Below are positions 1-64,000 of a stretch of 64,000 nucleotides of DNA, one piece after another. The position numbers and the translations under genes are program-made. Origin of the DNA: Alphaproteobacteria bacterium (GTDB lineage: Bacteria; Pseudomonadota; Alphaproteobacteria; Rhizobiales; Devosiaceae); contig JAHJQZ010000015.1 of NCBI GenBank assembly GCA_018818925.1, positions 1 through 64,000 of the forward strand, written 5' to 3'. The notes under the pieces were generated by a model. That model made no database searches and was not told where the DNA came from. It saw only the letters and a program-made list of their open reading frames with translations. Positions within the stretch are counted from its first letter, which is position 1, and each line of letters starts with the position of its first letter.

Positions 1-65
1 AGCACGCCGGCACGGTCCTCGGCCAGCACGTCGAAATCGAGATGGCAATGGCTGTCGATCAGCAT
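1..65 (-). CDS. tatD: TatD family metal-dependent deoxyribonuclease (5' end only)
   Basis: Only the first 21 or so codons lie in the window; the gene runs off the left edge. The visible N-terminus reads [20 protein letters not shown]. Its SHCHLDF motif is the first metal-binding His pair of TatD-type hydrolases. The start codon overlaps the metG stop in an ATGA junction, so translation is probably coupled to metG. metG followed by tatD is a common alphaproteobacterial order. The family assignment is firm; the exact member cannot be decided from this fragment. Confidence 0.8.
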   Translation of the reverse strand, partial: MLIDSHCHLDFDVLAEDRAGV

Positions 66-1627
66 CAGGTCTCGCCCGGCGCTTCCGGCGGCACGTAGCG
101 CGGAAAAACGCCTTCGGGTTGCGGAAGATCCGTACCGGCAACCAGCCGGCCCGCCGCGCCGAGCGCGGCGAAATCGCGCTTGTCGGCCGGCACGCCCAAC
201 AGGTCGAGCAGCCTGTTCGCCGAGCCCGGCATGGCCGGCTGCGCGAGGATCGCCACTTGGCGGATGACCTCCGCCGTCACGTAGAGCACCGTCTGCATGC
301 GCTCGAAATCGGACTTTCGCAGTGCCCAGGGCTCCTGCGCCGCGAAATAGCGGTTGGCGTCCGCCACGACCTGCCAGACGCTTTCGAGCATGCGGTGCAT
401 GGCGAAATTCGTCATCGCCTCGCGCGACTTGCCAAGCAGGGCATCGGCCGCGCCGAGAATCTGCCTGTCGGCGTCGCTGAGGCCGCCACAGGTCGGCACC
501 CTCGCCTCGCAATGCTTGGCGACCATCGACAGCGAGCGCTGGGCGAGATTGCCAAGATCGTTGGCGAGATCGGCATTGATGCGGTTGGCGATGGCTTCTT
601 GCGTGTAATTACCGTCCTGGCCGAACGGCACCTCGCGCAAACAGAAATAGCGCACCTGGTCGACGCCGAAACTGGCGATGAGATCGAACGGGTCGATAAC
701 GTTGCCGACCGATTTCGACATCTTCTCGCCCTTCGACAGCATGAAGCCGTGGCCGAACACCCGCCTGGGCAGTTCGATCCCCGCTGACATCAGGAAGGCC
801 GGCCAATAGACGGCGTGGAAGCGGATGATGTCCTTGCCGATCACATGCACGTCCGCCGGCCAGTAGCGCCACAGCGGATGACTTTCGTCCGGAAAGCCGA
901 CGCCGGTGATGTAATTGGTCAGGGCGTCGACCCAGACATACATGACATGGGCCTCGTCGCCGGGTACCGGAATGCCCCAGTCAAAGGTCGTGCGCGACAC
1001 GGAAAGATCGCGCAGCCCCGACTTCACGAAGCTGACGATCTCGTTGCGCCGCTCTTCCGGTCCGATGAAATCGGGGTATTTTTCGTAGTGATCGAGCAGG
1101 CGCTCCTGATAGGCCGAGAGGCGGAAGAAATAGCTCTCCTCCTCGATCCATTCGACCGGCGAGCCCTGCGGCCCGTAGCGCACGCCGTCCGCGCGCAGCT
1201 CGGTCTCGTCCTCGCCGTAATAGGCTTCGTCGCGCACCGAATACCAGCCCGAATAGGTGTGCTTGTAGATGTCGCCATCCGGATTGGCGGCCATGCGTTT
1301 CCACATCTCGGTCACGGAGGCGAAGTGGCGCGGCTCGGTGGTACGGATGAAATCGTCGTTGGAGCAGTCGAGCGCCTTGACCATCTGCATGAATCGCGCC
1401 GCGTTGCGGTCGGCGAGCACTTCGACCGCCAGCCCTTCCCGGCGCGCCGTCTGCACCATCTTCTGGCCATGCTCGTCGGTGCCGGTCAGGAAATAGACGT
1501 CGCGGCCATCGAGCCGCATGAAGCGGGCGATGGCGTCGGTGGCCAGCGCTTCGTAGGCGTGGCCGATATGCGGGACGCCATTGGGATAGGAAATGGCGGT
1601 GGTGATGTAAAATTTGTCGCCGGGCAT
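65..1627 (-). CDS. metG: Methionyl-tRNA synthetase
   Basis: Charges tRNA-Met with methionine in the cytoplasm, a class I aminoacyl-tRNA synthetase reaction. The 520-residue product starts [17 protein letters not shown]. The HIGH-type motif PHIGHAYE is near residue 20 and the KMSKS loop (EKMSKSVGN) near residue 300. Length fits the short form without the C-terminal dimerisation domain. The ATG at 1627 overlaps the holB stop (ATGA), which decides the start; a longer in-frame reading would run into holB. It is the fifth gene of the rlpA-dac-tmk-holB-metG-tatD run. Confidence 0.97.
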
Positions 1628-2664
1628 CAGGCACTTGACGGGTTGGGCGAGGCGGCGGGCGCGCGCGCCCTTATCGCATCGAGGACAATGACAAAGGTTT
1701 CGGCCATGTCGAGATTGTAGGTCTCGGCATTGGCGAACAGCGGGACGGCCTTGTCCCACAGCTCCGTGGCGGTGGCAAGACGATTGCCCCGGGCCCCGGA
1801 CCGCGCCATGTCTTGCGCCGCCGCCGCGATATGATCAAGAACCATGTCGCGGGCGATTTGCCGCTCCGCCTCGCCGGTGCCGGCGATGAGATCGGCCAGG
1901 GCGAGCGTTGCCCCCTGCCCGCCCCGTTGCGGTGCCGCGAGGAACCCGGCCAGCGCCGCGAACGCCTCGGCGCCGCCGAGGCTGAGATATTCGAAGGCGC
2001 GACGCGGCCGCCCCCGCGCCATCGCCAGGAGCTCGGGCACAAGGCCGGGCGCCACGCCCGCCGCGGTGAGCAGCGCCGCGAGCTCCGTATCTGCGAGCGG
2101 CCGCAGCGCCAGCGACTGGCAGCGCGAGCGGATCGTCGGCAGCAGTCCGCCCGGCTGGTGCGACACCAAGACGAACACCGTTTCGGGCGGTGGTTCCTCG
2201 AGGATTTTCAGGAGCGCATTGGCGGCGCTGGCATTGCAGTCGTCGATGGCATCGACGATGACGACACGGTGGCCGGGCCGCCCGCGCGTTCGGTGCAGCC
2301 GGTCGATCAGGGTGCGAACGTCCTCGACCCGGATGAAGGCGGAAAAGCCCTTGCCGGTGTCGCGCGGCGTCCGGCGCAGGACGAACAGGTTGGGATGCGC
2401 GCCGGCATCGACCTGTTCGTCGACACGGTGGCGGTCCTCGTCGCCGGTCGCCACGAGCAGGCGCCGGGCGAAACAAAAGGCCAGGCTCGCCTTGCCGATG
2501 CCGCGCGGGCCGTGCAGCAGCACCCCGCCCGGCACGCGCCTGTCGGCGATGGCGGTTTCGAGCCGCGTCAGCACCTCGTCATGTCCGAAAACCGTCCGGT
2601 TCCGTTCCGGCAGCGCGATGCCGTCGAGCTGATCGGCTTCGTGCGGCGCCCTGTCAGGCGTCAC
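1627..2664 (-). CDS. holB: DNA polymerase III subunit delta prime
   Basis: Clamp-loader subunit that helps place the beta clamp on primed DNA. The 345-residue protein has a P-loop-like segment ([10 protein letters not shown]), the AAA+ Walker B region ([11 protein letters not shown]) and an SRC sensor motif (IRSRCQS). A GTG start at 2664 overlaps the tmk stop in a GTGA junction and gives the usual length; the open frame extends further upstream but inside tmk. The C-terminal third is diverged, as usual for alphaproteobacterial HolB. Confidence 0.93.
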
Positions 2665-3422
2665 TCCCCGCTCCCGGCGAAACCGTCTTGGGCATGGCCG
2701 TTGACTGCCACATGCTCGTCGAGATCGGTCAACTCGGGAAAGCGCTCGCGCACGATCCGCCATATCTCCGCCGCGACGGCGTTCTCGTCGCCATCGGCCG
2801 CGACGACGACGCAGCGCCCCGGATTGCGCACGGCGATCGTCAGAAAACCGTCGCGCAGGCGGCGATGATACTCGATGCCTTCCTTCTCGAACCGGTCCGG
2901 CACCGTCGGCACGCCGTCTTCCTCGGCCCGTTGCGCCACGCGGCGAAACGCCGCCTCGGGTTCCATGTCGAGCAGGAAGGTCAGATCGGGCTGGTGGCCG
3001 TCGAGCGCCAGTTCCTCAAGCGCATCGATCGTTTTGTCGTCGACGCCGCCGGTCAGGCCCTGATAGGCCCGGGTGGAGTCGGCGAACCGGTCGGAGAGCA
3101 CCCATTTGCCCGCTTCGAGATTGGGCACGATGAGTTGCATGACGTGGTCGTGCCGCGCCGCGGCGAACAGCACCGCCTCGGCGGCCGCCCCCCATTCCTC
3201 GGAGCGCCCCTGCAGGATGAAGGAGCGGATGGCCTCGGCCTTGGGTGTGCCGCCGGGTTCGCGGGTGCGGACCGCCGCGACGCCGAGCCGGGCCAGATGG
3301 CCGAGCAAGCGGCGGATCTGCGTCGACTTGCCGACCCCCTCGCCACCCTCGAACGTGACGAAGCGCGCCGGCGGCAGATGGGGCGCCGTCTCGAATTCGT
3401 CCGGCTCGTCAGCAGCCGGCAA
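2661..3422 (-). CDS. tmk: Thymidylate kinase
   Basis: Phosphorylates dTMP to dTDP for DNA synthesis. The 253-residue protein has the P-loop GGEGVGKST at about residues 26-34, the DR(F/Y) motif in SDRFADSTRAYQG, and the lid region before DRFEKEG. The only plausible start is TTG at 3422: no ATG lies upstream before an in-frame stop, and later ATGs fall after the P-loop. About 20 residues precede the conserved core, slightly long for the family. Translationally coupled to holB downstream. Confidence 0.95.
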   Translation of the reverse strand: MPAADEPDEFETAPHLPPARFVTFEGGEGVGKSTQIRRLLGHLARLGVAAVRTREPGGTPKAEAIRSFILQGRSEEWGAAAEAVLFAAARHDHVMQLIVPNLEAGKWVLSDRFADSTRAYQGLTGGVDDKTIDALEELALDGHQPDLTFLLDMEPEAAFRRVAQRAEEDGVPTVPDRFEKEGIEYHRRLRDGFLTIAVRNPGRCVVVAADGDENAVAAEIWRIVRERFPELTDLDEHVAVNGHAQDGFAGSGE

Positions 3423-3517
3423 GGTGTCGATGTCGCGAGAATCGTTCAGCGTTCATGTCCCTGTCCGGGGACGCGTCCGGGCCGGCAGACCGCTTCCGCC
3501 CTGCCCCGGAACGGGTC

Positions 3518-4681
3518 CTACAACCAGCCGAAGGCGAGCTCCCTGAGAGCATCGCTCGCCTTGCGCATCACATCGCCCTCTTCGACCGAATCGGCGGCGT
3601 AAAGCGGAGCGGTCTGGATGAGCTGTCCATCGCACAGGACTTCGAGCTCGGCAAGCTTGTCGCCCCGGTCGACGGGCGGACGAATGGGCGCATGATAGGT
3701 CACGCGGGCGGAAAGGCAGCGCTTGGATCCCTTGGGAATGTAGAGGGCGACCCCGTCCTCGCCGACAACACCGACGGTCGGGCTCGCGCCACCATAGACG
3801 GCAATTTCGGCGACGATCTCGCCGGCCTCGAAGGCGTTGATCGGCTCGAAGCTGCGCGTTCCCCAGGTAACGAGCTTGCGCGCCTCCTCGGCGCGTTCGT
3901 TCATCGAGCCGAGCCCGTGCAGCACGGCGATCAGCCGGCGCCCGCCCTCGGTCGTGGAAACGACCTCGCCATAGCCGGCGCTTTCGGTATGGCCGGTCTT
4001 CAAACCGTCGACGCCGATGCCCATCTCGAGAAGGCTGTTGCGGTTCTGCTGGTTGATGCCGTTCCACTCGAATTCCGGCTCTGAGAACATGCCGTAATAT
4101 TCGGGATAGGAGCGGATGATGTGCCGGGCCAGATTGGCGAGGTCGCGGGCCGATACGTACATGTCCTCGTCCGGCAGGCCGGCCGAATTGGTGAAATGCG
4201 ATCCGGTCAGACCCAGTTCCTCGGCACGCTCGTTCATGATGCGCGCGAATGTGTCCTCGGTGCCGCCGATGCCCTCGGCCAGGGCGATCGAGGCGTCGTT
4301 GCCCGACTGGATGACGACGGATTTCAGCAGGTCCTCGACGCGGACCTTGGAATTGAGCTCGGCGAACATGGTCGACCCGCCCGAGGCCGCACCGCCATCG
4401 CGCCAGGCGTGCTCGGAGATGAAAAATTCGTCGTCCATCGACAGCGAGCCGTTCTTGAGCTTGGAAAAGACGATCTCGACCGTCATCAGCTTGGCCATCG
4501 AGGCCGGTTCCATCGGTGCGTCGGCGTCCTTTTGGAACAGGATCGTGCCGGATTCGTAGTCCATCAGCACCGCAAAGGGCGCCTTGGTGTCGAAGTCGAG
4601 CTGTGCCAGCGCCGGGGCAGTCAGCAGCGCAAGGGCGATGATCGCCAGCGCCGCGCGCGCGTGTCGGATCGGGGAAGTCAT
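3518..4681 (-). CDS. D-alanyl-D-alanine carboxypeptidase (PBP5/6 type)
   Basis: Trims the terminal D-Ala of peptidoglycan stem peptides in the periplasm. The 387-residue protein has a cleavable signal peptide (cleavage likely after ALA near residue 26), the SxxK motif SMAK at 61-64, SGN at 126-128 and KTG at 228-230. The C-terminal PBP5-type domain is followed by a weakly amphipathic tail ending in AFGWL, probably a membrane anchor. It follows rlpA by 34 bases, so two envelope genes lead the operon. Called dacC or dacF in relatives. Confidence 0.95.
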   Translation of the reverse strand: MTSPIRHARAALAIIALALLTAPALAQLDFDTKAPFAVLMDYESGTILFQKDADAPMEPASMAKLMTVEIVFSKLKNGSLSMDDEFFISEHAWRDGGAASGGSTMFAELNSKVRVEDLLKSVVIQSGNDASIALAEGIGGTEDTFARIMNERAEELGLTGSHFTNSAGLPDEDMYVSARDLANLARHIIRSYPEYYGMFSEPEFEWNGINQQNRNSLLEMGIGVDGLKTGHTESAGYGEVVSTTEGGRRLIAVLHGLGSMNERAEEARKLVTWGTRSFEPINAFEAGEIVAEIAVYGGASPTVGVVGEDGVALYIPKGSKRCLSARVTYHAPIRPPVDRGDKLAELEVLCDGQLIQTAPLYAADSVEEGDVMRKASDALRELAFGWL

Positions 4682-4715
4682 CCTCGCCTCGCCTTTTTCG
4701 GTTCCGCCAGACTAG

Positions 4716-5774
4716 TTAGTCGGGAATAGCGACATCCTCAAGGCCAAGACTGTCGGCAAGGTTTACGAGGTCGGCTCGCGTCGCGCCCGGCTTGAGCCAG
4801 TTGAGCCGTATCCGCGTCGCCATGGCGCCGCCCGCCTCGACCGGGAATGTCTCGACCGCGGCGATGAGCGCGAAGGCGCGGGCGATGCGCAAGGCGTCGT
4901 CGCCGCTGGCGAAGGTTCCGATCTCGACATCGATCTGCCGCCGGTCGATATCGGCGCCCTCCCGCCAGGTTTCGAGCTCGGCGCCGATTGCCAGCGCCTC
5001 GGCGGCCGCGAAGGCGGTGCTGACCGGCGTTTGCTCGGAGCCGTCCTCGGCATAGGAGAGGACCGACAGCGGATCGGTCAAAAGCCGTCCGATGGTGGTG
5101 AGCGCCGGTTCGGAGCGCCGCGATGCACCGGACGCGGCGACGGCGGTCCCGCCGCCAGTATCGAGCCCGCCCAGAGCATTGAGACTGGCCAGAAGGATGC
5201 GGGTGTCGTCGCCCGCGAGCGGGGCCGGCCCGACATATTGCACCCTGACCCGTGCCACGCCTTTGTTGATGTAGCCGAGCATTTCGGCGCTCTTGCGCGA
5301 CAGGTCGATCATCCGGTCGGCGACGAAGGGTCCGCGGTCGTTGACGCGCACGATCAGCGAGCGGTTGTTGCCGAGATTGGTGACGCGCACATAGGATGGA
5401 AGCGGCAGCGTCGGATGAGCCGCCGTCACGGCATTCTGGTCGAAGACTTCGCCATTGGCGGTCAGGCGGCCGTGGAAATTGGCGCCATACCAGGAGGCGT
5501 AGCCGGTCCTGTCGTAGCCCGTCTCGACGCGCGGTGTGTACCAGCGCCCGGCCACCTGATAGGGTTCGCCCACCATTTCGCGGCCGCCGCCCTTGGGAAT
5601 GGCGCCCCAGGTGGCGACGCGCGGCGACGCGGCTCCCCATTTCGACGGCGCAAAATTGGTAAAGGGACCGGAACAGCCGGACAGGAGTCCAACGCACAGG
5701 ACCATGCCAATGAGAAGCCGCAACGGATGAAGGGCTTTGCTCGGTGCTTTCGGTACTATCGACACGTCACTCAT
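4716..5774 (-). CDS. rlpA: RlpA-like septal ring lytic transglycosylase lipoprotein
   Basis: Outer-membrane lipoprotein of the RlpA family, whose characterised members cleave peptidoglycan glycan strands lacking stem peptides. The 352-residue product has a lipobox (LLSGC, Cys34), a double-psi beta-barrel from about residue 91 (GYASWYG...RLTANGE) and the conserved VRVNDRGPF segment. A C-terminal region of about 70 residues looks SPOR-like but is not textbook. First gene of the minus-strand operon; its promoter should lie in the 5775-6017 intergenic region shared with metH. Confidence 0.92.
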   Translation of the reverse strand: MSDVSIVPKAPSKALHPLRLLIGMVLCVGLLSGCSGPFTNFAPSKWGAASPRVATWGAIPKGGGREMVGEPYQVAGRWYTPRVETGYDRTGYASWYGANFHGRLTANGEVFDQNAVTAAHPTLPLPSYVRVTNLGNNRSLIVRVNDRGPFVADRMIDLSRKSAEMLGYINKGVARVRVQYVGPAPLAGDDTRILLASLNALGGLDTGGGTAVAASGASRRSEPALTTIGRLLTDPLSVLSYAEDGSEQTPVSTAFAAAEALAIGAELETWREGADIDRRQIDVEIGTFASGDDALRIARAFALIAAVETFPVEAGGAMATRIRLNWLKPGATRADLVNLADSLGLEDVAIPD

Positions 5775-5950
5775 GAGTGAAAAGAAGTTTAGTCAAATCG
5801 CGCCGAACCCGTGAGCGAAGCCGGTCCGCATGGTTGGCGCGGAGTTAATGCCGGCGCCCGCTCTCGACTTAATGCCGCAAATGATGACGTCCGGCACCAT
5901 CGCCAGCAACCGTTCGGCCAAGAGGTCGCGCTTGCATGGAACTCGCGCAT

Positions 5951-5980
5951 GATATAAAGAGTTCTTTATCTCTTTATATC
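5951..5980. promoter_or_regulatory. Palindromic operator upstream of split metH
   Basis: A perfect 10-bp inverted repeat (GATATAAAGA ... TCTTTATATC, 10-bp spacer) lies 38 bases before the metH start. Inside it is an overlapping near-palindrome, ATAAAGAGTTCTTTAT (14 of 16 symmetrical), so the half-site recurs three times. A TTGCAT at 5932-5937 and a TATAAA at 5953-5958 give a short-spaced promoter candidate with its -10 inside the left arm. ArsR-type methionine-cycle regulators (SahR/SamR) of Proteobacteria bind AT-rich palindromes of this style upstream of methionine genes; that link is inference. Confidence 0.6.
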
Positions 5981-6017
5981 TGACTCTGGCCGGACAAACC
6001 CGCCGAAGGAGCCGATC

Positions 6018-7037
6018 ATGCGCACCCCCCGCATAAGCGAACTTGAAGACCTGATCGCCAAGCGCATCGTGATCCTCGACGGCGCCATGGGTACAACGCT
6101 GCAGAAGCACCGCTTTTCCGAAGCGCAATTCCGCGGCGCCCGCTTCAAGGACTGGCCGCGCCAGCTCCAGGGCAACAACGACCTGTTGAGCCTCAGTCAG
6201 CCCGATGCGGTGCGCGATGCCCATCTCGGCTTTTTCCGGGCCGGTTCGGATATCGTCGAGACCAACACCTTTTCCAGCACCGCGGTCGCCCAGGCCGATT
6301 ACGGCATGGAAGACCTGGTGTTCGAGCTCAACAAGACGAGCGCCAGGATCGCCAACGAGGCGGCGCGCATCGCCGAGTCCGAGGACGGCAGGCCGCGTTT
6401 CGTCGCCGGCGCCCTCGGACCGACCAACCGCACCGCCTCGATCTCGCCGGATGTCAACGATCCGGGCTTCCGTGCCATCACCTTCGAGCAATTGCACGCG
6501 GCCTATGCCGAACAGCTGCGCGGTTTGGTCGAGGGCGGCGTCGACCTGATCATGATCGAGACGATCTTCGACACCTTGAACGCCAAGGCGGCCCTGTTCG
6601 CCGTCGACGACGTCGCCGCCGAGACCCGACTCGATCTCAGGGTCATCATTTCCGGCACGATCTCCGACAAGTCCGGGCGCCTGTTGTCGGGCCAGACGCC
6701 GGAAGCGTTCTGGGTGTCGATGAAGCATGCCCGGCCCCTCGCCTTCGGGCTCAATTGCGGTCTCGGCGCCAAGGAATTGCGCAATTACGTCGCCGATCTC
6801 GCCCGGGTCGCCGACGTGCCGATCTGCGTCTATCCCAATGCCGGCCTGCCCAACGAAATGGGCGAATACGACCAGCATCCCGACGAGACCGGCGAACTGC
6901 TCGGCCTCTATGCCAGGCAGGGTTTCATCAACATCGTCGGCGGCTGCTGCGGCACGACGCACGCGCACATAAAAGCGATCGCCGACAGTGTCAGGGGCGT
7001 CGAGCCCCGGCACCTTCATCACGACGACCGCACGTAG
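6018..7037 (+). CDS. metH: Methionine synthase, homocysteine-binding half
   Basis: Carries the homocysteine S-methyltransferase barrel of cobalamin-dependent methionine synthase as a separate 339-residue protein. The three zinc/thiolate Cys are present: Cys247 in GLNCG and Cys310-Cys311 in GGCCGTTHAH. A good ribosome site (AAGGAG) precedes the ATG. It ends where a one-piece MetH would enter its folate domain, and a 97-base gap separates it from the second half. Both parts are complete by motif, so this looks like a functional split enzyme, as known in some other Alphaproteobacteria, rather than a frameshift. Confidence 0.92.
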   Translation: MRTPRISELEDLIAKRIVILDGAMGTTLQKHRFSEAQFRGARFKDWPRQLQGNNDLLSLSQPDAVRDAHLGFFRAGSDIVETNTFSSTAVAQADYGMEDLVFELNKTSARIANEAARIAESEDGRPRFVAGALGPTNRTASISPDVNDPGFRAITFEQLHAAYAEQLRGLVEGGVDLIMIETIFDTLNAKAALFAVDDVAAETRLDLRVIISGTISDKSGRLLSGQTPEAFWVSMKHARPLAFGLNCGLGAKELRNYVADLARVADVPICVYPNAGLPNEMGEYDQHPDETGELLGLYARQGFINIVGGCCGTTHAHIKAIADSVRGVEPRHLHHDDRT

Positions 7038-7134
7038 TCGCCGGCCTAGCAGCCGGCCCCAGCTTTTGTGTTAGTAATAGCCCGATCGTCGGCCGGCAGC
7101 CTGACCGACCATCCAGTTCCCGCGGAGCCGCAAT

Positions 7135-9851
<2,717 letters not shown>

Positions 9852-9855
<4 letters not shown>

Positions 9856-11324
9856 GCCATAAGAACCGTCACCGGAAAATGCGTGTCGCCTTCCGGCGCC
9901 GAATGCGCGATCCTGGCCATGGCCCGGCCGAAATCGACATCGAGCGCCGCCCAGTCGCCGCCTTTGTCCCACCTGAGATGCAGGACGTTTTCGGACGGAT
10001 GCGCCATCGCGAAGGTGCCGCTAAAGGCCGGATGGGCATTGCGAAAGCGGATGAGCTGGCACAGCGCCCTGACCATCGGCGTTTCGAGCGCCGCCGCGAC
10101 CTCTCCCGGTCCGTAGTAGTGCCGGTTGATGTCGCGCCCGACATTGCTCTTTGACAACAGCGCCATGTCGTTGCTGCCGCCCAGCAGGCCGACATAATAG
10201 ACCTGCGGCACGCCCGGCGCGAAGAACTGCAACGCCCGCGCGATCAGGTACTCGTCCTCGCGCCGCCCCAGGGCGTCGAAATAGGTCGAATTGACCTGAT
10301 AGAGGTCGAGATTGGACGCCGCCGCGCCCGTCGCCTGCCGGCTGCCGCCGCTGCGTTCGTGCATGGTCTCGACCAGAGCGTCGATGGCTTCGGGCGGCAA
10401 AAGGCCCGGCCGGCCGTCGGCATGGGCGCCGACATCGATGACGCCGATGCCGTCATGGGTATCGAGCACGGTCACGGCATTGCGCGGCGAAATGTCGAGC
10501 CAGTTCGCCAGCGGCGTCGCCGCGCCGGTGTAAAGGGCGTGCAGGATGAGCGGCGGCAGGGCGAAATCGTAGACGCGGTCGACTTTTTTGGCGATCTCGA
10601 TCTGGTCGCGATAATACGAGTGTATCTCGACCAGAACCTCCATGCCGCGCGCCCTGGCCTTGCCGGAAATCTCTTCGAGGAAACCGAAGGTTTCGGGGAT
10701 CATGAAGCAGCTCGAACCGGACTGCTTGATGGCGTAGCCGGCTGCGTCGAGCCGGATCAGCCCGATGCCGGCCTCGGCGAACCGGTCGAGGATCGCGCCG
10801 AGATAGGCGGCGCCTTTTTCGCTGTTCACGTCGATATCGACCTGATTGGCGGTGAAGGTCGTCCAGATCAGCCGCTTCGAACCATCCCCGAGCGTCATCT
10901 GCGTGAACGGCAGGCCTGGACGCGGCCGGTAGATGGCGAGAAGATCGGCTTCGCTGGCGCCGTCCGGAAACACTTTTCCATAGGTCAGGAACAGTTCGGC
11001 AAAATCCGAAGCATCACCCTTTGCGAGGAAATCCCGGAACGCTTGCGATTGCGCCGAGACGTGGTTGACGATGAGGTCGGCCATCACGTCGACCGACCCA
11101 GCCAGTGCCCTGACATCCTCCCAATTGCCGAGACGCGGATCGACGCTCGCATGGTCGATCGGATCGAACCCGGCATCGGCGCCGTCATGGGGCGCAAAGA
11201 ACGGCAGGACATGCACCGTGCCGAACAGGCCCGAAAGCGGACCGTCGATCAGTGCCTTGAGCGCCGCGAAACCGCCGCTGCTCAGGCGGTCGGCATAGGT
11301 GATGAGTTGGACCTTGTTCTGCAT
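9852..11324 (-). CDS. Sucrose phosphorylase (GH13 subfamily 18)
   Basis: Splits sucrose with phosphate into glucose 1-phosphate and fructose in the cytoplasm. The 490-residue protein closely follows the bifidobacterial enzyme: start [14 protein letters not shown], nucleophile Asp193 in RLDAAGY, acid/base Glu233 in EIHSYY, third carboxylate Asp291 in LDTHDG, and the [10 protein letters not shown] and GRDINRHYY loops. No signal peptide. No sugar transporter or fructokinase lies beside it, so sucrose uptake must be encoded elsewhere. Related glucosylglycerate or glucosylglycerol phosphorylases are alternatives within the subfamily. Confidence 0.9.
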
Positions 11325-11468
11325 TTCACTCGCCCAATTCTGCGCCCGTGATGCGGTTGCCCGCGCGGTTCGGTGTTCCTCGAGGCGGCGTAGGCTTCCG
11401 TTCGGGCAGCGTCAAGCGCCCTGCTGGGCCAGTCGCCGGCGCGAGCCGCGATAGAATTTCGGAAAATG

Positions 11469-11496
11469 CGATAAGCTAAATCGATTAATCCTGCAA
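11469..11496 (-). promoter_or_regulatory. Promoter with LacI-type operator for sucrose phosphorylase
   Basis: On the minus strand TTGCAG (11491-11496) and TTATCG (11469-11474) are 16 bases apart. Between them is the perfect palindrome AATCGATT (11479-11486) within TAAATCGATTAA. A central CG with AT-rich flanks is the usual form of LacI-family sugar-repressor operators, and a position between -35 and -10 suits repression. The site is about 150 bases before the start codon. No LacI gene is in the window. The binding protein is inferred. Confidence 0.45.
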
Positions 11497-11523
11497 GCTA
11501 CTCCGCATGCCGTGCGGGGTCGC

Positions 11524-11997
11524 TCAGGCCGTCAGTTCGGCAGGCGCCGCATGCGCCACGCGCATCGCATCCTCGGGCTTCAGCTCGACCAGCATGCCGC
11601 GCTGGCCGCCATTGATCAGCACCGTCTCGAAGCCAAGCGCCGAATCCGCGATGGCAATGGGCACGCGCCGGCGCTGGCCGAACGGGGATATGCCGCCGAC
11701 CTTGAAACCGGTGACCTTCTCGGCTTCAGCCGGTTTCATCATCTCCGCCGATTTTCCGGCAAAGGCGGCGGCGACCTTTTTCATCGACAATTCGCGGTCC
11801 GAGGGAATGACGCAGCAGGCCGGCTTGCCGTCGACCACGACCATCAGGGTCTTGAGCACGCGGTCCGGCGAAAACCCGACTGCCTCGGCCGCGGCCATGC
11901 CGATATGCGCCGCCTTGGCATCGTAATCGTAGATATGCGGCGTAAAGGCGATTTTCGCTTGGGCCAGCGCCAGCGTCGCCTGGGTGGTCTTCGACAT
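11524..11997 (-). CDS. YbaK/EbsC-type aminoacyl-tRNA deacylase
   Basis: 157 residues of the YbaK family, which hydrolyses mischarged tRNAs, classically Cys-tRNA(Pro). Seen motifs: the N-terminal helix region ALAQAKIAF, KTLMVVVDGK near residue 50, and the signature GGISPFGQRR near residue 102. The ATG overlaps the folD stop (ATGA). It closes a minus-strand run that begins with the gamma-glutamylcyclotransferase gene. Substrate specificity (Cys versus other aminoacyl groups) cannot be told from sequence. Confidence 0.9.
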   Translation of the reverse strand: MSKTTQATLALAQAKIAFTPHIYDYDAKAAHIGMAAAEAVGFSPDRVLKTLMVVVDGKPACCVIPSDRELSMKKVAAAFAGKSAEMMKPAEAEKVTGFKVGGISPFGQRRRVPIAIADSALGFETVLINGGQRGMLVELKPEDAMRVAHAAPAELTA

Positions 11998-12902
11998 CAG
12001 GCCGTCAAATCCCCGGGTGGCGCGATGCCGTTGATGAGGCAGGCCGTCGTCACCGTATTGGCCAGAAGGCAGGCGATCGTCATCGGGCCGATCCCGCCCG
12101 GCACCGGGGTGATCGCCCCGGCCACCGCGACCGCTTCGTCGAAGGCGACGTCACCGACGAGGCGGGTCTTGCCCTCGCCCTTTTCCGGTGCCGGGACACG
12201 GTTGATGCCGACATCGAGAACGGTGGCGCCCGGTTTAATCCAGTCGCCCCTGACCATTTCCCGGCGCCCGACCGCGGCGACGACAATGTCGGCCCGCCGC
12301 ACCACCTCCGCGAGATGTCTCGTTTTCGAATGCGCCATGGTGACGGTGCAGTTTTCCCTGAGCAGCAATTGCGCCATCGGCTTGCCGACGAGGTTGGAAC
12401 GGCCGATGACCACGGCCTCCTTGCCGGCGAGATCGGTGCCGTGCAGGTCGCGCAACAGCATCAGGCATCCGAGCGGCGTGCATGAAACCGGCCCCTTCTG
12501 ACCGGTCAGAAGCTTGCCGGCGCTCATCGGATGGAACATGTCGACATCCTTGTCGGGGTCGATGGCATTGATCACCGCCACCGGGTCGATGTGATCCGGA
12601 ACCGGCATCTGGCACAGGATTCCATGCACATCTGCGCGTTTGTTCAACTCGCTTATCAAAGCGATCAACTCATGCTGAGGCGTTTCGCTTGGCAATTCGT
12701 ACTTGAGCGACAGCATGCCGATGGCCTCGGTCTGCCGGGCCTTGTTGCGCACATAGACCTGGCTGCCCGGGTCCTCGCCGACAATGATCACCGCCAGGCC
12801 TGGCGTCAGGCCGTGTTCGGCCTTGAGCCGGTCCACATGCCCATGGATGCGCGCGCGCAAGTCTTCCGCAAAGGCCTTGCCGTCGATGATCATCGCACTC
12901 AT
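11997..12902 (-). CDS. folD: Bifunctional methylenetetrahydrofolate dehydrogenase/cyclohydrolase
   Basis: Interconverts 5,10-methylene- and 10-formyl-tetrahydrofolate using NADP. The 301-residue protein has the catalytic Lys/Tyr segment ([16 protein letters not shown], Lys near residue 56), the signature PLGCLMLL and the Rossmann motif [11 protein letters not shown], and ends with the [12 protein letters not shown] stretch. It lies 36 bases downstream of pxpA and may share its transcript, and it is translationally coupled to the YbaK-like gene. Confidence 0.97.
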
Positions 12903-12938
12903 TCGCCCGTACCTGGTTTCACTGTTTGCCCACCGCCT

Positions 12939-13691
12939 CTAGGCCTGCGCGAAGGCGCTCTCGACCGTCAGTCCCTCGGCCTCGAGCGTGTCGCGGATGC
13001 CCTGCACCAGCGCCACCGCCCCTTTGGTGTCGCCGTGGATGCAGATCGAGCGGGCCGAGCTTTCGAAGACACGCCCCTCGCGGCTGAGAATTTCGCCGCG
13101 CTTGGCCAGAAGCAGGCAGCGCGCCAGCACGTCCTTGCGCTTGATCAGCACCGCGCCCGCCTCGGTGCGCGGCACCAGCATGCCCTTGCGGTCATAGGCG
13201 CGATCGGCATAGGCCTCGCTCACCAGCTTCATCTGCAGCGATTCCGCCGCTGGCACCTGCGCGGTACCGTCGATGGCCAGAACGCCGAAATTCGGGTGGT
13301 GATCGCGCACCGCCGCATAAACGGTCCGGGCCAGGTCTTCGTCCTCGGCCGCCATGTTAGCGAGCGCGCCATGCAGTTTGACGAAGCGGACATTGGCCCC
13401 TTCCCGTCCGGCATTGACGATCAGCCGCTCGACCTGATCGACGACCTCGTAGGCGATATCGTCAGGATCCATATCGATGCGCACGCGGCCGAAATTCTCG
13501 CGATCCGGGAAACCGGGATGGGCGCCGATGATCACGCCCTTTTCGCGGGCGACGCGGGCGCAGGCGCGCATGGTGTCGTCGTCCCCGGCATGGCCGCCGC
13601 AGGCGATGGACGCGGTGGTGATGATGCCGAGCAGCGCCTCGTCGGTACTGTAGCCCTCGCCGAGATCGGCATTGAGATCGATCGTGTTCAT
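12939..13691 (-). CDS. pxpA: 5-oxoprolinase subunit A (LamB/YcsF family)
   Basis: One of three subunits of the ATP-dependent bacterial 5-oxoprolinase PxpABC, which opens 5-oxoproline to glutamate. The 250-residue protein starts MNTIDLNADLGEGYSTDE and contains the family motifs SIACGGHAGD and IGAHPGFPDRENFGR. The start at 13691 is chosen because NADLGEG is the conserved beginning; the longer open frame overlaps pxpC. It follows pxpC by 17 bases. Older annotation calls this family lactam utilisation protein. Confidence 0.93.
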   Translation of the reverse strand: MNTIDLNADLGEGYSTDEALLGIITTASIACGGHAGDDDTMRACARVAREKGVIIGAHPGFPDRENFGRVRIDMDPDDIAYEVVDQVERLIVNAGREGANVRFVKLHGALANMAAEDEDLARTVYAAVRDHHPNFGVLAIDGTAQVPAAESLQMKLVSEAYADRAYDRKGMLVPRTEAGAVLIKRKDVLARCLLLAKRGEILSREGRVFESSARSICIHGDTKGAVALVQGIRDTLEAEGLTVESAFAQA

Positions 13692-13708
13692 ATTGCCGCC
13701 TGACCTCC

Positions 13709-14584
13709 CTATGTCGAAGCGTTTTTCAGGGAGACTGGCACAAAACGCAAGGCGGCGCCGGGCCGCATCTGAGCAAAACGGTTGATTTCCGGCGTCAGGA
13801 GCGTTGCGATGCGCGGGTAGCCGCCAGTCGGCTGGTGGTCGCGCATCAGAATGATGGGCGTGCCGTCCCCGAGAATCTGCACGTCTCCGGGCACGACGCT
13901 CTCGGAAACCAGCGACAGATGCTGGGCAGCGGAAAAGACCCCCTCGCGGTCTTCGAGCCGGACCCCCATGCGATCGAGTCGCTGCGAGACATGGAAGGTC
14001 TTGGAAACGAAATCGCGCCGTTCCGCCTCGCCGAAAAGATCGGCGTGAAGTCCCCACAGGAACCGGAACGGCGCATCCGTGGCGCTATCCGGTTGCGGTT
14101 GCGGCGCCGCAACCGTGTCGCCGGCGAGGATGTCCAACTGGTCTCCGGCGCGCAGCGTCCTTCCCTCCAGTCCGCCGAGCCCGGCAATGGTGTTGGTGGA
14201 CCGGCTGCCGAGGACATGCGGCACGTCGATCTCGCCGGAAAAACGCACATAGCCATAAAGCCCGACCCGGCCCGGCGTGATGCCGACGCGGTCGCCCGCG
14301 ACCAGACCGACCCGGGCCGGCCAGCCGAGCCGATCGCCGTTGACCCGCAAGTGAAAGCGTCCGCCGCCGACATGGACGGTCAGAGGTCCTCGCATCAGTT
14401 CGAATTCGAGACCGGCACGGGTGAATTCGATGCCGGAGGCGCCGCCACCGGCGCTTTGCCAGCCAAAGACATCCATCGGCCCCGAGGCGGCAATGCCGGA
14501 TCCGAGGCGGCCGAACCGGCCGGCGTCCTGGATGGTCGTCAGCGGCGCGGCGCGGAGGATGCGGATGCGGGCAAGCGCCGTCAT
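13709..14584 (-). CDS. pxpC: 5-oxoprolinase subunit C (KipA/biotin-dependent carboxyltransferase-like)
   Basis: 291 residues of the family once called allophanate hydrolase subunit 2. Seen features are the N-terminal TTIQDAGRFGRLGSGIAASG block, GASGIEFT near residue 50, and the C-terminal GDVQILGDGTPIILMRDHQPTGGYP segment. The ATG overlaps the pxpB stop (ATGA). PxpB and PxpC form the complex that works with PxpA on 5-oxoproline. Biotin is not needed despite the family name. Identity is strongly supported by the pxpB-pxpC-pxpA order. Confidence 0.92.
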   Translation of the reverse strand: MTALARIRILRAAPLTTIQDAGRFGRLGSGIAASGPMDVFGWQSAGGGASGIEFTRAGLEFELMRGPLTVHVGGGRFHLRVNGDRLGWPARVGLVAGDRVGITPGRVGLYGYVRFSGEIDVPHVLGSRSTNTIAGLGGLEGRTLRAGDQLDILAGDTVAAPQPQPDSATDAPFRFLWGLHADLFGEAERRDFVSKTFHVSQRLDRMGVRLEDREGVFSAAQHLSLVSESVVPGDVQILGDGTPIILMRDHQPTGGYPRIATLLTPEINRFAQMRPGAALRFVPVSLKNAST

Positions 14585-15234
14585 GACACCATGAACCTGA
14601 CGCTGTCGCCGGCGACCAGACTGAGCGGCGGCTCAGCTCCCGCGTGGAAATTAATGAAATCGGTGCGCCCGATGACGTGCCATCCCGTCGGAATCGGCGT
14701 CGCCGTCAGGGCCGTCTGCCCGGCGGCATAGAGCACGGTGCCGGCCGGCACCATCGGCCGCACCGCGCCGCGGCGCGGCAGAGGCGGCAGGTCGCCATGG
14801 AAACCGCAATAGGCGAAGCCCGGCGCGAAACCGATGGCGAGCACCCGGAGATCGGCGCCGGAATGGCGGGCGACGAAGTCGTCGGCGCCAAGGCCGGAGG
14901 CTCCGGCCACCTCTTCGAGGTCCGGGCCGTCTTCGCCGCCATAGCGGACGGCGATGGGCTGCACCGGCTTGCCCGGCAGCGCCGCCCCGGCGCCCGCCAA
15001 TAGCTGCAATTGCATTTCGCCGCGCAGTTCGGCAAAGCCGATCCGCGCGGGATCGTAGCGCACAAGGACCGAAACGAGATTGGGCACCACCTCGACCACA
15101 CCCGAAGGCGGGGTCGCCTGAAGCGTTCTGGCAAAGCTCACCGCCGCGCTGTTGGCCTCGTCGTCGAGCGTTTCGGCAAAGCGCACCAGAAGGCCGCGAT
15201 CGCCCAGAGGCACGATGAGCGGCATGGGCAGCAT
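14581..15234 (-). CDS. pxpB: 5-oxoprolinase subunit B (KipI family)
   Basis: About 217 residues, starting MLPMPLIVPLGDRGLLVRF, with the family signatures VRYGGEDGPDLEEVA and FAPGFAYCGFHGDLPPLPRR, ending in GWHVIGRTDFINFHAG. The start at 15234 is two bases past the gamma-glutamylcyclotransferase stop, which favours a single message. MPLIVPLGD nine bases on is an alternative start. Family members were long annotated as allophanate hydrolase subunit 1; with pxpA and pxpC adjacent, 5-oxoprolinase is the better call. Confidence 0.92.
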   Translation of the reverse strand: MLPMPLIVPLGDRGLLVRFAETLDDEANSAAVSFARTLQATPPSGVVEVVPNLVSVLVRYDPARIGFAELRGEMQLQLLAGAGAALPGKPVQPIAVRYGGEDGPDLEEVAGASGLGADDFVARHSGADLRVLAIGFAPGFAYCGFHGDLPPLPRRGAVRPMVPAGTVLYAAGQTALTATPIPTGWHVIGRTDFINFHAGAEPPLSLVAGDSVRFMVS

Positions 15235-15236
15235 GG

Positions 15237-15785
15237 CTAAAGCCCCTCCTCGGGCATGGACAATCCCGCCGCCTTGAGCGCCCTCAGCGCATGCGCCCGC
15301 CCGTCCCAGGCCGGCGAGGATTCCGCCGGCATCGGACACAGTCCGGTTTCGGCAAGGCGCGAGACCGCTTCGGCCGGCAGCTCGTGCTGGCGCGCCCCGC
15401 CGACACAAAGCGCCCTATACCAGGCGAACGGATGGCGACCGACAACGATATGGCCCGGCTGCGGCAAATACGTGACCGCCACGACCGGCGTGCCATCGGC
15501 CCTGGCGAGCTCCATTTCCGCGCGCCGATAATAAACCGGCGTGCCCTCGAACCCATCGAGCACGCTCCGTTCGCCAAGTGCCAGCGAAAACAGCACGCCC
15601 CAGGCCGTTGCGCCCTCGCAGCGCCGCAGGCCGGCCTTGGACGATCCGTCCGGCGAGCCGAGGCAATACTCGACCCTATACCCCTCGGCCCTTCCAATGC
15701 CAACGACTTCGGCGCTCGGGCAGCGCATGGCAAGCCGCTGGATCAGCATGTTGGAGCCATAGGCGAAATAGACAAAGCGCGTCAT
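15237..15785 (-). CDS. Gamma-glutamylcyclotransferase-like protein
   Basis: 182-residue protein of the GGCT fold, which releases 5-oxoproline from gamma-glutamyl amines. The substrate-binding YGSN motif is in VYFAYGSNM near residue 9, and the probable catalytic Glu is in FEGTPVYYRR near residue 85. Starting at 15785 puts YGSN at the usual distance from the N-terminus; the frame is open 18 codons further upstream. It sits directly before pxpBCA, so product and consumer enzymes are co-located. The physiological donor (gamma-glutamyl peptide or amine) is unknown. Confidence 0.85.
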   Translation of the reverse strand: MTRFVYFAYGSNMLIQRLAMRCPSAEVVGIGRAEGYRVEYCLGSPDGSSKAGLRRCEGATAWGVLFSLALGERSVLDGFEGTPVYYRRAEMELARADGTPVVAVTYLPQPGHIVVGRHPFAWYRALCVGGARQHELPAEAVSRLAETGLCPMPAESSPAWDGRAHALRALKAAGLSMPEEGL

Positions 15786-15960
15786 CGGGCTCTCGGGACG
15801 AAAGGCGATCGGAAGAGAAAGGAATCGCAACCAGATCATCGCGGCCGGGTCGGTCGGCGCGACCTAAGCCGGCTCGGCGCCGCTTGTCAAATCGGGGGCG
15901 CGCGACCGGCTCGGTCCTTTCCGCCTGCCTCCATGCGATTCGATTTGAGCGCGCGCCGCC

Positions 15961-16293
15961 CTAGAGGATTTCGATCGGACTGGTCCACTGGATGAGCACG
16001 ATGCAGCCCGCTTCCGAGGCGACCGAATGCACCGAACCGACCGGATTGACGGCAAGCGTTCCGGCTGCGTAGGTGCCGCGCTCGTCGGATTGCGCCCCCT
16101 CGAGCACCAGAAAGGTCTCGAGGCCGCGATGGAGATGGCGCGGCACGCTGGCCCCCGGCGCATAGCGCAACAGCGCCACTTCCGGCGCGCCCGTCACCAG
16201 ACGACAGATCTCGACTCCGTCGCGGAACGGCTCGAACGCCATGTCGCGCCAACTACCGCCCAAAAGGCCGGCAAAGCTTTGCGGCTCAGCCAT
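15961..16293 (-). CDS. Small cupin-domain protein
   Basis: 110-residue single-domain cupin. Visible motifs are [20 protein letters not shown] (metal-binding His/His/Glu of cupin motif 1) and [11 protein letters not shown] (cupin motif 2 His). The ATG overlaps the end of the upstream cysteine hydrolase by 8 bases, so it belongs to the BMP-transporter operon. Such small cupins act as isomerases, dioxygenases or sensors; no function can be fixed here. ChrR-like anti-sigma cupin domains are also similar in shape. Confidence 0.85.
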
Positions 16294-16951
16294 GAAGCGC
16301 CTCGACGATGGCCGCGGTCGGCGTGGCCCAGCCGACGATGGCGCCCTGGGCGGTGATCATGTCGATGGCGGCTTTCTTGAATTCGGGGAAGTAGCTTTCG
16401 GTGGCATCCTCGGCCAGAAGGCATTCGTAGCCCCGGTCATTGGCCTCGCGCATCGTTGTCTGCACGCAGACCTCGGTCGTCACGCCGGCGAAAACGAGCT
16501 GGGCGATGCCACGCCGCGTCAGAATTGCGTCGAGATCAGTGGCAAAAAACGCGCCTTTGCCGGGTTTGTCGATGACAACCTCGCCGTTATTCGGGCCGAG
16601 TTCGGGCACAATGTCGGCGCCCGGCTCACCGGCAATGAGAACGCGTCCCATCGGGCCTGGATCGCCGATGCGGACAGTGGGATTGCCCCGGTTACGCTTG
16701 GCCGGCGGCAGGTCGGAGAGGTCCGGCCTGTGGCATTCGCGGGTGTGGATGACCAGAAGCCCCGCTTCGCGGAACCCGGCGATCAGCGCCGCGACGGTCG
16801 GCACGATGGCCTTTAGCCGCGTCACGTCATTGCCGAGCGATTCCCCGAAGCCGCCGCGCTCGACGAAGTCGCGCTGCATGTCGATGACGATCAGGGCGCA
16901 TCTTTGCGCATCGAGCTCGAACGGAAACGGCCGCGCCGGCACCGACACCAT
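16286..16951 (-). CDS. Cysteine hydrolase of the isochorismatase fold (second amidohydrolase)
   Basis: About 221 residues with an intact Asp-Lys-Cys triad: Asp24 in IDMQRDF, Lys129 in DKPGKGAF and Cys162 in [17 protein letters not shown]. It is clearly related to the biuret-hydrolase-like enzyme three genes upstream and shares the [12 protein letters not shown] segment, but differs around the substrate pocket. The start at 16951 overlaps the ABC ATPase stop (ATGA). It may act on a related ureide, carbamoyl compound or cyclic-imide product. Its position suggests it processes something imported by the transporter. Confidence 0.85.
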
Positions 16952-18525
16952 CACGCGTGCCCCGCCATATGCCGTCCGATCTCGGCGATATCGGCGGAGG
17001 CGATCGGGGTCTCGAAAGCGATGCATCCCTCCGACATCACCAGTATGCGGTCGCTCAGCTCGAGGATTTCATCGAGGTCCTCGCTGATCAGCAATACCGC
17101 GGCGCCGGCATTGCGCGCCGCCATGATGCGGGCGCGGATTTCGGCGACGGCGGAAAAATCGAGGCCGAAGCAGGGATTGGCAGCGACGAGCAGGTCGACA
17201 TCGCCGCTCAGCTCCCGCGCCAGCACGGCACGCTGGACATTGCCACCCGACAGCGAGGCGATGGGCGCGTCGAGCGCGGCCGTCTTGACCTTGAAGGCGG
17301 CGACCAGCTCGGCGCCGCGCCGTCTGGTCTCGGAGCCGTCGAGCCAGAACCGCTCCCTGCCGGAACCCTCGATCGTGTCGAAGGTGCGAAAGGCGATGTT
17401 TTCGGCCACGCTCATCTTCGGGGCACAGGCATTGCGCAGCGGTTCCTCGGGCAGGTAGCGGACATTGTTGTCCCGGCATTGCCTGCGGCTGGCGCGGAAG
17501 GGCCGATCCTTGACGCGAATTTCGCCCGCCGGCGTCGGCCGCTGGCCGGTCAGGATTTCCATCAGTTCCATCTGGCCGTTGCCGCTGACCCCGGCGACGC
17601 CGACGATTTCGCCCGACCTGACGGTCAGGGCATCGATGGCGATGGGCTTGAGGCCGGAACGGTCCATGGCCCGGACCCCGGCGACCGACAGAATATCGGC
17701 GCCCGTTCCCGACACGCGGTCCGCCGACTGGGCCAGCTCCTTTTCGCCAATCATCATCGCCGCCATCTCATTTGTCGTAAGGTCCCCGACCCTGCCGCCG
17801 CCGACATGTTGGCCGCGCCGCAAGACCGACACCTCGTCGGCAAAACGCGTCACCTCGCGGAACTTGTGGGTGATCATCAGGCAGGTAAGCTCGCCGGCCT
17901 GGGTCAGGCCGCGCACCATGCCGAGCAGTTCGTCGGCCTCGGACGGGGTCAGCACCGAGGTCGGCTCGTCGAGAATGAGGAAGCGCCGCCCGAGATAGAG
18001 CTGCTTTAAAAGCTCGAGCTTTTGTTTTTCGCCCGCCGCCAGCCGTGCCACCGGCACGTCGAGCGGCACCGAGAACGGCATCGTCGCCATGAAGGTGAGG
18101 AGCCCGGATTTTTCCCTCGTCCAGTCGATGACCGGAGAAACCCTGGCCCGCGAGATGACGAGGTTCTCGGCGGCGGTCAAAGACGGCACCAGGGTGAAGT
18201 GCTGGTAGACCATGCCGAGCCCGAGTTCATGGGCGGCGCGCGGATCGGCGATTTCGACCTCGCGATCCTCGACCATCATCTGGCCAGAGGTCGGGGTGTA
18301 GAAACCCATCATGCATTTGACCAGCGTCGACTTGCCGGCGCCGTTTTCCCCGAGCAGGGCGTGGAACGTCCCGGCCCTGACCGTGATCGAGACGGTGTCG
18401 AGTGCCGTGAAGGCGCCGAAGCGCATGGTCATGCCGACCGTCGCGACACCTATGGCCTTGTTCGGTAGCGCGCGAAGCGTCGAACGATCGACCGGAATGC
18501 CGCCGAAAACCTCACTGATACTCAT
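16951..18525 (-). CDS. ABC transporter ATP-binding protein, double ABC domain (RbsA/YufO type)
   Basis: 524 residues with two ABC modules. The first has Walker [10 protein letters not shown] and Walker [10 protein letters not shown] with a slightly altered signature (LAAGEKQKL). The second has the degenerate P-loop [11 protein letters not shown], signature LSGGNVQRA and Walker [13 protein letters not shown], where the catalytic Glu is replaced, as usual in this family. Start at 18525 overlaps the biuret-hydrolase-like stop (ATGA). It energises the two permeases and the BMP-type binding protein upstream. Confidence 0.93.
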
Positions 18526-19199
18526 GGCAGCGCCGCGATGAAGGTTTTGGAATTCGAGACGGCGCCGAACACGCCGCCCTGCATCTTGACCATCTTGATG
18601 GCCGCGTCGTGATTGCCCCTGTCGGTGGCGCCGCAGCAATCCTCGAGCAACAGACACTCGAAGCCGCGATCATTGGCCTCGCGCATGGTCGTATGAACGC
18701 ACACATCGGTGGTAATGCCGGCAAGGACGATATTGTCGATGCCGCGCGTTCTCAGCATCAGTTCGAGATCGGTGGCGCAGAACGAGCCCTTGCCCGGCTT
18801 GTCGATGATTGGCTCGCCTTCGCGCGGATAAAGCTCTTCGATGATGTCCCAGCCCGGCTCGCCCCGCACGAGAATGCGCCCGCACGGTCCGGCATCGCCG
18901 ATGCCGGCGCCGATCTGCTGGCTCCGCCAGCGCTTGTTGGCCGGCAGGTCGGAAAGGTCCGGTCGGTGGCCTTCGCGGGTGTGGAAGACGTGGTAGCCCC
19001 TGTTTCGCATGGCAGCCAGCACCGCCTTGATCGGTTCGATCGGCGCCCGCGTCAGGCTCAGATCATAGCCCATCTTGTCGACATAGCCGCCCTGCCCGCA
19101 GAAATCGGTCTGCATGTCGATGATGATCAGGGCCGTGTTGTCCGGGCGCCAGTCGCCGTTCCACGGCCATTGATAGGGGTCTGCGCTAAGCGTTGGCAT
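18522..19199 (-). CDS. biuH: Biuret amidohydrolase-like cysteine hydrolase
   Basis: 225 residues very like the characterised Rhizobium leguminosarum biuret hydrolase, which turns biuret into allophanate and ammonia. The N-terminal [10 protein letters not shown] block, the [20 protein letters not shown] stretch and the KMQGGVFG motif all match from memory. The catalytic triad is Asp28, Lys134 and Cys167 ([18 protein letters not shown]). It is placed between permease and ATPase genes of a BMP-type transporter, which points to an imported substrate. Other ureides remain possible. No allophanate hydrolase gene is in the window. Confidence 0.85.
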
Positions 19200-19208
19200 C
19201 GGCGTTTC

Positions 19209-20144
19209 CTATTTCGTGATCGACAGCTCGCCCGGCGCCGAACTCATCGCCCGCCTCGTCGAGGACGTGGCAATGAGCAGGCCGAGGGTGAGGACATAGG
19301 GGGCGGCGTAAAACAGGTAATATCCCTGGGTGACCCCGACCGATTGCAGCGCCGGACCGAGCGCGCCGGCGCCGCCGAACAGCAGCGCCGCCCAGAAGCA
19401 GTTGACCGGGTTCCAGCGTGCAAAGATGACGAGCGCCACCGCCATCAGGCCCTGGCCCGAGGAAATGCCCTCGTTCCACGAACCGGGGTAGTAAAGCGAC
19501 AAATAAGCGCCGGCCACGCCGGCCAGCGCCCCGCCGACGCCGGTCGACAAGAGCCGCACCAGATCAATGTTGATCCCCATGGCCCGCGCCGCGTCGGCGC
19601 TGTCGCCGACGACCCGGACGATGAGGCCGATGCGCGTTGCCCGGAACATAAAGGCCATGGCCACGGCCAGGACAATGCCGAGGATGAACAAGACGTTGAT
19701 CCGCAGCGCCGCCTCGACCTGCGGGATGTCGCTCCAGAAACCAAAGGGAATTGACGGCAGGTCGGGGGCCACCGGCTGCACATAGGGCTTGCCGAAAAAG
19801 AACGCCAGGCCGGTCCCGAGCAGCATCAGGGCGATACCAATGGCGATGTCGTTGACCTTGGGCAGCTTGCACACGAATCCGTGGAACAGGCCGAACAAGA
19901 GGCCGAAAAACGCGGCGGCGAGCACGCCGAGCCAGGCGCTGTCGCTGTGAAAGGCGACGGCATAGCCGCTCATCGCCCCGAAGACCAGCGTGCCTTCGAG
20001 TCCGAGATTGATGCGTCCCGAGCGTTCGGTCAAAGCCTCACCGATCGAGACAAAGATGAACGGCGTCGACACGCGGATGGCACCGCCGAGAATGGCGAGC
20101 GGCACGCCCCACAACCCGATATCGGTCACGATGTGCGCCTCCAC
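19209..20144 (-). CDS. ABC transporter permease 2 (BMP/nucleoside type)
   Basis: 311-residue integral membrane protein of the BPD_transp_2 (LivH/YufQ-like) family with about eight to ten hydrophobic segments. The family motif region SGRINLGLEGTLVFGAM is near residue 43 and RAMGINIDLVRLLSTGVGGALAG near residue 185. Its start overlaps the end of permease 1 by 19 bases. It forms the membrane channel with permease 1; family transporters carry nucleosides, purines and some vitamins. Confidence 0.92.
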   Translation of the reverse strand: MEAHIVTDIGLWGVPLAILGGAIRVSTPFIFVSIGEALTERSGRINLGLEGTLVFGAMSGYAVAFHSDSAWLGVLAAAFFGLLFGLFHGFVCKLPKVNDIAIGIALMLLGTGLAFFFGKPYVQPVAPDLPSIPFGFWSDIPQVEAALRINVLFILGIVLAVAMAFMFRATRIGLIVRVVGDSADAARAMGINIDLVRLLSTGVGGALAGVAGAYLSLYYPGSWNEGISSGQGLMAVALVIFARWNPVNCFWAALLFGGAGALGPALQSVGVTQGYYLFYAAPYVLTLGLLIATSSTRRAMSSAPGELSITK

Positions 20145-21235
20145 AATTCGGGCTGGAACAGCCTCATTCGGCCGGTCAGCGTTTCGCTCAACAGGATGGC
20201 GACGAAGACAAGGCCCTCGAGTACGGCGATGGTCGCGTCCGGCAGCTCCATGCGTCGCTGAATGAGCCCGCTCGAGGCTTCAAGTCCAGCGAACAGCACC
20301 GCCACCGGAATGACGGCAAGGGCGTTGTGGCGGGCGAGAAAGGCGATAAGGATGGCGGTATAACCGTAGCCGGCGGCGAGCGAGGCATTGGCGCTGCCGT
20401 GGATCGCCGCGACCTCGAACATGCCGGCAAGACCGGCGCAGGCGCCGCCGAGCGCGGTGAAACCGACCATCAGCACGCCGGTCGGCAGGCCCTGCACCTC
20501 GGCCGCCCGGACATTGCCGCCAACGATACGGGCGGCAAAACCCCAGGTGGTCCTTTCGATCAGCACCCAGCACAGGACGCAGGCGAGAATGCCCGCCGCA
20601 AGGCCCCAATGCACGTCGATGAAGGGCAGTTCGCCGATGCGGTAGGCATCGGGCAAGGGCGCGGTCGAGGGCTTGTTGAGCGAGGCGGGATCGCGGAACG
20701 GGCCCTCGACCAGATGGTTCATCAGGGCAATGGCGATATAGGCCATCAACAGGCTCGAGATCGTCTCGTTGACGCCGCGGTAGTAGCGCATGGCGCCGAT
20801 GGCGCCGATCCAGGCGCCGCCGGCGATCATGGCGCCAAGGCCCATCATGAGGATGCCGATCGGTCCGGGCAGGCCCGGCAGGCTCATCGCCAGCGCACCG
20901 GCCGCGACGCCACCGAGGACGATGGCCCCCTCTCCGCCGATGACGACCAGGCCGAGCCGGGCCGGCAACGCCACGCACAGCGCCGCCAGAAGCAACGGCG
21001 CCGCGCGCGACAATGTATTGGACCAGGAGAATTCCGTGCCGAAGCCGGCCTGGTAGACATAGCCGAAAAAGGCGACGGGTGATTTGCCGAGCACGGCGAG
21101 GAAGACCGAGAAGGCAAGAAAGCCGATGAGGAGGGCGCCGAGCGGCAGAGCCACGCCTTCCGACCGCCGGGCAACGGTCTCGACCCAGGCTCGCGAGGGT
21201 GCGGCGAGAACAAGGCCTGTCGTCTCGGTGCTCAT
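20126..21235 (-). CDS. ABC transporter permease 1 (BMP/nucleoside type)
   Basis: 369-residue membrane protein with an N-terminal cytoplasmic stretch and about ten predicted membrane segments. The conserved ARLGLVVIGGEGAIVLGGVA segment and the EVQGLPTG coupling region are visible. It pairs with permease 2 downstream. Upstream, 172 bases with a palindromic repeat separate it from the binding-protein gene, so expression relative to the binding protein may be tuned by that repeat. Confidence 0.92.
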   Translation of the reverse strand: MSTETTGLVLAAPSRAWVETVARRSEGVALPLGALLIGFLAFSVFLAVLGKSPVAFFGYVYQAGFGTEFSWSNTLSRAAPLLLAALCVALPARLGLVVIGGEGAIVLGGVAAGALAMSLPGLPGPIGILMMGLGAMIAGGAWIGAIGAMRYYRGVNETISSLLMAYIAIALMNHLVEGPFRDPASLNKPSTAPLPDAYRIGELPFIDVHWGLAAGILACVLCWVLIERTTWGFAARIVGGNVRAAEVQGLPTGVLMVGFTALGGACAGLAGMFEVAAIHGSANASLAAGYGYTAILIAFLARHNALAVIPVAVLFAGLEASSGLIQRRMELPDATIAVLEGLVFVAILLSETLTGRMRLFQPELWRRTS

Positions 21236-21284
21236 TCAGCTTCTCCCGTCAGCGTCGCGCTTTGGCAACAGAATCGCTGCACCG

Positions 21285-21388
21285 GTCATTGCGAGCGCCC
21301 GGTGGGCGCGTGGCAATCCAGAAGGTCACTTGCGCCAGCGCCTGCTGCCTCTGGATTGCTTCGTCGGCAAGCGCCGCCTCGCAATGAC
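21285..21388. repeat. Palindromic interspersed repeat, copy 1
   Basis: About 104 bp with perfect outer arms GTCATTGCGAG / CTCGCAATGAC (21285-21295 and 21378-21388) and inner arms GCAATCCAGA / TCTGGATTGC (21313-21322 and 21350-21359). Elements with these two arm sequences are common intergenic repeats in alphaproteobacterial genomes. It lies between the binding-protein gene and permease 1 and could form a stem in their mRNA. A second copy lies at 22723. Confidence 0.85.
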
Positions 21389-21407
21389 GAGGTGAACGTC
21401 ATGGCCC

Positions 21408-22532
21408 CTACGAGGTCGAGCCGACCACGCCCTCGACCAGATAGTCCATGCTCTCGAGCTTGACGTCGTCCTCGGCATAGGCCTCGCCCCCGGCGGCGAT
21501 GACATTGCCCTTGTTGTCCTTGAGCGGCCCCTTGATGACGGCATAGCCGCCCTTGAGGATTTCGGCCTGGGTCGCCTCGAACTGGTTGCGCGCCGCATCG
21601 GAAACCGCCGGCCCGAGCGGGCTCATCTTGACGAAGCCCTCGGCCAGGCCCCCGCGCACGAAATTCGGAATGGTGCCGCCAGCGATCGTGGTGTTGACCA
21701 TGTCGGTATAGACCTGGGCCCAATTCCACTCGGCGCCGGTCAGATACATGTCGGGGGCAAGCGGGCTCTGGTTGGCGTGATAGCCGCAAAGATACATGCC
21801 GCGCCCGGCGCCGGTCTCCATGACGACCTTGGGGCCGTCGACATGGCAGGTGACGACATCGCAGCCCTGGTCGGCGAGAGCGTTGGTCGCCTCGGCTTCC
21901 TTGACCGCCAGCGACCATTCGCCGGTGAAGATGACCTGGCAGGTGATCTCGGGGTCGACCGAGCGGGCACCGAGCAGGAAGGAATTGATGTTCAAAAGCA
22001 CTTGCGGGATCGGCTTGGCGGCGACGAAGCCGATCTTCTTGGTCTTGGTGGCGTGGCCGGCGGCGATGCCGTTGAGATACTGACCCATGCCGATATAGCC
22101 GAAATAGGAACCGGTATTGGCCGGCATGCCTTCGGACCACAGGCCGCCGCAATGCTCGAAGCGGATTTCCGGATATTTGGGCGCGACGGTCAGGATATGG
22201 GGATCGAAATAGCCGAACGAAGTCGGGAACAGCAGCGTCGCCCCGTCGAAATTGATCATCGATTCCATGGTCTTCTGGACATCGACCGTTTCGGGAACCA
22301 GTTCCTCCTCGATCACGGTGACGCCGGCGATCTGCTTGACCGCCTTGGCGCCCTCGGCATGGGCCTGGTTATAGCCATAGTCGTCCTTGGGGCCGACATA
22401 GATGAAGCCGACCGTCAGCCCGGCGGCCCTGGCAAGGCCGGCCGGCAGGAGCGACGCGGCAACCGCAAGACCGGCCATGCCGGCGGACGTCATGAGGAAC
22501 TGGCGGCGATCGGCCGAAAACAGGTGAGGCAT
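21408..22532 (-). CDS. BMP family ABC transporter substrate-binding protein with Tat signal
   Basis: 374-residue periplasmic binding protein of the BMP/Med family (GLTVGFIYVGPKDDYGYNQAH start of the mature domain). The N-terminus has a twin-arginine signal (DRRQFLMTSAGMAGLAVAAS, cleavage likely near ARAAG), so it is probably exported folded. Characterised relatives bind nucleosides or purines; here two amidohydrolases in the same operon suggest a ureide or other N-rich ligand. First gene of the operon, divergent from a LysR gene. Confidence 0.93.
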   Translation of the reverse strand: MPHLFSADRRQFLMTSAGMAGLAVAASLLPAGLARAAGLTVGFIYVGPKDDYGYNQAHAEGAKAVKQIAGVTVIEEELVPETVDVQKTMESMINFDGATLLFPTSFGYFDPHILTVAPKYPEIRFEHCGGLWSEGMPANTGSYFGYIGMGQYLNGIAAGHATKTKKIGFVAAKPIPQVLLNINSFLLGARSVDPEITCQVIFTGEWSLAVKEAEATNALADQGCDVVTCHVDGPKVVMETGAGRGMYLCGYHANQSPLAPDMYLTGAEWNWAQVYTDMVNTTIAGGTIPNFVRGGLAEGFVKMSPLGPAVSDAARNQFEATQAEILKGGYAVIKGPLKDNKGNVIAAGGEAYAEDDVKLESMDYLVEGVVGSTS

Positions 22533-22672
22533 TGCGTTCTCCGTGTGCCTGATGCGCTTGGGCGCTGGGAAACCGGCGCGGGAAAGGCCTAGGGACCGGG
22601 CCGGTTGAAATTCCGCGTCCAGCTAGGCATGGCCGACTGCTTCTGTCTTGTGCTATTTTCGATCCAGGCTGC

Positions 22673-22685
22673 TGCAAAATTTGCA
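22673..22685. promoter_or_regulatory. Putative LysR operator (T-N11-A dyad)
   Basis: TGCAAAATTTGCA is a perfect 13-base dyad matching the T-N11-A rule for LysR-type regulator sites. It lies in the 332-base region between the divergent binding-protein and lysR genes, 141 bases from the former and 180 from the latter. That the adjacent LysR protein binds here is inference from position and symmetry. The rest of this gap holds palindromic repeat copy 2. Confidence 0.5.
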
Positions 22686-22722
22686 TCAACCCAAGCACGC
22701 CGAACCCCACGTGCCCCGCCTT

Positions 22723-22834
22723 TCATTGCGAGCGCTGAAAGGCGCGCGGCAATCCAGAGAGCGACACGCGTTGGTACCGGCCGCCCTCTTCATTGCCGCG
22801 TCCCCCGGATCGGGTCCGGGATCCTCGCAATGAC
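22723..22834. repeat. Palindromic interspersed repeat, copy 2
   Basis: About 112 bp beginning TCATTGCGAG (22723) and ending CTCGCAATGAC (22824-22834), with GCAATCCAGAGA at 22749-22760. The arms match copy 1, but the middle is diverged and holds a local stem CCCGGA...TCCGGG. It ends 30 bases before the lysR start, so the lysR 5' leader probably includes it. The two copies flank the binding-protein gene. Confidence 0.8.
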
Positions 22835-22864
22835 GATGGTCGCGAAAAGCAGGAAAGCACAGCC

Positions 22865-23773
22865 ATGCGCTATCTCGAAACCGCCCGCTTCATCGACGCC
22901 GTCGCCAGGGCCGGCTCGATCCGTCGCGCCGCCGACACGCTGTCGATCACCTCGACGGCGCTCAATCGCCGCATCCTTGCCGTCGAGGAGGAACTGGGCG
23001 TGCAGATCTTCGAACGCCTGTCGCATGGCGTCCGCCTGTCGAGCGCCGGGGAAATCCTCATCCACGCCATTCGTAACCAGATATCCGACATCGAGCGGGT
23101 GAAATCGCAGATATCCGATCTGTCCGGCGAGCGGCGCGGCCATGTTGCCATCGCCTGCTCCCAGGCGCTCTTGCCCTATTTCCTGCCCATGCAGATCGCC
23201 CAGTATCGCAAGGATCACCCCAACGTCACCTTCGACGTTCACCTGCGCGACCGCGAAGCCGCCGAGCGGGCCCTGGCCGACCACACCGCCGACATCGCCC
23301 TGGTCTTCGAGCCGGTACGCATGGCCGAGTTCCATACCATTTTGCGGGTGCGCCAGCCGGTCCACGCCGTCATGGCGGAAAACCATCCGCTCGCCGGCCG
23401 GGAGCGAGTGCGCCTGTCCGACTGTCTCGACTACCCGCTCGCTGTCCCGACCGCCCCCTATGGCGTCAGGCACCTGCTCGACATTGCCGTGCTGTCGGCC
23501 CAGATCAGGCTCAACCCGGTCATCGAATCGGACAGTTTCGAGTTCTTGCGCAACCTTGCCGTCGCCGAGAACATCATCTCGTTCCAGATCCCCATCGGGT
23601 TGTCCAACATCACCCTGACCGGGCTGATGACCTCGCGCCCGCTCGATCCGCGCGACGTTCCGGCCGGCGTTCTGTATATGGGCCAAATGCGCGGCCGCAC
23701 CCTGCCCGTCGCCGCCGCTCGCTTCGCCGCCCAGCTCTCGGCGGCACTGTCGACGCAATTCGAGGTGTGCTGA
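22865..23773 (+). CDS. LysR family transcriptional regulator
   Basis: 302 residues: N-terminal winged helix (FIDAVARAGSIRRAADTLSI, residues about 8-60), then a periplasmic-binding-protein-like effector domain. The start at 22865 follows an AGGAAA ribosome site; the open frame extends 24 codons upstream into the repeat. Divergent from the BMP-transporter operon, so probably its regulator, responding to the transported compound or a breakdown product. The inducer is not predictable. Confidence 0.9.
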   Translation: MRYLETARFIDAVARAGSIRRAADTLSITSTALNRRILAVEEELGVQIFERLSHGVRLSSAGEILIHAIRNQISDIERVKSQISDLSGERRGHVAIACSQALLPYFLPMQIAQYRKDHPNVTFDVHLRDREAAERALADHTADIALVFEPVRMAEFHTILRVRQPVHAVMAENHPLAGRERVRLSDCLDYPLAVPTAPYGVRHLLDIAVLSAQIRLNPVIESDSFEFLRNLAVAENIISFQIPIGLSNITLTGLMTSRPLDPRDVPAGVLYMGQMRGRTLPVAAARFAAQLSAALSTQFEVC

Positions 23774-23777
23774 CAAG

Positions 23778-23880
23778 AACAGCTTGCGTTTCGATTGAAT
23801 CAGAACGCGTGCCCTTTCCCTTTGTGGTCGCGGTGTTTTAGCGAAAAACCGGCATCCACTTTTTCGCACACCGCTCTGGG
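23778..23880. repeat. Degenerate rhizobial-type palindromic repeat
   Basis: Intergenic stretch containing GCGGTGTTTTAGCGAAAAAC, then CCGGCATCCACTTTTTCGCA and CACCGCTCT. The AAAACCGG-(C)A-TCCACTTTTT core and flanking CGCTCT resemble two elements at 49145-49247 and 49759-49803. Such elements are common between genes in Hyphomicrobiales. Boundaries are approximate. Confidence 0.55.
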
Positions 23881-23903
23881 CGCGCGATAGTGACGCGCCT
23901 TGC

Positions 23904-23932
23904 TTGCCGGTTTAAGAGGTGGCGCCTATATT
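23904..23932 (+). promoter_or_regulatory. Promoter of candidate structured RNA
   Basis: TTGCCG (23904-23909) and TATATT (23927-23932) are separated by exactly 17 bases, a good sigma-70-type promoter by alphaproteobacterial standards. The predicted start is near 23939. It reads toward the structured region and terminator that follow. Confidence 0.6.
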
Positions 23933-23964
23933 GACGCGGCAACTCGGAACGCGTGGAGGATTTT

Positions 23965-24006
23965 GTGAAGGTCGTTGTGTCCAGCCCGGCTGGACGGACC
24001 GACTGA
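23965..24006 (+). CDS. Possible leader peptide (13 aa)
   Basis: GTG start with GGAGG five bases upstream, encoding MKVVVSSPAGRTD. The strong TCCAGC/GCTGGA stem lies inside the frame, and its stop falls just before the three-way junction. Translation through this frame would melt the first stem, as attenuation leaders do. Alternatively the frame is chance. No regulatory codon run is evident. Confidence 0.25.
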   Translation: MKVVVSSPAGRTD

Positions 24007-24092
24007 ACCTGAAAACGCCCTGACGGGCGAAATTGCGGTGGCGCGACGATGCGCCGCCGGCAGGTTGTGTCGGCCTCATGCCAGCCCGCGAT

Positions 24093-24121
24093 CCGGACGC
24101 CCGATCGGCGCCGGGTTTTTT
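24093..24121 (+). terminator. Intrinsic terminator before rsgA
   Basis: CCGG-A-CGCC / GGCG-CCGG stem with one bulged A and a CGATC loop, followed by six T. It ends the candidate structured RNA 45 bases before the rsgA start. Confidence 0.75.
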
Positions 24122-24165
24122 CATGCGCCTTGCGGCGCGGAACCGACATCGCTGGTATCACGACA

Positions 24166-25227
24166 ATGACATCGCAAAATCCCGATCTGGCCGAGCTCGG
24201 CTGGACTTCTTTCTTCGCTTCACAGACCACGGCCGACTGCGTGGAGCGCGCCATCCCGGCGCGCGTCATGGCCGTCCATCGCGGCCTCATCAACATTGCC
24301 GGCGACGGCTTCGAAGAGACCATCGCCTCGCATCTCGACGACGCCTGCACCGACAAGGACTACCCGACCGTCGGCGACTGGCTGCTGATCGAGCGGCATG
24401 CCCGCCGTCCGCTGCGCCTGCTCGGGCGCAGGAGCCTGTTCTTTCGGCGCGCGCCGGGATCCGGTCGACGGCTGCAGCTCATCGCCGCCAATGTCGACAC
24501 GCTCTTCATCGTCTCGTCCTGCAATGCCGATTTCAACATCGCCCGGCTCGAGCGCTATCTGGTGCTGGCGCGGGAAGCCGGGGTGACGCCCGTGGTCGTT
24601 CTGACCAAGGCCGACATTGCCGACGCGCCCGAGGACTACGCGGCAAAGGCGCGGGGCCTGCAGTCCGGCCTGCTTGTCGAAACGGTCAACGCCCTCGATC
24701 CCGGCGATATCGGATCGCTCTCCGCCTGGTGCGGCAAGGGCCAGACCGTCGCCTTCGTCGGCTCGTCCGGCGTCGGCAAGTCGACCCTGATCAACACCCT
24801 GACCGGAGCGCAGGACATCGCGACCAAGGGCATCCGCGAGGACGATTCCAGAGGCCGCCACACCACCACCGGCCGGCAGATGCACCGGCTCGCCGAAGGC
24901 GGCTGGCTTCTCGACACGCCGGGCATGCGCGAGCTTCAGCTCACCGACGCGGCTTCGGGCATCGAAAGCGTCTTCGAAGATATCGTAGCGCTGGCGGCGC
25001 AATGCCGCTTCGCCGACTGCAGCCATGACGGCGAGCCCGGCTGCGCCATCCGCGAAGCGCTCGACACCGGAACGCTCGATGCAGAACGCTACAGGCGCTG
25101 GCACAAGCTTGCCGCCGAGGAAGCGTTCAACTCGGCGACCCTTTCCGAGCGCCGCGCCCGCGACAAGGCCTTTGGCAAGATGGTGAAATCGGTCATGAAG
25201 GACAAACAGCGCGACAAACGGCGCTGA
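24166..25227 (+). CDS. rsgA: Small ribosomal subunit biogenesis GTPase RsgA
   Basis: 353-residue circularly permuted GTPase that checks late 30S maturation. Order: OB-fold region, G4 LTKADI near residue 145, G1 GSSGVGKST at 199-207, the GRHTT G2 segment, G3 DTPGMRE, and a C-terminal zinc knuckle (CRFADCSHDGEPGC). A Lys/Arg-rich tail ends DKQRDKRR. The start at 24166 puts the family start in register; the frame is open upstream into the structured RNA but without family similarity. A terminator-like stem just upstream may control its level. Confidence 0.95.
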   Translation: MTSQNPDLAELGWTSFFASQTTADCVERAIPARVMAVHRGLINIAGDGFEETIASHLDDACTDKDYPTVGDWLLIERHARRPLRLLGRRSLFFRRAPGSGRRLQLIAANVDTLFIVSSCNADFNIARLERYLVLAREAGVTPVVVLTKADIADAPEDYAAKARGLQSGLLVETVNALDPGDIGSLSAWCGKGQTVAFVGSSGVGKSTLINTLTGAQDIATKGIREDDSRGRHTTTGRQMHRLAEGGWLLDTPGMRELQLTDAASGIESVFEDIVALAAQCRFADCSHDGEPGCAIREALDTGTLDAERYRRWHKLAAEEAFNSATLSERRARDKAFGKMVKSVMKDKQRDKRR

Positions 25228-25379
25228 GCCGCCCGGCTTGCCGATACCGTCGGTGCCATGTCTTGATCGCCGGGCAACCCCGCCGGACGAGGCGTGCTTT
25301 GCATCGCGTGAATTTCGATGCCTTCGGCCAAAACCTGGATTAATGTGTGTGCGCGCTATTGTCACAGGGAGGCGAATAA

Positions 25380-25754
25380 ATGCGCTTTAGCGGAAATCTG
25401 GCCGGGCTTTTCGGGGCGTTTCTGGCCTTGATCATGCTGCCAGCCGCCGCCCAGGCGGAGACCTTGACCTTCAATGTCAAGTCCAACCACGAAAACGTCG
25501 TGAGCCTGGAATTCTACTCGCAGGATCGCAGCGTTGCCTGGCCCGGCGGCGGCGAGGTCTATGTCATCGACGACTATCAGATTCATACCTATTCGCTCTC
25601 GTGCCAGCGCGGCGAATCCATCTGCTACGGCGCCTGGGTCCGCAACTCCAACTCCGAATACTGGGGCGTCGGCTACAACGACACCCAGGGCTGCGAAAGC
25701 TGCTGCTGGGTCTGCGACGGGGGCGAGACGGCGGTGATCAACCTCAACTACTGA
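25380..25754 (+). CDS. Small secreted cysteine-rich protein, function unknown
   Basis: 124 residues with a clear Sec signal peptide (cleavage after AQA, residue 26) and an AGGGAGG ribosome site. The mature part is rich in aromatic and polar residues and has six Cys: Cys75, Cys82 and a CxxCCxxC cluster at 105-112 (GCESCCWVC). The even number suits three periplasmic disulfides, or the cluster could hold a metal. I do not recognise the family. Upstream is a plain 150-base gap after rsgA. Confidence 0.75.
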   Translation: MRFSGNLAGLFGAFLALIMLPAAAQAETLTFNVKSNHENVVSLEFYSQDRSVAWPGGGEVYVIDDYQIHTYSLSCQRGESICYGAWVRNSNSEYWGVGYNDTQGCESCCWVCDGGETAVINLNY

Positions 25755-25915
25755 GCGAACGGCCGATGTGCCGACGCACCGGCCGGCAGAGGTGGCGGAG
25801 AGTTGGGAACGACGCCAGAACGCGCAGCCACGCGACACAAGCGCCGCCGGCCGACGTTTCGGCCACGCCATGTTCAGCCCGAGCGAGGCGAGAAATAGAA
25901 GCGAGATAGCAGATT

Positions 25916-26005
25916 TGGCGGATGGGGAGGGATTCGAACCCCCGGGACGCTTGCACGTCCGCCGGTTTTCAAGACCGGAGCAATCGACCACTCTGCCACC
26001 CATCC
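25916..26005 (-). tRNA. tRNA-Ser (UGA)
   Basis: Minus strand, 90 bases including an encoded CCA. The acceptor stem GGATGGG pairs with CCCATCC, followed by discriminator G. Anticodon stem CCGGT/ACCGG holds loop CTTGAAA with anticodon TGA. A long variable arm (CGGACG...CGTCC) and the T-arm GGTTCGAATCC complete a class II tRNA. Confidence 0.97.
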
Positions 26006-26057
26006 AGCGCCGGCCGGATTTACCTGCCTCGGCCGGCGCGCGCAAGTCGTCCGCTTC

Positions 26058-27032
26058 CTACGGCATCAAAAGCGTCGAACCCTTGGTTTGCCGTCCGGCG
26101 AGGGCCGCATGCGCCTTGCCGGCTTCGGCGAGCGGCCAGGTCTGGCCGATATTGATGGAGACGGCGCCGCTCCTCAGCTTGTCCCACAGCCGTTCCGAAC
26201 CGGCGATCGAGGAGGCGCGGTCGACAAAGTAGTGGAACAGGGTCGGCCGCGTCAGGTAGAGCGAACCCTTGGACATCAGAAGACCGACATTGGGCAGGCT
26301 GGCCGGGCCCGAGGAATTGCCGAAGCTGACCATCAGCCCGCGCGGCCGGAGGCAGCCGAGCGAAGCCTCGAACGTGTCCCTGCCGACCGAGTCGTAGACC
26401 ACGCCGACGCCCTTGCCGCCGGTCAGTTCCCTGACCTTGCTGGCAAAATCGGGATTGGCGCGGATGTCGATCACCTCGTCGCAGCCGAGACCCTTGGCCG
26501 CGGCCGCCTTTTCCGTCGATCCGACCGTGCCGATGACCCTGAGGCCGAGGGACTTGGCCCATTGCACGGCGATCTGGCCGACGCCACCGGCGGCCGAATG
26601 GAAGACGATGGTCTCGCCCGGTTTGGGTTCGGCCGTCATTTCGAGGAGGTAGCAGACCGTCAACCCCTTGAGGATCGACGCCGCCGCCACCTCGAGCGAG
26701 ATGTCCTCCGGCACCGGAATGAGCATGTCCGCCGGGATGTTGCGTTCCTCGGCATAGGAGCCGATGGGTCCGATATAGCAGACGTGGTCGCCGAGCCGCA
26801 GGTGGTCGACGCCCTCGCCCACCGCCTCGACGACGCCCGCCGCCTCTGAACCGGGGGTAAACGGGGTCGCGACCGGGTAAAGGCCCGAGCGGTGATAGAT
26901 GTCGATATAGTTGATGCCGACCGCCTTGTGGCGCACCCTGGCTTCGCCGGGGCCGGGCGGCGGCAGTTCCCGCTCCTCGTAGGCGAGCGCCTCGGGACCG
27001 CCGGGCTTGTGGATGACGATTGCCTTGCTCAT
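26058..27032 (-). CDS. NADPH:quinone oxidoreductase-like zinc-free MDR protein
   Basis: 324-residue medium-chain reductase of the QOR (zeta-crystallin) type, using NADPH to reduce quinones or alpha,beta-unsaturated carbonyls. Start MSKAIVIHKPGGPEALAYEE; nucleotide-binding AAGGVGQIAVQWAKSLG near residue 150; VYDSVGRDTF and LMVSFGNSSGP follow. It lacks the zinc-binding Cys of alcohol dehydrogenases. Start codon overlaps the TerC stop (ATGA). The natural substrate is not evident. Confidence 0.93.
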   Translation of the reverse strand: MSKAIVIHKPGGPEALAYEERELPPPGPGEARVRHKAVGINYIDIYHRSGLYPVATPFTPGSEAAGVVEAVGEGVDHLRLGDHVCYIGPIGSYAEERNIPADMLIPVPEDISLEVAAASILKGLTVCYLLEMTAEPKPGETIVFHSAAGGVGQIAVQWAKSLGLRVIGTVGSTEKAAAAKGLGCDEVIDIRANPDFASKVRELTGGKGVGVVYDSVGRDTFEASLGCLRPRGLMVSFGNSSGPASLPNVGLLMSKGSLYLTRPTLFHYFVDRASSIAGSERLWDKLRSGAVSINIGQTWPLAEAGKAHAALAGRQTKGSTLLMP

Positions 27033-27760
27033 GCTTGCTCACGCTTCTGCTTGCGTTTCGACTGGGCGAAGATGTTGAACGCCTCGACCAGGACGGCGAA
27101 GGCCATGGCCGAATAGATATAGCCCTTGGGCACATGCACGCCGAGCCCGTCGGCCACCAGCGTCACACCGATCAGCAGCAGGAAGGCCAGCGCCAGCATC
27201 TTGGTGGTCGGATGGCGCCCGATGAAACCGGCAATCGAGGCCGAGGCGAAGTACATCAGCGCCATCGCGATGACCACGGCGGTGATCATGATCTCGAGAT
27301 GCTGGGCCATGCCGACGGCGGTGATGATCGAATCGATCGAAAACACCATGTCGAGGAGCACGACCTGCACGATCACCGAACTGAAGGCTTTCGGCGCGTT
27401 GCGGGCCAGTTCCTGTTCGTGCGGTTCCTCGATGGCGTGATGGATCTCAGCCGTCGCCTTGTAGATAAGGAACGCGCCGCCCGCGATCAGGATCAGGTCG
27501 CGCCACGACACGGCGTGGCCGAACAGCTCGGCGATGGGCGCCGTCAGTCCGATGATCCACGAAATCAGCAACAACAGGATGATCCGGAACACCAGCGCCA
27601 GAGCAAGACCGATCTGCCGCGCCTGCTTGGCTACATCCGGCGGCAGCCGCGACACCAGCACCGAGATGAACACGATGTTGTCGATGCCGAGCACGATCTC
27701 GAGCAGGGTCAGCGTGGCCAGGCTGGCCCAGGCTGCGGGATCAAGGAAGAGTTCGAGCAT
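27029..27760 (-). CDS. TerC family integral membrane protein
   Basis: 243 residues with about seven membrane segments. The TerC signature appears as LEIVLGIDNIVFISVLVSRL near residue 20 and LLDMVFSIDSIITAVGMA near residue 135, each with membrane-embedded Asp/Asn. Family members are linked to tellurite resistance, and several export manganese during membrane-protein metalation. Translationally coupled to the downstream oxidoreductase. Confidence 0.93.
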   Translation of the reverse strand: MLELFLDPAAWASLATLTLLEIVLGIDNIVFISVLVSRLPPDVAKQARQIGLALALVFRIILLLLISWIIGLTAPIAELFGHAVSWRDLILIAGGAFLIYKATAEIHHAIEEPHEQELARNAPKAFSSVIVQVVLLDMVFSIDSIITAVGMAQHLEIMITAVVIAMALMYFASASIAGFIGRHPTTKMLALAFLLLIGVTLVADGLGVHVPKGYIYSAMAFAVLVEAFNIFAQSKRKQKREQA

Positions 27761-27956
27761 TCGGGCCTCGGGGCGTGCGTGGGAAAACCAGGCGCGAGCT
27801 TAGCCGATCGGCATGGAAAAAGAAGCTCTGTCGGCGCGTTCTCCTCCAGCCGCGCGGCTGAGCAAAAAATTCTACGCCAATGCGCCGGCAGGCGAAACCG
27901 CGCCCCATCCGCCGCTTCGCCATATGCGCGATGCCGCATAGGCTGATGGTTCAGAA

Positions 27957-28403
27957 ATGGGAGTTGTCCTCATGGAGAGTTTCGCGCCCGTTCCGGCCAC
28001 CATTGGCGGCCTGCTCATCGGGCTCGCCGCCGCGATCCTGTGGCTCGGCAATGGCCGCATCGCCGGCGTGTCGGGAATATTCGGCCGCATTCTGGTATCG
28101 GTCGAACCGGTCCGCTGGCGCATTACCTTCCTCGTTGCCATGATCGCCGCCGCCGGTCTCGGCGCCCTCGTCTTTCCGGGCCTTATGGCCGACGGCGCCG
28201 CCGCGGCGCCCAAACTGATCGGCGATCCGCTTTGGCTGGCCGTGGCCGGCGGGCTCACCGGTCTCGGCACCAGCATCGGCAATGGCTGCACCTCCGGCCA
28301 TGGCGTCTGCGGTCTCGGCCGGTTGTCGCTGCGCTCGGCCGTCGCGGTCGCGGTGTTTTTCTTGGTGGCCATGCTGACGGTCGCCGCAACGGGAATTGTG
28401 TGA
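27957..28403 (+). CDS. YeeE/YedE family protein, first half
   Basis: 148-residue membrane protein with four hydrophobic segments and the family motif GNGCTSGHGVCGLGRLS (residues about 108-124), whose Cys residues handle sulfur in thiosulfate-importing relatives. It is the first of a split pair; together the two make one full-length YeeE-like transporter. MESFAPVP five codons on is an alternative start. Stop and next start share one base (TGATG). Confidence 0.88.
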   Translation: MGVVLMESFAPVPATIGGLLIGLAAAILWLGNGRIAGVSGIFGRILVSVEPVRWRITFLVAMIAAAGLGALVFPGLMADGAAAAPKLIGDPLWLAVAGGLTGLGTSIGNGCTSGHGVCGLGRLSLRSAVAVAVFFLVAMLTVAATGIV

Positions 28404-28888
28404 TGTCGACATCCTACCGGTCTTCCGGCTACCTTGTAACGGCGGCCCTGTCGGGCGGCCTGTTCGGCCTTGGCCTTTACGTCTCGCAGATGACCGATCC
28501 CATGAAGGTGCTGCGCTTCCTCGATGTCGGCGCCATCGCCTCGGGCGGCTGGGACCCGAGCCTCGCTTTCGTCATCGGCCCAGCCATCATCGTCAGCTTC
28601 ATTGCCAACCACGTGTCGAACGGCATGACGGCGCCGTTGTTCAACGGCCGCTTCCACCTGCCCGACTTCACCGCGATCGATGCCCCGCTCGTCCTCGGTG
28701 CCGTGCTGTTCGGCATCGGCTGGGGCATGTCGGGCATCTGCCCCGGCCCGGCCATCGCGCTCATCGCATTCTTGCCGGAAAACCTGCTAGTGTTCCTTGT
28801 CGCCATGTTCGCGGGATCCTTCGCCGGCACGTTCGTTCTCAAGCGGATGACGCGCCGCCCCCGCCATCGCCTGACGGAGCCGGTTTGA
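28403..28888 (+). CDS. YeeE/YedE family protein, second half (DUF6691 type)
   Basis: 161-residue membrane protein starting MSTSYRSSGYLVTAALSGG. It carries the second sulfur-handling Cys motif, GMSGICPGPAI, near residue 113, and four hydrophobic segments. It is coupled to the first half and to the flavoprotein gene that follows (TTGA overlap). Likely role with its partner: uptake of a sulfur compound such as thiosulfate; this is family-based inference. Confidence 0.88.
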   Translation: MSTSYRSSGYLVTAALSGGLFGLGLYVSQMTDPMKVLRFLDVGAIASGGWDPSLAFVIGPAIIVSFIANHVSNGMTAPLFNGRFHLPDFTAIDAPLVLGAVLFGIGWGMSGICPGPAIALIAFLPENLLVFLVAMFAGSFAGTFVLKRMTRRPRHRLTEPV

Positions 28889-30039
28889 ACACATACGATA
28901 TCGCCATCATCGGCGGCGGCCTTGCCGGATTGGCGGCCGCCGTGACCCTCGCGAAAAAGGGACACGCGACGGTGCTTTTCGCGCCGAAGGGTCCGATCGA
29001 TCGCCGTACTTCGGCACTGATGCGGCCATCGGTCGATTTCCTCGTCCGGGCCGGCCTGATCGGCAGCGCCGAGGGCCACGGCGAGCCTTTGACCGCCATC
29101 CGCATCATCGATGCCACCGCGCGCCTGATCCGCGGCCCAGAAACGCTGTTCCGCGCCGGAGAGATCGGCGCTTCGGCCTTCGGCTGGAACTTTGCCAATG
29201 CGCCGCTTCTCGCCCATTTCGCCGAACAGGCGGCCGCCCTGCCCGGCCTCAGCGTCATCGAGGCGCCCGCGTCCGGCTTTGTGCGTACCGCGCAGGGTTT
29301 CGAAATCGCCCTTGCCTCGGGCGCGGCCGTCACTGCCTTTCTGCTGGTCGGCGCCGATGGCAAGCGTTCGCCGGTGCGCCAATTCGCCGGCATCGCCGCC
29401 CATGAACGGACTTTCGCCGAAGCGGCGCTGGTGGCGGACCTCGAACTCGCCCGCCCGCTCGATGGCGAATCCGTCGAGTTCCACTACGAGCACGGCCCGT
29501 TTACCCTGGTGCCGGCCGGCGGCAACAGGGCCAATCTCGTCTGGATCGACAGGCGCGACGTGCTCGAAACGGCCACAGCCGGCAATCTCGCCACGGCACT
29601 GGCCGAACGCAGCCGCAATCTTTTCGGCGCCCTTGCCGTATCCGGCCCCGCCGCGATTTTCCCACTCTCGATGCTGAGCGTTGCCACCGCAGGGCGCGAC
29701 GGTATTGCCCTTGTCGGCGAGGCGGCGCATGCCTTCCCGCCCATCGGCGCCCAGGGCCTCAATCTCGGCCTTCGCGACGTCGCCGATCTTGTTGACGCGC
29801 TCGATGGCGCCGATCTGTCGGCACCCGGCTCGGCCGATACCGTATCGCGCGACTACGCAACCCGCCGCGCCGCCGACCTGATGCGCACCGGCGGCGGCGT
29901 CGAGGCGCTGTTCCGCTCGCTTGTCGCCGACTTCCTGCCGGTCCAGGCGGCGCGCGCCGGCGGCTTGTGGGCGCTGAAGCTGGTGCCCGGCCTGCGCCGC
30001 GCCGCCATGCATGCCGGCATGGGGACGCGCCGGATCTGA
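28885..30039 (+). CDS. FAD-dependent monooxygenase of the UbiH/UbiF class
   Basis: 384 residues with the three classic flavoprotein hydroxylase motifs: GGGLAGLAAAVTLAKKG (FAD dinucleotide fold) near residue 10, LVGADGKRSPVRQFAG (DG motif) near 155, and ALVGEAAHAFPPIGAQGLNLG (GD motif) near 275. The start is a TTG at 28885 that overlaps the previous stop. Family members hydroxylate ubiquinone precursors or aromatic substrates. Coupling to the YeeE/YedE pair is unusual. A strong bidirectional terminator follows. Confidence 0.88.
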   Translation: MNTYDIAIIGGGLAGLAAAVTLAKKGHATVLFAPKGPIDRRTSALMRPSVDFLVRAGLIGSAEGHGEPLTAIRIIDATARLIRGPETLFRAGEIGASAFGWNFANAPLLAHFAEQAAALPGLSVIEAPASGFVRTAQGFEIALASGAAVTAFLLVGADGKRSPVRQFAGIAAHERTFAEAALVADLELARPLDGESVEFHYEHGPFTLVPAGGNRANLVWIDRRDVLETATAGNLATALAERSRNLFGALAVSGPAAIFPLSMLSVATAGRDGIALVGEAAHAFPPIGAQGLNLGLRDVADLVDALDGADLSAPGSADTVSRDYATRRAADLMRTGGGVEALFRSLVADFLPVQAARAGGLWALKLVPGLRRAAMHAGMGTRRI

Positions 30040-30056
30040 CCGGCCCGGACCAAACC

Positions 30057-30085
30057 AAAAGGGGCGCCCGCCGGGCGCCCCTTTT
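30057..30085. terminator. Bidirectional intrinsic terminator
   Basis: AAAA, then GGGGCGCCC-GCC-GGGCGCCCC, then TTTT: a 9-bp perfect stem flanked by A and T runs, placed between the convergent hydroxylase and ialB-like genes. It should stop transcription from both sides. Confidence 0.9.
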
Positions 30086-30106
30086 CAGGTTCGACTGCGA
30101 GAGATC

Positions 30107-30814
30107 CTATTGGCCGGCCGGCTGCTCGCCCTCGGCGGGTGCTTCGCCGCCGTTGTTTTCGGCTTCCTGCTGGCGCCGGATCTGTTCTGCCATGTCCTGC
30201 ACCGCCTGGCCGAGCGCGTCGGTGGCGTCCTGCTGCGGCGCCGCCGCCTGGTCGAGCGATACGTATTCGTCGCCATTATAGACCGAGGTGAAGCCGCTGA
30301 GGTCGATTTCAATGGTCACGTCGTTGCCGCGGGCATTCTTGGCCTTCAACTTCAGGACCGCGCCGCGCTTCAAGCTGCTGACGAAGGCCTCGTTGACGAC
30401 GGTGCGCACATTGCACATCGAACTGTCGCAGGCGATGTAGGGCAGGATGAGGTCGCGGCCGTTGTCGATCTGCAGCCTCAGTCCATAGGGCAGCGTCACG
30501 CCCGTCGGCATGGACGCCATGACCAGGAGCGGGCTTTCGTCCGCCGGGTTCTCCCGGAGGATGAACCGGGCGATCAGGTCGTCCTGGGCATAGATCAGCT
30601 GACGCATCAGGCACAGCTTCCGCCCGTCCGCGAGATCGCCGCAGAACTTGAGCCAGGGCGGGGGCGGCTTGGCATTGCCTTCCGCTGCCGCGGGCGCCGC
30701 GGCAGTCGCATCGGGGGCGTCGGCGGCCGGCGCGTCCTGCGCCAAGGCCGCGACGGGCGCCATCCAGAGTGCGATCAGGGCCAGAACAAGCCCAAGCGCG
30801 CGTTTCGCTGTCAT
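30107..30814 (-). CDS. Invasion-associated locus B (IalB) family protein
   Basis: 235 residues with a Sec signal peptide (cleavage after ALAQ near residue 26), an Ala/Pro-rich linker, then the IalB domain with paired Cys (KFCGDLADGRKLCLMRQ and PYIACDSSMCNVRTVV), and a Gln/Glu-rich low-complexity C-tail. IalB family proteins are common periplasmic proteins in Hyphomicrobiales; the name comes from Bartonella erythrocyte invasion and does not imply pathogenicity. Monocistronic, ending at the bidirectional terminator. Confidence 0.88.
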   Translation of the reverse strand: MTAKRALGLVLALIALWMAPVAALAQDAPAADAPDATAAAPAAAEGNAKPPPPWLKFCGDLADGRKLCLMRQLIYAQDDLIARFILRENPADESPLLVMASMPTGVTLPYGLRLQIDNGRDLILPYIACDSSMCNVRTVVNEAFVSSLKRGAVLKLKAKNARGNDVTIEIDLSGFTSVYNGDEYVSLDQAAAPQQDATDALGQAVQDMAEQIRRQQEAENNGGEAPAEGEQPAGQ

Positions 30815-30918
30815 TGCTAGATCCGTGGTTCGTTTTCTGGCGGAATCGCCGCCCCTTTGACTCGGGTTCAAGGCAGGAAATCGGGCAATAACATGGCCGG
30901 CCCGCCCAATCCATCCGA

Positions 30919-34409
<3,491 letters not shown>

Positions 34410-34413
<4 letters not shown>

Positions 34414-34682
34414 TTCGCCAGGCCCTTGTGCGCGAAGGCGACGACCTCGCCTAAAAGCTCGATGTCGGCGCCTTGTCCCAGCGGCGACTGCCCGGTGACC
34501 CAGGACAGCAAGTCGGCATCCGATTGGTCGAGCACCGCCTCGAACCGCGCAAGCTTTGTCGCGTCGTAGCCGGGAAGAAAAAGGTCGGCGAACGGGCCGA
34601 GAATGAGGTCCATTTCCTTCGTGCCGCGGTGATGGGCACGATAGCTCAATCGCTTGCGCGCGGCTTCGAGATCGTCGGTCAT
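34410..34682 (-). CDS. sdhE: Succinate dehydrogenase assembly factor 2
   Basis: 90-residue SdhE/SDHAF2 family protein, which helps attach FAD to the succinate dehydrogenase flavoprotein. The conserved RGTKEMDLILG (RGxxE) is at about residues 19-29, with the conserved Trp in LLSWVTG. Start MTDDLEAARKRLSYRAHHRG. Translationally coupled to mfd and divergent from recG, a gene order shared by many Hyphomicrobiales. Confidence 0.93.
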
Positions 34683-34845
34683 TTTCAACCTGTTGCGTCC
34701 TTGCGGCATGCAAAAGCCCATCGCGGCGGTTTTCGGCGCAATGAGCCGGGCGGTTGTAGCCCCTCGGCGCCGGCTTGTCAGCCTTTTGCCGCGCGGAGAT
34801 TGGCGCGCTAGTCTGCCTTTGTCGCCCCACGGAAAAGGAAACGCC

Positions 34846-36954
34846 TTGCCGCGCCCGAGCCTGCTCAACCCGCTGTTCCGGTCCGTGACCGCGCTCAAGG
34901 GCGTCGGCCCGCGCCTGGCGCCGCTTTTGGCGCGGTTTCTCGGCCAGACAGAGGGCCAGGACGCGCTGGTACTCGATCTGTTGCTGCACATGCCCTCGGC
35001 GGCAATCGACCGGCGCAAACAGGTGCCGATCGCCGAAGCCTATTTCGGCGACATCGTCACGCTCGATATCCACATCGACCGCCACCTCGCCCCGCCGCGC
35101 GGCAAGTCCGCCACCCCGCACCGCGTTTACGCCCATGACGAGACCGGCGAGGTGCAACTGGTCTTTTTCCGCGCCGAGGGCGGCTGGGTCGAAAAGGCCC
35201 TGCCGGTTGGCGAGCGCCGGATCGTTTCGGGCGAGATCGGCTTTTTCCAGGGGACAAAGCAGATCACCCATCCCGACTACATCGTCGAACCGGACAAACG
35301 CGACACCCTGCCGCTGGTCGAGCCGGTCTACCCGCTGACCCAGGGCCTCAGCTCCAAGCCTCTGATCAAGCTGATGCAGCAGGCGCTCGCCGCCCTGCCC
35401 GACCTGCCCGAGTGGATCGGCGATACGCGGCGCGCGATGAACGGCTGGCCGGATTTCGCCGCGGCGATGCATGCCGTCCACGCCCCGGAAACCCCGCGCG
35501 ACGGCGATGCCGGCGGCCCGGCGCGTTGCCGCCTCGCCTATGACGAATACCTCGCCGGGCAATTGACCCTGCAGCTCGTGCGTTCGAGCCTCGTGCGCGC
35601 CCGCTGCAAGCCCCGCAATCTCAGCGGCGAGCTGACCGGACGGGTCGAGGCCGCCCTGCCCTTTTCCCTGACCGAGGGCCAGAAACAAGCCTTCGCCGAG
35701 ATCGCCGCCGACCTTCGCGGCCCTGATCGCATGGCGCGGCTCCTGCAGGGCGATGTCGGCGCCGGCAAGACGGTCGTGGCGCTCCTTGCCATGGCGGCCA
35801 TGGCCGAGGACGGCGCCCAGTCGGCCCTGATGGCGCCGACCGAATTGCTCGCCGCCCAGCATTTCCGCACGCTTTTGCCCCTGGCCGAAAAGGCCGGGCT
35901 CTCGCTCGCCTTTTTGACCGGCAAGACGCAAGCCACCGAGCGCCGCGCCATCCTCGCCGGCCTCGCCTCAGGCGATCTCGCCATGGTCTGCGGCACCCAT
36001 GCCCTGTTCCAGTCCGACGTCGAATTCAAAAATCTCGGCCTCGTCGTCGTCGACGAACAGCACCGGTTCGGAGTCCACCAGCGCCTGGCGCTCAGCGACA
36101 AGGGCAAGGCCGCCGAACTTCTCGTGATGACGGCGACGCCGATCCCGCGCACCCTGATCCTGACCCATTTCGGCGACATGGCCGTGTCGCTGCTCAAGGA
36201 CAAGCCGGCCGGCCGCCAGCCCATCGACACCGCCGTCCTGCCCGACAGCGAATACGATCGCGTTCTGGCCCGGCTCAGGGCGCGTGTCGCCGAGGGCGTT
36301 CAGGCCTTCTGGGTCTGCCCGCTGGTCGAGGAGAGCGAGCAAAGCCCGCTGACCGCCGCCGAGGAGCGGTTCCGGGCCCTTAGGGAAGTGTTCGGCGACA
36401 GGGTCGAACTGGTCCACGGCCGGCTGAGCACCGCCAAAAAAGACGCCGCCATGGCCCGTTTCCAGTCGGGCGAGGCGCAGGTCCTCGTCGCCACCACCGT
36501 CATCGAGGTCGGCGTCGACGTGCCCAACGCCACCATCATGATCGTCGAACATGCCGAGCGCTTCGGCCTCGCCCAGCTGCACCAGTTGCGCGGCCGCGTC
36601 GGCCGCGGTTCGGCCCGCTCCGCCTGTTTGCTGCTTTTCGCCGAGCCCCTGGGCCAGGTCGCCCGCGCCCGGCTCGAAACCATCCGCTCGACCGAGGACG
36701 GTTTCGTCATCGCCGAAAAGGATCTCGAACTCAGGGGTGAAGGCGATGTGCTCGGCACCCGCCAGTCCGGCATGCCCGGCTACCGCCTCGCCATTGCGGA
36801 CATCCATCGCGACCTGATCGAGATGGCCCACGACGACGCAAGCGACGCCATCGCCCGCAACCCCGGCCTCACCGGTCCGGAGGGCGAGGCCCTGCGGATA
36901 CTGCTCTATTTATTCCGCCGCGACCTGGCGATTCCGCTCATCCGGGCCGGCTAG
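34846..36954 (+). CDS. recG: ATP-dependent DNA helicase RecG
   Basis: About 702 residues. RecG remodels stalled replication forks. A wedge/OB domain is followed by motor motifs GDVGAGKTVVALLAM (Walker A, near residue 300), VVDEQHRFGVHQR (DEQH box), TATPIPRT, and QLRGRVGRG near the end. The start is taken as TTG at 34846, with AAAAGGAA upstream and similarity beginning at SLLNPLFRSVTALKGVG. Its TAG stop overlaps the TAG of the convergent DUF502 gene in a CTAG tetramer. Confidence 0.96.
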   Translation: MPRPSLLNPLFRSVTALKGVGPRLAPLLARFLGQTEGQDALVLDLLLHMPSAAIDRRKQVPIAEAYFGDIVTLDIHIDRHLAPPRGKSATPHRVYAHDETGEVQLVFFRAEGGWVEKALPVGERRIVSGEIGFFQGTKQITHPDYIVEPDKRDTLPLVEPVYPLTQGLSSKPLIKLMQQALAALPDLPEWIGDTRRAMNGWPDFAAAMHAVHAPETPRDGDAGGPARCRLAYDEYLAGQLTLQLVRSSLVRARCKPRNLSGELTGRVEAALPFSLTEGQKQAFAEIAADLRGPDRMARLLQGDVGAGKTVVALLAMAAMAEDGAQSALMAPTELLAAQHFRTLLPLAEKAGLSLAFLTGKTQATERRAILAGLASGDLAMVCGTHALFQSDVEFKNLGLVVVDEQHRFGVHQRLALSDKGKAAELLVMTATPIPRTLILTHFGDMAVSLLKDKPAGRQPIDTAVLPDSEYDRVLARLRARVAEGVQAFWVCPLVEESEQSPLTAAEERFRALREVFGDRVELVHGRLSTAKKDAAMARFQSGEAQVLVATTVIEVGVDVPNATIMIVEHAERFGLAQLHQLRGRVGRGSARSACLLLFAEPLGQVARARLETIRSTEDGFVIAEKDLELRGEGDVLGTRQSGMPGYRLAIADIHRDLIEMAHDDASDAIARNPGLTGPEGEALRILLYLFRRDLAIPLIRAG

Positions 36955-37712
36955 CCCGCCGTTTCCGCCTCCGGCACCACGGGTTTTTCGGCAAGCGATT
37001 CGGTCTTTTGCCGATAGTCGGGCGACACGAGCCCGGCCGAGACGATCAGCTTGGCGGCGTCCTCGATACTCATGTCCAAAATGACGATCTCGCTGCGCGG
37101 CACGTAAAGCAGGAAGCCCGAGGTCGGGTTGGGCGTCGTCGGCAAAAAAACGCTCATGATCTGCTCGCCGTCGACTTTTTCGGCCATTTCGCCCTTGGCC
37201 TCGGTCGAGATGAACACCACCGCCCACAGGCCCGGCCGCGGATACTGGATCAGCCCGACCTCGCGAAAGCTCTTGGCGCTTTGGTTGACCACCGTCTCGA
37301 AGATCTGCTTGAGCGCCTTGTAGAGCGTCGAGATCATCGGCAGGCGATGAAGGATCGCCTCGCCGAACTTGACCAGCGTCCGCCCGAACAGGTTGGCGGC
37401 GAAAAAGCCGACCAGGCCGATGGTCAGAAACGCGACGACGAGGCCGAAGCCGGGGATTTCGAAAGGCAGATAGGTGCTCGGATTCATCGCCCTGGGCACA
37501 AAGGGCGTCACCATGTCGTCGATGAACCTTATGATCCACCAGGCGATATAGAGCGTGATGCCGATCGGGCCGGCAATGACGAGGCCGGTGAGGAAATAAT
37601 TCATCAGCCGCCGGCCCAAGGTCAACTTCACGGTCGGAATGGCGTGGTGCGGGGAATCGAGCGGCTCGTTCAAGGCCTGGTCCTTATCGTCGGGGGCGAA
37701 GACACCTCCCAT
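36951..37712 (-). CDS. DUF502 family membrane protein
   Basis: 253 residues with two strong membrane segments (FLTGLVIAGPIGITLYIAWW and FGLVVAFLTIGLVGFFAANL) and a soluble C-terminal domain with conserved motifs PMISTLYKALKQIFE and VFLPTTPNPTSGFLLYVPR. Family of unknown function found across bacteria and plants. In Hyphomicrobiales it regularly sits by recG and glmS. The stop overlaps the recG stop. Confidence 0.9.
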   Translation of the reverse strand: MGGVFAPDDKDQALNEPLDSPHHAIPTVKLTLGRRLMNYFLTGLVIAGPIGITLYIAWWIIRFIDDMVTPFVPRAMNPSTYLPFEIPGFGLVVAFLTIGLVGFFAANLFGRTLVKFGEAILHRLPMISTLYKALKQIFETVVNQSAKSFREVGLIQYPRPGLWAVVFISTEAKGEMAEKVDGEQIMSVFLPTTPNPTSGFLLYVPRSEIVILDMSIEDAAKLIVSAGLVSPDYRQKTESLAEKPVVPEAETAG

Positions 37713-37763
37713 ATGGTGTGCGAAACCCGAAGCGCCAATGCCCGGACGGGCATGGGTCGTTGC

Positions 37764-38351
37764 CTAACCGGGCAGCGTCCAGTCGAACTCCATCTGCCGC
37801 GCCGTCCGCGCCGCCAGTTCGGGCGATCCGAGCTTGGCCACGAGGTAAAGGCTCATGTCGATGCCGGCCGAGATGCCGGCGGAAGTGACGATGGCGTCGT
37901 CGACCCAGCGCCGGCCCTCGACCACCTCGAGCAAGGGATAGGCGCCGCGCAACTCGGCGATATCCTCCCAATGGGTGGTGACCCGCTGGGTCGTCAGCAC
38001 GCCGGCCTCGGCCAGGATGAAGGCGCCGGTGCAGACCGAAGCGACCTGCCGCGCCCCGGAAGCAATTGTCCTTATCCAGTCGAGCACACGCGGCTTTTTC
38101 AGTTCGGCCCCATGCACGCCGCCGACGACGACCAGGATATCGAGCGGCGGGTGATCGTCGATCCGGCAATGCGTTTCGACCCGGAAGCCGCCGCGCGCCG
38201 AAACGACCGGGGCCTCCCCGATCAGCAGGACGCGAAACCTCTCGGCCGCCGGCAGGAAGCGGCTCGCCACGGAAAACACTTCGAACGGGCCGGAAAAGTC
38301 CATGACCTCGGCCTCGTCATAGATGTAGATGCCGACATTCATCGCTGGCAT
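37764..38351 (-). CDS. DJ-1/PfpI family protein
   Basis: 195 residues with the nucleophile-elbow Cys in ASVCTGAFILAEAG near residue 107 and GVHGAELKKP. This layout resembles isonitrile hydratases and the sensor domain of GlxA-type AraC regulators, but no AraC DNA-binding domain follows. MNVGIYIYD three codons later is an equally good start. It sits between DUF502 and glmS on the same strand, a possible accessory insertion in that block. Confidence 0.88.
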   Translation of the reverse strand: MPAMNVGIYIYDEAEVMDFSGPFEVFSVASRFLPAAERFRVLLIGEAPVVSARGGFRVETHCRIDDHPPLDILVVVGGVHGAELKKPRVLDWIRTIASGARQVASVCTGAFILAEAGVLTTQRVTTHWEDIAELRGAYPLLEVVEGRRWVDDAIVTSAGISAGIDMSLYLVAKLGSPELAARTARQMEFDWTLPG

Positions 38352-38364
38352 TGCGAAGCCGGGC

Positions 38365-40191
38365 TCACTCGACGGTCACCGACTTGGCCAGATTGCGCGG
38401 CTGGTCGACATCGGTGCCCATGTGAACCGCCGTGTGATAGGCGAGCATCTGCACCGGCAGCGCGGCAAGGATCGGCGCCACCAGTTCATCGACCCGGGGC
38501 AACACAATGAGATCGGCCACGCCCTTGCCGACCAGCGCCGCGCCGGCCTCGTCGGTGATGAGCACGATCTTGCCGCCACGCGCCGCCACTTCCTGCATGT
38601 TGGACATGGTCTTTTCCATCAACCCGTCCGAGGGCGCCACGACCACGACCGGCATGTTCTCGTCGATAAGCGCGATCGGCCCATGCTTGAGTTCGCCGCC
38701 GGCATAGCCCTCGGCGTGGATATAGGAGATTTCCTTGAGCTTGAGCGCCCCTTCGAGCGCGATCGGATACATCTGCCCGCGCCCGAGATAGAGCACATCG
38801 GTTACCCGTGTCAGCCGCTTGGCCAGCGCCTCGATCTGGCTCTCGCATTTGAGCACTTCGGCCATGGCCGAGGGCAGCCGCACCAGCGCCGCCGCCAGGC
38901 GCTTTTCGTCGTCCACGCTGAGCGTGCCGCGCGCCCGCCCGGCCGCAATGGCGAGCACGGCCAGAACCGTCAGTTGCGCCGTGAAGGCCTTGGTGGAGGC
39001 GACGCCGATTTCGGGACCGCACAGGATCGGGAACACCGCTTGGGATTCGCGGGCAATGGTCGATTCGGCGACATTGACGATCGCGGCGATGGCCTGCCCG
39101 TGCTGGGCGCAATAGCGAAGCGCCGCCAGCGTGTCGGCCGTTTCGCCCGATTGCGAGATGAACAGGGACAGCCCGCCTTCGGGCAGCACCGGCTCGCGAT
39201 AGCGGAATTCGGAAGCGACGTCGACATCCGCCGGCAACCGCGCATAGCGCTCGAACCAGTACTTGCCGACCATGGCCGCGTAGGAAGCCGTGCCGCAGGC
39301 GACGATCGTCAGCCGGCTCAGCCTGGCGAAATCGATTTCGGATGCTTCGTCGACGCCGACCGAGAGCGTCGCCATGTCGAGATAGTGCGACAGCGCGTGC
39401 GACACCGATTCCGGCTGCTCGTAGATTTCCTTGGCCATGAAATGGCGATGATTGCCCTTTTCGGCGATGGCCGAAGAGGCCGAGGATATGACCATCCGCC
39501 GTTCGACGATCGCGCCGGCGAAATCCCGGATCACCGCCGAACCGGGCCTGACCACGGCCCAGTCGCCCTCTTCGAGATAGGTGATGCGATTGGTCAGCGG
39601 CGCCAGCGCGTAGGCGTCCGAGCCGAAATACATTTCCTTTTCGCCATGGCCGATGGCGAGCGGCGAGGCCTGGCGGGCGGCGATCAAGGTATCGGGGGCG
39701 TCGCGGAACAGGAAGACGAGGCCGAACGCCCCGCGCAGGCGCGGCAGCACCGAACCGACGGCCTGCTCCGGTGTCAGGCCCCTGTCGAGTTCGCGGGTCA
39801 CGAGCAGCGCCACCGATTCGGTGTCGGTCTCGGTCACCGGCCGGTAGCCGTCCTTTTCGAGGTCGGCCAGAAGCTCGCGATAATTCTCGATAATGCCGTT
39901 ATGGACGACGGCCACCTTGTCGGTGGCATGCGGATGGGCGTTGCCCTCTGTCGGGCCGCCATGGGTGGCCCAGCGGGTGTGGCCGATGCCGGTCAGCCCG
40001 CTCAGCGGCTCGGCCTTGAGCCTTTGTTCGAGATTGCCGAGCTTGCCCTCGGCCCGGCGCCGCGCGATGGCGCCGTTTTCGATGGTGGCGACGCCGGCAC
40101 TGTCATAGCCGCGGTATTCGAGGCGCTTCAACGCCGCGACGAGCCGCTCGGCCACGGGTTCGGTGCCGATAATGCCGACGATTCCGCACAT
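38365..40191 (-). CDS. glmS: Glutamine-fructose-6-phosphate aminotransferase (isomerizing)
   Basis: 608 residues. Makes glucosamine 6-phosphate from fructose 6-phosphate and glutamine, the first step to UDP-GlcNAc. Cys2 is the glutaminase nucleophile (MCGIVGIIG). The SIS domains carry SQSGETADTLAALRYC and the C-terminus ends PRNLAKSVTVE as usual. It is 6 bases downstream of glmU, so both UDP-GlcNAc genes share a message. No glmS ribozyme is expected in Proteobacteria and none is seen. Confidence 0.98.
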   Translation of the reverse strand: MCGIVGIIGTEPVAERLVAALKRLEYRGYDSAGVATIENGAIARRRAEGKLGNLEQRLKAEPLSGLTGIGHTRWATHGGPTEGNAHPHATDKVAVVHNGIIENYRELLADLEKDGYRPVTETDTESVALLVTRELDRGLTPEQAVGSVLPRLRGAFGLVFLFRDAPDTLIAARQASPLAIGHGEKEMYFGSDAYALAPLTNRITYLEEGDWAVVRPGSAVIRDFAGAIVERRMVISSASSAIAEKGNHRHFMAKEIYEQPESVSHALSHYLDMATLSVGVDEASEIDFARLSRLTIVACGTASYAAMVGKYWFERYARLPADVDVASEFRYREPVLPEGGLSLFISQSGETADTLAALRYCAQHGQAIAAIVNVAESTIARESQAVFPILCGPEIGVASTKAFTAQLTVLAVLAIAAGRARGTLSVDDEKRLAAALVRLPSAMAEVLKCESQIEALAKRLTRVTDVLYLGRGQMYPIALEGALKLKEISYIHAEGYAGGELKHGPIALIDENMPVVVVAPSDGLMEKTMSNMQEVAARGGKIVLITDEAGAALVGKGVADLIVLPRVDELVAPILAALPVQMLAYHTAVHMGTDVDQPRNLAKSVTVE

Positions 40192-40197
40192 CCTTTA

Positions 40198-41553
40198 TTA
40201 TCCCTTGGTTTTATTGGCCTTGAAGGCCTCGGCCCGCGCCCTCAGCGTTGCGGCGTGGCCCGGCTTGTTGATCTGGCGTCCGCGCGCCACGGCCATGGCG
40301 TCGTCCGGCACGTCTTCGGTAACGACGCTGCCCGAAGCGATATAGGCGCCCTCGCCGATCCTGACCGGCGCCACCAGCGCCGAATTGGAGCCGATGAAAC
40401 TGTCGGCACCGATCTCGGTCAGGTGCTTGTTCACCCCGTCGTAATTGCAGGTGATCGTCCCGGCGCCGATATTGGCGCGGGCGCCGATATGGGCGTCGCC
40501 GATATAGGTCAGGTGATTGACCTTGGCGCCGTCCGCGATGCGGGCATTCTTGATCTCGACGAAATTGCCGGCCCGGGCTCCCGTCATCAGTTCGGCGCCG
40601 GGCCTGAGGCGCGCGAACGGGCCGACCTGGCAGTTCTCGCCGACATGGGCGCCTTCGATATGGCTATAGGCCTTGATCACCGCCCCGGTTGCGATGGTGA
40701 CGCCCGGTCCGAAGAACACGCCCGGCTCGACGGTCACATCCGGCGCGATGCGCGTGTCCCAGGCGAAATAGACGGTTTTCGGATCGATGAGCGTCACCCC
40801 GTCCCGCATGGCCTTGAGGCGCAGGCGCTCCTGATAGAGCCCCTCGGCGCGGGCGAGCTGGTCGCGGCTGTTGACGCCCATGACATCGGCCTCGGGCGCC
40901 AGGGCGAAACCGACGCGGTAGCCCGCTTTGTTGGCGAGCGGCACGAGGTCGCCGAGATAATATTCGTTCTGGGCATTGTCCCTGCCGATCCGGCCGATCA
41001 GTTCGGAAAAGATTTCCGCCCTGAACGCCAGTATGCAGGCATTGCACCGCCCGATTTCACGTTCGGCCGCGCTCGCGTCCCTGTGCTCGCGGATGTCGAC
41101 AAGGGTTTCGCCGTCGGTAATCAGCCGTCCATAACCGGTCGGGTCCTCCGGCTCGAAACCGAGAACCGCGCCGTCGAAACCCGCCTCGATTCGCCTGAGC
41201 ACCTCGGCGAAATTGTCGCCGCGCAGCAGCGGATGATCGCCGTAAACCACTGCGACCACGCCTTCGGCGCCGGCATAGGCCGGCTCCGCCATCCGCGCCG
41301 CGTGCGCCGTCCCGAGCCGCTCGGCCTGGATGAAAAAGCGCGCCGCCGGAAACGCCTTGGCGACCGACGCCTCGATGTCCGGCTTGTCCGGCGCGGTGAC
41401 TACGGCAATGGTCGCGGCGCCGGCATCGGTCGCCGCCTGGCAGACATGATGCAGGATGGGCCGCCCGGCGACCTTGTGCAGAACCTTGGACGTGCGCGAC
41501 TTGAAACGCGTGCCGTCGCCCGCCGCCAGAATGATGACCTGCAATGCACTCAT
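40198..41553 (-). CDS. glmU: Bifunctional UDP-GlcNAc pyrophosphorylase / GlcN-1-P acetyltransferase
   Basis: 451 residues. The uridyltransferase domain begins LAAGDGTRFKS (signature LxxGxGTRMxS with Phe for Met) and includes GYGRLI and NEYYLGD. The left-handed beta-helix acetyltransferase domain has hexapeptide repeats such as GARANIGAGTITCNYDG and SGSVVTEDVP. Start ATG at 41553, where the family begins. Supplies UDP-GlcNAc for peptidoglycan and lipid A together with GlmS. Confidence 0.98.
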   Translation of the reverse strand: MSALQVIILAAGDGTRFKSRTSKVLHKVAGRPILHHVCQAATDAGAATIAVVTAPDKPDIEASVAKAFPAARFFIQAERLGTAHAARMAEPAYAGAEGVVAVVYGDHPLLRGDNFAEVLRRIEAGFDGAVLGFEPEDPTGYGRLITDGETLVDIREHRDASAAEREIGRCNACILAFRAEIFSELIGRIGRDNAQNEYYLGDLVPLANKAGYRVGFALAPEADVMGVNSRDQLARAEGLYQERLRLKAMRDGVTLIDPKTVYFAWDTRIAPDVTVEPGVFFGPGVTIATGAVIKAYSHIEGAHVGENCQVGPFARLRPGAELMTGARAGNFVEIKNARIADGAKVNHLTYIGDAHIGARANIGAGTITCNYDGVNKHLTEIGADSFIGSNSALVAPVRIGEGAYIASGSVVTEDVPDDAMAVARGRQINKPGHAATLRARAEAFKANKTKG

Positions 41554-41695
41554 GTTCGTCTCCGGCGGGCACGTCGTGCCGTGTTCATTGCCTTTGAATG
41601 GCACAAAACTGTGGCATCGCCCACATGGCTCCACGCCAAACCCATGGCGATGGTAAACTTCAATTCGTATTTGATTCGAACAGGGACGGGACGAC

Positions 41696-42517
41696 TTGTC
41701 CAAGCCGATCGAACGCTACCGCCAGTCCGATGTCAATTTCTGGGGCGTTGCCGCCATTGCGGCCTGCGGCTTGGCGCTCAGCGCCGCCAGCATTCCGGCC
41801 CTCATGCCGCCGCAGCTGTTCACCGCCCTGCATGCCAGCCGCATCAACGGCGCCGACATCAATGCGCTGCGCGCCGAGATGGCCTCGCTCGAACAGGAAG
41901 CGGCGCGCATCCGCAACGACACCGAGCAGGTGCTGACCCGGCTCGGCTTGGCCGATCAGGATCGCGGCACGCTGTTGCAGCGCGTCGGCGCCCTTGAGAG
42001 CACCCTGCCGGTTCTGGTCGAACAGATTCCGCCCGGCGGGGCGATCGACACCAGCATCATCACCTCCGCGACCGGCAATGTCGACGAAAGCGTGGCGATT
42101 TCCGGCGGCAGAGTCGAGATCTCCCGCTCACCGCTCTACCCGCGTCAGGACCTGATGAAGATCGATGACCCCGCCGCCGGGAGCGGCGAAGCCATGCCGG
42201 AGGCGACCGAATCGTCGACGATGCTGCGCACCGAAGCGCCCGATCTGGCTCGCGTCAGCTCCGAGGAATACGGCATTGCCGTCGGCGGCTCGGTGACGGT
42301 CGAAGACGCCTATGTTACCTGGCTGGATGTCAGGAACAAGGTCGGCGCCCTTCTGATTGGCATGGAGCCGATCCTGTCGGCCAGCACGTCCGGCTATCAC
42401 ATCGTCGCCGGCCCGGTCGAACGCATCGCCCGCGCCGAGGAATTGTGCGGCTATGTCGAACGCGCCGGCCTGCAATGCCTGCCCATGCCCTATTCCGGCT
42501 ACCGCATGCCGCAATAA
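41696..42517 (+). CDS. Membrane-anchored coiled-coil protein with SPOR-like C-terminus
   Basis: 273 residues. An N-terminal membrane segment (FWGVAAIAACGLALSAASIPAL, about 14-37) is followed by a heptad-like helix (INALRAEMASLEQEAARIRN...), a low-complexity linker and a C-terminal domain of about 70 residues containing SGYHIVAGPVERIARAEELC, which looks like the SPOR peptidoglycan-binding fold. The start is a TTG at 41696. It is divergent from glmU, 142 bases away. Probably envelope or division related; no family name can be given. Confidence 0.75.
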   Translation: MSKPIERYRQSDVNFWGVAAIAACGLALSAASIPALMPPQLFTALHASRINGADINALRAEMASLEQEAARIRNDTEQVLTRLGLADQDRGTLLQRVGALESTLPVLVEQIPPGGAIDTSIITSATGNVDESVAISGGRVEISRSPLYPRQDLMKIDDPAAGSGEAMPEATESSTMLRTEAPDLARVSSEEYGIAVGGSVTVEDAYVTWLDVRNKVGALLIGMEPILSASTSGYHIVAGPVERIARAEELCGYVERAGLQCLPMPYSGYRMPQ

Positions 42518-42560
42518 CCAACCTGCTGCAACGCGATCGTAACGTCCGGCCGATATCGTG

Positions 42561-42588
42561 TTGACTCGGCGGTTCGAGCCATTATGTT
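42561..42588 (+). promoter_or_regulatory. Candidate promoter upstream of tRNA-Lys
   Basis: TTGACT (42561-42566) and TATGTT (42583-42588) with a 16-base spacer. A short stem ACCGGC-CGCAA-GCCGGT followed by TTTT lies 19 bases further on (42607-42627), so this promoter might drive only a very short attenuated transcript. A TGCTATTTT extended -10 at about 42662-42670 is nearer the tRNA and may be the main promoter. Confidence 0.4.
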
Positions 42589-42696
42589 CCGCCGCACCTG
42601 TCAAAGACCGGCCGCAAGCCGGTTTTCCAACGGGGAATGGTCGCGGGTTCGGGCTGGACAATGCTATTTTCCCATCCCGGACACGCGGAACGGCAT

Positions 42697-42771
42697 GCGC
42701 CCGTAGCTCAGTGGTAGAGCATCCGACTTTTAATCGGATGGTCCCGGGTTCGAATCCCGGCGGGCGTACCA
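42697..42771 (+). tRNA. tRNA-Lys (UUU)
   Basis: 75 bases including an encoded CCA. Acceptor GCGCCCG pairs with CGGGCGT, giving an unusual G-U first pair. The D-arm is AGCTCAGTGGTAGAGC, the anticodon stem TCCGA/TCGGA holds loop CTTTTAA with anticodon TTT, and the T-arm is CCGGGTTCGAATCCCGG. A CCATCAGTC...GACTGATGG hairpin at about 42800-42822 lies downstream and may end or process the transcript. Confidence 0.95.
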
Positions 42772-42963
42772 TTTCGCCGCCGGTTTGCCGCAGGCAAATC
42801 CATCAGTCCGGTCGACTGATGGCAGGCTAGCAGGCCATGAGAGCCATGCTCGATTGGCACGTAGCCCCAAACTCCTGCTCCGCGACCCCGCGCCCCTGAA
42901 CTCCACCCTTCTCCCGCGCCCGCGATAGCGCTACTCCTTCTTGCGCAACCGCGGAGAACGTCC

Positions 42964-44004
42964 ATGAAAGCCGTGCTGTTCGAGCGCTTCGGCGAGATGC
43001 CCGAGCTCGTGACCGTCGCCGATCCCGCCCCGCCCGAGGACGGCGTCGTCATAAAGGTCGAGGCGACCGGCATCTGCCGCAGCGACTGGCACGGCTGGAT
43101 GGGCCACGATCCCGATATCGTTTTGCCGCATGTGCCCGGCCATGAGCTCGCCGGAATCGTCGCCGCCACGGGTAAAAACGTGCGCCGGTGGAAGGCGGGT
43201 GACCGGGTGACCGTGCCCTTCGTCTGCGGCTGCGGCGAGTGCCCCGAATGCGCTGCCGGCCACGAGCAGGTCTGCCGCAACCAGCACCAGCCCGGCTTCA
43301 CCCATTGGGGGTCTTTCGCCGAATACGTGCCGATCCACCATGCCGACATCAACCTCGTCGCCCTGCCCGAGACGATGGATTTCGCCACCGCCGCCAGTCT
43401 TGGCTGCCGCTTCGCCACCGCGTTCCGCGCCCTTGTCGATCAGGCGCGAGTCTCGGCCGGGCAATGGGTGGCCATCCACGGCTGCGGCGGCGTCGGCTTG
43501 TCCGCCATCATGATCGCCAGCGCCATTGGCGCCCAGGTCGTCGCCGTCGACATCGCCGACAACAAGCTCGACCTCGCCAGGGCCGTTGGCGCCGTCGCCA
43601 CGGTCAACGCCAATGCCGTCGCCAGCGTGCCCGAAGCCATCGTCGCGATCACAGGTGGCGGTGCCCATGTCTCGATGGACGCCCTCGGTCATCCGGCAAC
43701 CTGCTACAACTCGATCGCCTGCCTCAGGCGCCGCGGCCGGCATGTGCAGGTCGGCTTGACGCTGGCCGACCAGGCGACGCCGCCGATCCCGATGGCCAGG
43801 GTCATCTCCCACGAGCTGGAAATCTACGGCAGCCACGGCATGCAGGCCCACCGCTACGACGCCATGCTCGCCATGATCCTTGCTGGCAGGCTCGCACCCG
43901 AGCGCCTGATCGGCGCCCGCATCAGTCTTGAGGAGTCCATCGCGGCCCTGACCGGCATGGACCGTTTCGAAGCCAACGGGGTGAGTGTGATCACCCGGTT
44001 CTGA
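42964..44004 (+). CDS. Zinc-dependent alcohol dehydrogenase
   Basis: 346-residue MDR enzyme. Catalytic-zinc ligands are in [10 protein letters not shown] (Cys38 region) and GHELAGIV; the structural-zinc Cys cluster is [17 protein letters not shown] near residues 90-106. The NAD-binding motif is [14 protein letters not shown]. The highly charged [20 protein letters not shown] lies at the zinc lobe. Substrate is unknown. It stands alone on the plus strand between tRNA-Lys and convergent pgi, 10 bases from the latter. Confidence 0.9.
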
Positions 44005-44014
44005 CGCCGCCGCT

Positions 44015-45649
44015 TCAGCCCTGCAGTTTGTGCAGATGTGCCAGAAGCCCGCGCGTCGAGGAATCGTGACCTTCGCTCGAGGCCGTGCCCTCGACCTTGG
44101 GCAAGAGCGCCTTGGCGAGTTGCTTGCCGAGTTCGACGCCCCATTGGTCGAATGAGTTGATGTTCCACAGCGCCCCCATGACGAAGACCTTGTGCTCGTA
44201 AAGGGCGATGAGCTTGCCGAGGGTTTCCGGGTCGAGCGTGTCGTAAACGAGCGTGTTCGACGGCCGGTTGCCGGGGAAGAGCTTGTGCGGGGCCAGCCGT
44301 TCGATCTCCTCGGCACCCATGCCGGCCTTTTCGAGCTCGGCGACGACCTCGTCCCGCGTCTTGCCGAGCATCAGCGCCTCGGACTGCGCCAGGCAATTAG
44401 CGACGAGCTTGACGTGATGCGGCGGCAGATCTTCCTGAGGATTGGCGGCAATGAGGAAATCGCACGGGATCACCGAGGTTCCCTGGTGGATGAGCTGGTA
44501 GAAGGCGTGCTGGCCATTGGTGCCCGGCTCGCCCCAGACCACAGGTCCGGTCTCGTAGTCGACCGCCGTCCCGTCGAGCGAAACCTGCTTGCCGTTCGAT
44601 TCCATGTCCTGCTGCTGCAGATAGGCGGTGAAGCGGGAAAGCCGCTGGTCGTAGGGAAGGACCGCGTGGCTGGCAAAGTCCCAGCCGTTGCGATACCACA
44701 CGCCCAGAAGCCCCATGATCGCCGGCAGGTTCTGTTCGAGCGGCATGGACAGGAAATGCGCGTCCATCGCCGCCGCACCCTTCAGGAACGCCTCGAAGTT
44801 CTCGTAGCCGACGGCCAGCATCACCGGCAGGCCGATGGCCGACCACACGGAATAGCGGCCACCGACCCAGTCCCAGAAACCGAAGATGCGGTCGGCCTTG
44901 ATGCCGAAGGCGGCGCAGGCCGAGAGATTGGTCGACAAAGCCGCGAAATGGTGCGGCACCGCTTCCTCGCCCAGCGCCGTCGACAAGAGGCCGCGCGCCG
45001 TATGGGCATTGGTCATGGTCTCGTCGGTGGTGAAGGTCTTGGAGGCGACGATGAACAGCGTCGTTTCAAGGTCGAGATGCTTCAATGTGTCGTAGATATG
45101 GGCCCCGTCGACATTGGAGACATAATGCGCCCTGAGATCGGCCCGCGTATAGGGCTCGAGCGCCAGCGTCACCATGGCCGGCCCGAGATCGGAACCGCCG
45201 ATGCCGATATTGACAATGTCGGTGAACGGCTTGGCGGTGGCGCCGACAATCGCGCCCGAGCGCACGTCGGCGGAAAAAGCGCGCATGCGATCGAGCACCT
45301 GACGCACGCCGGGAATGACGTTCTCGTCGCCGATTGTCATCGAGTCGCCCTGATAGCGCAGAGCCATGTGCATCACGGCTCGGTGCTCGGTCGAATTGAT
45401 CGGTTCGCCCGCCCACATGGCGTCGCGCCGCTTCTCGACGCCCGCTTCACGCGCCAGATCGAAAAGCGCTTTCATCGCAGCTTCATCGATCCTGTTTTTC
45501 GAGTAATCGAGCAGCATATCGCCGAAACTCACGGAAAACTTTGAAAAGCGGTCCGCATCCTCGGCAAAGAGCTGCCGCATCGGCCGGTTTTCGAGGCGTT
45601 GGCGATGCGGTTGAAGTGTGTCGAGGAGGGATTTTCGAGCGGAGGCCAT
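44015..45649 (-). CDS. pgi: Glucose-6-phosphate isomerase
   Basis: 544 residues. Interconverts glucose 6-phosphate and fructose 6-phosphate. Both family signatures are present: [16 protein letters not shown] near residue 270 and [20 protein letters not shown] near 493. The start [20 protein letters not shown] at 45649 is 20 bases downstream of the tgt stop. It links the sucrose phosphorylase product and glmS substrate in carbon flow, though it is not in their operons. Confidence 0.97.
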
Positions 45650-45669
45650 GGTGGATGTCCTGCAAGGGG

Positions 45670-46797
45670 TCAGATGGGTGCCAAGTCGCCGCGCGCCCAC
45701 ATTTCACGCGTCGCCGCGGCGAAATCGGCAAAGACACCCCGCTCTATAGCATCGCGGGCGCCTTCGGTCAGGTGCTGATAATAGCTCAGGTTGATCTGGG
45801 AAAGGACCATCGCGCCCAGTATCTCTTCCGATTTCACCAGATGATGAAGGTAGGCGCGCGAAAACCGGCGGCAATTGAGATTATTCGAGTCGTCGTCGAG
45901 CGGCCGCCCGTCGTCCTTGTGGCGGGCGTTCTTGAGGTTGATGACGCCGAAACGGGTATAGGCGTGGCCGTGCCGCCCGGCTCGGGTCGGGTGCACGCAG
46001 TCGAACATGTCGATGCCGCGCCCGATGGCGCCGAGAATGTCGACGGGCTTGCCGACGCCCATCAGGTAATGCGGTCTGTCGGAAGGCAGGTCCGGCACCA
46101 GGTCGCTAAGGACCCGGAACATCGTCTCCTGCGGTTCCCCGACCGCCAGCCCGCCGACCGAATAGCCGCTAAAACCGATGCCGGTCAGTCCCTCGGCCGA
46201 GCGCCGGCGCAATTGGGCGTCGTCGCCGCCCTGGACGATACCGAACAGCGCCCGTTCCGGCCTATTGCCAAAAGCTGTCTTCGAGCGCTCCGCCCATCGG
46301 AGCGAGAGCTCCATCGCCCGCTCGATTTCCGGCTGCTCGGCCGGCAATCCGATGCATTCGTCGAGCTGCATGACGATGTCGCTGTCGAGCAGAAGCTGAA
46401 TCTCGACCGAGCGTTCCGGCGTCAACTCATAGGACGAGCCGTCGATATGCGAGCGGAAGGTCACGCCGTTTTCGGTCAGTTTCCTGAGCTTGGCCAGCGA
46501 CATGACCTGAAAGCCGCCGCTGTCGGTCAAAATGGGACCGGGCCAGTCCATGAAGCGGTGCAACCCGCCAAGCGAGGCGACACGCTCGGCGCCGGGTCTC
46601 AGCATCAGGTGATAGGTATTGCCGAGAATGATCTCGGCCCCGGTCTCGCGCACCTGTTCCGGATACATGGCCTTGACCGTGCCGGCGGTGCCGACCGGCA
46701 TGAAGGCCGGTGTGTTGATCGCGCCGCGCGGCGTCGCGATGCGGCCGCGCCTGGCGGCGCCGTCGGTGGCAAGAAGGGAAAAATCGAATGGGGTCAT
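45670..46797 (-). CDS. tgt: tRNA-guanine transglycosylase, zinc site degenerate
   Basis: 375 residues. Exchanges guanine 34 for preQ1 in tRNAs with GUN anticodons. Catalytic motifs are intact: [11 protein letters not shown], the queuine-pocket [11 protein letters not shown] and the nucleophile Asp in [10 protein letters not shown]. The zinc site is not: where the E. coli enzyme has Cys302, Cys304, Cys307 and His333, this protein has Ser304, Asn306, Cys309 and Ile335. The start [13 protein letters not shown] fits the family; an upstream ATG adds 10 residues. Lies downstream of queA, the next enzyme in queuosine synthesis. Confidence 0.95.
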
Positions 46798-46866
46798 GAC
46801 CGTGCGGGCAAATTCATGTCGCCGCACCCGATGCGGCAGAATTCGCCGGAAGTCAAATGCCGGCGC

Positions 46867-47385
46867 CTACAGCAGGCGCTGCCACCAGCCGACATCCCGC
46901 CAGGCTCCGAACTTCCAGCCGACCTCGCGATAGATGCCGACGGGAGTGAAACCCATGGCCTCGTGCAGGCCGACGCTGCCGGCGTTGGGCAGGGCGATGC
47001 CGGCAAAGGCGGAGTGATAGCCGAGGGCCGCGAGACCGGGCAGCAGCTCGCCGTAGAGCAGCCGCCCGATGCCCTGCCGCCGCGCCGTCTCGGCAACGTA
47101 GACCGTGACATCAACCGAATACCTGTAGGCGGCGCGCTCGCGATGCGGTCCGCCATAGGCAAAGCCGACCACGGCGTTGTCGCGCTCGGCAACGAGATAG
47201 AGATGGCGCTGCTGAATGGCGGCGATGCGCCTTTCCGTCTCGGCGACGTCCGGCGCCGTCTCTTCGAACGAGATGAATGTCGTTTCGACGATCGGCGCAT
47301 AGATCGCCTGGATGGCCGGAGCGTCGTCGGCGCGCGCCGGCCGGACGGCAATGCCGGCGCTAGATGTGGACGAGATCGTAGACAT
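46867..47385 (-). CDS. GNAT acetyltransferase (phosphinothricin-acetyltransferase-like)
   Basis: 172 residues. VYVAETARRQGIGRLLYGEL is the acetyl-CoA-binding motif A and GLHEAMGFTPVGIYREVGWK is typical of the Pat family, which acetylates phosphinothricin, methionine sulfone or sulfoximine. Family members are common and rarely act on phosphinothricin in nature. The start overlaps the end of the preceding small gene by 26 bases. It separates queA from tgt. Confidence 0.85.
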   Translation of the reverse strand: MSTISSTSSAGIAVRPARADDAPAIQAIYAPIVETTFISFEETAPDVAETERRIAAIQQRHLYLVAERDNAVVGFAYGGPHRERAAYRYSVDVTVYVAETARRQGIGRLLYGELLPGLAALGYHSAFAGIALPNAGSVGLHEAMGFTPVGIYREVGWKFGAWRDVGWWQRLL

Positions 47386-47650
47386 AGGATTTGTCGCCCT
47401 TGCGGCTGACCCAGACGCCTTCGGGAGGGCTGTCGCCCTGGTTCTGGGGCAGCACCTCCCACGGACGGCCGGAGATCGCGCCATCCTCGGGCAGGACAGA
47501 GATCCAGCCCCACTGCTCCGACCGGACGATCCACAGGTCGCGGTCTTCCCGTTTGTAGGCAGGACGTCCGTCCTGCCCGATCTGCCTTCGGAAGCGATAG
47601 ACCAGATCGTCAACCTGACGGCGTAGTTCGAAACGCTCGACGATGCTCAT
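47360..47650 (-). CDS. Small conserved protein of unknown function
   Basis: 96 residues, soluble, with Trp/Arg-rich segments ([20 protein letters not shown]) and no Cys. The start [20 protein letters not shown] at 47650 overlaps the queA stop (ATGA), which supports a real gene in the queA transcript. No known domain is recognised. Confidence 0.65.
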
Positions 47651-48729
47651 TCCGCATCCTCCCGGTAGAGCAGCGAGGCGTCGCCATAGGAGTAGAACCG
47701 GTATTGCGTGTCGATGGCGTGAGCGTAGGCCGCCTTCATCGTCGCGAGCCCTGAAAAGGCCGAGACCAGCATCATCAGCGTCGAGCGCGGCAGGTGGAAA
47801 TTGGTCATCAGCACGTCGACGACGCGAAACCTGAAGCCAGGCGTGATGAAGATATCGGTGTCGCCGGCAAAGGGCCGTAGTTCGCCCGTCGCTCGTGCCG
47901 CGCTTTCGAGCAGCCGCAGCGAGGTCGTGCCGACGGCGACGACGCGCCCGCCTGCCCGTTTCGCGGCATGGATGCGCGCGACCGCCTCGGGCGATACCTC
48001 TCCCCATTCGGCATGCATCCGGTGGTCGTCGGTATCCTCCGCCTTGACCGGCAGGAAGGTCCCCGCCCCGACATGAAGCGTCACGGTTTCGACACCGACG
48101 CCCATGTCGCGCAGCCTGTCGAGCAGGCTTTTTGTGAAATGCAGCCCGGCCGTCGGCGCCGCCACGGCGCCGTCCTCGCGGGCATAGACAGTCTGGTAGT
48201 CGGTCCTGTCGCGCGCCTCGACGCCGCGCCTCAGCCCGATATAGGGCGGCAGCGGCATGGCCCCGTGCGCCTTGATTGCCTCGTCGAGATAGGCGCCGGA
48301 CAGCGCGAACTTGAGGATCACCTCGCCCGCCGCGCCGGTGCGCTCGATTTCAGCCGCGAGTTCGCTCAGGGCGCAGGCGCGGTCGGTCGCGTCGCCGAAC
48401 ACCAGTCGATCGCCCGGCTTCAGCCGCTTGGCCGGCCGCGCGAAGGCGGCCCAGCGCGACGGATCGATGCGCTTGTGCAGGTTGAAGGACAAAGCGGCCC
48501 GATACGTGCCGCGTGTTCGCGTGCCCTGCAATTCAGCCGGAATGACGCGCGTGTCGTTGAGGACGAGCACGTCGCCGGGATGGAGCAGGTCGATCAGGTC
48601 GGTGACGATCCTGTCCTCGAACGGGGCGCCGGGGCGCACGACCAGCAGACGCGCGCTGTCGCGCGGATCGGCCGGGTGCAGGGCGATCCGTTCCTCGGGC
48701 AGGGTAAAATCGAAGTGTTCGACCTTCAT
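47647..48729 (-). CDS. queA: S-adenosylmethionine:tRNA ribosyltransferase-isomerase
   Basis: 360 residues. Transfers and isomerises the ribosyl group of AdoMet onto preQ1 in tRNA to make epoxyqueuosine. Typical features: start [30 protein letters not shown] near residue 60, [14 protein letters not shown] near 195, [10 protein letters not shown] and the C-terminal [17 protein letters not shown]. First gene of the queA-small protein-GNAT-tgt-pgi run. Confidence 0.97.
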
Positions 48730-48791
48730 GAATCGTTAACAACGCCCTTGTTGTGCTGTATCATGCGTATTCGGCGGCCTGGGAGGAGAAC

Positions 48792-49040
48792 ATGCTGGAA
48801 GTCGACCAGAAGCAGTTTGTCTTCCAAAGTGACATCTGCGTTATACACAGACCAACGGGAAGCAAGTTTACTACCGATCACTTCGCAAACCCAGAGGAAA
48901 CAAGGATAAAATTCATCAACTGGGGACGGGACGGCGCGCTCCCGACAAGCGGTTCGGACTATTCCCGAGCGGAGGTTCTGACCTACGCCAAGCAATTGCT
49001 GCTCGAACGCGCCCGCGAGCGCGTCCGAAAGCGAGTCTAG
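48792..49040 (+). CDS. Orphan small protein, AT-richer than its surroundings
   Basis: 82 residues starting MLEVDQKQFVFQSDICVIH, preceded by GGGAGGAGAAC. Soluble, no recognised domain; the C-terminus is a basic helix (ERARERVRKRV). It runs opposite to all neighbours, between queA and ppiB, which are usually adjacent in relatives, and its codon use is visibly less GC-rich. Degenerate repeats follow at once, suggesting an inserted patch. Confidence 0.55.
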   Translation: MLEVDQKQFVFQSDICVIHRPTGSKFTTDHFANPEETRIKFINWGRDGALPTSGSDYSRAEVLTYAKQLLLERARERVRKRV

Positions 49041-49051
49041 TCGGGCACCAT

Positions 49052-49247
49052 GCGCAAAGTGGAAACCGGCTTTGCGCCTGTAGCGATGCCCCCGCGAAGA
49101 GGCTGGAGCGGCAAAGCGGATTGATGTGACCGCACGCCGCTCTAGAGCTTTTCAGTGTTTCATGGAAACACTGAAAAGCTCCAAGTCCTTGGTTTGTCGC
49201 ATTTCCGGACGGCGAACCGGTGTCCACTTCACCTGGAAATGCTCTAG
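49052..49247. repeat. Composite rhizobial-type repeat with a 37-nt perfect hairpin
   Basis: Three nested dyads: GCGCAAAG/CTTTGCGC (49052-49059, 49070-49077); a perfect 17-bp stem with ATG loop at 49145-49181; and GCATTTCC/GGAAATGC (49199-49206, 49235-49242) enclosing CGGCGAACCGG and GTCCACTT. The last part matches a repeat widespread in Hyphomicrobiales intergenic DNA. It lies 3' of ppiB and of the orphan gene, so it may also serve as a terminator or RNA stabiliser. Confidence 0.75.
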
Positions 49248-49735
49248 CTGGCGTCGGCCGCCACTCTCATCGAGACGATCTTGTCGGGATGGGCGACCGA
49301 GCCGTTGCGCCGCGATTCCCCCTTTTCGAGCGCGTCGACAACGTCCATGCCGTCGACAACCTTGCCCCACACCGTGTACTGGCCATCAAGGTGCGGCGAG
49401 TCGTCGAACATGATGAAGAACTGCGAGTTGGCGGAATTGGGCGCCGAGGTGCGAGCCATCGAGCAGGTGCCGCGGACATGCTTTTCGGCGTTGAATTCCG
49501 CCTTGAGGTCCGGCTTGTCCGAGCCGCCCGAACCGTCGCCATTGGGGCAGCCGACCTGCGCCATGAAGCCGTCGATGACGCGATGGAAGACAATGCCGTC
49601 GTAAAAGCCCTCGCGCGCCAGTTCCTTGATGCGCGCAACGTGATTGGGCGCAAGGTCCGGACGCAGTTCGATGACGATTCCGCCCTTGCTGGTTTCGAGA
49701 AGGATCGTGTTTTCGGGATCCTGGATATCGGCCAT
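49244..49735 (-). CDS. ppiB: Cytoplasmic peptidyl-prolyl cis-trans isomerase (cyclophilin)
   Basis: 163 residues, no signal peptide. Cyclophilin core with FHRVIDGFMAQVGCPNGDGS and the active-site region SMARTSAPNSANSQFFIMF. Start MADIQDPENTILLETSKGG at 49735. A cytoplasmic partner of the membrane-anchored cyclophilin just upstream, and similar to it, so the two probably arose by duplication. Confidence 0.95.
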   Translation of the reverse strand: MADIQDPENTILLETSKGGIVIELRPDLAPNHVARIKELAREGFYDGIVFHRVIDGFMAQVGCPNGDGSGGSDKPDLKAEFNAEKHVRGTCSMARTSAPNSANSQFFIMFDDSPHLDGQYTVWGKVVDGMDVVDALEKGESRRNGSVAHPDKIVSMRVAADAS

Positions 49736-49758
49736 GTGCCGCTGTCCTTTCGCTTGGA

Positions 49759-49803
49759 GCGCTTTCAGCAAAAGTGGTCTCCACTTTTCCGTTTCGAAAG
49801 CGC
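49759..49803. repeat. Nested palindromic repeat between the cyclophilin genes
   Basis: Outer arms GCGCTTTC/GAAAGCGC (49759-49766, 49796-49803) and an inner dyad AAAAGTGG-TCT-CCACTTTT. The AGTGG...CCACTTTT core relates it to the repeats at 23778 and 49052. It lies in the ppiA-ppiB gap and may act as an mRNA stem between them. Confidence 0.7.
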
Positions 49804-49880
49804 GACAACTCAAAAAAGAGCTTCCGTCCTGGCTATGCGGGAAGGGAAAACGCTCTGGTGGAGATCGCCATGAATGGCGT

Positions 49881-50489
49881 CTATTCGGTCTTGAGGCGGA
49901 AGCTGACGATCTTGTCGGGGTCGGTGACGAGGCCGTTGGTCGAGGGATCGCCCTTCTTGATCGCGTCGACATGCTCCATGCCCGACACAACTTTGCCAAC
50001 CACGGTGTATTGGCCGTCGAGATTGGGTGCCGGGGCGTACATGATGAAGAACTGCGAATTGGCCGAGTTCGGATCGGGCGTCCGCGCCATGCCGATGACG
50101 CCGCGCACGAATGGCTCGTCGGAGAATTCAGCCGGCAGGTCCGGCAGGTCGGAGCCGCCCGTGCCGGTGCCGGTCGGATCGCCCGTCTGGGCCATGAAGC
50201 CGGCAATCACCCGGTGAAAGACGATGCCGTCGTAAAAGCCCTTATCGATCAGCGTCGTAATGCGCTCGACCGCCTTCGGCGCGCGTTCGGGCAATAATTC
50301 GATTTCAACCGGCCCGTCCTCGAGTTCGAGCACGGCAAGAAGCTGTTCAGTCGTTTCGCCTGACGGGACCACCTCCACCGGCGCCGGTTTCAGCCAGGCA
50401 TCGTAGGCGACATAGACGACGAACAGCAGGACGAATGCGAAAGCCAGCCCGCCGAGAATGCGGGCCTTCGGAGCGCTTTTTTGTGCCAT
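49881..50489 (-). CDS. ppiA: Membrane-anchored/periplasmic peptidyl-prolyl isomerase (cyclophilin)
   Basis: 202 residues. An N-terminal hydrophobic segment (ILGGLAFAFVLLFVVYVAYD, about 11-30) without an obvious cleavage site anchors a cyclophilin domain (FHRVIAGFMAQTGDPTGTG; GMARTPDPNSANSQFFIMY). The start shares one base with the coaD stop (TAATG). Likely assists folding of exported proteins. Confidence 0.93.
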   Translation of the reverse strand: MAQKSAPKARILGGLAFAFVLLFVVYVAYDAWLKPAPVEVVPSGETTEQLLAVLELEDGPVEIELLPERAPKAVERITTLIDKGFYDGIVFHRVIAGFMAQTGDPTGTGTGGSDLPDLPAEFSDEPFVRGVIGMARTPDPNSANSQFFIMYAPAPNLDGQYTVVGKVVSGMEHVDAIKKGDPSTNGLVTDPDKIVSFRLKTE

Positions 50490-50977
50490 TATGTCTTCAG
50501 TGCCTTCAAAACGACGGCCGGCACGAAGGCCGAGACGTCCCCACCCATTTTGGCGATCTGACGGACGAGCGTGGCCGAGATGTGGCGCACATGCGGCGTC
50601 GCCGGCACGAAGACCGTCTGCAGGTCCGGCGCCATCTGCGAGTTCATGCCGACCATCTGCATTTCATAATTGTAGTCGGTCGTATCCCTGAGGCCGCGAA
50701 TGATCAGCGTCGCCCCAAGCTTGCGCGCCGCGTGGATCATCAGTCCGTCGAAATCGACGAAGTTGATTTCGGTCTGGGTGCGGCCGCCGATAGGGGCGCA
50801 GGTCTCGCGCAGCAGCTCCAGCCGCTGTTCATCGGTCAGAAGCGCTTCTTTGGTGGAATTGACCCCAATGCCGACGAACAGCACGTCAACGATTTTGCAG
50901 GCCCTCTCGATGACGTCGAGATGGCCATTGGTCACCGGATCGAAAGAGCCGGGATAAAAACCGGTCAGCTTGTTCAT
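50489..50977 (-). CDS. coaD: Phosphopantetheine adenylyltransferase
   Basis: 162 residues. Adenylates 4'-phosphopantetheine in CoA synthesis. Nucleotidyltransferase motif GSFDPVTNGHLDVIERA (TxGH) at about residues 11-27 and RGLRDTTDYNYEMQM near 92. Start MNKLTGFYPGSFDP. Lies 12 bases after the fourth LysE-type exporter gene and is coupled to ppiA. Confidence 0.96.
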   Translation of the reverse strand: MNKLTGFYPGSFDPVTNGHLDVIERACKIVDVLFVGIGVNSTKEALLTDEQRLELLRETCAPIGGRTQTEINFVDFDGLMIHAARKLGATLIIRGLRDTTDYNYEMQMVGMNSQMAPDLQTVFVPATPHVRHISATLVRQIAKMGGDVSAFVPAVVLKALKT

Positions 50978-50989
50978 GAGCGCCTTTTG

Positions 50990-51610
50990 TCATGCCTTTT
51001 GGCTGGTGGCAAGCCAGAGAGCCGCCCCGATCAACACCGAGCCGGAGACCCAGCCGATCGCCCGTCCGGCCCGCTCAGTCAGCCAGGTACGGATGCGCTC
51101 GGACAAAAGGATGTAGAGCGAATCCGTCACCGTCGCCGTGCCGATCCAGATGAGGCCGAGAAAGGCGAGCTGCGGCACGAGCGGCGCGTCGGCGACGACG
51201 AATTGCGGCACCAGCGCCCCGGCGAACAGGAAGGCCTTGGGGTTGGACCACAACACGAGGAACCCGCGCAGCACCATGGCGCCGAAACCGGGTGGCGCGC
51301 CGCGTGTCGCTTCCAGATGCGGCGGATGACGGAAGGCCCTTAAGCCGAGCCAGACCAAATAGACCGCGCCGAGGAGCTTCACGTAGACGAAGGCCTCGCT
51401 CATGAATGCGGCGATGACGCTCAAACCGAGCGCCAGCGCCGTCATCATGCTGAAGCGCGCCAGGTTGGCCCCGATTTCCATGGCGAATCCGGCCCGCATG
51501 CCCGAGCTGAGGGTCGTGCCGACAAGGCTCGAAACGGTGACGCCCGGCGTCGCCATGACGACGAGGGCCGTCAGCCAATAGGCGGCAAGCGCCGACCCGG
51601 TCAGCAACAT
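50990..51610 (-). CDS. LysE/RhtB family amino-acid exporter 4
   Basis: 206 residues, about six membrane segments. N-terminal VVMATPGVTVSSLVGTTLSSG corresponds to the PGP motif region of the family, here with PGV, and the RGFLVLWSNPKAFLFAGALVPQF block is conserved. It is the most diverged of four tandem paralogues: the PGP motif is altered and the C-terminus ends WLATSQKA. Substrates cannot be predicted. Confidence 0.88.
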   Translation of the reverse strand: MLLTGSALAAYWLTALVVMATPGVTVSSLVGTTLSSGMRAGFAMEIGANLARFSMMTALALGLSVIAAFMSEAFVYVKLLGAVYLVWLGLRAFRHPPHLEATRGAPPGFGAMVLRGFLVLWSNPKAFLFAGALVPQFVVADAPLVPQLAFLGLIWIGTATVTDSLYILLSERIRTWLTERAGRAIGWVSGSVLIGAALWLATSQKA

Positions 51611-51614
51611 CTGG

Positions 51615-52247
51615 TCACGACCGCTTCTGTAATGCCAGCCAGACGCCGCCGGCCATCAGGATCACCCCGGCGAACCGGCTCATCAGCCTGACGCGCGCCG
51701 CGTCGAGCGCATGGCGCGCCCGTCCGGCGAGGATGGCGTAGAAGGCGTCCGTCAGGGTCGCCACTGCCATGACGATCAGGCCGAGCACGATGATCTGATC
51801 GAAGGCCGGATGCGCGAGATTGACGAATTGCGGCAGGAAGGCCCCGAGAAACAGCAGCGTCTTGGGATTCGACCAGTTGACGAGCGCCGCCTCGACGACA
51901 TAGCGCAGCGGCCCGCGCTGGTTTGTGGCCTTGGCCGCGCCCAGTTCGCCGCTCGAGTTGAACATGCGCCAGCCGATCCATATCAGGTAGGCCGCGCCGA
52001 CTAGCTTGATCCAGACGAACGCCTCCCCGACCAATGCCATCACCGCTTCGAGGCCGAACGCGACAACCAGCACCATCGAGAACATCGACAGTTCGGTCCC
52101 CAGAATGGTCCAGAATCCGGCCGCCGTGCCGCGCGCCAGCGAATTGGCCAGAACCATTGTCACCGACGGCCCGGGCACGATGGAGAAAACGAAACAGGCG
52201 GCGATATAGGTAATCAGCAGACCGGGCTCGAACATCTGGGTCTCCAA
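51615..52247 (-). CDS. LysE/RhtB family amino-acid exporter 3
   Basis: 210 residues with the motif VPGPSVTMVLANSLARGTAAG and ALVNWSNPKTLLFLGAFLPQF, six membrane segments, C-terminus GGVWLALQKRS. MFEPGLLITY four codons on is an alternative start. Four bases separate it from exporter 4, so the array is probably one transcript. Confidence 0.9.
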   Translation of the reverse strand: METQMFEPGLLITYIAACFVFSIVPGPSVTMVLANSLARGTAAGFWTILGTELSMFSMVLVVAFGLEAVMALVGEAFVWIKLVGAAYLIWIGWRMFNSSGELGAAKATNQRGPLRYVVEAALVNWSNPKTLLFLGAFLPQFVNLAHPAFDQIIVLGLIVMAVATLTDAFYAILAGRARHALDAARVRLMSRFAGVILMAGGVWLALQKRS

Positions 52248-52256
52248 TAACCGGGT

Positions 52257-52877
52257 TCAGGCGCGCTTGGACAAGGCCAGCCATATGCCGCCGGCCATCA
52301 GCACCAGGCCGGACAGGCGTGTTACCAGCCGTGTGCGCGCCTCCGTCATCACCGACTTGAGGCCGCCTGCCATCAGCGCGTAGCCGAAATCGTTGGCGGT
52401 GGCGAGGACTAGGGTGATGGCGCCGAGCAGGACCACCTGCGGCAGCGCCGGCTCGCCTGGCACGATGAAATGCGGCAGGAAGGCACCGAGGAAGAGAAGC
52501 GTCTTGGGGTTGGACCAAACCACGAGGAAACCGTGCAGGACGAAGCCGCTACGCTGGCGTCGGCGACCGTCGTCCACTGCTTGCGGATGGTGCCGCGCCG
52601 CAAACATGCGCCAGCCGATATAGACCAGATAGGTGGCGCCCAGGAGCTTGATCCATTCGAAGGCCCAGCCCATGAAGGCCATCACCGCCTCAAGTCCGAA
52701 GGCCACGACCCCGAGCATGGTCAAGACGGCGATCTCGGCACCGAGCGCGGTCAGCACCCCGGCGCGGGTGCCAAAGCGCATGGCATTGGCGACGACCACG
52801 GCGACGGTCGGTCCCGGAACCGCACCGGCAATCGCCGTCGCCAGCGCGAAAGCCAGAAGAGTGGTCAGCGTCGGCAT
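52257..52877 (-). CDS. LysE/RhtB family amino-acid exporter 2
   Basis: 206 residues. Motif VPGPTVAVVVANAMRFGTRAG, FLVVWSNPKTLLFLGAFLPHF, C-terminus GGIWLALSKRA. The start MPTLTTLLAFALA at 52877 lies 7 bases after the stop of exporter 1; the frame is open 48 codons upstream into that gene. Family members export lysine, arginine, homoserine, threonine or related amino acids. Confidence 0.9.
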   Translation of the reverse strand: MPTLTTLLAFALATAIAGAVPGPTVAVVVANAMRFGTRAGVLTALGAEIAVLTMLGVVAFGLEAVMAFMGWAFEWIKLLGATYLVYIGWRMFAARHHPQAVDDGRRRQRSGFVLHGFLVVWSNPKTLLFLGAFLPHFIVPGEPALPQVVLLGAITLVLATANDFGYALMAGGLKSVMTEARTRLVTRLSGLVLMAGGIWLALSKRA

Positions 52878-52884
52878 GGTTCGC

Positions 52885-53505
52885 TCACGCCCGCTTGGCC
52901 AGCGCCAGCCAGATGCCGCCGCCGATGAGGATGGTGCCGGCGGCGCGACTGAGGCTACGGATGCGCTCGCGGGTGAAGACATTGCGGGCCGTGCCGGCGA
53001 GAACCGCATATCCGGCATCACTGGTGCCGGCGATGACGTTGAAGATCAAGCCGAGCACCACCGTCTGCCAGAATGTCGGCTGGCCGGCATCGACGAATTG
53101 CGGCAGGAAGGCGCCGAAAAAAACCAGCGCCTTGGGGTTGGACCACAACACCAGATAGCCCTGGAGCACCAGCTTCCAGAAGCTGCGCTCCTTGAGCGTG
53201 CCGGAGCCGAGCTTGTCGCCGGTCGAGCGCAGCATCGAGATGCCGATCCATATGAGATAGGCGGCGCCAAGGAGCTTCACCCAGTCGAAGGCCCAGCCCA
53301 TGAAGGCGACGATCGCCTCCATGCCCAGGGCGACGACAATGATCATCGACAAATTGGCAAGCTGGGTGCCGAGCAGTACCGCCAGACCGGCCCCGGTGCC
53401 CCGCGACAGCGATTGCGCCACGATCGCCGATACCGTCGGACCCGGAACGATGGCAAGGACGAAACAGGCGGTCGAATAGGCGGCAAGGGAGGTCAGGGAA
53501 AACAT
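52885..53505 (-). CDS. LysE/RhtB family amino-acid exporter 1
   Basis: 206 residues. Motif VPGPTVSAIVAQSLSRGTGAG, YLVLWSNPKALVFFGAFLPQF, C-terminus GGIWLALAKRA. The start MFSLTSLAAYSTACF at 53505 is chosen at the family's usual N-terminus. First gene of the four-exporter array; its promoter should lie in 53506-53620, shared with the divergent GFA-like gene. Confidence 0.9.
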   Translation of the reverse strand: MFSLTSLAAYSTACFVLAIVPGPTVSAIVAQSLSRGTGAGLAVLLGTQLANLSMIIVVALGMEAIVAFMGWAFDWVKLLGAAYLIWIGISMLRSTGDKLGSGTLKERSFWKLVLQGYLVLWSNPKALVFFGAFLPQFVDAGQPTFWQTVVLGLIFNVIAGTSDAGYAVLAGTARNVFTRERIRSLSRAAGTILIGGGIWLALAKRA

Positions 53506-53623
53506 GGCGTTCTGCGCTCCGGAAGAGCCCGAGTGAGTGCAGAGGTTCGAGGCGAATGCAAGTGCGTTGTTGCCCGCTGGCGCATCGATTAACCTTCCGC
53601 CTCTTGCCGCATGGAGCACCGGC

Positions 53624-54028
53624 GTGACTGACGAACCGAGACAAGCCATCTGCGCATGCGGCCAGCTCACCGTGACGGTGCGCGGCGAACCCGAGCATCA
53701 CCACGCCTGCGCCTGCACCAAATGCCAGCGCGCCTCGGGCAGCGTCATGACCGTGACCGCCTGGTTCCCGAAGGACCAGATCGTGTCGGTCGAGGGCGAA
53801 ACGCTGATGTGGCGAACCGACGGGCCGGGTACCGAGGTCTATCGCTGCAAGCGCTGCGGCAGCGGCGGCTATTTCCACACCGGAGCCTATCTCCCCCATT
53901 GCGTCGGCATTGATGTGGGGCACTTCGCCGATCCCGGCTTTCCCGCACCGCCCCACATCCACTGGTGGCCAAACCGGCCGCACTGGCTCGGAAAGCCCGA
54001 GGGCATCGAATTGCTGGACGGAAACTAA
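53624..54028 (+). CDS. GFA family (glutathione-dependent formaldehyde-activating-like) zinc protein
   Basis: About 134 residues from a GTG at 53624 (VTDEPRQAICACGQLTV). Zinc-binding Cys sit in ICACGQL, CACTKCQRASGS and YRCKRCGSGG, the usual CENP-V/GFA arrangement. An upstream ATG at 53537 would add 29 residues without similarity. Most members are of unknown activity; formaldehyde activation is not implied. Its TAA overlaps the TAG of the convergent MFS gene. Confidence 0.85.
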   Translation: MTDEPRQAICACGQLTVTVRGEPEHHHACACTKCQRASGSVMTVTAWFPKDQIVSVEGETLMWRTDGPGTEVYRCKRCGSGGYFHTGAYLPHCVGIDVGHFADPGFPAPPHIHWWPNRPHWLGKPEGIELLDGN

Positions 54029-55236
54029 GTCCCGCGCCGACGCGCCACGCTAACCAGGGCTAAAGCGAGCAGCACCAGACCGCCGGCGAGAAAGGCCGCC
54101 GGCACGCCCCAGATGCTGGCGATCAGCGCGCCGAGGAATGGCGCACCGACCATGACGGCGGTGATGACGGATTCACCCGTGGCCACGACACGCCCGACGC
54201 GCGACGGCTCGACATCGCGCTGGATGAGGACGCGATAGGGTATCATCATGAACGAGGTGCTGCCCCCCATCACGAGCATGGCAGCGAGGAAAAGCGGCGG
54301 CGGCACGGCAAATCCGTACAGCACCAGCGACGCAAGGCCGATCGTTACGATCGCCGACACGAGCGCCGCGCCGACCATGACGCGCAGCGGGCGCAAAAAG
54401 GACAGTCTCCCGCCGACAAGCCCGCCGATGAGACCCCCGGCCCCGGCCGTGGCCACGGCGATGCCGAACAGGCCCGCATCCATGCCGAGATCATCGATGA
54501 GCAGCGCGATCAGCGCGTCGTACAAAAAGAAGGCGAAAAAGGCGACTGCGGCAAAGATCAGCGCCTGCCTGAGTTCCGCCTTGGCGCGGAATTCGGCCAG
54601 GCCGGCGAAAAGCCGGGTGCGGAAGCTTTCGGGCACGTCGAGCCCGCCCACGGCGCGCGCGACCGGCGTGATCGTCAGGATCGCCACGGCAATGAGCGAC
54701 ATGACGGTATTGATGCCGAAAACCAGTTGCGGCGTCAGGAAAACCAGCAGCAGGCCGCCCAGCGTCGGCCCGGCGATCTTGGAGACCTGATTGATCGCCT
54801 GGTGCAGGCCGTTGGCTTCGCCGAGCAGTTCCTTGGGTGTGGTCGCCTGGATGGCGGCTTGCCGGGCCGGGTTGAAGGCGGAATCGACGGTGCCGCGCAA
54901 AAAGGCGGCGGCGATGACGAAAACCGGCGGCGGCGTCAGGATCAGGAAGGCGGTGGTCAGCGCCCGCCCGAGATTGGACAGCACCAGCACCCGCTTGAGC
55001 GGCCATTTGTCGACATAGACCGCCAGGGCCGGACCGACGATGATGGCCGGCGTGACGAGCGAGAAGGCGAAGAACGCCATCGCCCATGGCCCGGCATCGT
55101 AGGTGAAGACCAAAAGCGCGATAATCGCCGTGTAGTCGAGCCAGTCGGCGAAATCGGCCGGCACAGAAGCAATCGCCAGCAGGCGCGCCGGCCGCAACCG
55201 CAACAGGGCGCGATAGCCGCGCACGACCTCAGCCAT
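54025..55236 (-). CDS. MFS transporter
   Basis: 403 residues with about 12 membrane segments and the loop motif PALAVYVDKWPLKRVLVLSN near residue 75 (DxWxxRRVL type), in the Bcr/enterobactin-exporter-like MFS_3 group. Residues from RGTVDSAFNPARQAAIQATT onward are typical for that group. Substrate unknown; drug or siderophore efflux is typical. Located downstream of gyrA on the same strand, 36 bases away. Confidence 0.88.
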   Translation of the reverse strand: MAEVVRGYRALLRLRPARLLAIASVPADFADWLDYTAIIALLVFTYDAGPWAMAFFAFSLVTPAIIVGPALAVYVDKWPLKRVLVLSNLGRALTTAFLILTPPPVFVIAAAFLRGTVDSAFNPARQAAIQATTPKELLGEANGLHQAINQVSKIAGPTLGGLLLVFLTPQLVFGINTVMSLIAVAILTITPVARAVGGLDVPESFRTRLFAGLAEFRAKAELRQALIFAAVAFFAFFLYDALIALLIDDLGMDAGLFGIAVATAGAGGLIGGLVGGRLSFLRPLRVMVGAALVSAIVTIGLASLVLYGFAVPPPLFLAAMLVMGGSTSFMMIPYRVLIQRDVEPSRVGRVVATGESVITAVMVGAPFLGALIASIWGVPAAFLAGGLVLLALALVSVARRRGT

Positions 55237-55272
55237 GATTATCCTTCACATGCCAGCCAAAAACGCCGTGTG

Positions 55273-58077
55273 TCAGCTCTCGTCGGCACCGCCGGAGCCG
55301 CTGCCGGCGCCGGATTCGCCTGCCTCCGGCCCGTCTTCCTCTTCAGCTTCGGCTTCGGCTTCGGAGATGCGTTCCACGGACACGACCTTCTCGTCCGCGG
55401 CGGTATGGAACACGCGCACGCCCTTGGCGGCGCGGCTGGTGAACCTTATGCCTTCGACCGGCACGCGGATCAGCGTGCCGCCGTCGGACACCAGCATGAT
55501 CTGATCGGCATCCTCGACCGGGAAGGCCGCGACCAGCGGGCCGATCTCGTCGATCTTGGAAAGGTCGGTCGCCTGCACGCCGCGTCCGCCACGGTTGAAG
55601 ACGCGGAAGTCGAAGGACGAGGAAATCTTGCCGAAGCCCTTCTGGTTGACGGTCAGAACGAACTGCTGCGCCGCGTCCATCTGGGCATAGCGCTCAAGCG
55701 ACAGCGCGGCGTCGCCCACCTCCTCCTCGCCCTCCTCGTCGGCAACAATGACGGGTTCGGGCTCGTCCTCGTGGCCGAGCACGGCCCGCCTGTTGGCGCC
55801 GAACTGGCGGATGAAGGTGTTGCGCTCGGCCGGGCTGGCTTCGAAATGCCTCAAGATCGACAAGGAGATGACCTCGTCGTTCTTGCCGAGCCTGATGCCG
55901 CGCACCCCCGTCGAATTGCGCCCGGCGAAAACGCGTACGTCGTCGACCGAGAAGCGGATGGCCCGCCCGCCATCGGTCGTCAGCAACACGTCGTCGCTCG
56001 ACGAACAGGTCTCGACGCCGACGATCCCCTCGCCCTCCTCGAGCTTCATGGCGATCTTGCCATTGGCGCGGATGTCGGTGAAATCGGCGAGCGAATTGCG
56101 CCTGACCGTGCCCTTGCGGGTGGCGAACATGATGTCGAGCTCGCCCCAGGTGGTCTCGTCCTCGGGCAGCGGCATGATCGAGGTGATGGTCTCGCCCTGT
56201 TCGAGCGGCAAAAGGTTGATCAACGCCTTGCCGCGCGCCTGCGGCGGCGCCAGCGGCAGCCGCCAGACCTTGAGCTTGTAGGCGATGCCGCGCGAGGAAA
56301 AGAACAGGACCGGCGTATGGGTGTTGGCGACGAACAGGCGGGCGACGAAATCCTCTTCGCGCGTCGCCATGCCCGAGCGGCCCTTGCCGCCGCGCCGCTG
56401 CGCCCGATAGGTCGACAGCGGCACCCGCTTGATGTAGCCGGCATGGGAAACGGTCCCCACCATGTCCTCGCGGGCGATGAAATCCTCGTCCTCCATGTCG
56501 GCGGCGAAGTCGGAAATCTCCGTCTTGCGCGGGGTGCCGAACTGGTCCTTGACCTCCAAAAGCTCGGTACGGACGATCTCGCGCACCTTTTCGCGCGACC
56601 TGAGAATACCGAGATAGTCCTCGATCTGGGTGCCGAGACCGTTGAGTTCGTCGCCGATCTCGTCGCGTCCGAGCGCCGTCAGGCGCGCCAGCCTCAAATC
56701 GAGAATGGCCTTCACCTGCTCGTCGCTCAGCTTGAACGTGCCGTCGTCGTTGACCTTGTGGCGCGGGTCGTCGATCAGGCGGATCAGCGCCTCGACGTCA
56801 CGGGCCGGCCAGTCGCGTTCGATCAGGCGCTCGCGCGCCGCAGCGGGATTGGGCGAGGTCCTGATAATGGCGATGACCTCGTCGACATTGGCGACGGCGA
56901 CGGCAAGGCCGACCAGCACATGGGCGCGGTCGCGCGCCTTGTTGAGCAGGAACTTGGCGCGGCGCGTGACGACGTTCTCGCGGAAGGCGACGAATGCCGT
57001 CAGCATTTCCCTGACGCCTAGCAGCTCCGGCTTGCCGCCGTTGAGCACGACGAAATTGCAGCCGAACGAGCTTTGCAGCGGCGTGAAGCGATAAAGCTGG
57101 TTGAGCACGACATCGGCCACCGCGTCGCGCTTCAGCTCGACGACGACACGCATGCCGTGGCGGTCGGATTCGTCCCGGATATCGGCGATGCCCTCGATGC
57201 GCTTGTCGCGCACCAGTTCGGCAATGCGTTCGATCATCGACGCCTTGTTCACCTGATAGGGGATCTCGTGTATGATCAGCGCCTCGCGGTCGCGGCGGGT
57301 CTCCTCGACGGTCACCTTGCCGCGCACTAGCACCGAACCGCGCCCGGTCTCGTAGGCCGAGCGGATGCCCGAACGCCCCAGGATGATGCCGCCGGTCGGG
57401 AAATCCGGGCCGGGCATGATCTCGCACAAGCTGTCGATGTCGATGCCCGGATTGTTCATCACGGCAATCGTCGCGTCGATGACCTCGCCGAGATTGTGGG
57501 TCGGGATGTTGGTCGCCATGCCGACGGCGATGCCGCCGGCCCCGTTGACCAGGATGTTGGGAAAGCGCGCCGGAAGGACCGCGGGTTCCCTTTCGGAATT
57601 GTCGTAGTTCTCGCGGAAGTCGACCGTGTCCTTGTCGAGATCCTCGAGCAGGAAATTGGCGATCTTGTCCATGCGGCATTCGGTGTAACGCATGGCCGCC
57701 GGCATATCGCCGTCGACCGACCCGAAATTGCCCTGACCGTCGATCAGCGTGTCTCGCATGGAAAAGTCCTGCGCCATGCGCACCAGCGACATGTAGACCG
57801 CCGCATCACCATGCGGGTGGTACTTGCCGATGACGTCGCCGACCACGCGCGCCGCCTTCACATAGGGCCGGTTCCACACGATGTTCTGTTCCGACATCGA
57901 AAACAGGATGCGGCGATGCACCGGCTTCAGCCCGTCGCACACGTCCGGAAGCGCGCGGCTCACGATCACGCTCATGGCGTAATCGAGATAGGAGCGGCGC
58001 ATTTCCTCGTTGATGGAAACCGGGGTGATGTCGGAACCGGAAGCCGGGACCTGGGGCTCGTTTGGCGAATCAGTCAA
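55273..58077 (-). CDS. gyrA: DNA gyrase subunit A with atypical quinolone pocket
   Basis: 934 residues. Breakage-reunion subunit of gyrase. Catalytic Tyr131 lies in [10 protein letters not shown]; the GyrA box QRRGGKG is near residue 570; the C-terminal beta-pinwheel is followed by an acidic, Gly-rich tail. In the quinolone-resistance region [17 protein letters not shown], the positions equal to E. coli Ser83 and Asp87 are Ala92 and Met96. The sequence is otherwise intact and clearly functional. Start [16 protein letters not shown]. Confidence 0.97.
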
Positions 58078-58332
58078 CGGATCGGTCTTCTTTGTTTGTC
58101 ACTTTTGTCATTTTAGGCGATTCCGCCAGCATGTACCACGCGCGCGGCGCTTACGCACACCCGCAGCCGGCAGCCGGCGCAACTGTTTCGTCCGGTTGCG
58201 CTGTGCCAATGCTGGACGGAATCGACTGAAGACCATAGAAACGCCGGATTGGCGCATCGCATGGCTCCGGAGAATCGGGCCTATTCGAAGCGATACGACC
58301 GCAGGATCGGACGCGCAAGCGGGAGAAGTCTA

Positions 58333-60588
58333 TTGTCGATTGGGTTTGGGATCGAACGGCTCGGCCACCTCACCATGCGGTTCCCGAGACTGGTGGCGGT
58401 CGCGGTCGTGCTGATCACGGCGTTCTGCCTGGTTCAGTTTCAGAACGTCTCGGTCGATGGCGATATCTTGAGGGTCTATCGCAATTCCGGCGAGATGTAC
58501 GATCGCTACCAGGCGCTGCGCGAAACGTTCGGCACCTTCGAAAGCGACGCCTATATCCTGGCCAAATCCGACGACTTGACCAATCCGGCGGTCCTTGAGC
58601 GCTTGCGCGAGCTGTCCTTCGATATCGAGCTGACCTCCTACGCCGCCGGCACCCTGTCGCCCTTCTCGCTCAGAAGCCCGACCGAGGACGGCGGCACCAC
58701 GCCCGCCGTGCCGGAGAACATGCAGTCCCGCGAGGAAGTTGCGGCGGCCCTTGCCAACCTGCGTGACACCGATCCGATGATGGGCAACCTGATCAATGGC
58801 GACCTGTCGGGCTTGGTCATGATCATCTTCATCGATCCCGAACTGACCAGGGGCGACGGCGAAGACAAAATGCTCGCCGAACTCATGGACCTGATCGCCA
58901 GCTATCAGTCCGACAACATCACCGTCGAGCTGACCGGACCGCCGGTCTGGAAGACCGAAATGCTCGACGCCACCATCGCGGACCAGTTCAAGTTTTCGGT
59001 GATCGGCTTCCTGATCGGCGCCGTCGTCTCCTTCATCTGCCTGAGGAGCTTTGTCGGCGCCCTTTTAGCGACGTTGACGCCGTTCATCTCGATCATCTGG
59101 CTGATCGGCGGCATCACGGCGCTGTTCGGCCAGTTCACATTCCTCACCAATATCGTCACGACGCTGGTTCTGGTCATCGCCTTCGCCGAGAGCATGTATT
59201 TCTGTTTCACCTGGCTCAGGCTCTGGCGCGACGGCATGGAATCGAACGAGGCGATCAGGGAGACGGTCAACCGCGTGACGCCGGCGGCGGCGCTGACCTC
59301 GATCACCACCGCCGTGTCCTTCGCCACGCTGCTGGTCACCCAGGGCCAGGGCATCGCCGAATTCGGCGTCTCCGGCGTCATCGGCGTTGCCATCGCCTAT
59401 GTCGCCCTCGTCACCTTCCTGCCGCTCGCCATCAAGTTCGCCGTCCGTTTCGGCTTCAAGCCGCCCGATCGCATGTCGATCGCGGTATCGGCGCCCATCC
59501 CGGTGGCGCGGTTTCTGGTCAATCGCTTCGCCCGGCCACTGACCATCGCCGGCATCGTCCTGGTGGTCTTCATGCTCGTGCCGCACTTCCTGCTGCAGCC
59601 CCGCTTCGACTTCCAGGACTTTCTGCCGTCCAATTCCGAGGCCTTGCAGACGGCCGAAGGCATCGATTCCGGCGTTGGCGGCGTCGCGCCGCTTTATATA
59701 CGCGTCCCGCTCAAACAGGGCGTCGAAAATGTCGGCGACGAGGATTTCGAGCGCATCAAGAAGGTGCACGAGATCGTCGAGAGCCATGTCGGCAAGGGCA
59801 AGGTGATCTCGGCAGCGAGCTTCACCCATTACGCCGACAGCGGCTTCACCCGCGAGCAGATCTTTTCGGCCGTCGGCCCCTTCTTGAAGCGGCGCTTCGT
59901 CACCGACGACAACAAGCAGGCCATGGTCACCGCCTTCATCCCAACCATGATGCGCTCGGCCGATCTCAGGGCGATGGTCGACGCGACCGACGCCGAGTTG
60001 CGCGCCGCCGGCATCGGCGATGCCCAGGTGTCCGGCCTCAACGTCCTGACCTCCTATGCCAGCACCGACATCATCGGCAATCTGCGAAACGGACTCATGA
60101 TCGCCATCGTCGTCAACCTGTTCGTCATCGGTTTCGCCTTCCGTTCGGTCCGCATCGGCCTTGTCGCCTTCATTCCCAACGTGCTGCCGATCCTCGGGAC
60201 CGAGGTTTACCTCTATTTTTCCGGCGCCGGGCTGCAGATGACCACGGTCTTCGCCTTGACCATCGCCTTCGGCATCGCCGTCGACGACACCATCCATTTC
60301 CTCGCCAATTACGTGCGACAACGAAAAGCCGGCCTTGGCCACGATGCCGCCATAGACAGGGTGCTCGAACGGGTCGGCCCGGCGCTGGTCGCCACGACGC
60401 TGATCCTGTGCGGCGGCACCTTCGTCGTGGCGTTTTCGGCCCTGCCGCAGGTAGCGCTATTCGGCACGCTGACCGTGCTGACCCTGGTGCTCGCCCTGGC
60501 TGGGGACCTCGTTTTCCTGCCCGCCATGCTCAAGGCCGGCGGGCGCTTTTTCCAGAACTTCGGAGCTAAACAGGAACCACGCCCATGA
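58333..60588 (+). CDS. RND superfamily (MMPL-type) exporter
   Basis: About 751 residues from TTG at 58333, preceded by GGGAGAAG; an ATG at 58249 without a ribosome site adds 28 residues. Two repeats each have one membrane segment, a large periplasmic loop and five more segments. The SSD-like region FLTNIVTTLVLVIAFAESMY and its second-half counterpart MTTVFALTIAFGIAVDDTIH carry the Asp pair expected of proton-driven RND pumps. It resembles hopanoid or lipid exporters more than tripartite drug pumps; no adaptor gene is adjacent. Confidence 0.88.
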   Translation: MSIGFGIERLGHLTMRFPRLVAVAVVLITAFCLVQFQNVSVDGDILRVYRNSGEMYDRYQALRETFGTFESDAYILAKSDDLTNPAVLERLRELSFDIELTSYAAGTLSPFSLRSPTEDGGTTPAVPENMQSREEVAAALANLRDTDPMMGNLINGDLSGLVMIIFIDPELTRGDGEDKMLAELMDLIASYQSDNITVELTGPPVWKTEMLDATIADQFKFSVIGFLIGAVVSFICLRSFVGALLATLTPFISIIWLIGGITALFGQFTFLTNIVTTLVLVIAFAESMYFCFTWLRLWRDGMESNEAIRETVNRVTPAAALTSITTAVSFATLLVTQGQGIAEFGVSGVIGVAIAYVALVTFLPLAIKFAVRFGFKPPDRMSIAVSAPIPVARFLVNRFARPLTIAGIVLVVFMLVPHFLLQPRFDFQDFLPSNSEALQTAEGIDSGVGGVAPLYIRVPLKQGVENVGDEDFERIKKVHEIVESHVGKGKVISAASFTHYADSGFTREQIFSAVGPFLKRRFVTDDNKQAMVTAFIPTMMRSADLRAMVDATDAELRAAGIGDAQVSGLNVLTSYASTDIIGNLRNGLMIAIVVNLFVIGFAFRSVRIGLVAFIPNVLPILGTEVYLYFSGAGLQMTTVFALTIAFGIAVDDTIHFLANYVRQRKAGLGHDAAIDRVLERVGPALVATTLILCGGTFVVAFSALPQVALFGTLTVLTLVLALAGDLVFLPAMLKAGGRFFQNFGAKQEPRP

Positions 60589-61106
60589 ATTTTCTCAGAC
60601 CCGTTCTGTCCGCCTTGCTCGTTGCCCTCGCCCTTATCGCGCCCGAGGCCGCAACGGCCGGACAAAAGGACATCCAGGTGCTTCAGTCCTATGTCGGGAG
60701 CTGGGAAGGTCGCGGCACCTTCGGCACCGACGCCGAAGCGGAATCGATCAAATGCCGGCTGACCGTAACAAGCGCCGAGTCGGCAACCGTGCAATTCAAC
60801 GGCATCTGCGCCCTGGCCGGCGGCAGCGTCAACATCAGGGGCTCGCTCGGCTATTTCGAGACCAAGAACCGCTACGAAGCGACGATGACGTCGAACGCCG
60901 CCTTCGGCGGCACCGCCATCGGCCGCCGCAGCGGTTCGGGCATCGATTTCACCATGCAGCCGACCGACCCGGACAGCGGCGCGAACTACAGCGTCAAGGC
61001 CGGCCTGTCGCTGCGCGACGACGCCATCGTGGTCAAGGCCAGCATCACCGACAGCAAATCCGGCTACACCAGCCAGGCCGACGTGCCGATGAAGAAGAAG
61101 TCGTAG
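60585..61106 (+). CDS. Exported protein of unknown function, partner of the RND gene
   Basis: 173 residues with a Sec signal peptide (cleavage after ATA near residue 25). The mature part begins QKDIQVLQSYVGSWEGRGTF and continues as alternating beta-rich segments, suggesting a small lipocalin-like or THAP4-like barrel. The start overlaps the RND stop (ATGA), so it is co-translated. It may carry the pump's substrate in the periplasm; this is inference. A strong terminator follows. Confidence 0.75.
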   Translation: MNFLRPVLSALLVALALIAPEAATAGQKDIQVLQSYVGSWEGRGTFGTDAEAESIKCRLTVTSAESATVQFNGICALAGGSVNIRGSLGYFETKNRYEATMTSNAAFGGTAIGRRSGSGIDFTMQPTDPDSGANYSVKAGLSLRDDAIVVKASITDSKSGYTSQADVPMKKKS

Positions 61107-61131
61107 TCGCGCCCGTCGCCACATGGATATC

Positions 61132-61161
61132 GGGCCGGCCGCCGAGGCGGCCGGCCCTTTT
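61132..61161. terminator. Intrinsic terminator after the RND operon
   Basis: GGGCCGGCCGC-CGAG-GCGGCCGGCCC with TTTT: an 11-bp perfect stem between the convergent exported-protein and acetyltransferase genes. Confidence 0.9.
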
Positions 61162-61172
61162 GCGCCCGTCGC

Positions 61173-61682
61173 TCAAGCCCCGGAAAAGACCGGATGGAAA
61201 CCCACCTCGCCCGCTGGCTCGGAGCCGCCGAAGCTTAGCGCCATGACGTGCTCACCCGCCTCGCCGAGAAAGGTCAGGCGCGGATTGGCGGCAAAGCCGA
61301 AGCGCGGGTAATAGGCCGGATGGCCGATAACCACGCAGCCGGAGGCGCCGAGGACACGCAGCCGGTCGAGTCCGGCTTTGATCAGCGCCGAGCCGATACC
61401 CTGCTTGTGCAGATCGGGCCGAACCGAAACCGGTCCGAGCCCGTACCAGCCTTCGATCTTGCCGAGCACTGCCGGCGAAAAGGCGACGTGCCCTACGATC
61501 TCCCCGTCCTGTTCGGCCAAAAGCGACAGTGTCAGGGCGCCGGCTTGCCGCAAGGCGTCGACGATGGCCGCTTCGGTGCCGCTGGCCATGGCAAGGGTGG
61601 TGAAGGCCAGGGTCGTCAATTCGGCAATGGCTTTTTCCTCGCCGTGCCGTTCGTCGCGAATGATAATGCTCATTTCTGTCAT
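61173..61682 (-). CDS. GNAT family N-acetyltransferase
   Basis: About 169 residues from ATG 61682 (MTEMSIIIRDERHGEE; MSIIIRDERH three codons on is an alternative). Motif A VSVRPDLHKQGIGSALIKAG near residue 85 and YYPRFGFAANPRL near 130 place it with YhbS-like acetyltransferases. Substrate unknown. No operon partners on this strand. Confidence 0.88.
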   Translation of the reverse strand: MTEMSIIIRDERHGEEKAIAELTTLAFTTLAMASGTEAAIVDALRQAGALTLSLLAEQDGEIVGHVAFSPAVLGKIEGWYGLGPVSVRPDLHKQGIGSALIKAGLDRLRVLGASGCVVIGHPAYYPRFGFAANPRLTFLGEAGEHVMALSFGGSEPAGEVGFHPVFSGA

Positions 61683-61900
61683 TGTGCGGCGCGCCCGTCG
61701 ACGGGTCGCTCGCCGCTTCTCCATTTCCAGCCGTCCCGCGCCGTTCGATCCGGCGGCAGAACGCGCTGCGCAATCGCTTGGGCACGGAGGCATTGCTGCC
61801 GCCGCGCCGGTGACGTGATTTATCGAGCCGTCGCCTCACCGAAAACGGTCAGGCACGGCTCCTCACGCAAGGACCATCGGAGAAGGAGTGATGTGTGTCA

Positions 61901-62046
61901 TGCGCGCCAAATACCAGATCGGGATGTCGTCGTCCATGCCGCCGCCGCCCGGTGCCGGTGCGACAAAGAGCGTGCCCGGCGGGGATGGACAAGGCCCGCG
62001 CCCGATATCACCTACCGTCTCATCAATCGGGAGGCTGCGGCAATGA
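61901..62046 (+). CDS. Possible small ORF coupled to the membrane protein gene
   Basis: 48 codons starting [20 protein letters not shown], with AGAAGGAG upstream (an ATG at 61892 is also possible). Its stop overlaps the next start (ATGA). It spans the ssb-like direct repeat copy at 61921, which here reads IGMSSSMPP. No known family. The good ribosome site and coupling argue for translation; the low-complexity product argues for a leader rather than a functional protein. Confidence 0.35.
61921..61944. repeat. Direct repeat of the ssb 3' end, copy A
   Basis: 24 bases identical to 62421-62444, the part of ssb encoding the GMDDDIP tail. Read on the minus strand, this copy is preceded by codons for APAPGGG, like the APAFESG before the real tail, so similarity extends somewhat beyond the exact repeat. 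A shorter copy (16 bases) is at 62392-62407. The three copies bracket the small membrane-protein gene. Confidence 0.8.
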
Positions 62047-62390
62047 ATACCTTTGTGCTTTATCTCAACCTGATCATCGCCCTGGGATCGTCTGCGTTCG
62101 GGATGATCGCGCTCTACCGGCCCAAAATGCTGGTTGCCGGCGCCGATGGTGGCGCGGGCGAGCGATTTTTTGTCCTGATGTATGCCGCTCGCACCGTTCC
62201 GTTCGGATGCCTGGCGGGATTCTTGCCGCTGTTCGCCAGCGGCTGGACAATTGCCGTTCTGCTCGGCGCGGCTGCCCTGATCCAGGTGGCCGACATCGTT
62301 ATCGCGCTCCGCCGGCGCACGGTCGGCATGGCAATTGGCGCGACAATCGCGGCGAGTGTTCATGTCGCCGCGATCTTTTTGGTGCTGTAG
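62043..62390 (+). CDS. Small four-helix membrane protein of unknown function
   Basis: 115 residues with four hydrophobic segments (LYLNLIIALGSSAFGMIALY; FFVLMYAARTVPFGCLAGFL; ASGWTIAVLLGAAALIQVAD; AIGATIAASVHVAAIFLVL), resembling DUF4267-type proteins. It lies between direct copies of the ssb 3' end, so it looks inserted, or left after rearrangement, next to ssb. No catalytic residues are evident. Confidence 0.7.
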   Translation: MNTFVLYLNLIIALGSSAFGMIALYRPKMLVAGADGGAGERFFVLMYAARTVPFGCLAGFLPLFASGWTIAVLLGAAALIQVADIVIALRRRTVGMAIGATIAASVHVAAIFLVL

Positions 62391-62391
62391 C

Positions 62392-62407
62392 CGGGATGTC
62401 GTCGTCC
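62392..62407. repeat. Direct repeat of the ssb 3' end, copy B (partial)
   Basis: CGGGATGTCGTCGTCC, identical to the first 16 bases of copies A and C. It sits 2 bases after the membrane-protein stop codon and 29 bases before the start of copy C inside ssb. Confidence 0.8.
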
Positions 62408-62414
62408 CAACGGT

Positions 62415-62882
62415 CTAGAACGGGATGTCGTCGTCCATGCCGCCACTTTCGAACGCGGGGGCGCTCGATGACGCCGGCCGTCCCTGATCGGCGCGCGGAC
62501 CGGAAAAGCCGCCCTCGCCGCCGCCTTCTCCGCGCCCGTCGAGCATGGTCAAGGCACCGTTGAAACCCTGCAGCACGATTTCGGTCGTGTAGCGATCCTG
62601 GCCGGACTGGTCCTGCCATTTGCGCGTTTGCAGCTGGCCCTCGACATAGACCTTGGAGCCTTTGCGCAGATACTGCTCGGCAATGCGCGTCAGGCCTTCA
62701 TTCCAGATGACGACCGTGTGCCACTCGGTCCGCTCGCGGCGCTCGCCGGTGGTCTTGTCGCGCCAGTTTTCCGAGGTGGCGATGCGCATGTTGACAACCT
62801 TGGCCCCGGACTGGGTGGTGCGCACTTCCGGGTCCGCACCGAGATTTCCGATGAGAATAACCTTGTTGACGCTCCCCGCCAT
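62415..62882 (-). CDS. ssb: Single-stranded DNA-binding protein
   Basis: 155 residues. N-terminal OB fold ([40 protein letters not shown]), Gly-rich linker, and the intact acidic interaction tail GGMDDDIPF. Essential in replication and repair. Its 3' end (62421-62444) is copy C of the direct repeat also found at 61921 and 62392. Transcription likely starts near 63012 from a LexA-controlled promoter, giving a 5' leader of about 130 bases. Confidence 0.97.
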
Positions 62883-63013
62883 GCCCTGTTCCTTCCGAAT
62901 TTACGCTCTGGCCTGACGCTATACCGCGCCGCTTGCCCTCACTCCAGAGCCAAAGCCGGCGTAACCCCGGCCTTGGCGCCTGCGTCCACAGATTGCCGGC
63001 CCGTCGCCTATTT

Positions 63014-63028
63014 GTTCCCTTTATGTTC
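63014..63028. promoter_or_regulatory. LexA (SOS) box at the ssb promoter
   Basis: GTTCCCTTTATGTTC matches the alphaproteobacterial LexA site GTTC-N7-GTTC exactly. It covers the -10 box of the ssb promoter (63020-63025), so bound LexA would block initiation. Placement 130 bases upstream of ssb fits the known SOS control of ssb in the class. Confidence 0.85.
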
Positions 63029-63049
63029 ATCGCCCGGTTGCCCTGTCAA
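63020..63049 (-). promoter_or_regulatory. ssb promoter
   Basis: On the minus strand TTGACA (63044-63049) and CATAAA (63020-63025) with an 18-base spacer: a perfect -35 and a fair -10. The remaining 62883-63267 region holds no credible gene. Confidence 0.7.
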
Positions 63050-63267
63050 GTTTGTTGCCGCGGCGGAAAACCGGGCGAGACTAAACGGACTGTCCGACCA
63101 ACTGCGCCCGAATGCGGGTTCTCCGCCGTCTTCCGCACGCCGTCTCGTGTCCTGGGTGATACGATTTGTCATGCCCGCCTGCGGCCTGCGGCAATTTCGA
63201 CTTCTGGAAGTGCGCATGAAGGACGCCTAGATTGAGACAACTAGGCAAAACAGTCAGGGCCCATGCC

Positions 63268-63456
63268 ATGAGCGAACAAGGTTGCAGCAGTTGCCCCATG
63301 CGGGCAAAATACGACACGGCGCCCAAGTCCCTTGCCGGGCGGTTCTGGCGCTTTCACATCAATTTCTGCCCGGGGTGGAAAAAGTACTTCACCGCCCTGC
63401 CGATGGCGGAGCAGCAGGACCTCGCCCGTCGCTACAACATTCGCGCTGCCAGATAG
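63268..63456 (+). CDS. Small conserved protein with CxxC motif
   Basis: 62 residues: MSEQGCSSCPMRAKYD at the start with a CxxC pair (Cys6, Cys9), then a basic, aromatic stretch (FWRFHINFCPGWKKYFTALP) with a third Cys. I recognise similar short proteins in other Hyphomicrobiales, without known function. The start at 63268 matches those; an upstream ATG at 63232 would add 12 residues. A metal-binding or membrane-surface role is possible. Confidence 0.7.
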   Translation: MSEQGCSSCPMRAKYDTAPKSLAGRFWRFHINFCPGWKKYFTALPMAEQQDLARRYNIRAAR

Positions 63457-63618
63457 GCTCTAGCGAAGATGCCAATCGGCATCGCCGGCGGCAGATCGAC
63501 TGGCCTTTGTCCCGGATCATCCGCATATAGGATTTGCGTGACCTAAGCTCGTGGGCAGGGCCGGAGATGGTCGCGCACGGCCCCGGTTCACCGGTCTATG
63601 CAGAAATCGCGGCGCTGA

Positions 63619-63912
<294 letters not shown>

Positions 63913-64000
63913 CCTCCTGACAGCATTTGGCAGTGTCTCAGTTTGAAATCTGAGAAATCTTGACGTGGCCTCGAAACCGCCATCGCCTTCCTATATGCTT

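Follow-up and report, generated by a model that had tools for sequence, protein, structure and literature searches.

What is encoded in the gap between the end of a LysR-type regulator gene (near 23773) and the start of rsgA (24166)? No gene is found there before the rsgA start in the window (the whole stretch of 64,000 nucleotides analysed), as a preliminary description had stated. That description placed in the gap, at 23904–24121, a complete stand-alone transcription unit, and offered as a second possibility a translation-sensing attenuator for rsgA. The second possibility is now well supported, by a conserved uORF, by a pairing between the two starts with compensatory changes, and by a position-dependent opening computed in 14 leaders. 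The first is not supported: essential partner strands lie inside rsgA, relatives do not have the T6 terminator, and no match to an Rfam family was obtained. The element is best read as the leader of the rsgA mRNA, extending from the promoter at 23904 into codon 6 of rsgA (24182). An end at 24121 cuts off half of it, because the 3′ partner strands, at 24151–24182, lie within the ribosome site and initial codons of rsgA. The best explanation is a translational attenuator of rsgA controlled by the uORF, to which we give a probability of about 0.66. The features are as follows.

23904–23932, + strand: sigma-70-like promoter TTGCCG-17-TATATT (from sequence; like-placed sites in the relatives L114, L143, and L192)
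23955–23959, + strand: Shine–Dalgarno GGAGG of the uORF (duplex with the anti-Shine–Dalgarno, −9.3 kcal/mol)
23958–23968, + strand: 5′ strand of helix P1b, GGATTTTGTGA, spanning the uORF start codon; pairs with 24172–24182
23965–24006, + strand: uORF of 13 codons with GTG start, VKVVVSSPAGRTD; stop TGA at 24004–24006
23971–23978, + strand: 5′ strand of helix P1a, GTCGTTGT, uORF codons 3–5; pairs with 24163–24170
23979–23985, + strand: segment 1, GTCCAGC; pairs with GCTGGAC at 23989–23995 (CCAG...CTGG in relatives)
23988–23995, + strand: segment 2, GGCTGGAC (uORF codons P-A-G); pairs with segment 1 or segment 3
23999–24073, + strand: three-way junction between the uORF and segment 3 (from the fold)
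24078–24086, + strand: segment 3, ATGCCAGCC; pairs with segment 2 (via CCAGCC) or segment 4 (via ATGCCAGC)
24090–24121, + strand: terminator-like hairpin and T6 (fold and sequence; not conserved in relatives)
24151–24158, + strand: segment 4, GCTGGTAT, the rsgA ribosome-site box (ctggtgaaccacaATG in relatives)
24163–24170, + strand: 3′ strand of P1a, ACAATGAC, including the rsgA start codon
24166–25227, + strand: rsgA, small-subunit GTPase A, divergent second clade
24172–24182, + strand: 3′ strand of P1b, TCGCAAAATCC, rsgA codons 3–6

Several parts named in the preliminary description are present. The 17-spaced promoter is the sole promoter-like site in the 600-base region (shuffles expect 0.1), and the three nearest relatives carry TTG(C/T)CG-17-TA 34–38 nt before the uORF (32 nt in the window). 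The 13-codon frame has its ribosome site, with GGAGG ending five bases upstream of the GTG. The fold of 23904–24121 (−101.5 kcal/mol, z = −2.5) contains the three-way junction, with arms 23999–24011 and 24061–24073 and hairpins 24016–24029 and 24035–24058; the uORF stop codon sits in its closing helix. The bulged-stem terminator also exists (11 pairs, one bulge, six T), but it is peculiar to the window, whereas the uORF and the alternative helices are conserved. Its effect may be some partial termination or a reduced basal level, restricted to this genome. The Rfam scan proposed at that stage was run and gave no family match at gathering score (6S, suhB, mmgR-type, and r-protein leaders included); the best sub-threshold match, RsmW, at 22.5 bits against a cut-off of 52, was dismissed as weak.

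The rsgA product is an RsgA GTPase (TIGR00157, PF03193), the only RsgA in this genome and a divergent-clade copy. In the gammaproteobacteria examined, a canonical RsgA (∼240–302 bits, TIGR00157) is accompanied by a second divergent one (∼140–170 bits). Most alphaproteobacterial carriers have the divergent RsgA alone, without a canonical copy. The divergent gene is patchy (36/136 genomes in its own family, 11/40 in another order), the proteins closest to the window RsgA (68%–71%) are from other orders, and some copies reside on plasmids and large replicons; horizontal spread would be the simplest reading of this distribution. After rsgA, at 25380–25754, an ORF of 124 aa has a start resembling a signal peptide and contains several cysteines; no Pfam or NCBIfam match was found for it.

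A search with the leader DNA against 60 relatives returned no homolog, only itself and a 21-base terminator match behind rplS (24106–24126, in the terminator arm, identical to 1501–1521 of L002, just after an rplS-like gene). The leader was therefore approached via its neighbor gene, rsgA. Among 164 distinct rsgA upstream regions, 39 contain a Shine–Dalgarno-led uORF of 7–22 codons matching M.{0,3}[IV][IV], a figure that is partly post hoc since the pattern was suggested by the first examples. The same rule yields 0–4 per dinucleotide shuffle and one hit in 334 upstream regions of other long ORFs. For canonical rsgA (same gammaproteobacteria and E. coli), none of 13 upstream regions has any uORF meeting the Shine–Dalgarno rule. 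Thus, by conservation of the predicted uORF, a short ORF with its own ribosome site precedes the target gene, as in uORF attenuators. The nearest uORFs read VIVVVSRMAGTVA (L192), MSVVVPEQAGMTT (L114), and MSVIVPVQAGMTA; others are VTAIVLQPAGGPTG (L126), MIVAVTQTVGASH (L127), MIVVTTLRAGIC (Rhodobacteraceae), and MIVIHTHPVELNYI (Vibrio). Judged from sequence, the putative ribosome-sensing arrangement before rsgA is recurrent in other bacteria. It appears to be undescribed; in the literature library searched, no paper dealt with an rsgA leader or rsgA uORF.

In the whole-leader fold of the window, GGAUUUUGUGA pairs with UCGCAAAAUCC and GUCGUUGU with ACAAUGAC, so that the start of the uORF is joined to the start of rsgA. 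This start-to-start helix has 11 + 8 bp in the window and its nearest relatives, with compensatory changes between species: GCGGAUU/AAUCCGC and GUCGUUGUG/CACAAUGAC in L114, GUCAUUGUG/CAUAAUGAC in L143, GAAAUUU/AAAUUUC in L197, GGAUAU/AUAUCC in L196, and GAUUU/AAAUC in L122. Within one genus, the synonymous rsgA Ile codons ATC, ATT, and ATA are each matched by a change in the uORF spacer. The leaders had been selected by uORF and box 4 before the helix was known, and several are close kin, not independent. Pairing was tested by cross-species swaps of partners, unconstrained duplexes and shuffled middles being uninformative for GC-rich leaders. The window helix (−27.6 kcal/mol) ranks at 0.00 against such swaps, and all six window-like subgroups rank at 0.00–0.10. 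None of 500 shuffles attains the covariation score of 0.198, and pairing falls from 81% in the true register to 37%–54% when the register is slid. RNAalifold, unprompted and on two separate sets, recovered both the start-to-start helix and helix 2:3; applied to all 13 leaders jointly, it returned no structure, since their middle regions fail to align. The start-to-start helix is confined to the nearest relatives of the window; most Rhodobacteraceae and gammaproteobacteria do not show it.

Segment 3 has two complements: the 3′ half of the uORF (segment 2) and the ribosome site of rsgA (segment 4). Segments 2, 3, and 4 are GGCTGG, ATGCCAGCC, and GCTGGTAT in the window; TGTTGGTGCGAG, TTCGCGCCAGCG, and GCTGGTG in L127; CGGACGA, TCTCGTCCG, and TGGACGAGA in L004; and TTCAGGCAG, TTGCCTGAA, and TAGGCAAA in L024. 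With partners swapped between unrelated leaders, helix 3:4 drops from −13.1 (own) to −10.7 kcal/mol and helix 2:3 from −12.8 to −9.9 kcal/mol; the mean swap rank is 0.26 for each (0.5 expected), with 3:4 at chance in one large Rhodobacteraceae subgroup. Helix 3:4 is formed in the whole-leader fold (dot-bracket) of the window.

To compute what it costs to open the rsgA start region, a thermodynamic model was used in which a fixed mask, set at each uORF codon in turn, represents the ribosome. For 14 window-like leaders, the mean cost is 12.7 kcal/mol when free, 4.6 with the mask at codon 4, and 12.8 at the stop (4.6–5.4 on codons 1–5, about 13 on the last codons); in the window itself, it is 15.7, 5.0, and 13.6 kcal/mol. 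The difference between free and codon 4 amounts to 8.1 kcal/mol in real leaders versus 0.2 in shuffled ones. A difference of at least 4 kcal/mol in both directions occurs in 13/14 leaders versus 3/168 shuffles, and the switch holds with smaller and larger masks in 12/14. As computed, then, alternative structures cover or free the target ribosome site by ribosome position. The strong form of the switch is computed for the group of the window only; in Rhodobacteraceae, the uORF is conserved and the computed switch is weak or absent.

The mechanism that we favor would operate as follows. The leader mRNA would start ∼25 nt before the uORF. Without a ribosome on the uORF, 23958–23978 would pair with 24163–24182 and segment 3 would cover segment 4, keeping rsgA off. 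With a ribosome positioned on or close to the first uORF codons, the start-to-start helix would be broken and segment 1 covered; segment 2, left free, would take segment 3, exposing the rsgA start and turning rsgA on. A ribosome on the last codons would cover segment 2, allowing 3:4 and then the start-to-start helix to re-form, which would turn rsgA off again. According to the model, translation of rsgA thus probably takes place only as long as a ribosome is delayed early in this decoy uORF. The likely inducing situations are those in which ribosomes dwell early in the frame, as with early-acting translation inhibitors or slow-maturing initiation complexes.

Other explanations share parts of this evidence. 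Translational coupling alone, in which pause-free translation of the uORF keeps the start-to-start helix open and rsgA output tracks initiation capacity (the supply of active 30S), is rather unlikely. It would fit with the opening of the rsgA start by any ribosome on codons 1–7 in the model, and with the N:S ratio of uORF substitutions among close pairs, 34:12 against a neutral ∼2.5:1 (2.47:1), in which, with small counts, no purifying selection on the peptide is seen. However, a ribosome on the last codons recloses rsgA through the separately conserved 2:3/3:4 alternative, which coupling alone does not need. The same neutrality departs from what is expected of an erm arrest peptide. In such an arrest, a specific drug or metabolite would act together with a nascent peptide containing the conserved Ile-Val to stall the ribosome, which would in turn induce rsgA. 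The recurrence of Ile-Val near the uORF N-terminus in alpha- and gammaproteobacteria, and the start of segment 2 ∼10–15 nt after the Ile-Val codon in most leaders, speak for arrest; nevertheless we hold it improbable, as the Ile is always ATT (37/37 cases), with bases that pair with the rsgA start, and some Rhodobacteraceae have uORFs of just 2–3 codons. The constant ATT and its pairing imply that RNA pairing explains the Ile-Val motif in the group of the window. Since, in addition, the peptide is not under visible purifying selection, the position of the ribosome, and not the peptide, is probably the signal sensed.

A transcription attenuator acting through the T6 terminator has comparably poor prospects. 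The hairpin is good (−16.9 kcal/mol with its six T), and 44 bases separate it from rsgA; yet the modeled terminator probability is 0.87–0.90 in every ribosome state, without switching, and relatives of the same architecture have no comparable T run. With a terminator neither conserved nor switching, and peptides without a codon run, the leader does not fit an amino-acid attenuator of the trp or his kind. The uORF attenuator was preferred to both a peptide-specific arrest and a regulated terminator. Least probable is a stand-alone small RNA that acts in trans and has a promoter and terminator of its own: promoter, structure, and terminator do come in order, but the conserved pairing partners inside rsgA, the lack of an Rfam match, and the lack of a leader DNA homolog in the 60 relatives argue against it.

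In attenuators of the erm type (ermC/ermB), a uORF comes with 1:2, 2:3, and 3:4 helices that exclude one another, and 3:4 hides the downstream ribosome site. The rsgA leader has the same elements, with 3:4 on the downstream ribosome site; unlike ermC/ermB, it shows no peptide-level constraint, has the extra start-to-start helix, and precedes a gene that is not an rRNA methylase. Similar, too, is the toiL uORF of E. coli topAI-yjhQ, at whose start ribosomes are arrested by tetracycline and retapamulin (PMC12121999). There, parts of a short uORF pair with the next gene's ribosome site, and a ribosome stalled at the start or within the early codons frees that site (PMC12121999), as computed here for rsgA. 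Further, toiL answers several antibiotic classes and not one arrest peptide (PMC12121999); the rsgA leader, according to the model, would likewise need no single arrest peptide. It differs in serving a ribosome-assembly GTPase (30S assembly) instead of a toxin–antitoxin pair, in pairing start codon to start codon in addition to the 1-2-3-4 alternative, and in its conservation across many genera.

In Streptomyces coelicolor, the RsgA paralog SCO6149 is raised under translation-targeting antibiotics as part of the WblC/WhiB7 regulon, and wblC itself has a uORF attenuator (PMC7157823). Control there is by the transcription factor WblC, unlike in the window, and no such leader before rsgA is known from that account (PMC7157823). 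By analogy with this drug-raised paralog, a stress role for the second-clade RsgA is plausible. In gammaproteobacteria, the canonical rsgA lacks the leader beside a leader-bearing copy; the leader would therefore mark the divergent clade as probably stress-induced, a question that concerns RsgA paralogs in general. Tentatively, and with somewhat less than even odds, we propose a family of RNA switches that pair the beginning of a decoy ORF with that of a ribosome-assembly gene and thereby let the cell sense ribosomes slowed at initiation or in the first steps of elongation; no particular nascent peptide would be needed, and second-clade RsgA would be made in response. If so, this RsgA would be a translation-stress factor and not a housekeeping one, and ribosome assembly would be linked to direct sensing of ribosome location on an mRNA. 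The leader offers exact base pairs for mutation.

Some variation in context and leader type is observed. In gammaproteobacteria with canonical and divergent RsgA (G759, G766, G841, G853, G886, and others), the uORF leader is present before the second only, among those examined. In Rhodobacterales, the rsgA leader directly follows an SRP RNA gene in L015, L018, L019, L020, L021, and L024, and also in L027, L029, L031, L037, L043, and L067. A second apparent leader type, mostly in Rhodobacteraceae (L007, L009, L129, L131, L133, L136, L146, L148, L150, L188, L189, and L198), has a minimal uORF of 2–3 codons (MSR, MAR, MSW, or MS) with a strong Shine–Dalgarno, followed directly by a GGGAGGC...GCCTCCC-like hairpin. 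These minimal uORFs, alphaproteobacterial and within this rsgA clade, sit ∼190–230 nt before the alignment-based rsgA start.
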